Below are positions 1 to 55,001 of a stretch of 55,001 nt of DNA, in pieces. The position numbers and the translations under genes are program-made. The notes under the pieces were generated by a model, which worked only from the letters and a program-made list of their open reading frames with translations, was not told where the DNA came from and searched no databases. The DNA comes from Lentisphaerae bacterium RIFOXYC12_FULL_60_16 (GTDB taxonomy: Bacteria; Verrucomicrobiota; Kiritimatiellia; UBA8416; YA12-FULL-60-10), in the NCBI GenBank assembly GCA_001803315.1, contig MHBQ01000005.1:1-55001 (forward strand), written 5' to 3'. The first letter of the stretch is position 1. Every line of letters starts with the position of its first letter.

Positions 1-154
1 AAGATGCGAAGGACTTTTCCACTTTTTATTTCAGCCAACTGTCACTTTTTATGAATAATCCGGGCTAACCGCCTGGACACCTAACCGCTGCCCTGACTTG
101 ACTCCTGTGTCGGTCACAATAGGATGGGATGTCTGATTTCACGTGAAAGGGCAT

Positions 155-1636
155 ATGAAGACGATCTTTATCCTGATGGATTCGCTGAATCGACATTACC
201 TGTCAACCTATGGCGGATGGATTCGTACACCGAACCTGGACCGCCTGTCGAAGCGCGGAGTTGTCTTTGATAATCATTACGCGGGTTCGTTGCCGTGTAT
301 GCCGGCACGCCGCGAGATGATGACGGGTCGTCTGAATTTCATGGAAGCGCCGTGGGGACCCATTGAGCCGTGGGATGACTGTGCACCGAAACTGCTTCAG
401 GAACGGGGGGTGTATACCCACCTGATCACGGATCATTACCATTATTTCCATTCAGGCGGTGAACATTACCACACCCTGTTCAGCAGCTGGGAGTTTCTGC
501 GGGGCCAGGAAGGGGATGTCTGGCATCCCCTGGTCAGGAAACCGAAACTTCCTGAAAAAGTTCGCGGGAAGGGAGTTCAGCGGCGTGCGTATTGGGCGAA
601 CCGGGAGTTCAAGGATCCGGAACGGGATGAGGATTATCCAACACCCCAGTGCTTTATGCAGGCCATGGAGTTCCTGCGTAATAACGGGAACGAGGATAAC
701 TGGCATCTTCACCTGGAAGTGTTTGATCCGCACGAGCCGTTTGAGTGCCCGAAAAAGTACCGGGATATGTTCAACGATACCTGGGATAAATATTTCTATA
801 ACTGGCCGGCTTACGGTCCGCTCGATCCGAAGGAGGATGACGCGTCCGCGGTCGAGCATATCCGAAAGTGCTATGCCGGGGCCCTGGCGATGGCGGATGT
901 CTGGCTGGGTAGAATGCTGGACGTGATGGATGAGATGAATCTCTGGGAGAATACCACGGTTATCCTGACAACCGATCACGGCCACATGCTGGGTGAACAC
1001 AATTACTGGGCCAAGAACTACATGATGGATTACCAGGAACTTGTCCATATTCCCATGATCGTCTGCAGCCCGGAAGCCGTACCCGGCCGGCGCAGCGCCC
1101 TCACGGCAACCATGGACCTGATGCCGACATTGATGGAGCTTCATGGCGCCCCGCTTCCCCCGCATGTCCACGGCAAATCATTCCGGCACCTGTTCACCGG
1201 GGATGGTGACCATCATGATGCTGTATTGTTCGGTTATTTCGGAAAGGACATCGGGATGACCGATGGAAAATACAGTTACTGCCGCCAGCCGCTGCCGGAG
1301 AGCCGGCTGTACCATTACACGGCTGCCCCCCGGAATTTCGCCGATTTCATGCCGCGGGAAACCCTGAAAGCGGCTGATTTCGGAGTGTTCCTCAAGACGG
1401 CTGACGGGATTCCGCATTACCGGATTGAGAGCAAGTCCAGCCGGCATGCGAATGCGCCGGACTTCAACCCGGTATTCGACGTTACCAGGGATCCCGGACA
1501 GGAGCATCCGATTCATGATGCGAAGCTTGAGGAGCGGCTTGCAGCCAAAATGAAGGAACTGATGGTGCGCTATGAGGCTCCGGAGTGTCAGTTTACACGC
1601 ATGGGCCTGGATGGAGAAAGAAAGGGAAGCGTATGA
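155..1636 (+). CDS. Cys-type sulfatase
   Basis: Hydrolyses a sulfate ester, probably on a sulfated polysaccharide or its oligosaccharides. The N-terminus has the alkaline-phosphatase-fold start with the metal-binding Asp in FILMDS, and the sulfatase signature LPCMPARREMMTGR. The Cys of CxPxR (residue 48 from this start) is the one converted to formylglycine in this family. TTDHGHMLGEH, about residues 270-281, matches the second metal/substrate motif. No signal peptide is evident, which suggests a cytoplasmic enzyme acting on imported oligosaccharides. ATG at 155 is preferred over an in-frame GTG at 143 because GAAAGG lies a few bases upstream of it. The stop overlaps the next start as ATGA, so the pair is translationally coupled. 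The exact substrate cannot be told from the sequence. About 493 aa, usual for the family. Confidence 0.93.
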   Translation: MKTIFILMDSLNRHYLSTYGGWIRTPNLDRLSKRGVVFDNHYAGSLPCMPARREMMTGRLNFMEAPWGPIEPWDDCAPKLLQERGVYTHLITDHYHYFHSGGEHYHTLFSSWEFLRGQEGDVWHPLVRKPKLPEKVRGKGVQRRAYWANREFKDPERDEDYPTPQCFMQAMEFLRNNGNEDNWHLHLEVFDPHEPFECPKKYRDMFNDTWDKYFYNWPAYGPLDPKEDDASAVEHIRKCYAGALAMADVWLGRMLDVMDEMNLWENTTVILTTDHGHMLGEHNYWAKNYMMDYQELVHIPMIVCSPEAVPGRRSALTATMDLMPTLMELHGAPLPPHVHGKSFRHLFTGDGDHHDAVLFGYFGKDIGMTDGKYSYCRQPLPESRLYHYTAAPRNFADFMPRETLKAADFGVFLKTADGIPHYRIESKSSRHANAPDFNPVFDVTRDPGQEHPIHDAKLEERLAAKMKELMVRYEAPECQFTRMGLDGERKGSV

Positions 1637-2634
1637 AGTACCGGCGATTGCCAGGAACAGAAATCGATGTCTCCACCATAGGGTTCGGCTGCTGGGCGAT
1701 TGTGGGCGATTCAACCTGGGGGGCACAGGATGAGCAGGAAGCCATCGACGGACTCAAAGCTGCCGTGGATGCAGGCATTACTTTCTTCGATACGGCGGAA
1801 GCTTACGGGCAAGGTTACTCCGAACAGCTCGTGGGGAAAGCACTGAACGATCGGCGCGATAAACTGGTCATTGCCAGCAAGGTGTCTCCGTCACATTTCC
1901 GGCCTGACGAATTGCGCGCGGCCTGTGACCGGAGTCTTGCGAATCTCGGAATGGATGTGATCGACCTGTACCAGCTTCACTGGCCGAACCGTGACATACC
2001 GGTTGCCGAGACGTTTGGTGTCTGTGAGGAACTCAAGCAGGCAGGAAAAATTCGCGCATACGGGGTTTCCAATTACGGGCCGTGGGATCTTTCCGCGTGC
2101 GAGGAGGCCAGCTGCCCGGTTTCAACCAACCAGGTTGCCTACAATCTTCTGTTCAGGGCTGTTGAGTATGAGATTCAGCCTGTCATGGCCCGGATGGGGG
2201 TCGGGATGCTCTGCTACTCGCCGTTGATGCAGGGACTGCTGTCCGGAAAATTCGAGCATGCAGACGCTGTCCCGGCGGGCAGAGCCCGGTCCCGTCATTT
2301 CTCAAGTGCCCGGGAGGGGACCCGTCACGGAGAGCCCGGTGCCGAGGTTGAAACGTTTGATGCGATCCGGGCGGTCAGGCGCATAGCAGATACGGCGGGA
2401 ATCTCGATGGCGAACCTGTCGCTGGCATGGCTGCTGACTCGTGAGACGGTGACCTCGGTGATCTGCGGTGCTCGGAATCCCGGTCAGGCGAAGCGTAACA
2501 CGGAGGCGGCCGGCATCAGCCTGTCGCCGGACATTCTCCGGCAGCTCGACGAGGTGACGGCACATCTCAAAGACGTGCTGGGACCGAACGCCGACATGTG
2601 GATGGGTAGCGGCAATGGCGCCAGGATCCGCTGA
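1633..2634 (+). CDS. Aldo/keto reductase
   Basis: NAD(P)H-dependent oxidoreductase of the AKR (beta/alpha)8-barrel superfamily, probably acting on a sugar or small carbonyl compound. The catalytic tetrad is visible: Asp53 in FFDTAEAYG, Tyr58, Lys83 in VIASKV and His116 in LYQLHWPN. The C-terminal nucleotide-binding part (VICGARNPGQAKRN) is also present. ATG at 1633 overlaps the sulfatase stop (ATGA 1633-1636) and follows an A/G-rich stretch containing AAAGGGAAG. An in-frame upstream extension is open but lies inside the sulfatase gene. The 333 aa length is normal. Coupling with a sulfatase suggests a role in metabolising the released sugar; that is inference. Confidence 0.93.
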   Translation: MKYRRLPGTEIDVSTIGFGCWAIVGDSTWGAQDEQEAIDGLKAAVDAGITFFDTAEAYGQGYSEQLVGKALNDRRDKLVIASKVSPSHFRPDELRAACDRSLANLGMDVIDLYQLHWPNRDIPVAETFGVCEELKQAGKIRAYGVSNYGPWDLSACEEASCPVSTNQVAYNLLFRAVEYEIQPVMARMGVGMLCYSPLMQGLLSGKFEHADAVPAGRARSRHFSSAREGTRHGEPGAEVETFDAIRAVRRIADTAGISMANLSLAWLLTRETVTSVICGARNPGQAKRNTEAAGISLSPDILRQLDEVTAHLKDVLGPNADMWMGSGNGARIR

Positions 2635-2924
2635 GAAGGCAGGCTGCTAGACGGAAGGCGGGAAGGACGGAGGGAAGAGATGTGTGGGAGTAAAGGACAG
2701 GGACAGGCACCGGGAACCGCTGCGGCCGGCGTGGAAGCCGGCCCTCCAATGGCGGAAGGGTGGTGAATGCCTGGAGGGTCGGGTTCCACCCCGACCGTTT
2801 TCCGTGAAGCGTTAGATTGGAAATTTGAAGATTGGGGGATTGGGAAGAGAAGATGAGGACATTCCGGCCTGACACCAGAAACCTGACACCTCCTGCTCGC
2901 CTGGGCCGGGAGAAGGACGGGATG
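2635..2924. other. Repeat-bearing intergenic region
   Basis: Gap between convergent genes with no convincing ORF. It holds a GGGACAGGCACC motif (2700-2711), a G/C-rich class-a repeat (2722-2748, reverse orientation) and the CTGACACC repeat (2859-2892), each with relatives elsewhere in the window. No U-tracted terminator was seen. Confidence 0.6.
2859..2892. repeat. CTGACACC dispersed repeat, copy 1
   Basis: A 34-bp stretch containing CCTGACACC-AGAAA-CCTGACACC. It matches 4554-4587 at 32 of 34 positions by eye. Both copies are intergenic and flank the ATPase gene in the same orientation. Confidence 0.7.
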
Positions 2925-4289
2925 CTACCAGAGATCGGATCGATGAACCATGTACAGCGGCAATGAGGTCATCGTGAACTCGACGGGCATGACGCCGTCT
3001 CCGCGAGGCGCAGCACAGGCAACGGTTTGCCTGGAGGGTTTATTCAAATCGTACCGCACCGCCCGGGACACCTGCTTATGCAGGATGAACTGGTGTAACG
3101 ATTTAAGGGCACCGCTTTGGCCGGCTTTCACTTCGATGGGCAGCACGCCACCGGCATCTGCGGCCAGAAAATCCACTTCCGCATTCCCGGTCTTGCCTTC
3201 TCTCAACCAGTAAAAAAGCTCCGGTGCACAGTTCACCCGTCCGGCGAAGTACAAGTGTTGGGCGACGAATTGCTCCGCCACGTTGCCCTTGTTGATGAAG
3301 TCCAGGCCCCGGATCACTTCGGGGGCAATATACTTGGTACCGCACAGGAAATTCAGAAGACCGACATCCAGGAAATAGAGCTTGAAGAACTTGGGGTTGA
3401 CGGTGGCGTTCAGCGGCATTCCGGATGCATCGGAATGTGTCACCCGATAGAGGACGCCGGCCTTGACCAGGAGGTCAATCGCTTCGCGCACCTGCCGGGC
3501 CGGACGATGGGGGTCGATATTGGAATACTTGACCTTGGCGCCGGCCTTTACCGGGACATGGCGAAAAAGGTTCTGGAGGAGGGTCAGCTGGCTGTCGCGC
3601 GCATACTTGGCGAAATCATCCTGATAGGTCTCACAGATCGAGGCCTGAACGTCCAGTATCTTGTCAAGGTCGTGTCCATCCACGGACCTCTGTACGGCTT
3701 CCGGCATACCGCCGACAACGAAGAATTCACGGAGTGCGGCCAGCAGTTTCTCGTGCGCGGCATCGGAGAACGTGTCGTTCCAGCCGAAATCATCGATCAA
3801 GTCGAGGAGGCGGTTTTGACCATGAGCCAGGAGATACTCCTGGAAACTCATCGGACCGAGGAACAGGTATTCTACCCGTCCGACAGGCATTTCGAAATTG
3901 TGTTTTGCCAGAACGAACTCAAGCAATGAACCGGCGCTGACGACCGGCAACTCAGGCATGTCCTCGAAAAAGTAGCGCAGACAGGGAATGGCTTCCGGTG
4001 TCGCTTGAATCTCATCCAGGAACAGGATCTTGCCATCGGCGGGCGACAGGGATTTGTCCGCGATGATCTCGATCTCCCGGCAGATATCTGCCATCTTCTG
4101 TGCAGCAAAGAGGTCGTTAAGACGGCGGTTTCTTTCCAGATTTATCTCGATCAGATCGAGGCCTTGCTCCCGGGCAAAATTCCTGACCAGCGTGGACTTG
4201 CCCACCTGTCTTGCCCCGCGGATGACCAGCGGCTTACGTCCGGAATTCTGGTACCAGGCCAGGAGATTTCGTTCCGCCAACCTTTTCAT
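2925..4289 (-). CDS. AAA-14 ATPase with DUF4143 domain
   Basis: P-loop ATPase of the AAA_14/DUF4143 family, a widespread group of unclear cellular role. Walker A is GARQVGKST (residues 25-33, Lys31) and Walker B is ILFLDEIQ (about 88-95). A winged-helix-like middle part and a C-terminal nuclease-like DUF4143 region (about 230-420), with WLREG and EVDFLAAD followed by IEVKAG, resemble the restriction-endonuclease-like fold of this family. The 454 aa length is slightly above the usual size of about 400. It stands alone, convergent with the aldo/keto reductase, and both flanks carry dispersed repeats, consistent with a mobile accessory gene. Family assignment is strong; function is not predicted. 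Confidence 0.9.
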   Translation of the reverse strand: MKRLAERNLLAWYQNSGRKPLVIRGARQVGKSTLVRNFAREQGLDLIEINLERNRRLNDLFAAQKMADICREIEIIADKSLSPADGKILFLDEIQATPEAIPCLRYFFEDMPELPVVSAGSLLEFVLAKHNFEMPVGRVEYLFLGPMSFQEYLLAHGQNRLLDLIDDFGWNDTFSDAAHEKLLAALREFFVVGGMPEAVQRSVDGHDLDKILDVQASICETYQDDFAKYARDSQLTLLQNLFRHVPVKAGAKVKYSNIDPHRPARQVREAIDLLVKAGVLYRVTHSDASGMPLNATVNPKFFKLYFLDVGLLNFLCGTKYIAPEVIRGLDFINKGNVAEQFVAQHLYFAGRVNCAPELFYWLREGKTGNAEVDFLAADAGGVLPIEVKAGQSGALKSLHQFILHKQVSRAVRYDLNKPSRQTVACAAPRGDGVMPVEFTMTSLPLYMVHRSDLW

Positions 4290-4371
4290 TCATCACCCCA
4301 TAATTTTTCTTAAAGGAATATAAATCACCCCCTGTAATTGTGCAATGTAATACTAAAACAGCCGGTAGTTT

Positions 4372-4415
4372 AAGAAGCTCGGGGACAGACACCAAGAAGC
4401 TCGGGGACAGACACC
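4372..4415. repeat. 22-bp tandem duplication carrying GGGACAGACACC
   Basis: Two identical, adjacent 22-bp units, each beginning AAGAAGCTC and ending GGGACAGACACC. The same core with one base changed (GGGACAGGCACC) occurs at 2700-2711 and 37796-37807, always between genes. Confidence 0.85.
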
Positions 4416-4466
4416 AAGAACTGCAGATTGACGAATGATGATTGGCGAATATTAAAGTGGGGAGCG

Positions 4467-4483
4467 GATGGGGAAGTGTTCAG
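4467..4483. repeat. GGGGAAGT-TTCAG dispersed motif, copy 1
   Basis: GATGGGGAAGTGTTCAG. Near-identical motifs lie at 13850-13866 and 18639-18654, all intergenic and each followed within about 30 bp by a second TTCAG. Confidence 0.65.
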
Positions 4484-4553
4484 TCGCCGGAAAGTATTCA
4501 GAAGACAGACGTCGGGTGTCGGGTTTCAGGCGAGATAACGTGCTTCCGACAAC

Positions 4554-4587
4554 ACATTCCGACCTGACACCCGAAACCTGACACCTC
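4554..4587. repeat. CTGACACC dispersed repeat, copy 2
   Basis: Second copy of the element at 2859-2892, with two mismatches in 34 bp. A partly complementary arm (GGTGTCGGGTTTCAGG, about 4514-4530) lies just upstream and could pair with it. Confidence 0.7.
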
Positions 4588-4723
4588 GTCTCTTGCATCG
4601 CTCCATCTTTGCCACTGAATACTCGCCTCGGATGGGAGTTTGACGGGCTGGACGGGGAAATATTCCGTATTCACCTTCCATTCGCACCTTGCATGACGGG
4701 TCCGGAATCTGGTAAGGGGGGAC

Positions 4724-6250
4724 ATGAAGCAAACGGTACCGACGCATCCTGAACGGTTACGGGTGTTCGGACTCCACCTGCGGTTGATGATGATTGTTGC
4801 CGGGGTGTGCCTGGTCGGCATCGCCATGACGTTCTTTGCTTTCCGGGTGATTGTCGGTCATATCACCGAACAACTGGGCGGCCGGTATGCGGGCCGGTAT
4901 GCACTCTCCAACCGGGCGCTCCTCCAGGAACCCCTGACCCGCGAAATCACCATGGTCCGACGGATGGCGGATTCACCGGTCATCCGGGAATGGGCCCGCC
5001 AGGAGGCCAACCCCGAACGACGCCGTAATGCCCTGGCCGAACTGGAAAGTTTCCGCAAACGGCTGACCGCCGGAACCTGGTTCCAGGTGATTCATTCCAG
5101 CCTGAACTACTACTACGACGACCCGTCCCGCCGGTACGGGGACAAAAAATATGCCTACACGCTGAGCACCAACCTGGCGAATGATGCCTGGTACTTCGCC
5201 ACAATCGAGAGTGTGCCGGAATATGCGCTCAACGTGAACTACGACCGGGCACTCGATACCCGCAAGGTGTGGGTCAATGCCGTGATCCGGGAGGAGGACG
5301 GGTCCCCCCTCGGCATGATCGGGACCGGGTTTGAACTGACATCGTTCCTTGCGACGTTTGTCGACCGGACCGAGCCCGGCGTGGAGAACATCATCCTGGA
5401 TTCCCGGCTGGCCATCCAGGCCCACCGCAACCGGGACCTGATCGATCTCCAGAGCGTGGCGAAAACGGAAACCCAACATTCCAGCATCGAGCCGCTGTTG
5501 ACCGGTCCGGGGGATTTCCAGCGCCTCAAGGACGCCCTGGAAACGTTGCAGAACGGCCATTCGGCATCCGCCGGACAAGCCGCAACCACCCTGTCCGTGA
5601 CGCTCGAGGGCCAGCAGAAAATGATCGGCGTCGCCTACCTGGCCAAACTCGACTGGTATATCCTCACGGCTCTGGACCTCAATACGGTGATCCGGCAACC
5701 GATCTTCCGTCCGGTGGTCGGGGCGGGGATCATCCTGACCGTGATCCTGCTCGGCGGGGTGGGGTGGATGATCCGCCGCATGATCCTGAATCCCCTGGCC
5801 ATCATCACCTCGGCCGCCAGTTGCATGTCGCAGGGGAATTACGATGTGGCCGGTCTGCCCGTGACGCGTGAAGACGAGATCGGGACGCTCGCGCGGACGT
5901 TTGCCCAGATGTGTGAAACCATCAGCGACCATACCCGGTTCCTTGAGACATCGGTCGCCCGGCGTACGGCCGAACTGGAAAGCACCAACCGGACGCTCAC
6001 GGAGAATGTGGCGCGCCTGGAAGAAACCCGGACCCATGTGCGGACCCTGAAAAGCTTGCTTCCCATCTGCTGCTCGTGTAAAAAGATCCGGGACGACAAG
6101 GGATATTGGAATCAACTGGAGAAATACATCCAGGACAATACCAACACCGAATTCAGCCACGGACTCTGCCCGGATTGCATGAAGAAACTATATCCGGACA
6201 TGGTGGAAAGCGAAGATGGAAAACCGAAAATGCAGAACGAAACCGTATAA
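4724..6250 (+). CDS. Cache-HAMP membrane sensor with C-terminal CxxC...CxxC motif
   Basis: Membrane sensor. A first transmembrane helix (about residues 22-45) leads to an extracytoplasmic Cache-like sensing region (about 46-325). A second helix (about 327-350), a HAMP linker (about 350-403) and a coiled coil (about 405-440) follow. The protein ends in a compact motif with Cys449, Cys452, Cys482 and Cys485 (ICCSCKKIRDDKGYW and SHGLCPDC), a probable metal-binding knuckle seen at the ends of signalling proteins in several phyla. No histidine kinase, GGDEF, EAL or methyl-accepting domain follows the HAMP, so the output is unknown. It overlaps the next gene by 35 bp and may sense a sugar handled by the downstream enzymes; that is inference. 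Confidence 0.85.
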   Translation: MKQTVPTHPERLRVFGLHLRLMMIVAGVCLVGIAMTFFAFRVIVGHITEQLGGRYAGRYALSNRALLQEPLTREITMVRRMADSPVIREWARQEANPERRRNALAELESFRKRLTAGTWFQVIHSSLNYYYDDPSRRYGDKKYAYTLSTNLANDAWYFATIESVPEYALNVNYDRALDTRKVWVNAVIREEDGSPLGMIGTGFELTSFLATFVDRTEPGVENIILDSRLAIQAHRNRDLIDLQSVAKTETQHSSIEPLLTGPGDFQRLKDALETLQNGHSASAGQAATTLSVTLEGQQKMIGVAYLAKLDWYILTALDLNTVIRQPIFRPVVGAGIILTVILLGGVGWMIRRMILNPLAIITSAASCMSQGNYDVAGLPVTREDEIGTLARTFAQMCETISDHTRFLETSVARRTAELESTNRTLTENVARLEETRTHVRTLKSLLPICCSCKKIRDDKGYWNQLEKYIQDNTNTEFSHGLCPDCMKKLYPDMVESEDGKPKMQNETV

Positions 6251-7445
6251 CTCCGCGCTTTCCTTCCTGAAGCGATCGGATGCGGCGATTGCACGAACCC
6301 TGTCCGCACGCCGGTTCATCGTGGCATGGGCCGCGATCCGGTTGGTTGGGTTCACGGTTCTTGCCGTTGAACCGGCCACGGGTGGTGCCCCGGCGCCGGA
6401 GGTTGAATATCGACATCTGACGGAACCCGGACCCCAGTCGATACACGTGGTTCGTTTCGACCTCTCCCGCGGGGACCTTGCCATGACGGCGACCGTCGGG
6501 GCCGGGGTGTGGGGTAACGAGACCGTGTCGGACATGGTGGCGCACCTGCCGGAAACCCTGGGCCGGCCGGTGGCGGCCATCAACGGCGACTACTTCGAAT
6601 TCAAGGGTGAGCCGAGGTATTACGGGACGCTTCAGGGGATGTGCATCGTGGAGGGTGAGATGGCCGCCTCGCCGCCGGCATCGGCCTTCTGGATTGACGG
6701 GCAGGGTCGGCCCCGTCTTGGCCGTGTCGCGCCACGCCTGGCGGTGACCTGGCCGGATGGCCGTGAAACGCCCTTCAGCGTCAATTGCTCGACGCGGGAT
6801 TTCAAGAGCGAGGTGCGTGCCGTGGACGTGGTGCTTTACACGCCCCGGTTCGGGCAGTCGACCCGGACGGCCCAAGGCGCCCGTGAATGGGTGTTGCAGC
6901 CCGCAGCGCCGGATGCGCCTTGGCTGCCACTGGGTGCCGGAGGAGTCTACACGGCCCGGGTGAGCGAGGCGCGGCTGTCCGGTGATTCCGCGATCCCGCA
7001 CGACGGCATGGTCCTGAGCGTGGCGCTTGCGGCAGCCGGACCGGCGTCCGCCGCGAAGACGGGAGATGCCATGGTGTTCCGTACCGCCTGCGATCCGGAT
7101 ATGACGGGCGTGCCAACCGCCATTGCCGGGGACCCGATGTTGCTTGCCGGCGGCAAGGTGCTGACGAACCCGGCGGTCACGAACCGTGCGCCCCGTACCG
7201 CGGTTGGTCTTGCGGGCAGCCGTGTCTGGCTGGTCGTGGTGGATGGACGCCGGCCGGCCGTGGCGGCCGGCATGAGTCATCACGAACTGGCCGGGTTCAT
7301 GCAGGGACTTGGTTGCACCGATGCCCTGAACCTGGACGGGGGCGGGTCGTCAACGCTTTGGTATGAGGGCGAGGTGCGGAACCTCCCGTCCGGCGGAATC
7401 CCGCGTCGTGTGGGGAATGCCCTGGTCCTGTTGAAGCGGCCATGA
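6216..7445 (+). CDS. Phosphodiester glycosidase-family (NAGPA-like) exported protein
   Basis: Belongs to the family of mammalian N-acetylglucosamine-1-phosphodiester alpha-N-acetylglucosaminidase and bacterial spore or exopolysaccharide phosphodiester glycosidases. Diagnostic segments are PVAAINGDYF (about residues 124-133), APRTAVGLAG and the C-terminal LNLDGGGSSTLWY. A basic N-terminus followed by a hydrophobic run (about residues 35-53) and Ala/Gly-rich residues suggests an exported protein. The start at 6216 has GGAAAG upstream but gives a long basic leader inside the sensor gene; an internal GTG at 6321 is an alternative. At 409 aa the length is compatible with the family. Likely acts on a phosphodiester-linked or decorated glycan in the periplasm. 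Confidence 0.82.
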   Translation: MENRKCRTKPYNSALSFLKRSDAAIARTLSARRFIVAWAAIRLVGFTVLAVEPATGGAPAPEVEYRHLTEPGPQSIHVVRFDLSRGDLAMTATVGAGVWGNETVSDMVAHLPETLGRPVAAINGDYFEFKGEPRYYGTLQGMCIVEGEMAASPPASAFWIDGQGRPRLGRVAPRLAVTWPDGRETPFSVNCSTRDFKSEVRAVDVVLYTPRFGQSTRTAQGAREWVLQPAAPDAPWLPLGAGGVYTARVSEARLSGDSAIPHDGMVLSVALAAAGPASAAKTGDAMVFRTACDPDMTGVPTAIAGDPMLLAGGKVLTNPAVTNRAPRTAVGLAGSRVWLVVVDGRRPAVAAGMSHHELAGFMQGLGCTDALNLDGGGSSTLWYEGEVRNLPSGGIPRRVGNALVLLKRP

Positions 7446-7520
7446 ACGTTTTACACCATGTATGGAAAGGCGGCTGATGTGATGGTTGTACAAGATGCGG
7501 AAAGCGACAGGAGGTTCACC

Positions 7521-9947
7521 ATGAGCGGCAATGATTGGATGAAGCGGAATCGGCTGAAGGTCCGTGCCCTGGTTATGTTGCTGGCCGGCATGGCGGTATG
7601 CGCCGAAGCCAGGGATATACGGCTGGCCGACAAGGGTCAGGCACGGTGCGTGATCGTGGCGCCTGCCGGCTGGACCAATGATGTGGTACTGGCGGACGGT
7701 CTGCCCCAGCAGGCAGTTACCCTGTTGAAAACGCGACGAGCCATCGAACAGGATTCCGTGCGGGACCTGGCGCTGTACCTGGGGAAAATGAGCGGGACGA
7801 CGATCGATATCCTCGAGACGTTGCCGGCAGGCGACCGCCGCGTTCCCGTTTATGTCGGTTCGGCTGCCCGGGCAGTGTTTGGCCCGGCGGGTATTTCGAA
7901 GGCCGGCCTGTTCGGGTTCCGCGTCGTATCCGACCCCAAACGCGGCCTTGGGCTGTATGGCGAATCGGACGTGGGGACCAGTTACGCGATCTATGAACTG
8001 CTGCACCGGCTGGGGTGCCGCTGGTTCATGCCCACGGAGCTTGGCGAGGTGGTTCCCTCCCTGCCGACCCTGGCGGTTCCTGAGATGGACGAGAAACTGG
8101 CGCCGGCCACCATCTGGCGGTGGCGGTACAGCGGCGGGGCCGACTTCAACCGCCGCAATCGGCTTAACGGCGAGATGGGGCCCGTGGTCTGGCTGGCCCA
8201 GGGCGACGGATCGTTTCATCGGTTCTTTACCCAGGAGGAGATCGCGGCCCATCCGGACTGGTCGCACGGGGGTCATCTGCGCCTGGTTCATCCCGAAGTG
8301 GCCGACCATATCGCGGCCAAGATTCTGGCGCAGCTTGAGACCGCCTACGAACCCATGCACAAGGCGGGGCTGCGGCCTGGCTACTCGATCGTGCCGCCCG
8401 ACGGCCAGGTTCCCACCGAGGATCCGATGGCTGCCCCGCACGACCCCGAGCCGCGCGTCTGGGAGCCGGCCGCCGGCCGCTGGTCCGTCACGGACCGGTG
8501 CATTCTCATGCTCACCCGGGTTGCCCAGAAGGTGCGGGCGAAATATCCGGACGTCGCATTCGGCGACCAAGCCTACGTGAACAAGAGTTATCCTCCGGCC
8601 AAGTATCCGGTGCCGAAGGATTTCCGGATCGTCATCTGCCCGATTGATTTCAACCGGCATCATCCGCATGACTGGACGAACCACCCGAACGAATACTGGC
8701 TGCGGGACCTGGTGCAGGGCTGGAACAAGGCCGGCGCCCGGATCAACGCCTACTGGTACGGCATCAACCTGGCCGAGATCAGCGCGCCCTGCCCGTTCAT
8801 CGCCAAGTGGAGCCGGGACCTGGCGCTCCTCCTCGAGAACAACGTCGACGAGTGGGGGCCGGAATATATGAACGGCTGGGAGTCGATGATGCCGGGCTAC
8901 TATCTCTCGATCCGCATGATGTTCCATGCGTCCGAGAAGCCCGCGGACATCCTGGCCGATCTCTGGACGAAGTTCTACGGGGCGGCGGCCGAACCGATGG
9001 CCCGGTACTGGATGGGCGTCGACCGGGCATACCTCGACGCGCGTGAATACGCCGGCAGTCCGTTCGGCTACCTGAAGATCTTCAACCCTGAGGTCATGGC
9101 TACGGCCCGGGCCGACCTCAACGAGGCGCTGGCCCTCTGCCGCACGCCCATGGAGTACCGGCGGGTCAAACTGATTGACGACTCGTTCGAGCTGTTCGAG
9201 CTCTACATGAAGATGCGGCAGGACTGGGCCGCCGGGAACGTGCGCAACCTGGAGGAAGATTACGAGACCTGGGCCTGGGGTGTCCGGCACATGCAGCGGG
9301 AATACCGTGTCCCGATGAGCGGCGGCCGCTACACTCGCAACGCCTACACGGGTGACGGCTATATCCAGGGCCGGCACGGCAACCCGCAGTGGAGTGACGG
9401 CATGTACAGCCCGGGCTACAAGGACGGGGCCCGGATGGAACGCGAATACCTGCGGCACGGCAAGCCGATGATGGAGTGGAAGTGGAAACACAACCCGGAT
9501 CCGGAAGCGGATTCCCTCGCGTGGACCGTGCCGGCATTCGACGACAAGGAATGGCCCACGACCCACGTGGTGCGCGACACCTGGTCGTCGCTCGGGCATC
9601 ATCTCACGATGACGGATGCCCCGTCGGGCCGTTCCGGGCGGATGGCCTACCGTGCCGCGCAGAAGCTGGCCGCCGTGCCGGAGGGGAAGCAGGTGTTTGT
9701 GTGGATCGGTGCGACGGACGGCAGCGCCAAGCTGTTCGTCAACGGGAAGCACGTGAAATACACCGTACCGGGCAAGGGCGAGGAGCGGGATGCATTTTCC
9801 GGTTACTGCCGGCCGGCCCAGTTCAACGTGACCTCGGTGTTGTCCAATGGGGTCAACCAGTTCACCCTGCTTTGCGAACGGACCCAGCTCAACGAGCTGG
9901 GCACCGGCGGGTTGATGGGGCCGGTTGTGATCTACCGGGAGAAATAA
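7521..9947 (+). CDS. Secreted DUF4838 protein (glycosidase-like)
   Basis: About 808 aa. The start at 7521 is supported by CAGGAGG just upstream. A basic N-terminus, the hydrophobic run ALVMLLAGMAV and the AEA cleavage site indicate a signal peptide. Residues about 90-190 resemble the alpha-glucuronidase (GH67) N-terminal domain found in DUF4838 proteins (GLYGESDVGTSYAIYELLHR). The central region (about 350-560; NEYWLRDLVQGW, NAYWYGINLAEI, DEWGPEYMNGWESM) is the DUF4838 barrel. The C-terminus (about 690-800; VFVWIGATDGSAKLFVNG) looks like a galactose-binding jelly roll. Probably a polysaccharide hydrolase with unknown substrate. It follows the NAGPA-like gene in the same direction, separated by 75 bp. 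Confidence 0.85.
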   Translation: MSGNDWMKRNRLKVRALVMLLAGMAVCAEARDIRLADKGQARCVIVAPAGWTNDVVLADGLPQQAVTLLKTRRAIEQDSVRDLALYLGKMSGTTIDILETLPAGDRRVPVYVGSAARAVFGPAGISKAGLFGFRVVSDPKRGLGLYGESDVGTSYAIYELLHRLGCRWFMPTELGEVVPSLPTLAVPEMDEKLAPATIWRWRYSGGADFNRRNRLNGEMGPVVWLAQGDGSFHRFFTQEEIAAHPDWSHGGHLRLVHPEVADHIAAKILAQLETAYEPMHKAGLRPGYSIVPPDGQVPTEDPMAAPHDPEPRVWEPAAGRWSVTDRCILMLTRVAQKVRAKYPDVAFGDQAYVNKSYPPAKYPVPKDFRIVICPIDFNRHHPHDWTNHPNEYWLRDLVQGWNKAGARINAYWYGINLAEISAPCPFIAKWSRDLALLLENNVDEWGPEYMNGWESMMPGYYLSIRMMFHASEKPADILADLWTKFYGAAAEPMARYWMGVDRAYLDAREYAGSPFGYLKIFNPEVMATARADLNEALALCRTPMEYRRVKLIDDSFELFELYMKMRQDWAAGNVRNLEEDYETWAWGVRHMQREYRVPMSGGRYTRNAYTGDGYIQGRHGNPQWSDGMYSPGYKDGARMEREYLRHGKPMMEWKWKHNPDPEADSLAWTVPAFDDKEWPTTHVVRDTWSSLGHHLTMTDAPSGRSGRMAYRAAQKLAAVPEGKQVFVWIGATDGSAKLFVNGKHVKYTVPGKGEERDAFSGYCRPAQFNVTSVLSNGVNQFTLLCERTQLNELGTGGLMGPVVIYREK

Positions 9948-9966
9948 GCCGTCCGTCTGGTCCGGA

Positions 9967-9991
9967 TGGCCGGTCGTGTGATGAAACGGCC
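9967..9991. repeat. Partial copy of the 16.2-kb intergenic repeat
   Basis: TGGCCGGTCGTGTGATGAAAC right after the DUF4838 stop resembles 16215-16235 at nearly all positions. It can also form a weak GGCCG/CGGCC hairpin, but no T-tract follows, so it is listed as a repeat and not as a terminator. Confidence 0.5.
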
Positions 9992-10028
9992 GGCGACGGG
10001 GCGGGTTGGAGTGTTCCCTCGTGATCCG

Positions 10029-11060
10029 TTATCGGATTGCGAAAAGGGTGCCTTGGAATTGAGGCCCGAGGGATCGGGCGCGGAAGGCGTCGAAGAATAC
10101 CGTTCGATCCCCCCCGCCCGTGCAGAATGTCTGGAATGTGAGCCGTGCCGTGGTTCCTGTGGAGACGCATTCGAACGATCGTTTTACCCAGGTGTAGCCC
10201 ACCGTGTAGTTGGTACCCCCCAGCAGGGTGACCCCGTCCATCATCACCCGGAAATCGTTCAGGGAACCGCTCCGGTTACACGCATAGAACGATACGTCAT
10301 ACTTCCACTTTCGCCGGAGTTCCCGCAGGGTCATCGTGTAACTGCCGGCAAACTGCATCCGGAGTTGGGAGTAAGGCGTATAGGGCGGGACGCCGTACCC
10401 GGGATCTTCGGATGTATAGGTGGGCGACCCGCTGATGGCCACGGGAAAGATATCGACCATCGGCGTGACGGGATTGGTGGTGGAGAGGATCTGCAGGTTG
10501 TCCAGCAGGACGGTATTGTCGGCGGCGGACGGGTTCTCAAATTGGATGGTGACGTTGGTGGATGCCGCCTGGAAGACATAGGAGGTGTAGTTGACAAATG
10601 AACCGCTATGCTTGCCCCCGGTGTCGCCCCACACGATATACCCGCCGGCCGTGATGCGCAACCACCCCTCCGGGGTTCCGCTGAGTCGGGAATTTCCCTG
10701 CCAGACAATCACATAGTTCTGCCCCGGGGTGAACCCGTTGACGGTCTGTGAGATTCTGCGCCCCTGGCGCATGCCCACAATCTGGGAGGTGTATCCGGAC
10801 CCGGTTGTGAAGGCGTCGTTGGTGTAATACATGACGCCTGCTTCACCGCTGCCGCTCAAGGTCCATCCGGACAGGGGAGTCTTGAACGTGTTGAGGACCG
10901 TATTGTAGGCGGGGCCGTTGTCTTCGAAGCCGGGGTTGGTGAAAGCCGGAGCGGCGTTGGCGAATGCACCGGTTGCCAGCCAGAGGCAGGCGACCGCCAC
11001 GGTCAGCCGGCTACCTTCAGCGGGATTTTGTCCATAGCGAGAAATGGGCCGACAATTCAC
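10029..11060 (-). CDS. Secreted protein with two carbohydrate-binding-like domains
   Basis: 343 aa with a hydrophobic segment (TVAVACLWLATGAF) and Ala-rich cleavage region near residue 37, so probably exported. Two beta-sandwich-like regions follow. Residues about 38-195 start FTNPGFEDNG and end TVLLDNLQIL, and about 205-343 contain VFFDAFRARS; both are typical of galactose-binding or DUF642-like jelly rolls. The start is GTG at 11058-11060 with GCAGGAG five bases upstream. It is divergent from the AraC-type regulator with only 63 bp between start codons, so that regulator is the natural candidate to control it. No catalytic motif is seen; a glycan-binding role is inference. Confidence 0.7.
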   Translation of the reverse strand: MNCRPISRYGQNPAEGSRLTVAVACLWLATGAFANAAPAFTNPGFEDNGPAYNTVLNTFKTPLSGWTLSGSGEAGVMYYTNDAFTTGSGYTSQIVGMRQGRRISQTVNGFTPGQNYVIVWQGNSRLSGTPEGWLRITAGGYIVWGDTGGKHSGSFVNYTSYVFQAASTNVTIQFENPSAADNTVLLDNLQILSTTNPVTPMVDIFPVAISGSPTYTSEDPGYGVPPYTPYSQLRMQFAGSYTMTLRELRRKWKYDVSFYACNRSGSLNDFRVMMDGVTLLGGTNYTVGYTWVKRSFECVSTGTTARLTFQTFCTGGGDRTVFFDAFRARSLGPQFQGTLFAIR

Positions 11061-11080
11061 GGTACTCCTGCTTTCACCAT

Positions 11081-11115
11081 CTATTATCTTGCAAATACGA
11101 ATTTGATAAAATAGC
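11081..11115. promoter_or_regulatory. AT-rich palindrome between divergent genes (candidate operator/promoter)
   Basis: The short divergent gap carries a perfect CAAAT-ACGA-ATTTG palindrome (11092-11105) inside a wider imperfect dyad (CTATTATC ... GATAAAATAG). It is strikingly AT-rich against the GC-rich surroundings. On the minus strand TTTATC and GATAAT are spaced 16 bp and could be a sigma-70-type promoter for the lectin-like gene. Binding by the adjacent AraC-type protein is inferred from position only. Confidence 0.45.
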
Positions 11116-11123
11116 AGAAAGTA

Positions 11124-11954
11124 GTGTACGATACAAATAACGGCATGAATAGTAATGTTCCAATCCGCTATACGGCCCAGCTGGACGGAGTCTATTTCTT
11201 CCGGTCAACGAAGGAACGCAAGGTGAGCCGGCGCGAGGGTGAGCCGGCGATGGTGATCGTCATGCTCGGCGGCATCTATTCCGCACTATGGAAAACGCAA
11301 CGGATTACGGCGAAAGGCGGTGATGTGGTGTGCTGGCACCAGGGGGACCTGCGGATTGAGGAGAACGATCCCGCCCAGCCGACGCGGTGCCTGGTGCTGA
11401 ATATACGCTGGAAGGACCATCCGGAATCGCTGCCCCGGGTGGTCCGGGATGCTGCCGGTCTCATGCGGATGCTTGCACTCCGGATTTTCGCCATGACCAA
11501 GGATCCGCTTCCTTCGCCGGTCGAATCATGGAATGTCTATCTTCACGCGCTGCTGGCCGAGTATGTCAGGATGAGCCTGCACCGGGCCAAAAGCCTGCTC
11601 GACCGGGTCAACCAGTGTCTCGAGGAACATTTGGCGGAACCGTTTACGTTGATAGACATGGCCCGTTGGATAGGATTGGAACGGCATTATTTTGGACAAC
11701 GGTTCAAACGGGAAACCGGGATGAGCCCCATGCGTTATGTGCGTGCCCAGCGCGTACAACATGCGCTGGGATACCTGGCGACCTCCCCGAGCTGGACCCT
11801 TCGCAAAATCGCACCCCGGATTGGCGTTCCGGATGAAATCCAGTTGCGGCGCCTGATCCGGCAATACACGGGCTTGGGTATTCGTGACCTTAAAGGCAGG
11901 ATCCCGCCTGAAGAAATCCTGCCCTTTGCCCAGTCGCTCACCCGGTGGACATAA
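11124..11954 (+). CDS. AraC-family transcriptional regulator
   Basis: 276 aa. An N-terminal cupin-like sensing region (about residues 10-105; GEPAMVIVMLGGIYSALW, GGDVVCWHQGDL) is followed by a C-terminal double helix-turn-helix (about 165-265; FTLIDMARWIGLERHYFGQRFKRETGMSPMRYV in outline), typical of AraC regulators of sugar utilisation. GTG at 11124 gives the longest form; ATG at 11145 is a possible shorter start. It is divergent from the lectin-like secreted protein and close to several glycan-degrading genes, so it probably activates such genes in response to a sugar. The second helix-turn-helix departs from the consensus (IGVPDEIQLRRLIRQYTG) but keeps the overall pattern. Confidence 0.9.
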   Translation: MYDTNNGMNSNVPIRYTAQLDGVYFFRSTKERKVSRREGEPAMVIVMLGGIYSALWKTQRITAKGGDVVCWHQGDLRIEENDPAQPTRCLVLNIRWKDHPESLPRVVRDAAGLMRMLALRIFAMTKDPLPSPVESWNVYLHALLAEYVRMSLHRAKSLLDRVNQCLEEHLAEPFTLIDMARWIGLERHYFGQRFKRETGMSPMRYVRAQRVQHALGYLATSPSWTLRKIAPRIGVPDEIQLRRLIRQYTGLGIRDLKGRIPPEEILPFAQSLTRWT

Positions 11955-12090
11955 ACTGTCCCGGGATCATAATCGCGATCCTTTCAAAAGGGTGGTGATG
12001 CGGGATAGTTGCCGGACTGAAGCCTCTGCCATGGAACCATCCTGGAAGGTGATGCCGCCAGCCAGTCGGTGTTGGCCCTGTGATAATCAC

Positions 12091-12411
12091 TCATGGCCGG
12101 ATGGCGGTTGCCAGGAAGAGGGGATAGGTCCGGGTGGTCCCGTCGGGGAGCATGCGGGGCATTTCGCAGACGTCGGTGACGGAAACGGATTGGAAGCCGG
12201 CGGATGCAAGCTGTTCACGAATCCAGGTCCGGTCAAACCCGCGATGGTGGACACCGGTGGGGTCGGAGTGGAACGAGCCATCCTCGGTGTCGAGATCGGC
12301 AACCGCCAGGCGTCCGCCGGGGACCAGCAAGGTGAAACTGTGGCGGAGAACGGCGGGGACATCCCGGACATGGTGCAGGGTCATGGAAGATACCAGGGCG
12401 GAATCATAGAT
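12091..12411 (-). pseudogene. Truncated class I SAM methyltransferase (C-terminal remnant)
   Basis: About 105 codons resembling the C-terminal half of a SAM-dependent methyltransferase: SSMTLHHV (motif after the acidic loop), LLVPGGRLAVADLD (post-III strand), ASAGF and a closing FLATAIRP. The N-terminal nucleotide-binding GxGxG half is missing. The reading frame runs upstream into a low-complexity GGGGCCTGGGGC stretch and a class-a dispersed repeat (12485-12520), where homology stops. It is most likely a gene broken by deletion or repeat insertion. Confidence 0.65.
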
Positions 12412-12484
12412 GCGCAGGAAACCGGATGGCAATGCAGGAATTGCGGGCCTGGGGCCTGGGGCATGGGGAGGGATGGGAACGGAG

Positions 12485-12520
12485 TGCATGGAGGGCGAAT
12501 GTCCTCGTGAGCCGTCCGAG
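12485..12520. repeat. Class-a dispersed repeat (GGAGGGCGA...GAGCCGTC), copy 1
   Basis: TGGAGGGCGAATGTCCTCGTGAGCCGTC. Relatives lie at 13984-14016, 16462-16496 and, reversed and diverged, 2722-2748. A looser relative lies at about 17552-17610. Confidence 0.6.
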
Positions 12521-12543
12521 TTCCCCCCGTCAAGGCGGTGGTG

Positions 12544-13725
12544 TCAGGCCAGGCGTGAGAGGAAATCATCCGGCAGGCGGGCGGCGAAGACGTGGCAGAT
12601 GCCGGTACGGTTGCTGTTGTAAATGACGCGGGAGTTGTCGGCGGTGAAATAGGCGTGCGGATGGGTGCAGGCTGCGCCGCCGCCTTCCGCACCGCAATCG
12701 GCCACCAGGGTGGCGTGGCGACCGCTTTGAAGATCGCCGACCACCAGCTCGATGGGGCCGGGCAGGCCATGGCCATACGAATCACAGACAAAGTATCGGC
12801 CGCACCTTGACACGTTGACATGGTTGAAGAGGTGTTCCGGCGCCTTGAAGACAGACGGTGCGGCATCGTCCGGGCCGGCGGTGATGAAGTTGCCGCCGGG
12901 ATGGCGGGGGTCGTGAAGGTTCCCGCGCGCCACCGCTTCCCTGCGGTACACCATGCCCGGCCAGTTCACCGCAAGGCCGATGCGGCCCGTACCGGCGATC
13001 CAGGCGGCATGGCCGCATGAATTGGCCGTGTGCGGCGGACCGACGGGCAGCGGGCGTTCAACGCCGGTTTCCGTGTCGATGTAGAAGTGCGTGACGGAAA
13101 CGTTATCGCGGATCCAATGCCCGGATTTCGGGTCAAATCGCTGTCCGCGATTCACCTGTACCAGGAGTTCCCGCCCATGCACCGGGTTGCACTGCAGATG
13201 GCTGAGCGGTTCCACGCTCTGGTACAGGATCCGGTGGGTACGGGCCGGCAGGTCCACGCGGATCACGGCAAAGGTGTTGTCGGGTAGACGCAGGCTGCCG
13301 AACAGGTAGCGGTGATCCGGCGTCACGGATTGAAGTGAAATCGAGGCGGGCAAGTCCCAATGGGTGATGATGATCTGCTTCTCCAGGGTTGCCAGGTCCA
13401 CGCGGACCAGTTCGCCGTTGGGGCGCAGGTAGTAGAGCAGGCCGGACCATGAGGAGGTGGCGAGGAAGTTACTGCTGACCACGGGTTCCAGGGAAGCCAC
13501 GCGCAGGCGCGGAATGTCGGCTACGCAAAGTTCGTAGGGTGGCACGCGCGGGTCGGGGCTCGGCGCCCGCGTGACGGCCACACGTGTGCCATCCGGGGTG
13601 GTATACGGCTGTTCGCAATAGATGTTGATGTTGGAGAGGGGACGGGTGGTCAACCGTGTGATGTGTGCGCCGCTGACCGGATCATCGTCGAGGTCCATGC
13701 CTTCAGCGTCCCAGTAAATTGCCAT
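12544..13725 (-). CDS. Oligogalacturonate lyase-like beta-propeller (PL22 family)
   Basis: 393 aa, the size of PL22 oligogalacturonide lyases, which cleave short unsaturated pectin fragments by beta-elimination in the cytoplasm. No signal peptide is seen. Repeated blade segments (SVTPDHRYLFGSLR, VNVSRCGRYFVCD, FTADNSRVIYNSNRTG) and the C-terminal THPHAYF are typical. His302, His355 and His357 are candidates for the Mn-binding histidines. The Gln usually found three residues before that HxH appears to be Ala here, so activity or specificity may differ. It is divergent from the heparinase-like lyase across a 362-bp gap. An alternative reading is a generic TolB-like propeller. Confidence 0.65.
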   Translation of the reverse strand: MAIYWDAEGMDLDDDPVSGAHITRLTTRPLSNINIYCEQPYTTPDGTRVAVTRAPSPDPRVPPYELCVADIPRLRVASLEPVVSSNFLATSSWSGLLYYLRPNGELVRVDLATLEKQIIITHWDLPASISLQSVTPDHRYLFGSLRLPDNTFAVIRVDLPARTHRILYQSVEPLSHLQCNPVHGRELLVQVNRGQRFDPKSGHWIRDNVSVTHFYIDTETGVERPLPVGPPHTANSCGHAAWIAGTGRIGLAVNWPGMVYRREAVARGNLHDPRHPGGNFITAGPDDAAPSVFKAPEHLFNHVNVSRCGRYFVCDSYGHGLPGPIELVVGDLQSGRHATLVADCGAEGGGAACTHPHAYFTADNSRVIYNSNRTGICHVFAARLPDDFLSRLA

Positions 13726-13849
13726 GTGCGCCTCCGTGAAGACCGTTTCGGAACCGTATTCGTATGACGGAAACCGTTGCAGAAAAGCGGATCAAAGGCA
13801 AGGATGAGCGTGATTCCCCGCCAGCACCGCAGGGAGCGGGGCGCGGGGG

Positions 13850-13866
13850 GATGGGGAAGTATTCAG
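13850..13866. repeat. GGGGAAGT-TTCAG dispersed motif, copy 2
   Basis: GATGGGGAAGTATTCAG, one base different from the copy at 4467-4483. Confidence 0.65.
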
Positions 13867-13983
13867 AGGTCCGTGTTCAGTATACACGTGACGGGCTCCG
13901 GATGTTTCGTTATTGATGCAGGCTGATGGTGTGGTGGAGGCTGGAAGCCACGGTTCCTGGAAGAACCGGATACGGAACGAAGC

Positions 13984-14016
13984 GCATGGAGGGGCGAGCT
14001 CCCGCGAGCCCGTCGG
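13984..14016. repeat. Class-a dispersed repeat, copy 2
   Basis: TGGAGGGGCGAGCTCCCGCG followed by AGCCCGTCGG. It lies in the leader of the heparinase-like gene; the following bases to about 14050 include GGAGCTCCGCCCTCCA, which can pair back with the start of the repeat. Confidence 0.6.
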
Positions 14017-14087
14017 GGAACGGCGTCTCTGGAGCTCCGCCCTCCAGGGGGAAGGGCAGAGAGACGAGCCGTGTAGAGAGGAGTCTT

Positions 14088-16208
14088 ATGAACCTGTCCA
14101 AGGGACTGCTGGCCGGAGTGTCGATGGATGAGCTGAAGCGGCGCATGGTTACGCCGCCGTATCAGGATTACTGGCAGCACCTGACCCGGCGATGGCGCGA
14201 GGTGGCTGACTGGGAGGAACAAACCGGCCGGATCGTGAACATCGGGTCCTGTGCCGGGGGGCAGGTGACGTGGCTGGTACGCGAAGCGGCACTTGAACAC
14301 GTGCTGACCGGAGACCGGAAGGCCCTGGACTATGTCGGCAAACAGATCGACAAACTGGCGGACATCGTGCTGCATCATCCGGAAAACTGGAAACAACGGG
14401 AACACCCCTACTGGTCGGAATCGCACGTTTGCCTGGCGGCCGATATGTGCCGCGCCTCGCTGGATGCGCGCAGGCTTGATGATTTGAAACGGATGGTCCG
14501 CGAGAAATTCCTGGAAGCGCCGTTCATCGGGTGGAACGCCCATGACCGGTACCTGTCCGGGCACAACATGACGGTGACCGAACAGGTCTGTGCGGGCATC
14601 TGTGCGCTGACCTGGGGTGAGGATGCTGGCCGCGCCGACTGGGCGGAGGTGGTGGATCGCGCCATCGAATCCGCACGGCTGTATTGCCGGTATTCCCTGG
14701 ACCGTGCCGGGTACGGGTTTGAAGGCACGATGTATGCCTATGTGCCGCTCGATACGATCTATCTGTTCGCGCAAATGCTGTTGCAGAACGGCCGGGAAAA
14801 CCTGTTTGAGACCATCCCGGAATTGAAGACCTATCCGGAAGCCATCCGGTCCCTGTTGTTTCCCGACCGGATCGGGCTGACCCCGCTGGCCGATGGTGGA
14901 ATCCTCAACCCGAAATCCTATGCCTGGCTGTTGTTGACCGCGCGGCATTACCACCGGCCGGAGGATCTCGGGCTCTGGTACGAATACCGCGGGCCGGGAC
15001 GGGGAGCCGATCCGTGGCCCAACAACAACCCGCGCTGTTTCTGGCCGGATACCGGCGCGACCGGTCCGGTCCGGCGGGACGGGTGGGGGCACAACCTGCT
15101 GCCGTTCCTCTGGTGGGATGCCGCCGCGCCGATGATTCCCGTGGCGGATTCGAAGCAACCGTTGAGCCGGTATAGTCCCGGCACGGAACTGGCCTTGTTC
15201 CGGACCAGTTGGAGCCGGGATGCGGTCTATGTGAATTTCAGCGGGCAGGGCCGGGGTCATGTGGCGCTGGATCATGCGCACAACGATGGCGGGCATTTCA
15301 CGATCTTTGCGCATGGTGAATACCTGGCCATCGACACCGGGTACTGGAACAAGTACGAGGATCATCACAGTGTTCCGCTGATCGAGGGCCAGGGGTCATT
15401 CAACCGGACGGGCGACGAACCACGCCGGTGGCATTATGCCGGACGGCTGACGGGGTTCCAGCAGCATGCCCTGCTGGATCATGTCATGGCCGATCTGGCC
15501 CATCCGCGCAACTGCGTCTGGGCGGACCGCCACCTGTTGTTCATCCGGTACGGTGACGATGACGCCTATATCGTCCTGGTGGACGATTTTAACCCGGACC
15601 ATGCCGTGCATTCCTACCAGTGGCAACTGCAGGCCCATCCCGACAGTGCGATCAGGATCAGCGGACCGCGTACGGCGGTAATTGAAAAACCGAAGGCGCG
15701 GTTGGAGATAACCTTCCTGTCGCCGTTGGCAACCGATTTCCCCGCGTGTCCGCACAGCCTGGAGGTACGGACGGACTTTGTCTATGGCGCCAATGTCAAG
15801 CAAGCCGGCGATGAGGTGCCGGAGGATCATCCGGTCTGGAAGAGTCTCGGCGCCTATACCCGGGACCAGGCCCGGGAAATCAAGAGCGACTTGAGCTACA
15901 CCACCTGGTACCGGCCGCGGCTGGTGGCTGAACAGAAGGGACCGAACTTCCAGTTGATGACGGTCATCGTGCCGCGCCGGACCGGTGTGCCGTCGCTGGC
16001 CGTGCGGGACCGTACCGCCAAGCGGGTGCTCCGGGCCGATGTGAAGGGGGAGGGGTTCACCGACACCATCATTTCCGCGCGGGACCACGGACGGGTGACG
16101 TTTGACGATGTGCGGGGTTATGCCGACCTGGCCGTGATCCGGCGGGATGCGGGGGGACGGGTGGTTGCGCAGTGGACGCTGGGCGGTGAAACGCTGGACT
16201 GCCGGTGA
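14088..16208 (+). CDS. Heparinase II/III-family polysaccharide lyase-like protein
   Basis: 706 aa with an N-terminal alpha/alpha toroid (about residues 1-340; WSESHVCLAADM, SGHNMTVTEQ) and a C-terminal beta-sandwich. DHAHNDGGHFTIFAHGEYL, about residues 392-410, fits the HxHxDxxxFxxxxxGxxL signature of this superfamily, which cleaves uronic-acid-containing polysaccharides by beta-elimination. ATG at 14088 is preceded by AGAGGAG at good spacing; an open frame upstream lies in repeat sequence and is not counted. No clear signal peptide, so it may be cytoplasmic. Together with the PL22-like gene it suggests uronate polysaccharide use. Substrate unknown. Confidence 0.8.
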   Translation: MNLSKGLLAGVSMDELKRRMVTPPYQDYWQHLTRRWREVADWEEQTGRIVNIGSCAGGQVTWLVREAALEHVLTGDRKALDYVGKQIDKLADIVLHHPENWKQREHPYWSESHVCLAADMCRASLDARRLDDLKRMVREKFLEAPFIGWNAHDRYLSGHNMTVTEQVCAGICALTWGEDAGRADWAEVVDRAIESARLYCRYSLDRAGYGFEGTMYAYVPLDTIYLFAQMLLQNGRENLFETIPELKTYPEAIRSLLFPDRIGLTPLADGGILNPKSYAWLLLTARHYHRPEDLGLWYEYRGPGRGADPWPNNNPRCFWPDTGATGPVRRDGWGHNLLPFLWWDAAAPMIPVADSKQPLSRYSPGTELALFRTSWSRDAVYVNFSGQGRGHVALDHAHNDGGHFTIFAHGEYLAIDTGYWNKYEDHHSVPLIEGQGSFNRTGDEPRRWHYAGRLTGFQQHALLDHVMADLAHPRNCVWADRHLLFIRYGDDDAYIVLVDDFNPDHAVHSYQWQLQAHPDSAIRISGPRTAVIEKPKARLEITFLSPLATDFPACPHSLEVRTDFVYGANVKQAGDEVPEDHPVWKSLGAYTRDQAREIKSDLSYTTWYRPRLVAEQKGPNFQLMTVIVPRRTGVPSLAVRDRTAKRVLRADVKGEGFTDTIISARDHGRVTFDDVRGYADLAVIRRDAGGRVVAQWTLGGETLDCR

Positions 16209-16209
16209 C

Positions 16210-16393
16210 GGTGGTGGCAGGTCGTATGATGAAACAACGGGCTTCCATTTCGGGGCAAGCGGCTTCGCGTGATATGGCCCCATCCGCGGCGTTGTCGCCA
16301 TCGGCGCATACCAGGAGTATGGCGCCGACGGCTCCGCCTTGCGGCTGGAGCCATCTGACGCGAAGCCGTTGCCCTTTTCGAAATGGAAGCCCG
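16210..16393. repeat. Composite inverted-repeat element, copy 1
   Basis: Arms at about 16237-16270 and 16358-16393 are inverted copies of each other with a few changes: GCTTCCATTTCGGGGCAAGC pairs with the arm GCCGTTGCCC-TTTTCGAAATGGAAGC. Inside is a second hairpin, GGCGCATAC-CAGGA-GTATGGCGCC (16296-16320). The element looks like a small palindromic mobile unit. Confidence 0.75.
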
Positions 16394-16461
16394 GGTTTAC
16401 CTCGCGGTCCGGGCGAGTACGCCGGCACCGCGATGGAATATGGAAAAGATTGTGCGAAGCA

Positions 16462-16496
16462 CTGGTAGGGCGAGCTGTCCCTAGCGAGCCGTCTGG
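16462..16496. repeat. Class-a dispersed repeat, copy 3
   Basis: GGTAGGGCGAGCTGTCCCTA followed by GCGAGCCGTCTGG. It has the GGCGAGC ... GCGAGCCG layout of the other copies. Confidence 0.6.
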
Positions 16497-16509
16497 GCCA
16501 GTCCGGGTT

Positions 16510-16668
16510 GGTGGTGGCATGCCGTGTGCTGAACCAACGGGCTTCTATTTCGACTTCGCTCAGGACAGGAATTTCGGGGCAGGCGGGCTGGCGCCCGCAC
16601 GGAAAACGGAAGACGGAAAAACGGGAGTATGGCGCCGAAGGCACCGCCTTGCGGCTGGAGCCATCCGG
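16510..16668. repeat. Composite element, copy 2
   Basis: The left 42 bp match 16210-16251 at roughly 36 positions, and the right end (GGAGTATGGCGCCG ... GCGGCTGGAGCCATC, 16623-16666) matches 16314-16355. The centre differs, so the copies share ends but not middles. Confidence 0.7.
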
Positions 16669-16707
16669 AACGTGGTGTGTGGGAGAACAAGACCAAGGAG
16701 GTGGTCC

Positions 16708-17508
16708 ATGGCGATTCTTGTGGGGGTGATTGGAATACTGGTGTTGATCGGGGTGCCGGTAACCGGGATCAACATGTTGAAACAATACCGGATACTTAAA
16801 CGGACTCCATTGATAAAGCCCGGCCGGGTCTCGCCCGGCTACCTGGCCGTCAAGGGCAAGACGGTATCCTGCGTGAAATATATCACCCCGTTTACGCGCA
16901 AACCCGCGGTTTATTGCGAAGCGAAAGCCGACAAGATGCGGTTCCAGGAAGACGGCAAAGTGAACAGCCGGATCTTTGACACCATTTATGAGGAGCATAC
17001 CAATCACCCCTTTTTCGTGGAGGACGAAACCGGGCGGCTGTTGGTGGATCCCCGGGAGGGGTTTGTTGATATCGTGGGAACCTATCACCACGAAACCTTC
17101 CTGAAGGGAGGAAGCAAGGTCAAGGTGGTCATGCCGCCGGAACCTGTCCGGATCACCCTGGATGAAGCCCGGATTCCGTATGCCTTGTCGGACGGACCCT
17201 TTCCCCTTCGGTTGGAGGAATCGGCCATTGCGGAAGGGTCTCCGGTTTTTGCCATGGGATATTGCACCAACGATCCAAAAGCCATTGAAGAAGCCCTGTC
17301 CGGTGTGGAAGGGATTTCGAAATGGTCGGTGATTTACGTGCTCAAAAACGGAGCCGGGAATCAAACCCGGGACCAGTTATACGTGTCACCGGGTGACGAC
17401 CGGTCGACTTCCCGATCGCTGCTTATCAATGGGTGGATGCTGATCGTGTTTGGCTTGTTGGGTGGGTTGGTGCTGGTGGCGGTGGCGGTGATCATGCGGT
17501 ATGGTTGA
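16708..17508 (+). CDS. GIDE-domain membrane protein
   Basis: 266 aa. An N-terminal transmembrane helix (residues 2-23), a soluble region (about 30-230) and a C-terminal helix (about 240-262) give the topology of bacterial GIDE-domain proteins, relatives of the membrane part of the eukaryotic E3 ligase MUL1/MAPL. Family features are PGYLAVKGKT near the start, the Cys-containing KPAVYCEAKADK and HPFFVEDETGRLLVDP (about 91-106). There is no RING finger, as is usual in bacteria, so ligase activity is not implied; the cellular role is unknown. AAGGAGGTGG upstream of ATG 16708 fixes the start. Confidence 0.8.
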   Translation: MAILVGVIGILVLIGVPVTGINMLKQYRILKRTPLIKPGRVSPGYLAVKGKTVSCVKYITPFTRKPAVYCEAKADKMRFQEDGKVNSRIFDTIYEEHTNHPFFVEDETGRLLVDPREGFVDIVGTYHHETFLKGGSKVKVVMPPEPVRITLDEARIPYALSDGPFPLRLEESAIAEGSPVFAMGYCTNDPKAIEEALSGVEGISKWSVIYVLKNGAGNQTRDQLYVSPGDDRSTSRSLLINGWMLIVFGLLGGLVLVAVAVIMRYG

Positions 17509-17634
17509 CGATGCGACGGGTAAGACGGAGACAAGGCAAGTGCGGAGCGCAGGGCAGGGCGAACCGCCTGTCCTGCGTAACCTTGGCGAAGCAGGGGCAC
17601 GGTGAGCCGTCTGGCCCGGCGGATCAGCCGTGAA
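17509..17634. repeat. Diverged class-a repeat between convergent genes
   Basis: GGGCAGGGCGAACCGCCTGT and, 45 bp on, GGTGAGCCGTCTGGCCCGGC resemble the two ends of the class-a repeat with an insertion between them. The bases AGGCGGTTCGCCC-like and CTGTCCTGCG...CGAAGCAGGGG can pair. Nothing coding. Confidence 0.45.
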
Positions 17635-17937
17635 TCACGCTTCTGATTTTGTCTGGAAGGCTGCCTGCTGTTCCAGCAGCTGGATCTGCTGCTTGACGGC
17701 ATCCGGGCGGAACGCCTCCAGGTTCCAGAAATGGAAACCGGCATCCAGCTGGCGTTTGAGGGAAAGCACCATGCGGGCATGGGATGCCTCGTCTCTCGAT
17801 ATCTTCAACCAGAACGACCGGCTGGATTCGAATCGTGCGGCGAACGCCGCATACATGTCGGCCAGATGGTTTTCCAGGTCGGCCAAGGATTCGAGTATTT
17901 CCATCTGGGCCGTTTTCAGTCGGGATTTGCTATCCAT
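17635..17937 (-). CDS. Half-length ferritin-like protein
   Basis: 100 aa that aligns well with the first half of the neighbouring upstream protein. A helix carrying Glu22 (DLENHLADMYAAFA) and a second helix with Glu50 and His53 (RDEASHARMV) are the ExxH half-site of ferritin/rubrerythrin-like di-iron proteins. The second helix pair is absent, so a full four-helix bundle and di-metal site could form only by dimerisation or by pairing with its neighbour. It starts 12 bp after the stop of the 178-aa gene, with AGGA upstream, so the two form an operon. A role in iron storage, peroxide defence or redox is inferred only from the fold. Confidence 0.65.
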   Translation of the reverse strand: MDSKSRLKTAQMEILESLADLENHLADMYAAFAARFESSRSFWLKISRDEASHARMVLSLKRQLDAGFHFWNLEAFRPDAVKQQIQLLEQQAAFQTKSEA

Positions 17938-17949
17938 GCGGCATCCTTG

Positions 17950-18486
17950 TCATGCCCCATATCCAGGTTTGTATTGGTAGATCCGTCGATTAAACCACCG
18001 CCAGCGCAAACGGCCGGCTTCCTTGATGAGCTTCTGAACGTGATGCTGGTTGAACTGGTTGATCTCGTTCAATTTGCGGCGGGTGGCATCATCATCGCCG
18101 TCGAGAACTTCAAAGAAACGGCTTTCGATCATGTTTTGTTCTATCCGGATCGCGTGGGTGAGTGCGTGGCGGATGGTAAACCCGGGATTAACCACCTTCC
18201 GGGTCTGGATTTGGATATACTCGATCGCTTCCTTGACGGCCCGGTAATAAAAATCCGGCCGTTTGAACTGGAGGGATCCGGCCATGAACCGTTTCTCCAT
18301 CTCCTCCATGATCCGGCTGTGCATCACTTCCTCTTCGGCCAGTGTGATCCAGAACGTCCGCAGGGGATCCTGGCTGTCCGCCAGGAGGCGGTACAGTTGG
18401 GAAATGGCCAATTCATGATCCATCAACACCTTGATGTAGGGTCCGAACAGCATCTCGGACTGTCTGTTGTTGGAGGTATCGATCAT
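17950..18486 (-). CDS. Ferritin-like (rubrerythrin-type) protein
   Basis: 178 aa predicted to be nearly all alpha-helical. The first half carries Glu25 (MDHELAISQLYRLLA) and EExxH at residues 52-56 (AEEEVMHSRI). The second half (about 105-165) has a Glu in HAIRIEQNMIESRF, but its ExxH position reads NQHH, so one ligand appears lost. The C-terminus is basic and aromatic (RLRWRWFNRRIYQY). No rubredoxin domain. It is the first gene of a pair with the 100-aa paralogue. A divalent-metal or oxygen-related role is likely from the fold but unproven. Confidence 0.7.
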   Translation of the reverse strand: MIDTSNNRQSEMLFGPYIKVLMDHELAISQLYRLLADSQDPLRTFWITLAEEEVMHSRIMEEMEKRFMAGSLQFKRPDFYYRAVKEAIEYIQIQTRKVVNPGFTIRHALTHAIRIEQNMIESRFFEVLDGDDDATRRKLNEINQFNQHHVQKLIKEAGRLRWRWFNRRIYQYKPGYGA

Positions 18487-18638
18487 ACAATAATCACGTA
18501 ATCACGGCCTTTCATTATAGCCGACATTTCCCCCATGACCCACCACGCACAACCACTGTAATCCATTTCGGTCATGGTACCATGCCTCGACGTGCGAACA
18601 AACCCTTTTCTTGCGGGAGGCGCCCGTGGGAAAAGCAG

Positions 18639-18654
18639 TTGGGGAAGTGGTCAG
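18639..18654. repeat. GGGGAAGT-TCAG dispersed motif, copy 3
   Basis: TTGGGGAAGTGGTCAG, in the gap upstream of the URO-D-family gene. Confidence 0.55.
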
Positions 18655-18729
18655 TTTTCGGTGTTTTGCATTCAGTGAGGATCCTGCTAATCTTGAGCAA
18701 TGCTGTCTGGTATTAAAGAAAGGAAACCC

Positions 18730-19809
18730 ATGCCGTCACTCTTGTACAAAGCGGATTTTGATGAAGCCCGGGACCGTCTGACCCGGTGGTGGACCGGGGC
18801 CGGGATCGGCCGGCCCGCGATGCTGCTGACGGCGCCCCGGGACACGCCCCTGGAGGATATCCCGGTGATGCCGGAACCTGCCGGTTGGGTTACCCATTAC
18901 TCCACCAGCAACTATGCCTACCGGGTTAATCTCGCGCTTCGCGCCTGCGTGAACACCTGGTATGAGGCGGAGGCCATCCCCAATGTCTCCCCGGACCTGG
19001 CGCCGAATTGCCTGGCCCTTTACCTGGGCTGCCGCGGCATTGATCAACCGGGAACCGTCTGGTGCGTACCCTTTATCGACGATCCGGAAAAAGCCCGGTT
19101 TGAACTCGATTCCGAAAACTTTTACTGGACGTTCACGCAGCGATTGGCTGATGAGCAGCTCCGGCTGGGCCGCGGCAAGTTCCTCACCTCGTTTCCCGAC
19201 CTGATCGAGGGACTGGACACCCTTGCCGCGATGCGGGACACGCAAACCCTGCTGGTGGATCTTATTGAAAGGCCGGAGTGGGTGACTCGGGCCTTACAGA
19301 CCATCACCGAACGGTACTTCACGGTGTATGACCAGTTGTATGACCGGATCAAGGATGAGCGGGGAGGCAGTCACTTCTGGTCGTGGGCGCCCGGCCGGAT
19401 GTCCAAGCTCCAATGCGATTTTTCCGCCATGATATCGCCCGACATGTTCCGGGAGTTCATGGTTCCGGTCTTGACCGAGATGACCCGGCGCCTGGACTAC
19501 AGCATGTACCACTGGGACGGTCCCGGGGCGCTCTGTCACCTTGACAGCCTGCTTTCCGTCCCCCGGCTGAGCATGATCCAGTGGACGCCGGGCGCCGGTG
19601 CCAGGGATGTAACCAATCCCTGCTGGTGGCCCTATTATCACCGGATCATCGAGGGCGGGAAAAAGGTGATTCTGTTCGGCTTTCACGGGGAAGACAATCT
19701 GCGGGCGTTCAAGCGGGAATTCGGGTCAAAGCTTAATGACTTCATGATTTCCATGCAGGCGGACAACCCCGCCCACGCGCAGAAGCTGCTGGCGATGGCC
19801 GGTGAATGA
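18730..19809 (+). CDS. Uroporphyrinogen decarboxylase-family protein (likely corrinoid methyltransferase-type)
   Basis: 359 aa with the URO-D/MtaA/CmuA-like barrel. Suggestive segments are the N-terminal TRWWTGAGIGRPAMLLTAP, SPDMFREFMVPVLTEM (about 241-256), YHWDGPGALCHLDSLL (about 266-281) and the closing NDFMISMQADNP. Such proteins in anaerobes usually move methyl groups to or from corrinoid proteins and rarely make heme; the usual HxC zinc motif is not obvious here. ATG 18730 follows AAAGAAAGGAAACCC and is preferred over ATG 18700. An ATGA at the stop (19806) and a GGAGGA-preceded ATG at 19832 hint that another gene once followed. Confidence 0.7.
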   Translation: MPSLLYKADFDEARDRLTRWWTGAGIGRPAMLLTAPRDTPLEDIPVMPEPAGWVTHYSTSNYAYRVNLALRACVNTWYEAEAIPNVSPDLAPNCLALYLGCRGIDQPGTVWCVPFIDDPEKARFELDSENFYWTFTQRLADEQLRLGRGKFLTSFPDLIEGLDTLAAMRDTQTLLVDLIERPEWVTRALQTITERYFTVYDQLYDRIKDERGGSHFWSWAPGRMSKLQCDFSAMISPDMFREFMVPVLTEMTRRLDYSMYHWDGPGALCHLDSLLSVPRLSMIQWTPGAGARDVTNPCWWPYYHRIIEGGKKVILFGFHGEDNLRAFKREFGSKLNDFMISMQADNPAHAQKLLAMAGE

Positions 19810-19831
19810 ACGAGCATCACGCGGAGGAAAC

Positions 19832-19909
19832 GATGCAACAGCCGATACCGGTCAACGTTGTGCCCGGCATTCCGGGGTGCATCGCTGAGCCAAACGTGTA
19901 TCCGGCACT
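19832..19909 (+). pseudogene. Possible gene stump at the PKS boundary
   Basis: GGAGGAAACG precedes an ATG, 22 bp after the URO-D-family stop, and the first approximately 25 codons (MQQPIPVNVVPGIPG...) read like a real N-terminus. The frame then runs antisense into the end of the PKS gene, where it is shadow sequence. It may be the 5' remnant of a gene cut off by arrival of the PKS locus. Too short to assign a family. Confidence 0.3.
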
Positions 19910-22810
19910 TCAGGATCCGGACGGCGGTTCCTGGTGCTCGCGCTGGAGCCGGTCGAGGGTCTGCCGCTGCCATTCGAACAGGCGGTTGAGTGCCCGGGCC
20001 TGCAGGTCCATGATGGCGGAGGTGGGGGTGTCGCCGGCAGTGCCCGTGAAGGCCGGCACCGGTGGGGTGGTTGCCGGAAGGTCCGGTTGCGGGGGACGGA
20101 GCACGGTCTCATGGAACGGATACAAGGGCAGGTTGGCATCGGCGGACCGCCTCCCGCCCATGCCGGAACCGTTGAGGGTGCAGCCCTCTGTGTACAACCG
20201 GGCAAGGGTCAGCGCCACCTGTTTGCCGGCCGGGACGCCCGGCCCCTGGGAGAAGAGCCACCGGCCGCTGTCCGTCTTGGTTCTGCAGAGGCTGGTCAGG
20301 GTGGGGGAGGCGCCGATTTCAAGGTAGATGTCAACCGGCCCGATGGCGTCCAGCGCCTTCCGGAACCGCACGGTCTGCCGCATCTGCTCCGTCCAGTAGG
20401 ATGGCCAGTTGGTTTGGCCGGTCAATTCGGCGGCGGTCATGGCGGACACGAACCGGATGGCGGGGGTTCCGAATGTCTGTCCGCGGAGGAAACGGTCGAA
20501 ATCCCCCAGCACCGGTTCAATCAGCCGGGAATGAAAAGCCTGTGAGACCGGCATATCGCGGAACGCGATTCCCGCCGCCCACATTTTGGCGCAGAGGGCG
20601 GCGACGGTTTCGGCGGGACCGGTCAGGGTCACATTGTTGCCGTTGACGGCCGCGAGATCGGCATCGGTTCCCTCCAGGTAACCGCGGGCGGTTTCCTCGT
20701 CGGTGAGGACCGCCGCCATCCTGCCGGGGGTGGTGATGGAGTCGGCCAGGCGGGCGCGTTCGAGGACAATCTCCATGCCCTGTTCGAGCGTGACGACCTG
20801 CGCCGTGTAAGCCGCCGCATATTCGCCGATGCTGTGGCCGAGCACCACCGTCGGCCGGATGCCGAGGGAGCGCCACAGGTCCGTGAGCGCCGCCCCCATG
20901 GCATAAATCACCGGCTGGGTGAAGCGGGTGCTGTTCAGCCGCTCATCCGCCCCGGCGAACATTATTTCGCACAGCGAAACGCCGAGCGGTCGCGCGGCGA
21001 TCCGGTCACAGGCGTTGATCGTTTCGCGGAACACCGGGTTGGTCTGGTATAACGTCTGCCCCATGCCCGGGGACTGGGACCCCTGGCCGCTGAACAGGAA
21101 GGCGATCCGGGGGCGTTTTCCGGCGGTGCCGGTTATGACCTCGCGGCTGCGCTTTCCGCCGGCATGGGCGGCAAACGCCGTGCCGGCTTCCGGAGCGTCG
21201 CATGCACAGAGGGCGATCCGGCGGGGGAAATGGTCACGTCCCGAGGTTGCCTTGTCGCACAGGTCGGCCAATGGCTGTCCCGGTTCGTTCAGGCGGCTCG
21301 TAACGGAGGCGGTGAGACGGGCCAGGGACTCGTCGTTCCGGGCCGAGAGCGGCAACACGCGCCAGTCGGATGGGGCCGGCGGTTGCGTCCCGGCGCCGGT
21401 CCGGGTGGTGCGTTCGGGCGGGGCGGCCACCAGCAGATGGGCCAGGGTTCCGGAAATGCCGAAGGAACTCACCCCGGCGATCCGGCGCGGGTAGGAATCG
21501 GCCCACGGAGTGCATTCCCGGCATACCGTGATCGGGAGCGCCTGCCAGTCAATCTTGGAGGACGGCGTTTCCGCGTGGAGGCTCGGGGGTATCTCGCCGT
21601 CCCGGACTGCGAAGACCGCCTTGAACAGGGCCGCCATGCCCGCCGCGGCCTCGAGATGCCCGATGTTGCTTTTCACCGAGCCGATGAGCAGGTTGGGGGT
21701 CCGTTTACCGAAGGTGTCAGCCAGGGACGAGGCCTCCATGGGATCGCCCAAATCGGTTCCGGTCCCATGGGTTTCGACATAGCCCACCTCGCCGGGGGTG
21801 ATGCGGGCATCGCGCATGGCCCGTTCGATGACCCGCTGCTGGGCGACTCCGGAAGGTGCGGTGAATCCGGCGCTCTGGCCGTCATGGCCGATGGCGCCGC
21901 CGAGGATGACCGCGTGGATCCGGTCGCCGGCCTCCAGCGCGTCATCGAGGCGCTTGAGGATGACGATGCCGCATCCCTCGCCGCGGCCGAATCCGGTCGC
22001 GCCCTCGCCGAATGCGCGGCACCAGCCATCGGCGGACAGGGCGTGGATTGCCGAGAGCGCAACGAAGGAGAGCGGGCTGAGCAGCAGGTTGACGCCCCCG
22101 GCAAAGGCCAGGGGGCAGTCGCCTTTCCGGAGCGACTCCACGGCGGTAAGCACCGCCACCAGCGATGATGAGCAGGCGGTGTCGAACGTCATGCAGGGCC
22201 CGTGGATATCGTACCAGTAGGAAAGCCGGCCACAGGCGCTGTTGAACGAGGCGCCGGTCAGGGTATACGGGTCGGCCCGTGTCTGGAGGTCCGGGGTGGC
22301 GAAGGACATCAGATGATCGAAGGATGAAATGCCCAGGAATACGCCCGCGTCGGTCTGCTGCAGGGAGGAAGGCGGGATGCCGGCATCCTCGAGTGCATGA
22401 TGGCTCTGGGTCAGCAGCAGGCGTTGCTGGGGGTCCATCATTTCCGCTTCCGCCCGGGTCAGGCTGAAGAATTCGTGGTCGAAGGCGAACGGGTCACGGG
22501 CCAGGAACGATGCCTTGGTGCAATAGTATTTGCCGGGGGTTCCCGGCTTGGCGGCATAATAGCGGTCATGCTCCCAACGCGCGGCGGGGATGGCCCCGGC
22601 GGCATCGACGCCGTCGAGGAGCATCCGGCGGAAGGCGTCGGCGTTCGAACCGGGACCGGGAAATTCCCCGGCCATCCCCACAACCGCAATCGGGGTGCCG
22701 GGCGCCGCCAACCGTTGCCGGAGCGAGTCGGCGGTTTCCGTCAGGGAACGGATGGTATCGCGCGCCGCCTTGAGCGTGGCCTTGTATTTTTCTTCCCGTG
22801 CCGTATCCAT
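19910..22810 (-). CDS. Type I polyketide synthase, KS-AT protein without carrier domain
   Basis: 966 aa. An N-terminal coiled-coil docking segment (residues 1-34) precedes a ketosynthase (about 38-465) with Cys213 in DTACSSS, His348 in VETHGTGT and His385 in NIGHLE. A linker and an acyltransferase follow (about 565-850; GHSIGE with Ser660, Arg685, QAFH at 757-760, closest to the malonyl type). The C-terminal 60 residues form a Pro-rich linker and a helix. There is no ketoreductase, carrier protein or thioesterase. The conserved GTNAH near the KS end reads GTLAH. It starts 3 bp after the upstream PKS stop, with no obvious ribosome site, so translation is probably coupled. It must condense onto a carrier protein encoded elsewhere, or act as a final unloading or modified step; both are inferences. 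Confidence 0.92.
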
Positions 22811-22813
22811 GGG

Positions 22814-25800
22814 TTACTTGAGGAGGCTGTCGATTTCATCCAGCAGGTTGTTGACGGCGGGTTCCGACGGTCCGGGTTGCGGTGCGGCCTGGGCGATGAA
22901 CCAGTGGGCGATCTTTTCAATGGTCGGGTGGCTGAACAGGAACGAGGCGGGCAGCTTGACGCCGGTTTCCTTCATCAGGTGGTTGCGGATCTCGACCGCC
23001 ATGAGCGAATCGAATCCCTGTTCCATGAGCGGTTGACGCGTCACGATGCGCGTGGTGTCCGTAAAGCCGAGTGTCCGGGCCGCTATGCCGGCGAGCGTTT
23101 CTTCCAGATGGTCGCGCTGGTCGGGACCGGGCGACTGGAGAATCTGCGCGAGCCGGCTGGTTTCGGCGGTGGGCGCCGCCGTGTCTGCAGCCGGTTTCGC
23201 GGTAAAGGCGGCGAGATAGTCGCCATGCAGCGCGGTCCGGGTTTGGATGAAACGGTCCCAGTCCATCGCCATGACGCCGACCACCGGGTTGCCGGTTCCG
23301 GCGGCCTTTTCCATCGCATCGAGCGCCCGGGCGGATTCGAGTTCCAGGATGCCGTTTGCCGCAAGGCGTGTCCCCTTGTTGTCGCCGGCGGCCATTCCGC
23401 TGCCTGCCCAGGGGCCCCAGCCGATCGCGAGGGCCGGTAATCCGGCACGGTGCCGTCCTTCCGCCAGGGCGTTGAGCATCCAGTTGGCGGCGGCGTAGTT
23501 CGACTGGCCGGCGCTTCCCAGCAGCGCCGCCGCCGAGGAGAACAGCACGAACCAGTCGAGGGATCGGTTGGCGGTCGCCTGGTGAAGCAGCCAGGCGCCA
23601 TGCGCCTTGGCTTGCATCACGCGTCGGTATTTTTCGCGGGACATCTCCGGCAGGGTGGCGTCGTCCAGCACCCCGGCGGCGTGGAACACGCCTGCCAGCG
23701 GGGGCAGGGTGTCATCGATAAAGCGCAGGAGCCGGGTCACATCGTTGGCGTCCGCGATATCGCAACGGACGCTTTCGATGCGGCATCCCGACGGACCGGC
23801 CGCCTTCAATTTCGCCACGGCTTCGGGTGCGGCCCCGCTGCGGCCGGCGAGCACAATGGCGCCCGCGCCCTTTTCCGCAAGTCGTTGGGCGACCTGGAGC
23901 CCGAGTGCGCCGCCGCCACCGGTTACCAGGTAGGTCCGGTCGGCCCGCAGGGGAGGCGCTTCGAACCGCGCAACGGGGCGCACCAGGCGCAGCGCCTGGT
24001 ACTGTCCGTTGCGGATGGCGCCGAAAGGATGTCCGGTCGTTGCGCCGATCATGCCGGATGCCAGCGCGATCGAGACGTCCGTCAGGTCGGTGTCGAGCAG
24101 GCCTCCCGCATGCAGCGGATCCTCGGCGGCCAGCGACATGGCGGCGCCCCACAGGGATGATCCGGCGAGACCGGCGTCCGTCGCATCGGGTCCGGTGGAT
24201 CCGCGGGTGACAAGCCACAGCGTGGCGTTCAGGTCCTGCTTGATGAGCCGTGCCGCGGTTTCGACAAAGATCATCCCGGCGTCGATCGCGTGATCGGCCG
24301 GATCGACGGGGGATGCCTCGGCGCCGGCGTCGTGCGCAAAGAGAATGGTTTTCAGGCCGCGGCCGACGGCGGATTCAAGGGCTTCCGGCACCGTTGGGTC
24401 ACCGGCCTTGAGCAGGATTCCGCCCCGGCGGGCGTGGATCAGGGAGGCGAGGGGACCCGTCCCGCTTTGGATCACGATCAGTTCGCCGGTTCCGTCGGTG
24501 GCGGGGGCGGGTGCCTGCACCCAGTCGCGGGCATACAGCCAGTCGCCGGCATCCGTCTCCAGGGAGCGGTACAGGGTCTGACGGTCGGTCTGGCGCATCA
24601 TGAGCCCGTCCATTTCCATGACCGGATCGCCATCGGGCGCCATGACCCTGATGTGGAATGACACGGCGGTTTCCGCCACCCGGGTCGACTGCGACCGGCA
24701 GATTACGTCCGCGGGGAAGTCGCGCCAGAGCCGGACGTTCTCGATGTGCATGGGGACGATGGTTGCGCCGTTGTTCAGCAGGTCGTTCATGTAGGTATGC
24801 ATGAAGCCGGGCAGACCGGTCTGGATGATGGAATCAACCGCCCCCGGGTAGACGACATGTCCGCGTTCGGCGGGGTGTCCCTGCCGTATGGCCACGCGGC
24901 ACAAGGCCTCGCCGTCGGTTGCGTGGATGGCCTCGATGCGCTGGAATCCCGGGCCGATGTTGTAGCCGGCATTCACGAAGGTACGGTAGAACGCATCCCG
25001 GGCAACGGGTTTCATGGCCGGGTCGGGATGGATGGAGGTTGACGCTGCATCCGGCCGGGCTCCCGCCGTGCGCACCAGCGTGCCGGCACAATGCACCGTC
25101 CATTCACGCGCGGTGTCGGCCCGGCTGACCAACCGGAAGGCGGAGGTGGTGTCGCGGGTTGATTCGAGGATCAGCTGGACCCGGCGGGGGGTTCCGCTGG
25201 AGACCACCAGGGGAGCGAGAAAATCGATATTCCGCAATTCCGAGACCGGGCTGCCCCACAGCTCGCGGATTGCGGCAAACAGCATCGCCAGGTGTCCGGC
25301 AGCCGGGCTGATGGGCTTGCCATAGATGATGTGCTCGTGCAGGAACGCCGGGCCCTTGTCATCGAAGACGGATTCAAACACCACCGCGCCGTTGAGGGCG
25401 GGGCTGTCCAGCCGCAGGCCCAGCACCGGATGCGTGTTGGCCGAACCGGTTGGGGGTTCATTGTGGACCGGCATCCAGTAGCTTTTCCGGTCGAATGGAT
25501 AGGTTGGAAGTTCGATTTTCCGGCAGGGAAAGGGTTGGTAGATTCCGGCGCCGTCCAGGTCGATGCCGGCCGCATACAGGCGTGCCGCCGCCTCGAACAT
25601 CGTGGATCCGGCCCCGGCTTTCGGTGAAAGCGAGGAAACGGCCAGGATGTTTTCCGCGGCTGATTGCCGGATCAAACCCGACAACGCGGCGGTTCCACCC
25701 GCTTCGAGGACGACCGGGCAAATGCCGGCGATATGCGCGACGGCGTCGGCAAAACGTACCGGTTGCAGGATCTGGTTGACCCAGTATGCCGGTGTTGTGA

Positions 25801-28800
25801 CCGCTTGTGTTTCCGCGCGGCCGGTTACCGTCGACACGAACACCGTGCCTGAAGGCGGGGTGAAGGTGATGCCGGCCAGCGCGGTTCCAAACGATTCCGC
25901 CGCTTCGCGCATGAGCGGCGAATGGAAGGCATGTGAAACCTGCAGGGCCTTGCTTTTCACGCCGGTTTTCGCCAGGGCGTCACAAACGGCCTGCACCGCT
26001 TCCGTGATGCCGGAAAGTGTGACTGATTCCGGCGCATTGACGGCGGCGATGACCACGCCATCATGCCCGGTGAGCGCGGCGCGGACGGTTGCTTCCGGGG
26101 CAAACACCGCCGCCATGGAGCCATTCGACGGCATGCGGCCCATGGCCCGGGCCCGTGCCACCACCAAGGCCAGCATGTCCGCCACCGTCAACATGCCTGC
26201 CGCCACCGCCGCGGGATATTCCCCGATGCTGTGACCGGCGACCACATCCGGTTTAACGCCCCATGACCCCCAGAGCTTCCACAAGGCATATTCGACTGAG
26301 GCGATGACCGGCTGGGCGTTGACCGTCTGTTCCAGTTCGTCGGCGCTGCAGCCCCCGTACAGCAGGCGAAGCAGATCGACACCGTGTTGGCGGAGGATGC
26401 CGGCACATTCGTCAAGTGCCCGGGTAAACACCGGGAAGCGTTCGTAGAGTTCCCTGCCCATGTTGGGATACTGGGACCCCTGGCCGGTGAACACCATGGC
26501 GATTCGGGGTGGTACCGAGGGTTCGGGGGGCAATGGTGCGCGTTTCAACGCCTCGGCGAGGCTGTGGCGGTCGGCGCCTGAAACGGCCATCCGCCACCGG
26601 TGGTGGGTTCGTCCGGTGAGCGCGGTGAAATTGAATGATGTCAGGTCCTGGTCCGTAAGGCGCTCCAGGCTGTCGGTATAATGTTTCCGCAGGGCGTCGA
26701 GCGAGTCCGGTGACTTGGCCGAGAGGGGAAGCAGGAAGGCCGGCGGAGGGGCCGTTGGGACCGGCGGATCGGCGGGCGGCACATATTCCTCAAGGATGGC
26801 ATGGCCGTTGGTTCCGCTGAAGCCGAAGGCGCTGATACCGGCGCGCCGGATGCCGGTGGGGGGATTCCAGGGTGTGAAGGCGGTCGGTGCGATGATCGGA
26901 TACCGCGCCCAGTCAAAGCGGGTGTTCGGCGTCTTGACGTGGATGTTTGCCGGGAGCCCGCGATGCTGCATGGCGCCGATGATCTTGGCAATGCCGGTGA
27001 CGGCCGCCGCCGGTTCGAGGTGTCCGATGTTCGCCTTGACCGAGCCGATCATCAGGGGATTGTCGGAGGAACGGCCGGGGGTATACGCCTCCGCGAGCGA
27101 CTGGATCTCGATCGAGTCGCCGAGCGCGGTTCCCGTGCCGTGTCCTTCCACGTAGGAAACATCGCCGGGGGCCAGCCCGGCATCCGCGAGGGCATCCGCG
27201 ATGACGCGCTGTTGGGCGAGCCCGTTGGGAGCGGTGAGACCGTTGCTCTTGCCGTCCTGGTTGATGGCGGTGCCGCGGATCAGCGCCAGGATCGGGTCGC
27301 CGTTGCGTTCGGCGTCGGACAGGCGCTTGAGCACCAGCATCACGCAACCTTCGCCGCGGCCGTATCCGTCGGCGCCGTCGTCGAAAGCCTTGCTGCGTCC
27401 GTCGGGGCTTACGGCGCCGAGCTTGGTGAAGGCCACATGCAGGTCGGGAATCAGCATCAGGTTGACGCCGCCCACGACCGCGGTGTCCGATTCGCCTTCG
27501 CGGAGGCTGCGGCAGGCGCAGTGCAGCGCCACCAGGGAGGATGAGCAGGCGGTGTCGACGGTGAAACAGGGGCCATGGAAATCATAGAGGTAGGACAGCC
27601 GTCCGGCCGCACCGGAGAAGGTGGTTCCCGTGAGGGAATACGCGTCGATGAGGTCACGGCGGTAGCTGTCGCGGTGGGCGTGGGAATAGTCGATGCTCGA
27701 CATGCCGATGAAGACGCCGGTCCGGGTGTTCCGGAGCGTGGTGATATCCAGGCCGGCGCGCTCGAACGCCTCCCACATGACTTCAAGGAGCAGGCGCTGC
27801 TGGGGATCAAGCTGGCGTGCTTCGCGGGCTGAAATGCCGAAGAAGGGCGCGTCGAACTGGTCGATCGGGCAGGTCAGGAAGCCGCCTTCCCGGGTCCGGC
27901 TCATGCCGGGCGCATCGGGATCGGGATCGTAATAGCGGTCGGCATCCCACCGTTCGGGAGGAACCCGGATGACGGCGTCGACGCCGTTGCGGAGCAGTTT
28001 CCAGAGGGATTCGGGATCGTGTGCGCCGCCGGGAAGCCGGCAGGCGACTCCCACGATGGCCAGGGGTTCCTTGCGGGGGATGGCGTGGGGTGTTCCGGCT
28101 GTGACGGCCGGTGTAGCGGGTTCCGGATCGAGCTGCGAGCGGACATAACCGGCCAGCAGGGCGATGGTCGGGTAATTGTAAACCACGGTGGAGGGGAGGT
28201 TCACTCCCAGGCGGGCACAGATCGCGTTCCGAAGCTTGACGGCAAGGAGGGAGGTGACGCCCATGACCACGAAAGCCTGGTGTTCCGTCGGCGTGATGGT
28301 TCCCCCGGACAGTTCGATTAGGCAATCGGAAATCAGGCGGGAGATCATCGCCGCCGGTTTGTCGGCGCCGGCTTCGCGGAGGTGTGACGGGATGGCCGGG
28401 GTCGGGTCGGCGGGATGTTTTGTGGTACGGGGAATGGCCGGACCGGGTTCCAGCACGGACAATGCTTCGGCGATGAGCGGGGCTGATGGTTCGTTGCGAC
28501 GCATGAGTGCGGCGGTATGAACCGTCCGTTGCGAAGCGCGTGCGCCATCCATGATCGCGTCCTGGAGTACGGCGTGCGGAGCGATTTCCAGGAAGATGCC
28601 GGCCCCGCCGGAAAGGGCCGACTCCACGGCCGCCGCGAATGCCACCGGCTGGCGGATATGGGCGCGCCAGTAGGCGGCGTTGAAATCTCCCGGTTTCGCG
28701 GGGCCCCCGCGCAGTGATGAGTAGACCGGCCGGGCTGGCGAGGAGGGGACGATTCGTTTCAGGGACTGTTCGAAATCGTTGAGGAACGGTTCGACTGCGG

Positions 28801-29404
28801 GGGTGTGCAGCGGGGAATCGATTTTCAGCAGCCGGCAGAACACGCCGGTTGAATCGGTTATCTGCCGGATGATGGCCTGGATCGAGGCGGTGGGACCGGA
28901 GATGACAACCGCCTGGGAGCTGTTGACCACCGCAATGGTAATCTCGGGATAGGCATCGAGAAAGGGTTTCAGGTTCCCGGGGGAGAGCGACACGTGGGCC
29001 ATGGCGCCCTGGCCGGCCACGCGTTCGAGAATGCGGGCATGGCCGCATGCCACCGTGGCGGCATCTTTCATCGTCAGGATACCCGCCGCATAGGCGGCGG
29101 CAACCTCGCCGCCGCTGTGTCCCATGATGGCGGCCGGTTCGACGCCTCGTTCATGAAGCAGGTGGAACAGGCCGATTTCCACCGCGAGCACGCAGGGATG
29201 CCCACGGGATGCTTCAGCCGTATCCGTCTGATCGCGTATCATGGCGAGCGGCGAGGTGCCCGACAACGCGGTGAATGCCGCGTCGAAAGCCGTGACCCCT
29301 TTAAGGAAAGACGGTTCAGATTCCAGCAGATCCGTTCCCATGCCGGGCCATTGGGTGCCGATCCCGGAGAAAACGAAAACCGGTTTCAAGTATGATTTAT
29401 GCAC
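22814..29404 (-). CDS. Modular type I polyketide synthase, loading AT-ACP plus KS-AT-DH-KR-ACP
   Basis: 2,196 aa from GTG 29404, which has GGGAG five bases upstream; a TTG five codons earlier is possible. Loading AT: about 8-310, Ser97 in GHSGGE. First ACP: about 350-425, Ser385 in [10 protein letters not shown]: about 446-875, Cys620, His755, His795. AT: about 965-1300, Ser1059 in GHSIGE, HAFH 1158-1161, so malonyl-type. DH: about 1325-1605, His1358 in [10 protein letters not shown] and Asp1524 in DSIIQ. KR: about 1820-2005, [11 protein letters not shown] 1913-1915 (B-type), Tyr1970. Last ACP: Ser2133. The C-terminal tail [13 protein letters not shown] is a docking helix. The module should give an alpha,beta-unsaturated chain extended by two carbons. 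It is transcribed with the KS-AT gene. No methyltransferase or enoyl reductase. Confidence 0.95.
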
Positions 29405-29748
29405 ACGAACTCCCGGCAATACAGAGGAACAGGCGGAAAATTGATGGTTCAGGTGGTTGGGAGAGGCCGTACCGGCACAAACCAGTGTGAATAAGTGTTT
29501 TCAAGGCAACATCCCTGCCACTCCATATATCGTGTGATCCCGGTCTGGAACGTACGGCGAAACCCGTGCTATATGGTTCAGCCCGCAAACCGGTTGCGAC
29601 AAATATGGATATACGTTGGGGTGTCCGGAGTCAAGACGCAAGCTGGATCGGTTGGTTTCCGGGGTTGAACCGGCCCGCGTGCCGCCCGGGCGTATCCATT
29701 TTTTCTTGCCCCTACCGGACCCCCTGCGGCATACTTCGCCTGCTTTTG
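29405..29748. other. Intergenic region upstream of the PKS operon and tRNA
   Basis: About 340 bp that must contain the promoters of the minus-strand PKS operon and of the plus-strand tRNA. No convincing -35/-10 pair, repeat or small gene was identified. Confidence 0.5.
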
Positions 29749-29833
<85 letters not shown>

Positions 29834-29976
29834 TTTCTTCATGAACATCCAGCTTAACGAGGTCATTACCGGAATCGAGCCGTGACCGGCTGCCTATGCG
29901 CTTCTTGGATCGGATGGTCGATATCTCTACAGGCGAGCCTGTCGACCGGGTGATATTCGACCATGCAACCGCCGGG

Positions 29977-30450
29977 TTAAAAAGGCAGTTCATCACCGCC
30001 ACCGGAGGGTGGCGCCGGACTGCCACCACCACCTCCTCCTCCCCCCGAATCGCCGCCAGTGGTTACCGTGATGACTTCTTCCGATGCGTCATCGTTTCCC
30101 GATGAGGGGGCGGAAACGGGGCTCGTTGCGACGGTGATCGGCTCGTCGGTGGTCGAGGAAGCAGGCTGGCCGTCTCCACCGCCGCCGCTTCCAGCAACCG
30201 CTGCCGTAAGACCCATGGTAACGATGGCGAATCCCCATTCCGGAGGATTGTCCGGCCACATTTCTTCATACCAGGGCAATGCGAGTTTTATTCCCTCCAC
30301 CCGTTGACCGCGGTATTGGAGGACTCCATTCCGATCATAGGCAAGTTCGCTCAGGTCGGGATTCATGACGAGACCCGTCGCGCATCCCGTACCGAGAAAT
30401 GTGGTTGCCATGACGAGCAGGGTGATAGTAATCGTTACAGCCTTTTGCAT
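29977..30450 (-). CDS. Small lipoprotein with Gly/Ser-rich tail
   Basis: 157 aa. An N-terminal signal with hydrophobic core and lipobox LGTGC (Cys22) predicts a lipid-anchored envelope protein. Residues about 25-85 form a short folded part (LSELAYDRNGVLQYRGQRVEGIKLALPWYEEMWPD in outline), followed by a low-complexity tail rich in Gly, Ser and Pro ending in GGGDELPF. No family was recognised. It is encoded just downstream of, and in the same direction as, the HEAT-like and protease genes, 85 bp away, and may belong to the same envelope unit; that is inference. Confidence 0.75.
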   Translation of the reverse strand: MQKAVTITITLLVMATTFLGTGCATGLVMNPDLSELAYDRNGVLQYRGQRVEGIKLALPWYEEMWPDNPPEWGFAIVTMGLTAAVAGSGGGGDGQPASSTTDEPITVATSPVSAPSSGNDDASEEVITVTTGGDSGGGGGGGGSPAPPSGGGDELPF

Positions 30451-30535
30451 GACCGGTCTCCTTCCCGAAGAAATTCAATTCGATGCCTATTGCCAAAATC
30501 GCCCAGCCATGGCGCCCCCATGGGACACCAGTGAA

Positions 30536-31606
30536 TCAGAAACATAATTCATGTCTTCCCATAACGACGGCGCCGGAATTTTCCCCTGTTTCTCCGGTTG
30601 TGGAATGCGCGGCGAGGGTCGTTTCAACCGCCCGCAGCAAATCGGGATGATCCGCGGAAACCGCCATGTTGGACAGCGCGGTGTCGACGCGGACGCCCGT
30701 ATGGGTCTGGAGCGCGGAAACAGCCGCCACGCGGGTCGGTGGGGGAAGGTTGATGTCGAGGGCCGCGTGCAGGAGGGATTCCTGCGCAAACGCGGACCGT
30801 ATCAGGGGAATAACGGCCAGAGCCAACCCGGCGGATGGATCGTTGCGCAGGGAAACTCCGACCAGAAAATCGCAGGCTTCGGCGGTTCCGATTCCGGCCA
30901 TGGCAAACGCCGCCGATACCTTCAGTTCGGGCACGGTGGTGTGATCGAAGACATCCATCAGGGCCTGGACTTCGGAAATATCCGTTCGATAGACCATCAA
31001 GGCGAGTTCGGTTTCATACGGGAGCGCTTCACGGGATGCTTCTTCGATCGCGAGACTAAGCGAAAGCGTGGTCTCGGGTCCGCTCAGTATACTCAGCAAC
31101 CAGGCCGCCTGTTGCCGGAGCGGTCCGGGCCCGACCGCATTCAAGGCGGCGACCAGCCATTGCGGGACGGATGGATTCCGACATTCCGCGAAGACGGACA
31201 GGTATGGTTGGGTCCGTTCACTGGACGGGTCCAGGGTGAGCATTTTTCCAAGAACCCGGGCAAGCGATCGCGGATCGCCGGCCTGGATAAGCCGGCGCAT
31301 CGCCTCGATCTCGATTGCGGGATCGCCACAGTTCAACGGTTCTGACAGGAAGGTCATCGGGTCGAGCCCTGGTTCGGGGAGGAACGTGGGATCGGGCGAT
31401 TGGGGCGAATCGCCGGCCGCCGGAGTGACGGGGGCGGTTCGGTCCGGAAGGCTCGCGGGAATGGACGGCGGATCGGGTCTGATCGGTTGTCGGTGCGTTT
31501 CCGTCCGGGTCCCCGGGGAGGCGCCGGGAACCGTAGCGATCAACCAGCCGGTGGCGGCGATCGCCAGGGATAATCCGGCGAATGAAAGGCTCTGTTTGGT
31601 TGTCAT
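30536..31606 (-). CDS. Exported HEAT-repeat-like protein
   Basis: 356 aa. The N-terminus (MTTKQSLSFAGLSLAIAATGWLIATV) is a signal peptide or anchor, followed by a Pro-rich linker to about residue 85. The rest is helical and repetitive in the manner of HEAT repeats: EIEAMRRLIQAGDPRSLARV, LRQQAAWLLSILSG, ELKVSAAFAMAGIGTAEACD, TRVAAVSALQTHTG. It starts 7 bp after the protease gene stop, so the two are co-transcribed. The frame is open further upstream inside the protease gene, but the signal peptide fixes the start. A binding or scaffolding partner for the protease is plausible but not shown. Confidence 0.7.
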   Translation of the reverse strand: MTTKQSLSFAGLSLAIAATGWLIATVPGASPGTRTETHRQPIRPDPPSIPASLPDRTAPVTPAAGDSPQSPDPTFLPEPGLDPMTFLSEPLNCGDPAIEIEAMRRLIQAGDPRSLARVLGKMLTLDPSSERTQPYLSVFAECRNPSVPQWLVAALNAVGPGPLRQQAAWLLSILSGPETTLSLSLAIEEASREALPYETELALMVYRTDISEVQALMDVFDHTTVPELKVSAAFAMAGIGTAEACDFLVGVSLRNDPSAGLALAVIPLIRSAFAQESLLHAALDINLPPPTRVAAVSALQTHTGVRVDTALSNMAVSADHPDLLRAVETTLAAHSTTGETGENSGAVVMGRHELCF

Positions 31607-31613
31607 GTTTCGC

Positions 31614-34600
31614 TCAGGGTACGATCGTTCGTTCGATAAATCGGCCATACATCCCGTTGAACAATGCCGGCGCCGGGTCGACGCCGGCGGGAATGTTGCC
31701 GGCCATCCAGGACGCGTCGGCGAGTCCCTGTTGCATGTCCAGGAAATAGATCTGTTGGACGCCGGCTTCGTCCGGCACGGTGAGCTGGGTCCGGAAGGTG
31801 TATTCGATCGCGTAGGTGCTGCCGATATGCCAGCTACTGTACTGGCTCCGGACCAGGGTTCCGGTTGCCTGGAGGAGCACGCGTTTGTCGGCAAGATTCA
31901 GGAGGAACAGCTTTGAATAGATGGGAGCATAACTCAGCACGGTCCATTCGCAGGCGATGGTGTCTCCGACCGGCCAGTTCCCGAGGGGAACATCAATGGC
32001 CGTGATGGTTCCACCGGACCGCATCAGGGCCTGCTGGCTGGATTCAAAGGGATTGTCCATATCCGTGAAGCTGGCATCCGACACGGGGTTGGCGTTGGAG
32101 CCTCCGCCCACGATCGTCCGGGTGATGAGTTTGCTCTGGACGGGATCGGGTCGCGGATCGACTCCATCCGGGACGACCGCAGACATGTACAGGGTCCCAT
32201 CCATCTGGGCGTGGTTGAACCAGATGCTGAGATCGCCGGCATTGGTGGGAACCACGAAGGCACACTGGTAGGAATAGACCATGGCGTTCCGGCCGGCAAT
32301 GTTCCAGGGGCTGACCTGTGAACCGGCATACGTAGCGTTCTTGAAGAGGTACCACCCCTGGGTCTTCGACCCGGTTCCCAGGCGGCCCCGGAGCGGAACA
32401 TAGGAAAGCGCCTTCCACTGGACCGTGACCGAACTGCCGGGAACCAGGTTGTCGGGGAACGTGATTTCCTGGACCAGCGCCCCGGAAAACAACAGGTCGT
32501 TGTAACGCGCATCCAGGGAGCGGGTAATGGTGATGGTATCGCCGAGTTGACGTCCCGCGACATCCTGGGCAGTGATCGTTATCGCGTTATTCCCGCTGTA
32601 AAGCGGCATGCCGACAAAGCTCCAGTCCGCCGCCACCGGGCAGATGTCGGAAGCGATGTGACGGTTGTTCACGATGGACAGGTTGGTTACCGCCGCATGG
32701 GCGGCCAGGGTACCCGCCAGGTCCACGGATGAATTGGTGGTGGTGAAGGTGGAGGCCGCGGTGGGGGACGTAATCGTGAGGTTGACGGCGGGGATGACGG
32801 CCGGGTCCAGCGGGTTGCTTCCGGAAAGGACTTCGATCGGATCCGGGTAGTTGTCGCCATCGGTGTCGCCGACGTGGGGGTTGGTGGAATACAGGTATTC
32901 CTGCAGGTTGTTCAACCCGTCGCCGTCGGGATCGCCGGCGGCATCATTGACCAGCCGGTTGAGGCCATGGGTCATTTCCCATGCATCGGGTATTCCGTCT
33001 CCATCCGTGTCCAGGGAAACGTGGAGGAACTCGTAGGCCCCCATGTCCGGGGTGGAGATTCCATCCAGGTCGCCGTCGAGCGGCCGGGGGCGCCCGTCAA
33101 GGTCGGCCGCGATGCCGGTCCCGTTGGTGGCGGTATCGACACCGGGAGATCCCGGGAGCAGGCGATAATCGGGAGCGTTCGTGTCGACGAACATCGGGGG
33201 GGATGCGATGCATCCGGTTCCTCCGGGCAATCCGTTGGTCGGCGTGGTGCATACCTGCTCGAAAAGGGACCCGGCTCCGTTCGCCCGGATATTCGGGTCG
33301 TACAGCGCGGTATTGAAATACACGATGGAATTGTGGACATGGCCGCCGTTCCAAGCGTAGAGACCTCCTCCGTTATAGGTGGCGGTGTTTCCCGAGACGG
33401 TGCAATGTTGCAGGAAACCTCCCTCCTCCATGAAGATCCCTCCGCCATAGTATGCGGTCTGATTGGCCACGATCAGGCAATTGACCAGGGTTCCGGCAAA
33501 ACGAAGATAAACGCCCCCTCCGCGCTCGTCCGCTTGACAGGATCGTACGACGCAGTTGGAAAGGGTCCCGCCACCGTCCAGGTAGGCGCCCCCTCCATAC
33601 ACCTCCCGGTCATCTCCCGTGGCCACGGTGTGTCCATTGGTCAACGTGAAGCCGGACAACACGGCCCCTTTCACGAGGTATGCGCACCGGACCGCGGAGG
33701 GTCCCAGGGGGCCGTTCCCGCGGATGAAGGTCCATGCAGGCCCGTTGATGGAACGGACCAGCAGGGGTTTATACATGCCGATACGCGAGACGAGGGAACC
33801 CTGCGCGTATCCGCCGGTATCGTACGTTCCGTTGGTCACCAGGATGGTTCCGCCTTGTTGAGCGGCATCGATGGCGGATTGAAGGTTGGTGGCCGCCGTG
33901 GCCCAGGAACCGAATGGGGGCACATGCCCGCCCGCCGGCGAGACATAGAGGGGGCTGGACGACACCCGTACCGTGACGGTCGCAGCCGCTCCGGCGGGGA
34001 AATCCGTATTATAGGCGGTCAGGATGACCGGGTAACTGCCCGGCGCCGGCCATGACAGGGAAATCTGCGCCAGATTTGTAATCGGTGGGCCCCCGGCAAA
34101 ATCCCATACAAAATGGGAAGGTCTGCCGGTGATGAAGGCGTTGAATTCGGTCGCGTAACCTGGGGAAACATTCGTGGAATCCGCCTGTATGGATACCGTG
34201 AGGGGGCCGGTAGCATCATTGCCGACGAACTCGTCACATCCCCTGTCGACGACGCCGTTGACGATCCGGGCGGTTTCATCGATATCGGTCCCGTCGGCAA
34301 AGGCGTTGTTTCCGGAATCGATGCAGGGAGATCCGGCCAGCAGGTGAGCATCCTGTAATCCGGATACCAACGGCGGACTGGCAATATTGCCGGCTCCGGC
34401 CTGCAATGGTAGGGCGCAGGTGGAGACGTAGACGTGTCCGGTTTGTCCGTGGTTCAGGATGTTGTCGCCGACGGCCGCCTGGTTGTAGTAGATGATGGAA
34501 TTCCGGATGTCGGCGGCATCGAGACAGTAAACGCCGCCGCCCATGCCGGCGGTGTTCCCGATGATCGTGCAGTTCCAGAAAACGCCGCCTCCCCAGAGAT

Positions 34601-37600
34601 CGGCGCCTCCCCCATAGCGGCCCGCCGAATTGCCGGCGATCAGGGAGTTATAAACGACCGCTCCACGGTTCCAGTAGAAAGATTCCACGCCCCCGCCATC
34701 GTAATCGGCGTGATTTCCGATCATCGTCGAGCCGTACAGGGTTCCACCTTCCCAACATTCGACGCCACCGCCATATCCCCCGCTCCGGTTATCCCGGATC
34801 AGGCAGTTGGTCAATGTTCCACCGCCCCAACAGTCGGCGCCGCCCCCGTAATATAAAGCGGTGTTCTCCAGGATCTCGCAGGCGGAGGCCGTTCCCCCGC
34901 CATCGAATTCGATTCCGCCTCCCCCATACGCGGTGTTGTTGCCGATCGCGCATTGCGATGCCAGGCCGTCCTGCGCGAAATAAATGCCGCCCCCGTAATC
35001 GCTTGCCGTGTTGGAATGGACGAGGCTGTTACGGATTTCACCGTCGGAAAGGTAGGCTCCCCCGCCGTGGGGCGCCGCGCCATGAACCAGGGTGAATCCA
35101 TCCGCGAGCGCCGCCGCGGTGATGGCGAGACATCGCCGGACATCCTTTCCGTCGATCCGCGCCGCGAGGGGCCCACGAAGGCTTTTCAGGGTCATGGGCC
35201 GGTTCAGTTCCACGGTTTCCGTGTCGTAGGTTCCATCGTCGACCAGGATGACGTTTCCGGTGGAAGCGGCCCCCAGTGCGGCGTTGATGTTCGTGGCGGC
35301 CGTTGCCCAGGATGAATAGGGCCAAAGATGGGTTCCAGCCGTGGAAACATAATTGGTATTGGAAGAAGGGCCGTAGCGGGTTATGACAACCGACTCATGG
35401 TCCGCAAACCCGTACGCGTTGATTCCGAAGACATGGATCGTATTGATGCCCTGCGCGTCGGACAACGTAACCGCCGGGGCAGTCCAGGAATTGGTTGCCG
35501 TAAAGGCGTGCGCATCCCCGGTGGCGTCATTGGATACGATCATGGAAACGTTGACGTTTCCGTTATTGATGCCGGATACGGCGATGTTGGTCGAACTAAA
35601 CGGCACCGGAGAAGGCGGCGTGAGGATCCGGATGTCGAGTCCCAGCACGACCCGCGCGGTTGCTTCGATCGATCCGCCGCCGGAGGGATCGGCATAGGAT
35701 GCCCGGAGCAGGGTACCGTGCATCCCTTCCAGGTTGCCGTTGCCGATAATGGCGGCCCCAAACCCAACGAAAATGCCGTTGGTGAAGACATAGCCGCCAG
35801 GATCCTGGGCATGCAAGGTCAGCGTTTCCACGTCGCCATCGCTGGTGGTAAGCTGGATGTCATGCGTCGGATCCCCGGCGAATTGGGGGTCGATCAGGGT
35901 CAGGACAGCCCGGGAATCGGAGAAATATTCCGGCTTGTCGAAGCAGACGCCAAAGACGTGGTTGAGCGCCTGGAGAAGGTTGAGCCTTCCTCCGGTCACG
36001 GTTTTTCCGGCGAAGCTCCCGACCGGATCGGTATTCTCCAGGATGATGCGTTTCAATTCCGTGACGGAGAGCGCCGGATTCCGCGAAAGGAGCAGGGCGG
36101 CGACTCCGGAGCAATGCGGAGTCGCCATGGAGGTTCCGCTCCAGGACGCATAGCCGTTGCCCGGTAGAGCGCTCAGGATGGAGCTTCCCGGCGCCGCCAG
36201 ATCCACGGACGCGGCGCCGTAACACGAGAAACTGGCGAGGCTGTCGGTGCGGGTTGACGCCGCCACGGCGATGATATTGGCGTTGGTGTAGGACGACGGG
36301 TAGTGCGGAGAGGCATCGTTGTCGGACCCGCTGTTGCCGGCTGCCGCGCAGAAAAGGGAATTCGACTGGTTGGCGTTTTCGATGGCATCGGACAAGGCTT
36401 GGGAATAGCCGCCGCCACCCCAACTGTTGTTCATGACCCTGGCCCCCATCCGGGCGGCGTAGCGGATGCATTCGATGGCGCCGCTGGTGTACCCGTATCC
36501 GCCCGCGGAGAGGAACTTGACTCCCATGATCCGCGCCTGCCAGCAGACACCGGCAATCCCAATGCCGTTGTTTCCCTTCCCCGCGATGGTTCCCGAGACG
36601 TGGGTTCCATGCCCGTGATCGTCCGAGGGATCCGCATCGGCGTTGTACGCATCGATGCCATGCAGGTCATCGATGTAACCGTTCCCGTCGTCGTCGATGC
36701 CGTTTGCCGGGATCTCGCCGGGATTGGTCCAGATATTGCCAACCAGATCCTCATGCGAGTAGTCCACCCCAGTGTCAACAACCGCCACGACGACATTATT
36801 CCCGACCGTCGTGTCCCAGGCTTCAGGCGCATCGAGATCGGCATCTTCCGTGCCCCCAAGCTGACCGGTATTGTTCAATCCCCAGAGTTCGTCAAAGCGG
36901 GGGTCATCCGGGATGGTCTGGTCGATCGAAACGAGGAAATCCGGCTCGGCGAAGCGGAATACAACCGGGTGGTCCTGACTCGAACGAATGGCGTCCGGCA
37001 CCGTATCCAGTGCCGGGTCATCGAAGGCAAGGAGATACGTTCCCTGATCGTCCAGGCGTGTCTGGATCCGTCCACCATTCGCTCCAACCCAGGCATGGAG
37101 TTCCGGTTCCTGGATTCCATGATTGAGTTGGACAATAATATGCCCAGCGGCCATCGCCCGGGAGGACATCAGGATTTCTTCTTTGGTGACCGGGTCAATG
37201 CGCAGGGTTTCTTCGACGCGGACCGGCGAATACTTGAGGTCAGCGGATACGAGTTTGATCCGCCGGATGACCGAATCCCGCCCGGCCGGCAGATCCCGGA
37301 CCTCCAGGATGCGCGCCGCCGGCAATTCACGAATAGGTTCAGGCCGTGGTTCGCTTAAAGAAGCGAAGGGTTTCCGATCGGTTCTGGACCTGCGACTCGT
37401 CGCCTTTTGTTCCGGCTCGGAAATGACTGTACCCATGCTGTTCGTGGGTGTTTTCAAGTGGGCAGACGCCTGTTTCGCGGGAGGGGGCGCCAATGTTAAG
37501 ACTGGCGGCGTTTTATGAATCGGTGACGACACGACCCCGCTCGTTGTCCGATTCCGGACAAACGTTACCGAAAGAACGATAATTACAAAAGTGGCCAGAC

Positions 37601-37670
37601 ACGCACAAAGTACCCATCCCGCGATATTACCAGAATCGTGTTTTATCCGCCTCTTCATTGTCTTGGCCAT
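31614..37670 (-). CDS. Giant subtilisin-family (S8) protease with PKD and beta-helix modules
   Basis: About 2,018 aa. A basic N-terminus and one transmembrane helix (about residues 17-38) predict membrane anchoring or export. The S8 domain (about 285-570) has the complete triad: Asp in VAVVDTGVDYSH (about 299), His in DHGHGTHVSG (about 357), Ser in GTSMATPHCSG (about 514), and Asn in CAAAGNSG. After beta-sandwich regions come two beta-helix modules, each beginning SWATAATN and rich in GGG-x-Y and NCLI/NCTI repeats like chlamydial polymorphic membrane proteins, with a PKD-like domain between them. Calcium-binding TSP3-like repeats (DTDGDGIPDAWE, DPDGDGLNNLQEY) and C-terminal beta domains end the protein. 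ATG 37670 was chosen; TTG 37682 and ATG 37658 are alternatives. Probably a cell-surface or secreted protease/adhesin. Confidence 0.9.
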   Translation of the reverse strand: MAKTMKRRIKHDSGNIAGWVLCACLATFVIIVLSVTFVRNRTTSGVVSSPIHKTPPVLTLAPPPAKQASAHLKTPTNSMGTVISEPEQKATSRRSRTDRKPFASLSEPRPEPIRELPAARILEVRDLPAGRDSVIRRIKLVSADLKYSPVRVEETLRIDPVTKEEILMSSRAMAAGHIIVQLNHGIQEPELHAWVGANGGRIQTRLDDQGTYLLAFDDPALDTVPDAIRSSQDHPVVFRFAEPDFLVSIDQTIPDDPRFDELWGLNNTGQLGGTEDADLDAPEAWDTTVGNNVVVAVVDTGVDYSHEDLVGNIWTNPGEIPANGIDDDGNGYIDDLHGIDAYNADADPSDDHGHGTHVSGTIAGKGNNGIGIAGVCWQARIMGVKFLSAGGYGYTSGAIECIRYAARMGARVMNNSWGGGGYSQALSDAIENANQSNSLFCAAAGNSGSDNDASPHYPSSYTNANIIAVAASTRTDSLASFSCYGAASVDLAAPGSSILSALPGNGYASWSGTSMATPHCSGVAALLLSRNPALSVTELKRIILENTDPVGSFAGKTVTGGRLNLLQALNHVFGVCFDKPEYFSDSRAVLTLIDPQFAGDPTHDIQLTTSDGDVETLTLHAQDPGGYVFTNGIFVGFGAAIIGNGNLEGMHGTLLRASYADPSGGGSIEATARVVLGLDIRILTPPSPVPFSSTNIAVSGINNGNVNVSMIVSNDATGDAHAFTATNSWTAPAVTLSDAQGINTIHVFGINAYGFADHESVVITRYGPSSNTNYVSTAGTHLWPYSSWATAATNINAALGAASTGNVILVDDGTYDTETVELNRPMTLKSLRGPLAARIDGKDVRRCLAITAAALADGFTLVHGAAPHGGGAYLSDGEIRNSLVHSNTASDYGGGIYFAQDGLASQCAIGNNTAYGGGGIEFDGGGTASACEILENTALYYGGGADCWGGGTLTNCLIRDNRSGGYGGGVECWEGGTLYGSTMIGNHADYDGGGVESFYWNRGAVVYNSLIAGNSAGRYGGGADLWGGGVFWNCTIIGNTAGMGGGVYCLDAADIRNSIIYYNQAAVGDNILNHGQTGHVYVSTCALPLQAGAGNIASPPLVSGLQDAHLLAGSPCIDSGNNAFADGTDIDETARIVNGVVDRGCDEFVGNDATGPLTVSIQADSTNVSPGYATEFNAFITGRPSHFVWDFAGGPPITNLAQISLSWPAPGSYPVILTAYNTDFPAGAAATVTVRVSSSPLYVSPAGGHVPPFGSWATAATNLQSAIDAAQQGGTILVTNGTYDTGGYAQGSLVSRIGMYKPLLVRSINGPAWTFIRGNGPLGPSAVRCAYLVKGAVLSGFTLTNGHTVATGDDREVYGGGAYLDGGGTLSNCVVRSCQADERGGGVYLRFAGTLVNCLIVANQTAYYGGGIFMEEGGFLQHCTVSGNTATYNGGGLYAWNGGHVHNSIVYFNTALYDPNIRANGAGSLFEQVCTTPTNGLPGGTGCIASPPMFVDTNAPDYRLLPGSPGVDTATNGTGIAADLDGRPRPLDGDLDGISTPDMGAYEFLHVSLDTDGDGIPDAWEMTHGLNRLVNDAAGDPDGDGLNNLQEYLYSTNPHVGDTDGDNYPDPIEVLSGSNPLDPAVIPAVNLTITSPTAASTFTTTNSSVDLAGTLAAHAAVTNLSIVNNRHIASDICPVAADWSFVGMPLYSGNNAITITAQDVAGRQLGDTITITRSLDARYNDLLFSGALVQEITFPDNLVPGSSVTVQWKALSYVPLRGRLGTGSKTQGWYLFKNATYAGSQVSPWNIAGRNAMVYSYQCAFVVPTNAGDLSIWFNHAQMDGTLYMSAVVPDGVDPRPDPVQSKLITRTIVGGGSNANPVSDASFTDMDNPFESSQQALMRSGGTITAIDVPLGNWPVGDTIACEWTVLSYAPIYSKLFLLNLADKRVLLQATGTLVRSQYSSWHIGSTYAIEYTFRTQLTVPDEAGVQQIYFLDMQQGLADASWMAGNIPAGVDPAPALFNGMYGRFIERTIVP

Positions 37671-37773
37671 AACAAACCACAAAGAAGCAAGAATCGATCC
37701 ATATACATATTAAATCGCAAGAATAATCCCATGGATAATCATGGGAAAACCGACAATCATAAGAGAGAATCGA

Positions 37774-37807
37774 GAGAATTAGGGACAGAGAATTAGGGAC
37801 AGGCACC
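37774..37807. repeat. 14-bp tandem duplication ending in GGGACAGGCACC
   Basis: GAGAATTAGGGACA occurs twice in a row (37774-37787 and 37788-37801); the second copy continues into the GGGACAGGCACC motif also present at 2700 and, with one change, twice at 4382-4415. Confidence 0.8.
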
Positions 37808-37970
37808 TAAAGCTGTGTAGGACGTCACGCTGGCGTTGTAGGTCAGGCATTCGTACCTGAAAATTGTAAAAAGTGGCTTGAATTTCAAAGAACACGGAAT
37901 TTCCCATATTCTCGAAAGTGAAAGTTCATGGATGGTCGGGCCATTAGCAGCCTGTGGGAAAAGTCTGCCA

Positions 37971-37998
37971 TTAGGGTCAGTCCACGTATTAAGGTATT
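37971..37998. repeat. RAYT left terminal inverted repeat
   Basis: Begins TTAGGGTCAGTCCACGTATT. Differs from the reverse complement of the right end at only two of 28 positions. Confidence 0.85.
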
Positions 37999-38034
37999 GG
38001 ACAGGTATTTGGTGATGTGATATAGGCGTAAGGC

Positions 38035-39042
38035 ATGGCGAGAAGACCCAGAATTGAATTTGGCGGGGCGGTATACCACTTGATGAATCGTGGAGATCAT
38101 GGGGAGGAGGTGTTCTCCGACACCCTTGATTATGGTCTGTTTCTCACGGGGCTTGGGGAATGTTGCAGACGGTGCGGCTGGGTGGTACATGCGTACTGTT
38201 TGATGAAGAACCATTTCCATGCGTTAGTGGAGACGCCGGAACCAAATCTGGTGGCGGGGATGAAGTGGTTCATGGGTGCCTACACCCAAACATACAACGT
38301 GCGACACGGTCTCAGGGGGCACCTTTTCCAGGGGCGGTATAAAGCGCAGTTGGTTGAGCCGGAAAGAGGGAGTTACTTCGAGACCGTCGCGACATACATT
38401 CACCTGAATCCGGCGCGGGCAGGCGTCTTGAATCGGGAGTTTCCGGTTCTCGCGGATTATCCATGGAGCAGTTATATATACTATTTACAGAAGACAGGAC
38501 GGCCGACGTGTTTGGAGGTAGGGCGTGTGTTGGGGAACCTGGGGCTGAGGGATGACTCCAAGGGACGAGTCGCGTATGCCGCCTCCTTGCAGGGACGAGT
38601 GGAGGAATTGAGGACAAAGAATGGCAAGAAAATCTATGAGGCACTGTGGAAGCCGATCCGACACGGCTGGTGCGTGGGGACGGAGACATTTGAAGCGGAT
38701 CTGATCGAGAAATTAAGCGATGCGATGGCCGACGGGGAGCGAGCGTCTTATACCGGAGCAGAAACGGTGCGGCACGGGGAGGTGGAGGCGGAGCGACTGG
38801 TTTGCCAGGGAATGAGGCGTCTAGGAATCAAGAACGAGGATCTCCAGGTTCTTAAGCGGGGGGCGAAGGAGAAGGCATTGCTGGCGTGGCGGGTACATCG
38901 AGATGCGATGGTGAGCCACCGGTGGATCGCCGAACGGCTTCAGATGGGAGTGACCGTCAATATAGGGAAGTACGTCCGACAGATATCGGAGAGCAAAGAT
39001 CCAGCGGTCCTGCGCTTACGAAAGACGTTGGAGAATGCTTGA
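38035..39042 (+). CDS. REP-associated tyrosine transposase (Y1_Tnp / TnpA_REP)
   Basis: 335 aa HUH-type single-strand transposase. The N-terminus MARRPRIEFGGAVYHLMNRG and the HUH signature MKNHFHALVETPEP (about residues 57-70) are diagnostic. The catalytic Tyr is probably in the following helix region (FMGAYTQTYNVRHG, about 80-93). HLFQGRYKAQLV and YIHLNPARAGV (about 120-130) are typical of RAYT proteins. A C-terminal DnaA-like helix-turn-helix region (about 220-320) probably binds the ends. It lies between matched inverted repeats, appears intact and may be active. Confidence 0.94.
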   Translation: MARRPRIEFGGAVYHLMNRGDHGEEVFSDTLDYGLFLTGLGECCRRCGWVVHAYCLMKNHFHALVETPEPNLVAGMKWFMGAYTQTYNVRHGLRGHLFQGRYKAQLVEPERGSYFETVATYIHLNPARAGVLNREFPVLADYPWSSYIYYLQKTGRPTCLEVGRVLGNLGLRDDSKGRVAYAASLQGRVEELRTKNGKKIYEALWKPIRHGWCVGTETFEADLIEKLSDAMADGERASYTGAETVRHGEVEAERLVCQGMRRLGIKNEDLQVLKRGAKEKALLAWRVHRDAMVSHRWIAERLQMGVTVNIGKYVRQISESKDPAVLRLRKTLENA

Positions 39043-39069
39043 ACACCTAAATACGTGGACTGACCCTAA
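39022..39069. repeat. RAYT right end, copy 1
   Basis: 48 bp covering the last transposase codons (AAGACGTTGGAGAAT, encoding KTLEN) and the right inverted repeat ending GGACTGACCCTAA. It matches 42370-42417 at 45 of 48 positions. Confidence 0.9.
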
Positions 39070-39109
39070 AACCCTAAAACCTGGTTGACCCAGAGGCGGG
39101 GAGAGACCG

Positions 39110-40168
39110 ATGACCTTTATGCGGTTCAGGGCGGAACAACTGGCGGACTACCTGCGTGAGAGCATTCAGCGGGGCGAATTGCGAGACCCGCTGCCGGCAA
39201 CGCGGGGCTGGAGCAAAGAACTCGGTGTCGGACGTACGACGCTGGACGAGGCGTTGTCCAACCTGCGCCGCGAGGGGTTGGTGACGATCGTGCCCGGCCG
39301 GGGCGTCCGGCTTAATCCCGCCGCTCGTGCCGTTGCCCGACGATCCGCCGGCCATCCCCGACTCATCCGCATGCTCTATAGCGCCCACGACTACCCCTAC
39401 ACGCTTTCCCATCTGAACTGGGTCGCGATGCTGGAAGAACGCCTGTACCTGCATGGCGCGCATGTGAAACTCGAACGGTACAGCGACGCGCGTTGGCCCG
39501 CGATTCTTCGCCGTTCCGGTCCTGGCGAGGAGTTGTTCGTGCTGTGTTCGTTGTCCCCGAAGCGGCAACGCTTGTTCGAGCGCTCCCGAAAGCCCTGTCT
39601 GATTGTCGGCCAACCCGCGCCCGAGGTGTCGTTGCCGTTCGTCCGTTGCGATCATGAAGGGATGATGCGGCACGCGACGCATCGGCTCCTGCGGCGCGGG
39701 TTCGCCAGAGTCAGTTTCGTGGCCGCCCGGTGCGCGGCGCCCGCCATTCCGTTCATGACGGACGTGTTTCGGTCCGCCTGCGCCGAATGGCCGCGTCAAC
39801 CCGTCGACGCGCAGGTGGTGTTGATGCCGCTCGAACTGAGCGCGATGGCGACCGCCGCCCGCCATTTCGCGGCGTCAATAACGGGGCGTCACGGCATCCT
39901 GGTTATGGCGCCCATTCCGGTGGGCATGATTCAGACGGCCATTACGCGATATGCGAGCGGGGCGGCCGGTCAGGTCGAGTTCATCGGACTGCTGACCACG
40001 GAGCCGGACATCGGCGTCTGTCCCCTGCCGGCTCACTATCCGGCTCCCATCGAACGGATCGCCGGAATAGTCGCCAACGCCGCCATCCGCTATTTCGACA
40101 CGGGCGCGCTTCCGACGTTGCGGAAGATCGTCGGCCTCAAGCTGATTCCAGAGAGCTGCCCGGACTGA
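39110..40168 (+). CDS. GntR-type DNA-binding regulator with LacI-like ligand-binding domain
   Basis: 352 aa. The N-terminal winged helix (about residues 5-68; LADYLRESIQRGEL, TRGWSKELGVGRTTLDEALS, GLVTIVPGRGVRL) is GntR-type. The remainder (about 85-345) resembles a periplasmic-binding-protein/LacI sugar-binding domain (KPCLIVGQPAPEV, VRCDHEGMMRHATHRLLRRG). Such chimeric regulators usually control sugar-use genes in response to a carbohydrate. ATG 39110 has GGGGAGAG upstream. It starts 40 bp after the RAYT right end and precedes a hydrolase-like gene in the same direction, so that gene is the likely target. Confidence 0.85.
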   Translation: MTFMRFRAEQLADYLRESIQRGELRDPLPATRGWSKELGVGRTTLDEALSNLRREGLVTIVPGRGVRLNPAARAVARRSAGHPRLIRMLYSAHDYPYTLSHLNWVAMLEERLYLHGAHVKLERYSDARWPAILRRSGPGEELFVLCSLSPKRQRLFERSRKPCLIVGQPAPEVSLPFVRCDHEGMMRHATHRLLRRGFARVSFVAARCAAPAIPFMTDVFRSACAEWPRQPVDAQVVLMPLELSAMATAARHFAASITGRHGILVMAPIPVGMIQTAITRYASGAAGQVEFIGLLTTEPDIGVCPLPAHYPAPIERIAGIVANAAIRYFDTGALPTLRKIVGLKLIPESCPD

Positions 40169-40494
40169 GCGTCGTTCATCCAGGCTTACCAATGATGGAG
40201 TTGAGCGGCGGCCTCCACGGGCAAGATGCAGGCATCTTGCCCGTATTCCTTCGCGTTTGGACACGCGGTTCGCGGCCTTGAAAAAAAACCACCCGTTTGA
40301 CGTTCGCGTTCCTTCCTGTCCGGTCTAGCATTCCTTGGAAGACGTGAAGGGTCATTGTCGGTGAAGACGGGGTCGTCAGCGAACGAACCAGCGGATGGCG
40401 TACCGTCCTTCGCTCTTGACGAATCTTAGCGTGCAGGGATTTTCGGAAATGGGGCGGATTTCCGCGGTCCACCCGAATGAGCGACAGGAGAGAA
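40169..40494. other. Intergenic region with a strong hairpin
   Basis: 326 bp between the regulator and the hydrolase-like gene. It contains the perfect inverted repeat 40217-40244, an A8 run at 40281-40288 and TTGACG at about 40297, which could be a -35 box. No matching -10 at normal spacing was found. Confidence 0.5.
40217..40244 (+). terminator. Perfect 13-bp inverted repeat, possible terminator
   Basis: ACGGGCAAGATGC-AG-GCATCTTGCCCGT, 49 bp after the regulator stop. The stem is perfect but no U-run follows, so it may instead be a repeat or an operator. Pairing is certain; function is not. Confidence 0.45.
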
Positions 40495-42390
40495 ATGAAG
40501 CAACCCTTTGTGCTCGAAACACTCGTCGATTTTCCCGACGACGCGCTCTCGTGCGCATTTCCTCTGACGCCGTCACACCTCGACGCCATGATGGCGACGC
40601 TGGCCGAACAGGGGATCGGTCGTGTGATCTGGGGCTACTACGGCGATGGCCACGGTGGGTGCCTCCTGCCCGATGGCATCGACGATGACCCCAGCATCAG
40701 CTTCGATCAAAACCAGTGGGGCTCCTACGCCCGAACGCAGAAGACGCTGGGGAACCCATTGCGCGTCGCGACCGAAGCGGCCCACCGCCATGGAATGGAG
40801 TTGTACGCCTATTACAAGCCATACGAGACCGGACCCAGCATGTTGTTCGCCGAGGGCTCACCCCAGGCGGCTCAATGGGGCCGCTTGCCTCACATTGGCG
40901 GTTCGCTCGCGTGGATGGACCCCTTCGTCGCCAAGCATCCCCATCTGCGCATCCAACGCCGGACCGACGATTTGCACCCCGATGTGCTAACCGTGCCCAT
41001 CCACACCCTGCGCCTCACGAAGAAGGATGCCACGCCGACGCGGATCACCGCCGAACACCTCCAGATCTGGACCAGCGACCACAATTACCGCTACGTGCGC
41101 CAGCCGGTCCGCTTCGCCTTCGCGGAAACCGTCGAACCTTCGGCAAGCGAGGTCCGCGACATTTACGGCAATGTGCTCACGCGCCAAGACGATCCCGTGC
41201 GCGTGCTGACCCTTTCGGGTCTCGATCTGCGGGACCGATACTTCCTGGTGACCACGGACTTCATCGATGGACCGGGCGACTTTGAGAATGCCTGGGACCG
41301 TATCCTGAGCGCATTTGACGCCAACGGACAGAGTGTGCCGGGCGTTTACGCCACGGGCACGGCTATCTGGTTCCCCGAGTGGGAGGATTTTCGGGAAGGC
41401 GGGCTTTGCTTCGACACGGGGCGCGGTCCGGAAGCCGTGACGCTTGACCTTCCGAACGCGGCTTCGGACGATCGTGAAAAGAAGGGTTCCAACGCCCACT
41501 TCGTGCCGGGACAGAAGAAGGTACGCGGGATCGTAGCGTTCGCTCGCGGCCGCAACGCTTACCTGCCCGGCGCACTGTGCGAAACCGAACCCGAAGTTCA
41601 GGCGTACTGGCTGGCATGTATCAGGGAAATGCTGGACGCCGGCGTGGACGGCATCGAGTTCCGCGAGGAGAACCATTCCACGCACACGGATACGCCCGGC
41701 GATTACGGGTTCAATCCAGCCGTTCTGGCGCGCATTCCCGCGGGTGGTCGCGATCTTCTGGCGGACATCGCCCGGGTGCGGAGCGACGCTTACACGGAGT
41801 TTCTGAGGCGGGCCAAGGCCCTGATCGCATCGCGCAACCGGCGCATGCGCGTAAACCTTAATGTGGACTGGTTCCGACCTGCCGCAGAACGTCCGAACTC
41901 CCGGCGCCTGGCGTACCCCGCCAACATCGAATTTGAGTGGAAACACTGGGTGACGGAAGGACTCATGGATGAAGCCATGCTGCGGGTTTTCGGCAAGCCC
42001 TTCGCGGTCGTTTTCAATGAGGACGCGGTTGCACAGGACATGATCCAAACCTGCCGGGGGCGTGGAATTCCTGTTACCGTAAACCGTTACGTCTGGGGAA
42101 ACCCCGGCCTGCTGGACGAATTCCGGCGCGTGTGCAACGACGGACGGTTCGATGGGTTCGTGCTCTACGAGACGTGGGCCTATCTGGGTTTCACCGCCGA
42201 AGGCGGCTGCGCCATCGCAGGCCCAGGTCACGTGCCGACGACGCGCCTTGCCGCCGAGGTGCGCCAGACAAAGATCCAGACCGGCGCGATGATACTTGCA
42301 GTGGGACACGCGTGGCGCGCTGCACGCAGTGCCATTCCCCCGACAAGCACGGGGTGCGGCCTCACAAATAAGACGTTGGAGAATTCTTGA
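40495..42390 (+). CDS. Glycoside-hydrolase-like TIM-barrel protein with transposase-derived C-terminus
   Basis: 631 aa. The N-terminal part (LTPSHLDAMMATLAEQGIGRVIWGYYGDGHGG) and the central part (VQAYWLACIREMLDAGVDGIEFREENHSTHTD, RMRVNLNVDWFRP) look like a glycoside-hydrolase-like TIM barrel with an inserted beta-rich region (about residues 160-360). Glu/Asp residues in GIEFREENH are candidate catalytic acids. The start at 40495 is fixed by AGGAG. No signal peptide, so cytoplasmic. The last residues KTLENS and the following bases are a copy of the RAYT right end. The authentic C-terminus was therefore lost and replaced, and folding or activity may be affected. Substrate unknown; family assignment tentative. 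Confidence 0.6.
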   Translation: MKQPFVLETLVDFPDDALSCAFPLTPSHLDAMMATLAEQGIGRVIWGYYGDGHGGCLLPDGIDDDPSISFDQNQWGSYARTQKTLGNPLRVATEAAHRHGMELYAYYKPYETGPSMLFAEGSPQAAQWGRLPHIGGSLAWMDPFVAKHPHLRIQRRTDDLHPDVLTVPIHTLRLTKKDATPTRITAEHLQIWTSDHNYRYVRQPVRFAFAETVEPSASEVRDIYGNVLTRQDDPVRVLTLSGLDLRDRYFLVTTDFIDGPGDFENAWDRILSAFDANGQSVPGVYATGTAIWFPEWEDFREGGLCFDTGRGPEAVTLDLPNAASDDREKKGSNAHFVPGQKKVRGIVAFARGRNAYLPGALCETEPEVQAYWLACIREMLDAGVDGIEFREENHSTHTDTPGDYGFNPAVLARIPAGGRDLLADIARVRSDAYTEFLRRAKALIASRNRRMRVNLNVDWFRPAAERPNSRRLAYPANIEFEWKHWVTEGLMDEAMLRVFGKPFAVVFNEDAVAQDMIQTCRGRGIPVTVNRYVWGNPGLLDEFRRVCNDGRFDGFVLYETWAYLGFTAEGGCAIAGPGHVPTTRLAAEVRQTKIQTGAMILAVGHAWRAARSAIPPTSTGCGLTNKTLENS

Positions 42391-42417
42391 ATACCTAAAT
42401 ACGAGGACTGACCCTAA
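42370..42417. repeat. RAYT right end, copy 2
   Basis: Matches 39022-39069 with three changes (45 of 48 identical) in direct orientation, including the transposase tail codons. No transposase body precedes it; it is joined in frame to the hydrolase-like gene. Confidence 0.9.
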
Positions 42418-42476
42418 TGGCCGTTCATGGCGCTCTCGTCTTACTCGTGGCGCGGCGAAACAACGAGGAGGTTTGG

Positions 42477-44177
42477 ATGAAAGATCGCGGGTTCATGATC
42501 GTCGGCGTGGCGGTTGCGGCATGGTTCCTGGCAGGCGTGGAAACTGGATTTGCGGCCCCCAATGCGTGGCAGACGACGGCCGGCAATTGGGAGACGGCCG
42601 GCAATTGGAGCGACGGTGTGCCCGATGGGTCCGATGCCATTTCCATCACGAACAACAGCGCCTCGGCGACGCTGGGCAATGGCGCGGCGGATTTCGATCT
42701 TGGCATGAACGCCACGAGCATTACGGTCGGGGCGAACAGCGGCCTGGCGGCCATGACGGTGAACTTCACCAACTCGATGAAGACCCAGTACGTCGGCGGG
42801 GCAAGCAGCGGCAACATCACCATCGGCGAGAAGACGGCGGGCAAGGTTGGCTTGCTCACGGTCAACAACGGGAACATCGATACATACAAGCTGGTGGTGG
42901 GACAAGGCGCCGGCACCTCCGGAAGACTGGTCATTAATGGCGGAAGAATCAATGTGCGCTCAGGCGACTGGCCTTTACCCGGCTTTTCGGTGGGCGAGTC
43001 GGTGGAGGGGCAGATCGGGAACAGCACGGGCACGGTGATCATGACAGGCGGCGAACTCTACTTACCGGACACCGCACCCTACGCCGTCATCGGTAGCTGG
43101 GGGAAGGGCACGATGATCATCAGTAACGGGGTCTTTTCCGCCAGGTATGTTGAAGTGGGTTATGTGGGCCAAGGCGAACTGAAGATTTACGGCGGCACGA
43201 ACCTGGTCAGAAGCCAGATGTTGATCCCGAGCCACAGTGTGGGGCGAGGCACGGTGTTGGTGGACGGCGGCACGCTGGATGCCCCAGTCGCATCCGTCAG
43301 CTATGTCTATTTGAACAATGGAACGCTGACGGTCAGCAATGGATTCGCCAACCTCACCGCTCTTTCGATGGGGAATACTCCAGGTAAGTATGCGGAGTTC
43401 AACGTCGCAGGCGGGACCAGCACGCTGTTCTACGCCAACCAACGCGGCCGTATTGGAGTCGTTGCAGGCGCAACCGGCGTGGTCAACGTTACGGGTGGAT
43501 TGCTGAATTGTCTCGATGTTCAAATCATCGGCGTTGCCGGGCGCGGGACCCTGAACGTTTCAGGGGGACTCAGCAAGAACGCATATACCTGGATCGGCTA
43601 TCAAGCCGGGGGCTTTGGCAATCTCAACATCACGGGTGGAACGTACAAAAATGACCCGAACTTTTGCGAGATTCACCGGGGCGCCATCCTGGTGAACGGC
43701 GGCGTGTTCACGAATCCCGGAACCACCATGGTCATTGGAAAGCTGGCGGGCCAGACGGGTACGGTAACCGTGGCGAGCGGCACGTTCTCCGTGCCCAACT
43801 GTACGACCACGGTCGGAAACCCGGGCGTAGGCATGCTGGAGGTTCAGGGCAAGAATTCCACCATCGCGCTCAAGGCGTTGACGGCGGATACGGCGAACAG
43901 CACGGTGAAATTCACGCTGGGCGCGACCGGGGTGTCTCCGATTGCGGTGGCGAACGCGCTGACGGTGACCAGCGATACCAAGCTGGTCGTGGATGTGTCC
44001 AACTACGACACGGCGAACGGTTATACGGTGGATCTGATCACCTACGGCACGATGCCCACGCCGTTCGCGGCCATTACCATCACCGGGGGCCACGGGGGCG
44101 AGACGATCACGCAGACGGGCAGCAAGGTGACGCTGAACGTGCCGAAGCCTTACGGCACGATTTACTCCGTCATGTAA
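42477..44177 (+). CDS. Secreted beta-helix (autotransporter-passenger-like) protein
   Basis: 566 aa. GAGGAGG precedes the ATG at 42477. The signal peptide is MIVGVAVAAWFLAGVETGFA with cleavage near residue 27. The body is a chain of short beta-strand repeats with the pattern (G/T)xLxVxGG: KVGLLTVNNGN, GRLVINGGRINV, GTVIMTGGEL, GTVLVDGGTLD, GVVNVTGGLL, GTLNVSGGL, GNLNITGGTY. This is typical of passenger-type right-handed helices. It begins NAWQTTAGNWETAGNWSDGVPD, the opening often seen in such PVC proteins. No autotransporter barrel or PEP-CTERM anchor is visible; the end is TIYSVM. A surface or secreted structural role is inferred. Confidence 0.75.
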   Translation: MKDRGFMIVGVAVAAWFLAGVETGFAAPNAWQTTAGNWETAGNWSDGVPDGSDAISITNNSASATLGNGAADFDLGMNATSITVGANSGLAAMTVNFTNSMKTQYVGGASSGNITIGEKTAGKVGLLTVNNGNIDTYKLVVGQGAGTSGRLVINGGRINVRSGDWPLPGFSVGESVEGQIGNSTGTVIMTGGELYLPDTAPYAVIGSWGKGTMIISNGVFSARYVEVGYVGQGELKIYGGTNLVRSQMLIPSHSVGRGTVLVDGGTLDAPVASVSYVYLNNGTLTVSNGFANLTALSMGNTPGKYAEFNVAGGTSTLFYANQRGRIGVVAGATGVVNVTGGLLNCLDVQIIGVAGRGTLNVSGGLSKNAYTWIGYQAGGFGNLNITGGTYKNDPNFCEIHRGAILVNGGVFTNPGTTMVIGKLAGQTGTVTVASGTFSVPNCTTTVGNPGVGMLEVQGKNSTIALKALTADTANSTVKFTLGATGVSPIAVANALTVTSDTKLVVDVSNYDTANGYTVDLITYGTMPTPFAAITITGGHGGETITQTGSKVTLNVPKPYGTIYSVM

Positions 44178-44186
44178 GGAGGATTC

Positions 44187-44306
44187 ATGAGACAAGCAAG
44201 CAGATGGGCGTTGGTGGCACTGGCGTCGTTTAATTCCGGAAGACGGCGGGGGGTCGCCGTCCCCATCTCGGCAACATGCCATTCCGCCCGCTCCCCTATG
44301 ACGTGA
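44187..44306 (+). pseudogene. Short ORF with strong ribosome site, probable gene stump
   Basis: AAGGAGGATTC precedes ATG 44187. The peptide begins MRQASRWALVALAS, like the start of a signal peptide, then changes to SFNSGRRRGV and stops after 39 codons, 4 bp before the next gene. This looks like the 5' end of an exported-protein gene whose remainder was deleted. It follows the beta-helix gene stop by 9 bp, as expected for an operon partner. Confidence 0.45.
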
Positions 44307-44310
44307 CGAC

Positions 44311-45396
44311 ATGAAATCCAAGCAACGCGTTAGAATCGCCATGAGTAACGGTATGCCGGATCGTGTTCCGGCGGTTCCGCAACTCTGCCTGCCCCACGCC
44401 ATCCGGATGCTGGGATTGGACTACGAGGAAACCATCCTGCAGAGCATCCGTCAGCCGTCGCTGGCCAATGAACTCGACTTCGAATGCGCCAAGCGGTACG
44501 GGTTCGATGGGCTGCGGGTCTGGATGGACCCGGATCCCCTGGACGTGGTCCGGGTCGACGGGAAGTGGTATGGCCGTGATCTCCAGACCGGCCAACGGCT
44601 CGGCGTGGTGGATTTCGAAGGCGGCGGAGGCATTTTGCCGCCGGAGGAACCGACCCTCCACACGCCGGAGGATGTCGACCGAATCGAGGTGGTTTCCGCC
44701 GAAAAAATCCTCGCCAGCGGAAGGCTGGATTCCCTTAAGAAGATCATCCGGGAGGCCGGGGACGATCTCTTTGTAAGCACCATGCCGGGGAGTTTCACCC
44801 TGGACTACCTGACCGTGGTCCGTGGCAAGGTGCAGGCATTGATGGACCTCATGGACAGGCCGGATTTCTGCCATGCCATGATGGAAAAGGCCCTGGCGGT
44901 CACCATTGAGCGTGCCCTGGCCGCGACCGCCCTGGGCGTGGATGCCTTCTATATCGGCGATGCGTACGGCGGGGTGATTTCGCCCGGTCAGTTTCGGGAA
45001 TTCTGCGTGCCCTACATCAAGCGATTTGTACAGGCGATCGAAGGCAAGGGACCGCTGGTCTATCACCACGTCTGCGGGAACAGCCGATTCATTCTCGAAG
45101 CGATGGCGGATACCGGCGTGGACTGCATCGAGCCGCTCGATCCGCTCGGAGGTGTGGAGGTCATCGACGCCAAGCGCCGGGTGGGGGAACGGGTGGCGCT
45201 CATGGGAGGAGTCAGCACCATCAAGCTGGCCCATGGAACGTTACAGGAGGTCATCGACGACTGCCGGCGTTGCCTTGCGGAAGGGGCTCCGGGCGGCGGA
45301 TACATCCTGGCGTCAGGCGACATGTTACCCACCGAGACATCCCCGGAGAAAGTCAGGGCCATGGTCGAAGCCGCTCGGAACTATTCGTATTCGTAA
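44311..45396 (+). CDS. Uroporphyrinogen decarboxylase-family protein (MtaA/CmuA-like)
   Basis: 361 aa. N-terminus KSKQRVRIAMSNGMPDRVPAV, TMPGSFTLDY (about residues 157-166), GDAYGGVISPGQFREFCVPY (about 217-236) and HHVCGNSRFIL (about 252-262) fit cobalamin/coenzyme M methyltransferase-type members of the URO-D superfamily; His and Cys in HHVCGN are the probable zinc ligands. LMGGVSTIKLAHGT and GGGYILASGDMLP close the barrel. It is longer and closer to the MtaA consensus than the 18.7-kb homologue. Probably transfers a methyl group from a methylated substrate to or from a corrinoid protein. Its codon style resembles the left part of the window more than its immediate neighbours. Confidence 0.85.
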   Translation: MKSKQRVRIAMSNGMPDRVPAVPQLCLPHAIRMLGLDYEETILQSIRQPSLANELDFECAKRYGFDGLRVWMDPDPLDVVRVDGKWYGRDLQTGQRLGVVDFEGGGGILPPEEPTLHTPEDVDRIEVVSAEKILASGRLDSLKKIIREAGDDLFVSTMPGSFTLDYLTVVRGKVQALMDLMDRPDFCHAMMEKALAVTIERALAATALGVDAFYIGDAYGGVISPGQFREFCVPYIKRFVQAIEGKGPLVYHHVCGNSRFILEAMADTGVDCIEPLDPLGGVEVIDAKRRVGERVALMGGVSTIKLAHGTLQEVIDDCRRCLAEGAPGGGYILASGDMLPTETSPEKVRAMVEAARNYSYS

Positions 45397-45581
45397 TGGT
45401 GTGGACGGATCTTACCATCGAACGGGAATATGACGAAGGGTTGAGTTATCTGGAACGTGTTGGCTGGGAATTGCCCGACGGCGTGAAGAAGACGCGGTGG
45501 TCCGCGCGGTTCGCCCGCGGGTCCGTGGCCCTGAAAACATGCCGGAGGTTCGGCGTTCCCTTCACGCCTGCCTTCGGGTAG
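45396..45581 (+). CDS. Small hypothetical protein overlapping the URO-D-family stop
   Basis: 61 aa. The ATG shares a base with the preceding stop (TAATG, 45394-45398), an arrangement typical of translational coupling. The sequence starts MVWTDLTIEREYDEGLSYLERVGWELPD in outline, is charged and soluble, and turns basic at the end (WSARFARGSVALKTCRRFG). No family was recognised. It could be a real small partner protein or the stump of a longer gene, like those at 44187 and 48491. Confidence 0.4.
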   Translation: MVWTDLTIEREYDEGLSYLERVGWELPDGVKKTRWSARFARGSVALKTCRRFGVPFTPAFG

Positions 45582-45609
45582 GTTTCCGGACAGATATAGG
45601 GAGACGACG

Positions 45610-46800
45610 ATGAGATTTGCGCCTTTACGCCCGGTGACGATTCATTCCGTTCGCTACGGCGAACGCTGGTTCCCCTACTTCTTCCGCCATACCGACGGCA
45701 GTCTGTTGCTGTACATGCAATACGGCCATGACGGGAACTTTTCTCCGGCGATGCGCATTCGTTCCGTGGACGAAGGTCGCACCTGGAGCGAACCGGTGGA
45801 TAACGTGCCGCGGCAATGCTGGTCCTGTAGTTTCAGGGACGGCGAGCTGTTCGAGATCGACACCTACGGCGTCGATGACCCGAAGCAACCGGGGACGTTC
45901 GAGTACTATGGGGCCTGGAGTTTTCCGGGACGCACGGACGAAGCCCTGCGCAAGGACCTTGTGCGCGTCCACGCGCCGTCGATGGGCCGGCAGGCTCTGA
46001 GCTCGATGCTGCACGGATATCCGAGTTTTCATTGGTGGCCGCTCTGGAACAGGTTACACGGCCGCGACGACATGCGCGCCGACGAAATCCTCGTCAGCGG
46101 TCCGGTGTTCACGAGCGGCGTGGTTCTGGAGGACGGGCGGGCGCTGGCGGTCGGATACGGGCCGTCCCGCGGCGGCGCGGGCAAGGCCTGCGTGGTGCTT
46201 CTGGAGTCGCGCGACCGCGGACACACGTGGGAGGAACTATCGGTCATCGCCCATGACGAGAAATCGACCGCCGAAGGCGCCAACGAAACCACGCTCGTGC
46301 AATTGAAGGACGGGCGTCTCTATGCCGTGATGCGGACGGGGGAATTCCTCTATCACACGTGGTCGGCGGACGAGGGAAAGACCTGGACCCGGACGGAGCC
46401 GCTGCTGCTCGCGGACGCTTCCGGCGCCAAGCGGAAGGTGGGATCGGTCTGGCCGGTCTGCCAACGGCTCCCCCATGGCGGCCTCGCCATGGTGTATGGT
46501 CGGCCGGGCAAGGATTTGATCGTCGATCCGATCGGGACCGGCGTGTGTTGGAGCACGCACTTCGATCTCACCGCCTGGGAAAAGGAGAGCCAGGAATTCC
46601 TGGGGGTCCCCCCGGACCAGCAGATCCGGCGGCCCGCGCAAGGGTGCATCCGGTATTGGGATTCGAGCGACTATCTCGGTATCGTGACGGCGGGCCCCGA
46701 CTCGCTCCTTGTCGTCTACGACGTGCAAAGCTACCAGGAACACTGGAACGCCAACCCGGTTTCGGGTGTGCGCCTGGTCAGGGTTCGGCTGGAAGGATGA
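45610..46800 (+). CDS. Sialidase-like BNR-repeat protein
   Basis: 396 aa six-bladed propeller of the sialidase superfamily. Three Asp-box motifs are clear: SVDEGRTWSEP (about residues 52-62), SRDRGHTWEEL (about 201-211) and SADEGKTWTRT (about 247-257). No signal peptide, so probably cytoplasmic or a carbohydrate-processing enzyme that is not a true neuraminidase. AGGGAG upstream supports ATG 45610. The next hydrolase-like gene begins 3 bp after the stop, so they are co-transcribed. The exact activity (exo-sialidase, uronate or other glycan) cannot be told. Confidence 0.8.
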   Translation: MRFAPLRPVTIHSVRYGERWFPYFFRHTDGSLLLYMQYGHDGNFSPAMRIRSVDEGRTWSEPVDNVPRQCWSCSFRDGELFEIDTYGVDDPKQPGTFEYYGAWSFPGRTDEALRKDLVRVHAPSMGRQALSSMLHGYPSFHWWPLWNRLHGRDDMRADEILVSGPVFTSGVVLEDGRALAVGYGPSRGGAGKACVVLLESRDRGHTWEELSVIAHDEKSTAEGANETTLVQLKDGRLYAVMRTGEFLYHTWSADEGKTWTRTEPLLLADASGAKRKVGSVWPVCQRLPHGGLAMVYGRPGKDLIVDPIGTGVCWSTHFDLTAWEKESQEFLGVPPDQQIRRPAQGCIRYWDSSDYLGIVTAGPDSLLVVYDVQSYQEHWNANPVSGVRLVRVRLEG

Positions 46801-46803
46801 CAT

Positions 46804-48486
46804 ATGACGAAGCAACAAAAGCCGAGCGAATCCTATGTACCCTATCGTTGGGCCGAGCTCACGTCCTTCGACGAGATAGAAACACTGATGGCGCTTGATC
46901 GGTTGCCCTCATACGGGTTTACGGGCGCGACACTATGGTCGAGTTTCATGAAGAACGAACTCGATTCCTATTCGACCTACACACTTCCGATCGCGTACCG
47001 GCGGTTTCCCGAGTTCAATGCGGTGCGCGACCAGGACAGGATATTGGAGGGCGCGCTATTCCTGGATGAGTTCATTCGCCGGGCTCACCATAGGGGATTG
47101 ACCGTGATGCACTGGTACAACCTGTGCAGTTTTACGGGAGGTCCGCCGACCCACGTCGACCGGCGTATGGAAGCCGCATTAGGGGCCATCAAAAAAGTGC
47201 ACCCCGACTGGCTGAACGAACATGATGAGCCTGACTTCAGCCGGGATGTCTGGTACGACTTCATGGCCGCCGAGGCCGATGATTTCCTGACCCGGTTTCC
47301 GGCCATTGACGGACTTTTCTGCTGGAATTGCGAGGCCTCTCATTTCACACCGTCCCATCTCCATCATCAAACGGTCTCGAGCCGGGACATCGTCCGGCGC
47401 GCCACCAAGGCCGTTTACGACGTGTGCCGGCGACACGGCAAGCTCATGACGCACGACATCCACACCGGCGGCGGGAACCGCGAACTCACCGGGAACATCA
47501 TCGCTGCGGCGGCGGAATGTCCGGAGTTGATTCTCGGTGCGGACTGCACGTATTCGGACTGGCAGTTCTTCCTCCCGACGACCCCCTGGCTGGACAAGAT
47601 GAGCCGGCACAACCGAATCTACCTCGGATTCGACTCGGCCGGGGAGTTCTTCGGCAAGGGCAGAGTGCTCGGGCTCTGGCCGAAGTGGATTGTCAAACAC
47701 TTCATGAACGCAAAGGCATTCGGGCTCATGGCCGTGACAACACGCACCGAGGTGTTTTCCAGGGGCCTCTCAGCCTTCGCCTCACCGTTCCTGGATTTGA
47801 ATCTGCGCACGGTCATGACGCTTGCTCACGACGGCGAGATCGATCTCGATCGCATACTCGAAGCTTGGTGGCAGGCCCATTTTGACGGTCCGTGGAGTCC
47901 GGAACTGAAGGAACTGATCCTGCGCTTCGAGCCCCTGGTGGGACAGATTCTCCACGCCAATGGCGCGGGATTCACCAACTCCTCCATCGCCTTCCCGGAA
48001 AACATTCTTCTGCCCGGCGGGAAGACGATATTCTTCGACCAGTTTGCAAAGGCTGGGACCCGGTTCGATTCCACCACCTACCCCATGGCGCCGGAAGAAG
48101 GCAGGAGCGTGAAGCCATTCGCTACCCTCCGCCAGGAGAAACTGGACGGGATGGCGCAGTGCGACGACGCGGTTGTGAGACTCGGGGGACTTGGGCTTCC
48201 GGACAGAACGCACCACCTCCTGGAGACGCGTTTCCTTCAAGCGAAGGACGTCGCGTTGGCACATCTGTATCAACTGGAAGCAGGCCACGCACTATTCCAG
48301 CAGATCGGCGATTACAATGACGGGACCCTGGCGAATCCAAAGGCAACGCTGACGGAGACTCTCAAACTGATTCGCGCGCATGCCGACACAATGGAAGGGC
48401 GATGGGGCTCTGCTTTTTACGACGGGTTCACGGGCCGCATGCGACAATTCGCGGACTCCGTGCCGGAGAAACACCTGGCACAGTAA
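46804..48486 (+). CDS. Glycoside-hydrolase-like TIM-barrel protein
   Basis: 560 aa, no signal peptide, preceded by GAAGGA and co-transcribed with the sialidase-like gene. Segments such as LDEFIRRAHHRGLTVMHWYNLC (about residues 87-108), FPAIDGLFCWNCEASHF and NRIYLGFDSAGEFFGKGRVLGLWPKW in outline suggest a barrel with conserved acidic and aromatic residues, resembling alpha-glucuronidase/GH67-like or GHL barrels. The C-terminal 150 residues are helical. No family could be named with confidence. Its position suggests processing of the same glycan as the upstream gene. Confidence 0.6.
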   Translation: MTKQQKPSESYVPYRWAELTSFDEIETLMALDRLPSYGFTGATLWSSFMKNELDSYSTYTLPIAYRRFPEFNAVRDQDRILEGALFLDEFIRRAHHRGLTVMHWYNLCSFTGGPPTHVDRRMEAALGAIKKVHPDWLNEHDEPDFSRDVWYDFMAAEADDFLTRFPAIDGLFCWNCEASHFTPSHLHHQTVSSRDIVRRATKAVYDVCRRHGKLMTHDIHTGGGNRELTGNIIAAAAECPELILGADCTYSDWQFFLPTTPWLDKMSRHNRIYLGFDSAGEFFGKGRVLGLWPKWIVKHFMNAKAFGLMAVTTRTEVFSRGLSAFASPFLDLNLRTVMTLAHDGEIDLDRILEAWWQAHFDGPWSPELKELILRFEPLVGQILHANGAGFTNSSIAFPENILLPGGKTIFFDQFAKAGTRFDSTTYPMAPEEGRSVKPFATLRQEKLDGMAQCDDAVVRLGGLGLPDRTHHLLETRFLQAKDVALAHLYQLEAGHALFQQIGDYNDGTLANPKATLTETLKLIRAHADTMEGRWGSAFYDGFTGRMRQFADSVPEKHLAQ

Positions 48487-48490
48487 GACC

Positions 48491-48559
48491 ATGGACCTGA
48501 AGACGATAGTCGCCTTTCCTCTATCCTTGCAACCCCATGAACGGCCGCGTCCAGGTTAG
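48491..48559 (+). pseudogene. Possible gene stump after the hydrolase operon
   Basis: ATG 48491 is 4 bp after the preceding stop. The peptide MDLKTIVAFPLSLQPHERPRPG ends after 22 codons. Position and sequence suggest a former fourth operon gene truncated here; the following approximately 120 bp to the biotin ligase end show no coding. Confidence 0.3.
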
Positions 48560-48680
48560 CGCAACATGCCGTATGGCCGTGTGTGTCCCGCCTGCCTGAG
48601 CGCGCGGCGGCGGATTACGCCATCGGAATTGGATCCTCGCCGGCACAATTGGGGCACCCGCACTACGGTGGCCTCTTCAG

Positions 48681-49418
48681 CTATACGCGCGACGTGACGT
48701 TCTGTTCTGTCGGGATTTCCCCGGCCCATACGACGGTGATGGTGCCGGACGCCCCGCGCAGGAGGAGCTCTCCGTCGTCCCCGAAACCTGTCAGGATGCC
48801 GCGGTGTACGGTGTCCCCGTCGCACACGGCAACGGGTTGTCCCAGCGAGGGGATCCGGGTTTCCCAGGCTTGACGGAAGCCGGCGAAGCCGGCCCGGGAC
48901 CAGGCGTCCAGCCGGCCCGACATGGTCTGCAGTAACCGGTCCAGCAAACCGGAGCGTTCATGGCGTTTCCCGGTTTCGATCAGGATCGACGTGGCCGGCT
49001 GGTCAATACATGCCGTGTCGGAGAGGTTGACGTTCAGGCCGGTGCCGATGACGACCCCGCCGGCCACCCCCTCGGAAAGGATGCCGCAAATCTTGCGGCC
49101 GTTGACCAGGACATCGTTCGGCCATTTCAGGGTAGGGGTCATGCCGCAGGTTTCCAGCAGTTGTGCGACGGCCACCGCGACGGCCATCGAGGCGGAAGGC
49201 AGGTGTTGGGGCTCGAAGGATCCCTTCAGCCACAGGGAAAAGGTGAGGTTTTCGCCGGCGGGGGAGATCCAAACGCGCTGATGCCGGCCCCGGCCCCGGG
49301 TTTGCCTGCTTGCGGCAATAACCGTACCGGAAGGCAGGCCGGGGTTGCGGGCGAGTTCCCCGATCAGCCAGGTATTGGTGGAATCCAGTTGTTCGTGCCA
49401 TTGTACGGTAAAATTCAC
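48681..49418 (-). CDS. birA: Biotin--[acetyl-CoA-carboxylase] ligase, monofunctional
   Basis: About 245 aa. It activates biotin with ATP and attaches it to the acceptor lysine of carboxylases and decarboxylases. Signature segments are QLDSTNTW (residues 9-16), RQTRGRGRHQRVW (biotinyl-AMP loop, about 38-50), LKWPNDVLVNGRK (about 91-103) and GVVIGTGLNVN, with a C-terminal SH3-like part (GILTGFGDDGELLLRGASG). There is no N-terminal helix-turn-helix, so it is not a repressor. GTG 49418 is the best start, with AAAGGA upstream; an open frame further upstream overlaps oadG and is rejected. It is divergent from an operon whose alpha subunit carries a biotin domain, its probable substrate. Confidence 0.92.
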   Translation of the reverse strand: MNFTVQWHEQLDSTNTWLIGELARNPGLPSGTVIAASRQTRGRGRHQRVWISPAGENLTFSLWLKGSFEPQHLPSASMAVAVAVAQLLETCGMTPTLKWPNDVLVNGRKICGILSEGVAGGVVIGTGLNVNLSDTACIDQPATSILIETGKRHERSGLLDRLLQTMSGRLDAWSRAGFAGFRQAWETRIPSLGQPVAVCDGDTVHRGILTGFGDDGELLLRGASGTITVVWAGEIPTEQNVTSRV

Positions 49419-49506
49419 CGGACCGGTCCTTTTTGCTGGCAAGCACGGGTTGATTCCCGTAATAGGAACAGGGTAATTTTTTCCGCGGGATAGACAAAGG
49501 ATTATT

Positions 49507-49716
49507 ATGGCTGAAGGTCTGGTTCTGCTGGTGGTGGGGATGACAACCGTCTTTGCCTTCCTGGGGTTGTTGGTGGGGGTCATGCACCTTTCCGCCATGT
49601 ATTTCAGCCGGCTGGCACCGCCGCCCGGTCCGGAACCTTCGCCCTCCGATGCGACCGAGATCGCGGTGGCGATTGCCGTCGTCCGGCACCGCCGGAATTC
49701 CTCCACTTCAAAATAA
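49507..49716 (+). CDS. oadG: Sodium-pumping decarboxylase gamma subunit
   Basis: 69 aa with one N-terminal transmembrane helix (about residues 4-27) followed by a polar tail with a Pro-rich linker (APPPGPEPSPSD) and a short amphipathic end (EIAVAIAVVRHRR), the standard layout of OadG/gamma subunits. It anchors and assembles the alpha and beta subunits at the membrane. First gene of the operon; oadA follows after 14 bp. The biotin ligase is divergent 88 bp away. The decarboxylated acid cannot be deduced from this subunit. Confidence 0.9.
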   Translation: MAEGLVLLVVGMTTVFAFLGLLVGVMHLSAMYFSRLAPPPGPEPSPSDATEIAVAIAVVRHRRNSSTSK

Positions 49717-49730
49717 CGAGTGTTTGAGCC

Positions 49731-51548
49731 ATGAAGAAGATCGACACCATGATCACCGCGTTCCGGGACGGGTTCCAGTCCGTCTACGGTGCGCGCGTCT
49801 ACACCAACGATTACCTGCCGGCCATCGAGGCGACGCGGGCAGCGGGACTCACGCATTTCGAGGCCGGCGGGGGCGCACGGTTCCAGGCCCCGGTGTTCTA
49901 TTGCAACGAGAATCCGTTCGAGGCGATGGACGCCTTCCGCCGGGCCGCCGGGCCCGCGGCCAATCTACAGACCCTGGCGCGGGGCGTAAATGTCGTGGCG
50001 CTTGACTCTCAGTCGAGCGACATCGTCCGGCTGCATGCCGTGCTTTTCAAGCGGCATGGAATGACCACGATCCGCAATTTTGATGCGCTGAATGACGTCG
50101 ACAACCTGGTCGACAGCGGGCAGTTCATTCATGATGCCGGGCTCCGGCACGAGATCTGCATCTCCATGATGGCTCTGCCCCCCGGGTGTACGGGCGCGCA
50201 TGATGCCGACTTCTACGAGCGTACGATGCGCGTTATCCTGGATGCCGGCATCCCGTATGACAGTGTCTGTTTCAAGGACGCCTCCGGCACGTCGACGCCG
50301 GCCACGATCTTCGATACGATCCAGCGGGCGCGCCGGCGCTTTCCCGCCGGCACCCGGATCGTGTTTCATACGCATGACACCGCGGGCACCGGCATTGCCT
50401 GCTACCTGGCCGCCCTGCACGGCGGGGCCGACCAGGTCGACCTGTCGATGGCGCCGGTTTCCGGCGGGACCTGCCAGCCGGACGTGATCAGCCTCTGGCA
50501 TGCGTTGCGTGGCTCGGAATTCGACCTGGACCTGAATATCGACAAAATCATCGAGGCCGAATCGGTTCTCAAGGAATGCATGAAGGATTATTTCATGCCG
50601 CCTGAAGCCAAGGCTGTCGAACCGCTCATCCCCTTCTCGCCGATGCCCGGCGGCGCCCTGACCGCCAACACCCAGATGATGCGCGACAACGGCATCCTGG
50701 ACCGCTATCCCGAGGTGATCAAGGCCATGGGCGAAGTGGTTCGCCGCGGCGGGTTCGGCACCTCAGTCACGCCGGTCTCGCAATTCTATTTCCAGCAGGC
50801 TTTCAACAATGTGATGTTCGGTCCCTGGAAAAAAATTGCCAAGGGTTACGGCAAGATGGTGCTGGGGTACTTCGGGCGGACCCCCGTGCCGCCGGACCCC
50901 GACATCGTGAAACAGGCCGCTGAACAGCTCAAGCTGGAGCCGACCACCCGGAAGGTGCTGGCGATCAACGATGCCGATCCCGCCAAGGGGGAGGCCGCCT
51001 GCCGCGCCCTGCTCAAGGAGGCAGGGATCAACAACCCGGGTGACGAGGCGATCTTCATCACGGCTTCCTGCGGAAAAAAGGGCATCGATTTCCTGCTGGG
51101 CAAGGCTGTGCCGAACGGGGTCCGCAAACGCGTGCCCACGGCTGCCGTACCCGCCGCTGCGGCCGCCGGTTACACGGTTTCGGTCAACGGCCGGAGCTAT
51201 ACCGTGGTGATCAACGGTGACAAGGCCGAGGTTAACGGAAAGCCCTACGATGTCTCCGTGGTGGAAGGCGTTTCGGCGGCAACAAACGGTGCGGAAGCTG
51301 TAAAGCCCGCATCAACCGTTGGCGCCACCCTGCCGGTTCATGCGCCGATGCCGGGCAAGGTGGTACGCATCCCGGTAAAGGTCGGCGATCCGGTTGACCT
51401 GAACGGGGTCCTGCTGGTGCTGGAAGCCATGAAGATGGAACTGGAAGTGAAGTCCCCGTCGGCCGGCAAGGTGGCGGCCATAAACGTATCGGCCGGGGAC
51501 CAAGTCCAGGCCGGGCAAATTCTGATTTCCCTGACCGATGTAGCGTGA
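49731..51548 (+). CDS. oadA: Oxaloacetate decarboxylase alpha subunit-like carboxyltransferase with biotin domain
   Basis: 605 aa. An N-terminal carboxyltransferase barrel (about residues 1-300) has RDGFQS near residue 12, the carboxyl-accepting Lys in CFKDASG and the metal-binding HTHDTAGTG (about 219-227). The conserved PYC/OadA middle domain (about 300-470) contains [13 protein letters not shown]. An Ala/Val-rich linker leads to a biotinyl domain with EAMKME, Lys568 being the biotinylation site. It transfers the carboxyl group of a 3-oxo or similar acid to biotin; the membrane beta subunit then releases CO2 and pumps Na+. Oxaloacetate is the likeliest substrate, but glutaconyl- or methylmalonyl-type enzymes share parts of this design. 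Confidence 0.93.
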
Positions 51549-51565
51549 AGGAGGGGCTTTCCCCC

Positions 51566-52723
51566 ATGATGAACATCACGGAATCGTTCCGTATCCTCTG
51601 GCAGGGCACCGGGCTGGCGGGATTCCTTGCCGCCGGCGGATGGGGCAATCTGGCCATGATCGGGGTCGGCCTGGTATTGATTTTCCTGGCGATCCGGAAA
51701 CGGTTTGAGCCGTTGCTGTTGCTGCCGATCGGGTTCGGTTGCATCCTGGCCAACATCCCGTATGCGGGCATTGCCCGTGAAGGCGGCTTCCTTTACATCA
51801 TCTATCAGGCCGGTGTGCAGAACGGGTTGTTCCCGCTGCTCATTTTCCTGGGCGTCGGCGCGATGACCGATTTCGGCCCGCTGATTGCGAATCCCAAGAC
51901 GGCCCTGCTCGGCGGTGCCGCCCAGATTGGAATTTTCGGAACCCTGCTGGGGGCCCTGGCGTTATCGCGCTACATTCCCGCCATCGGATTTGACCTCCGG
52001 GATGCCGCCTCCATCGGGATCATCGGCGGTGCGGATGGTCCAACGGCCATCTTCCTGGCCGGCCGGCTGGCGCCGGACCTGCTGGGTTCAATTGCCGTGG
52101 CGGCGTATTCCTACATGGCGCTGGTTCCCATCATCCAGCCTCCCATCATGCGTGCCCTGACCACGCCGGAGGAACGCCGCATCACGATGCGCCAGCTCCG
52201 GCCCGTTTCCAAAACGGAAAAGATAGTCTTTCCGATCGTCGTGCTGTTCCTGTGTCTCCTGTTGCTGCCGTCAGCCACCCCGTTGATCGGTATGCTGATG
52301 TTCGGCAACCTGATGAAGGAATGCGGGGTGGTGGACCGGCTCTCGAACACCGTTCAGAACGAGCTGATCAATATCGTCACCATCCTGCTGGGCTTGGCCG
52401 TTGGATCCAAGCTGGCAGCGGATACGTTCCTGACCGTGGAAACGGTCGGGATTGTGCTGCTGGGGCTCGTGGCTTTCTGCATGGGCACGGCGGGCGGCGT
52501 ATTGCTGGCCAAGCTGATGAACCGGTTCAGTCGCGACCCGATCAATCCGCTGATCGGATCGGCCGGGGTCTCCGCGGTTCCCATGGCGGCGCGGGTATCC
52601 AACAAAGTGGGGCTGGAGAGCGATCCGCAGAATTTCCTGCTGATGCATGCCATGGGTCCGAACGTTGCCGGGGTAATCGGGTCGGCGGTCGCGGCCGGCG
52701 TGCTGCTGGCGCTGCTTGGCTGA
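51566..52723 (+). CDS. oadB: Sodium-pumping decarboxylase beta subunit
   Basis: 385 aa with about nine to eleven hydrophobic segments, the Na+-transporting subunit of the decarboxylase complex. The conserved [11 protein letters not shown] (about residues 153-163; its Asp takes part in Na+ binding in characterised OadB) is intact, as are LLFGVGAM-like [14 protein letters not shown] and [22 protein letters not shown] lies at 51548-51556; ATG 51566 was chosen over a GTG at 51545 that overlaps the oadA stop. A GGGG-CTTT-CCCC hairpin between the ribosome site and the ATG may tune translation. Last gene of oadGAB. Confidence 0.93.
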
Positions 52724-52725
52724 GG

Positions 52726-52740
52726 GGACGGGTCCCGTCC
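52726..52740. terminator. Palindrome between convergent genes, possible shared terminator
   Basis: GGACGGG-T-CCCGTCC occupies most of the 18-bp gap between the oadB stop and the end of the beta-helix gene. It lacks a U-run on either strand, so the terminator role is uncertain. Confidence 0.35.
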
Positions 52741-52741
52741 G

Positions 52742-55001
52742 TTACCGGATCATGATCAGCATACCCGGTCGGGCCGATTCCTCATAAGCGCCCATCGCAA
52801 CGGTTTTATAACGGCGTTGTTTCCCGTCCAGGTCGACGGCGTCGGTCATCCAGGGCATGTTGAGGCCGGCATCTTTACAGGGTGATGCCGGCTGGAGGTG
52901 ATAGTCGCCCAGGGTGCCGGCATATCCATGTCCCACGCCGGCGGTCATGAACAACGGATCGACGGTGATGTTGCCGGTCCCGCTGCTCAGTCCTGGTGAA
53001 CAGGACCATGCGAATCCTGCCGGGAATGTACCGCCGATATCGCTGTTGGCGGTCGTGGTCACGTTGGTGTTGTCCCAGATGATCGTGTTGGTCACCGTTC
53101 CGCCTGCCCGGTAGACCCCCGCCCCGGCGCTGGCGGCCACGTTCACGGAATTGCCGGCGATCGTGCAATTCTCTAGGAGTGCGGAACCCGAAAGGTACAC
53201 CCCGCCGCCCCGGCTGGCCCCTCCATAACCGGGATTCGTTGTCGCCTCGTTGGCGACAATCAAGCAGTTCCGTACATGGCCTCCCGTCAGGTACAGCCCG
53301 CCTCCGTAGGACCAGGCATTCATATTCCCATAGGTTCGGTTATGGCGGAGAATGCAACGCTCGATCAGGCCGCCGGTCATCCGGATGCCGGCGCCACCCT
53401 CGGTCGAATACAGGTAGTTGGTTTCCAGAATGCAGTCCCGAACGGTTCCCGCCGTCATGGAGATCCCCTTGGTCTCGCGAACGGTAAGCTTCTCAAACCG
53501 TACGTTGCTGTGATTCAGTTCGATCCGGTAATCCCCCTTGATGATCGTATCCACGGCGTTGTTCATCCCCTGGATTAATATCCCCTTCCCAACAATGAGC
53601 TTGTTGCGGAGGATGAACACGCCGTTACTGGCCAGAACGGTTCCACTCGCCGGCGCGGCATTGACGGCGTCCTGGAGGTTGGTGGCTGCCGTGGCCCAGG
53701 ACACAAAGGGGAAGGTATGTCCGCCGGCCGGGCTGGCATACACGACCGATCCGAGCACCTGGACATAATCGGTCCGCAGGAAATTGGTGACTTCCCCGAC
53801 CTGGTTGCTGACCGTCAACTTCACGGAGTAGTACCCGGGCGTATAGGTGTTGGTAACCGTCCGCCGCGTGGACCCGACGGCGTCGTTCGTGCCGTCGTTG
53901 GTGAAATCCCAGCGGTAATAGAGGCCGTTCGTGTTGCCGGCCACCGAGGCGGTGAACACCACATCAATGGAATCCACCCCCGTGTTGGTCGGTGCGGAGA
54001 AACTGCATTCAAACGGCCGGTCGGCGGGTTCAGAAGCTTCATAGGCCCCGATGTCCACGCGGTTCGTGCCGTCATTGTTCCCGTCGATCGGCCGGTTGGT
54101 GTAAACCAGGTCGATGGTCATCTCCAGGCAGTTGGTTCCCGCGTCAATGCAGGACGACCCGGCGGCCAGCCGGTAATCAAGGTTGCCGGTATCGGAGAAA
54201 ACCGGGTCATCGGAAATGTTGGCGGCGCCTGCTTCCGGGGGCGTGGTACAGGAATAGGCGAAGGTCCCCCCGGTTTTGGCCACGTTGGCCACCGTGCCGT
54301 CGCTGGTCCGGGTGTTGAGATACACCAGGGTGTTGGTGACGGACCCACCCGTCATCACCAGTCCGCCGCCGGGATTGACCCGCGTGGTGTTGCCGGCAAT
54401 CGTGCAATTCAAGAGGCGTCCGGACCCCGACAACAGGATGCCGCCGGCATTGCCGGGCCCCGCGTTTTTTGCGACCAGGCAGTTTACGGCCTGTCCGCCG
54501 CTGATCCACACCCCGCCCCCGTCCCCGTATTCCCATAAATAACTGGATCGCGTGGTGTTGCTGACGATCGTGCAATTCACCAGTTTGCCGCCGGACATGT
54601 AGACGCCGCCCCCCCGGCCGATGCCGCCGTAGCTGGGCGAAGCGCCGGCCCAGTTGTTGACGATCGTGCAGTTGGAGACCAGCCCGCTCAGCATCCGCAC
54701 GCCGCCGCCGTAGGTGGTTTCGTTTGCATTTCCCCAATTGGTGTTGTTCCGGATGACGCAGTCATACAGGGAACCGGCATCCATCCGGATGCCGCCGCCG
54801 CCCGTCGCCCCGTAGTAATAGTTGCTGACGATGGTGCAATGGCGGACCGTCCCGGCGGTCAGGTAGATGCCTTCCCCGCGGGTGACGGTGCAGTATTCCA
54901 GCACGGCGTTTGCGTGGGCGATCAGGATCCGGTTGCCGCCCCGGATCGATGTGGCGGCCGCCCCGTTGACGCTCCGCAACCGGATGCCCCGGCTCAACTG
55001 C
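52742..55001 (-). CDS. Beta-helix/PKD surface protein, 5' part outside the window
   Basis: The open frame runs off the right edge, so the N-terminus is missing; at least 752 codons are visible. Two parallel beta-helix regions carry repeats of the type GGGV-Y-SGG-LVNCTIVSN and GGGLYLTGGHVRNCLIVANE in outline, typical of chlamydial polymorphic membrane protein/pectate-lyase-like folds. Between them is a PKD-like domain (YYRWDFTNDGTNDA). The segment SPAGGHTFPFVSWATAATN (19 residues) starts the second module and is nearly the same as in the 31.6-37.7-kb protease. The visible start (LSRGIRLRSVNG) aligns to the interior of such a module, confirming truncation by the window edge. Probably secreted or surface exposed. 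Confidence 0.85.
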   Translation of the reverse strand, partial: QLSRGIRLRSVNGAAATSIRGGNRILIAHANAVLEYCTVTRGEGIYLTAGTVRHCTIVSNYYYGATGGGGIRMDAGSLYDCVIRNNTNWGNANETTYGGGVRMLSGLVSNCTIVNNWAGASPSYGGIGRGGGVYMSGGKLVNCTIVSNTTRSSYLWEYGDGGGVWISGGQAVNCLVAKNAGPGNAGGILLSGSGRLLNCTIAGNTTRVNPGGGLVMTGGSVTNTLVYLNTRTSDGTVANVAKTGGTFAYSCTTPPEAGAANISDDPVFSDTGNLDYRLAAGSSCIDAGTNCLEMTIDLVYTNRPIDGNNDGTNRVDIGAYEASEPADRPFECSFSAPTNTGVDSIDVVFTASVAGNTNGLYYRWDFTNDGTNDAVGSTRRTVTNTYTPGYYSVKLTVSNQVGEVTNFLRTDYVQVLGSVVYASPAGGHTFPFVSWATAATNLQDAVNAAPASGTVLASNGVFILRNKLIVGKGILIQGMNNAVDTIIKGDYRIELNHSNVRFEKLTVRETKGISMTAGTVRDCILETNYLYSTEGGAGIRMTGGLIERCILRHNRTYGNMNAWSYGGGLYLTGGHVRNCLIVANEATTNPGYGGASRGGGVYLSGSALLENCTIAGNSVNVAASAGAGVYRAGGTVTNTIIWDNTNVTTTANSDIGGTFPAGFAWSCSPGLSSGTGNITVDPLFMTAGVGHGYAGTLGDYHLQPASPCKDAGLNMPWMTDAVDLDGKQRRYKTVAMGAYEESARPGMLIMIR

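Follow-up and report, generated by a model that had tools for sequence, protein, structure and literature searches.

Y1 HUH transposase genes lying between long TIRs make up the TIRYT/TIRtron group described by Di Nocera et al. (2013; PMC3733652). That paper reports a GGGGWSAS TIR motif for many, not all, TIRYT members, dispersed TIR families with copies that are single or clustered for some members, and, for TIRYT genes, TIR dimers or clusters. Most published TIRYTs fall in subclass 2.1 of the TnpA-REP-like proteins (Quentin et al., 2018; PMC6006769), which are long Y1 proteins with a C-terminal extension and no REPs nearby. Two further groups are close: the RAYT/REPtron systems (Nunvar et al., 2010; PMC2817692), which have a related transposase domain, non-autonomous end repeats in the genome and GTAG-headed hairpins, and the IS200/IS605 elements, which have a Y1 HUH catalytic core and subterminal hairpins, without TIRs.

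The window analyzed here, a DNA stretch of 55,001 nucleotides, covers the initial 55 kb of contig 5 in an incomplete genome of 4.09 Mb in 188 contigs. The locus of interest spans 37971-42417 and contains the following features.

37971..37998, plus strand: left TIR of the TIRYT element, TTAGGGTCAGTCCACGTATTAAGGTATT; homologous TIRs lie at the equivalent place in relatives
38035..39042, plus strand: TIRYT gene, 335-aa Y1 HUH transposase (Pfam Y1_Tnp PF01797, E 1.2e-8)
39022..39069, minus strand: near right TIR unit, 48 nt, covering the last six codons and the stop of the transposase
39110..40168, plus strand: GntR-type regulator (PF00392, E 8.4e-13)
40477..42390, plus strand: ORF for a 637-aa protein of an unnamed family (the "hydrolase"), with homologues in distant genomes
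42370..42417, minus strand: distal right-TIR unit, a solo copy that matches the near right unit at 45/48 positions

The transposase retains His60-Phe-His62, Tyr121 and the HLNP motif; H60 and H62 (HUH) and Y121 were invariant in 11 aligned proteins, and a C-terminal WIA.RL.MG segment was conserved in the aligned transposases. It is the sole full-length copy of its gene in the genome, with weaker Y1_Tnp matches elsewhere. Its domain is related to that of the RAYT/REPtron systems (NCBIfam REP_Tyr_transpos, 44.6 bits, below the cut-off of 80), and non-autonomous end repeats likewise occur in the genome. However, the gene is flanked by long TIRs (28 nt, 26/28) rather than REPs. Both sequence and folding showed that GT(A/G)G-headed flanking palindromic REPs are absent from the ends, and an assignment of the ends as REP hairpins was ruled out by folding, as their DNA folded no better than shuffles. 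Long TIRs and the lack of a hairpin also set the window element apart from IS200/IS605, with which it shares the catalytic core.

As in the TIRYT/TIRtron group, a Y1 HUH gene lies between long TIRs that overlap it and carry a GGGGWSAS-like motif, and solo TIRs are dispersed in the genome. The window core, AGGGTCAG, differs by one base from GGGGTCAG, which is an exact fit to GGGGWSAS and the usual form in relatives, and the incomplete genome yielded just two more solo TIRs. Judged from its sequence, 37971-39069 is a TIRtron, that is, one Y1 HUH transposase gene between TIRs, with the stop codon lying inside the right unit. Since the ends lack a REP hairpin and carry a GGGTCAG-type TIR, the transposase is not a REP-type RAYT, and TIRYT is the more exact name. 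The label RAYT, given to it by an earlier sequence-only reading, holds for the broad transposase class and not for the REP type. Its length, C-terminal extension and lack of nearby REPs resemble subclass 2.1, of which it is a candidate member; a C-terminal helix-turn-helix gave no Pfam match in the window protein even at E 10.

In a repeat search of a 5.5-kb region, the pairs formed by the left, near right and distal right ends topped both the direct and the inverted lists. The left end (37971-37998) and the near right end (39042-39069) are inverted repeats of 28 nt with 93% complementarity (26/28), and 39022-39069 and 42370-42417 are direct repeats of 48 nt with 94% identity (45/48) and a spacing of 3348 nt. 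The sequence-only reading had described both arrangements, a 28-bp left repeat and an inverted right repeat bounding the transposase and a second right end in the same orientation about 3.35 kb downstream, and was correct in each. Between the left and distal right ends, the pairing is 32 nt long (37967-37998/42390-42421, 94%), including four complementary bases outside the TIRs (GCCA/TGGC); the near right end lacks this outer pairing. Beyond the 48-bp unit, no similarity between the near and distal right ends was found in the flanks, and no left end was found near 41-42 kb. Both right units include the final codons of the transposase, reading KTLENA* in the near and KTLENS* in the distal copy, and the distal copy supplies the stop codon and last codons of the hydrolase frame. 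An 8-nt echo of the TIR edge, AACCCTAA, directly follows the near right unit.

These repeats are not due to chance, because the end motif was found at only five places when all 4.09 Mb were scanned with up to 3 mismatches, with one control match. Three of the five lie in the window; the others are solo ends at C42:7852 and C45:4051, on contigs without a transposase gene match. The sequence-only reading had suggested a whole-genome search for more end copies, and these two were its yield. The C42 solo carries GGGGTCAG. The C45 solo aligns without gaps to the whole right unit, and its similarity ends at the inner side within 1 nt of that of the copy at 42.4 kb (...AAGACGTTGG). A genome search with the inner half of the unit returned exactly three right units (near, distal and C45) and zero controls. 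Furthermore, the distal copy and the C45 solo have TCCTCG in common where the left and near right ends have TCCACG, and they also share the outer bases GAAC.G..ATTAGGG. An inner boundary shared at two unlinked places suggests a defined short unit rather than random erosion of a full element; of the two unlinked solos, only C45 is long enough for this comparison.

Two ORFs do lie between the right ends, as the sequence-only reading had it, and the first is a GntR-type regulator; the terms "hydrolase" and "sugar use" that it applied to the second and to the pair, respectively, are unproven, as the 637-aa protein matched no Pfam or NCBIfam family. A solved-structure search with this protein returned nothing meaningful. 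The GC3 values of the regulator (0.773) and hydrolase (0.748) lie within the range of the flanking genes (0.73-0.83); that of the transposase is 0.652. Homologues of the hydrolase, 51-59% identical, occur in four distant genomes, and no window-type transposase was present at these loci. In two of them (L078 and L080), a URO-D-type gene lies downstream, past one large gene. A URO-D-type gene is also found downstream of the hydrolase in the window, but the gene between is shorter, and with identities of 19-29% the downstream likeness is weak and only suggestive. The homologous proteins terminate close to the position of residue 614 in the window protein, whose frame continues for about 20 codons to a stop codon provided by the solo end. 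Therefore, the solo unit appears to lie within the 3' end of a gene that was already there, or immediately after it. The regulator is probably a host gene outside the element, and the 637-aa protein is probably a host gene with its 3' end altered by the solo TIR.

The transposase was searched for in 95 genomes, including that of the window; none of the others belongs to the family or genus of the window, and the closest relatives among them are at the order level. Matches were obtained in 77 of the 95, the best full-length homologue outside the window genome being 48% identical. TIRs were present at 28 of 31 other TIRYT-type loci, most with a GGGTCAG, GGGGTCAG or GGTGTCAG core, and the right TIR usually overlapped the stop codon. 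Extra end copies near these TIRYT genes have a common outer edge and a varying inner reach (right copies, 42, 47, 44, 313 and 663 nt edge-to-edge; left copies, 17 to 337 nt). The loci concerned are listed below with edge-to-edge distances.

L104: one extra end copy, 42 nt
L108: extra end copies, 26 and 47 nt
L111: extra end copies, 26 and 22 nt
L119: extra end copies, 17 and 44 nt
L107: extra end copies, 337 nt and two shorter
L115: one extra end copy, 124 nt
L118: one extra end copy, 313 nt
L120: one extra end copy, 663 nt

Inner extent thus varies among the copies of relatives, and a constant unit of 48 nt is not the general rule. Of 29 loci with TIRs, 14 had tandem repeats (14 nt or longer) directly against the outer edge of a TIR, a count that ignores the L109 rows, which reflect a run of N. 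At L117, L118 and L120, large 3' TIRYT fragments (277, 306 and 663 nt) lie beside intact elements. All three fragments keep an intact outer right edge, and two are in tandem with the intact right edge; the 277-nt right fragment of L117 lies upstream of the intact right edge, 3.3 kb away. At none of the other TIR loci was there a distal right end downstream of the gene with kilobases of other DNA in between. Solo copies were found in relatives as well: G087, a single contig, has three further TIR copies far from the listed TIRYT genes, with a common extended unit of roughly 90 bp as read from the sequences, and G047 has a similar solo-TIR family.

We consider it probable that the locus consists of the TIRtron at 37971-39069 and a solo TIR of about 48 bp, a member of a small dispersed family, at the 3' end of a host gene. 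The solos elsewhere in the genome, the inner edge shared with C45 and the frequent end copies of relatives speak for placing the distal right end in such a family. As this transposase family is known for stray end copies, the regulator and hydrolase are most likely host neighbours rather than cargo. The four bases by which the left and distal right ends pair past the TIR, and the near right end does not, count against the solo TIR, as do the low number of unlinked solos (two) and the varying inner extent of the copies in relatives. An unlikely explanation is that a second complete TIRtron inserted downstream of the hydrolase and then lost all but its last 48 bp. The distal copy would fit such a remnant in being in the correct right-end register, coding bases (KTLENS*) included, and the 277-, 306- and 663-nt 3' fragments of relatives are comparable leftovers; however, there is no left end near 41-42 kb, and a C45 solo with the same inner end would be rare under random deletion. 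The sequence-only reading had offered two insertions, the second having lost its body, as an alternative, which came closer than its cargo model, with the shared inner boundary favouring a defined short unit instead.

That cargo model, in which the regulator and hydrolase travel in a 4.45-kb unit through one-ended or composite mobility between the left and distal right ends, we regard as highly improbable. Y1 relatives and ISEcp1-like elements are able to use surrogate ends, and the distal right end has the same orientation as the near one and outer bases complementary to the left end. However, this four-base match is unspecific, since the distal copy and the C45 solo share outer bases too, and beyond it the model found almost no support. 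The unit is present as a single copy in its own genome, with no sign there of its having moved. The two genes are host-like in GC3, distinct from the transposase. Moreover, hydrolase homologues occur elsewhere without a window-type transposase, twice upstream of a URO-D-type gene, and the C42 and C45 solos have neither transposase nor cargo nearby. The enzyme would have to skip its own right end for one 3.35 kb away, and no other TIR locus shows such an arrangement. Among titles and abstracts dealing with one-ended transposition and passenger genes of these families, none reported cargo. Hardly any credence attaches to a rearrangement independent of the transposase, by which gene conversion or a nested local duplication copied the near right end. 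Both copies do lie in one locus, and local end duplications are common in relatives, but the 48-bp unit alone is shared between dissimilar flanks, and the distal copy has a variant in common with the unlinked C45 solo.

With a dispersed solo TIR as the preferred reading, the outer edge of the TIR would be nicked by the transposase, with the terminal tens of bases passing into a short single strand or repair copy. Rejoined beside the element, the copied end would give tandem end copies; rejoined elsewhere, it would give solo copies, which would thus be products of the transposase. The regulator and hydrolase would lie between the two right ends since the solo unit happened to land beyond them. 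It is possible, and we suggest it tentatively, that TIRYTs duplicate their own ends through nick-primed re-synthesis. Nicking at the outer edge, copying of N bases and rejoining would leave the outer edge constant while the inner one varies (14 to 663 nt), and one displaced copy of this sort would be the solo unit at 42.4 kb.

The locus itself is ordinary, a TIRtron with a solo TIR of an already described TIRYT kind, and it cautions that a transposase and a distal matching end need not mean a cargo transposon. More interest attaches to the tandem-edge pattern of the relatives. In about half of the loci, tandem fragments are anchored at the outer edge, a pattern that could reveal the way in which RAYT-type enzymes give rise to dispersed short repeats; nick-primed copying, if true, would be a direct sequence signature of a RAYT-like protein making non-autonomous repeats. 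Such duplications may be unreported, as the consulted passages of PMC3733652 and PMC6006769 contain nothing on them beyond "dimers or clusters".

Several minor observations were made. The C42 and C45 solos (L135, ~7851-7910, and L136, ~4050-4121) directly adjoin another dispersed repeat, GTTCGTCTGTCYCTGGA. It recurs about six more times without a TIR (up to 2 mismatches) in a mosaic-repeat-like manner. The idea that it forms the opposite end of a miniature element was dropped on that ground, and it probably represents a repeat in its own right. A genome scan with the 10-mer GGGTCAGTCC gave 19 places, most apparently unrelated. Two more end-like motifs, GGGTCAGTCC[CT]TCGAATAACGA, at L076 (C159:3861) and L077 (C177:12947), suggest a second TIR family in this genome. 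AATTAGGGACAGGCACCT, upstream of the left end, was discarded as a candidate for a second family, being unique in the genome. About 170 bp upstream of the left end (37773-37808), AGAGAATTAGGGAC occurs twice in tandem, followed by AGGCACCT, and looks like the stuttered end of another TIR-type repeat. Behind the regulator gene, at 40217-40244, lies a perfect 13-bp inverted repeat with a 2-nt loop (ACGGGCAAGATGC/GCATCTTGCCCGT), which may be terminator-like or a dispersed hairpin.

In the relatives, L151, L155 and L157 (G087) and L140, L146 and L160 (G047) represent solo TIR subfamilies with extended common units, and L157 has a stuttered outer end with tacgaaaagggtctg repeated. At L127 of G066, three TIRtron-like units of one family stand in a row (7062-11956, reverse-complement locus coordinates), as follows.

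7062, 9070 and 10924: left TIRs
8099, 10100 and 11956: ends of the right TIRs
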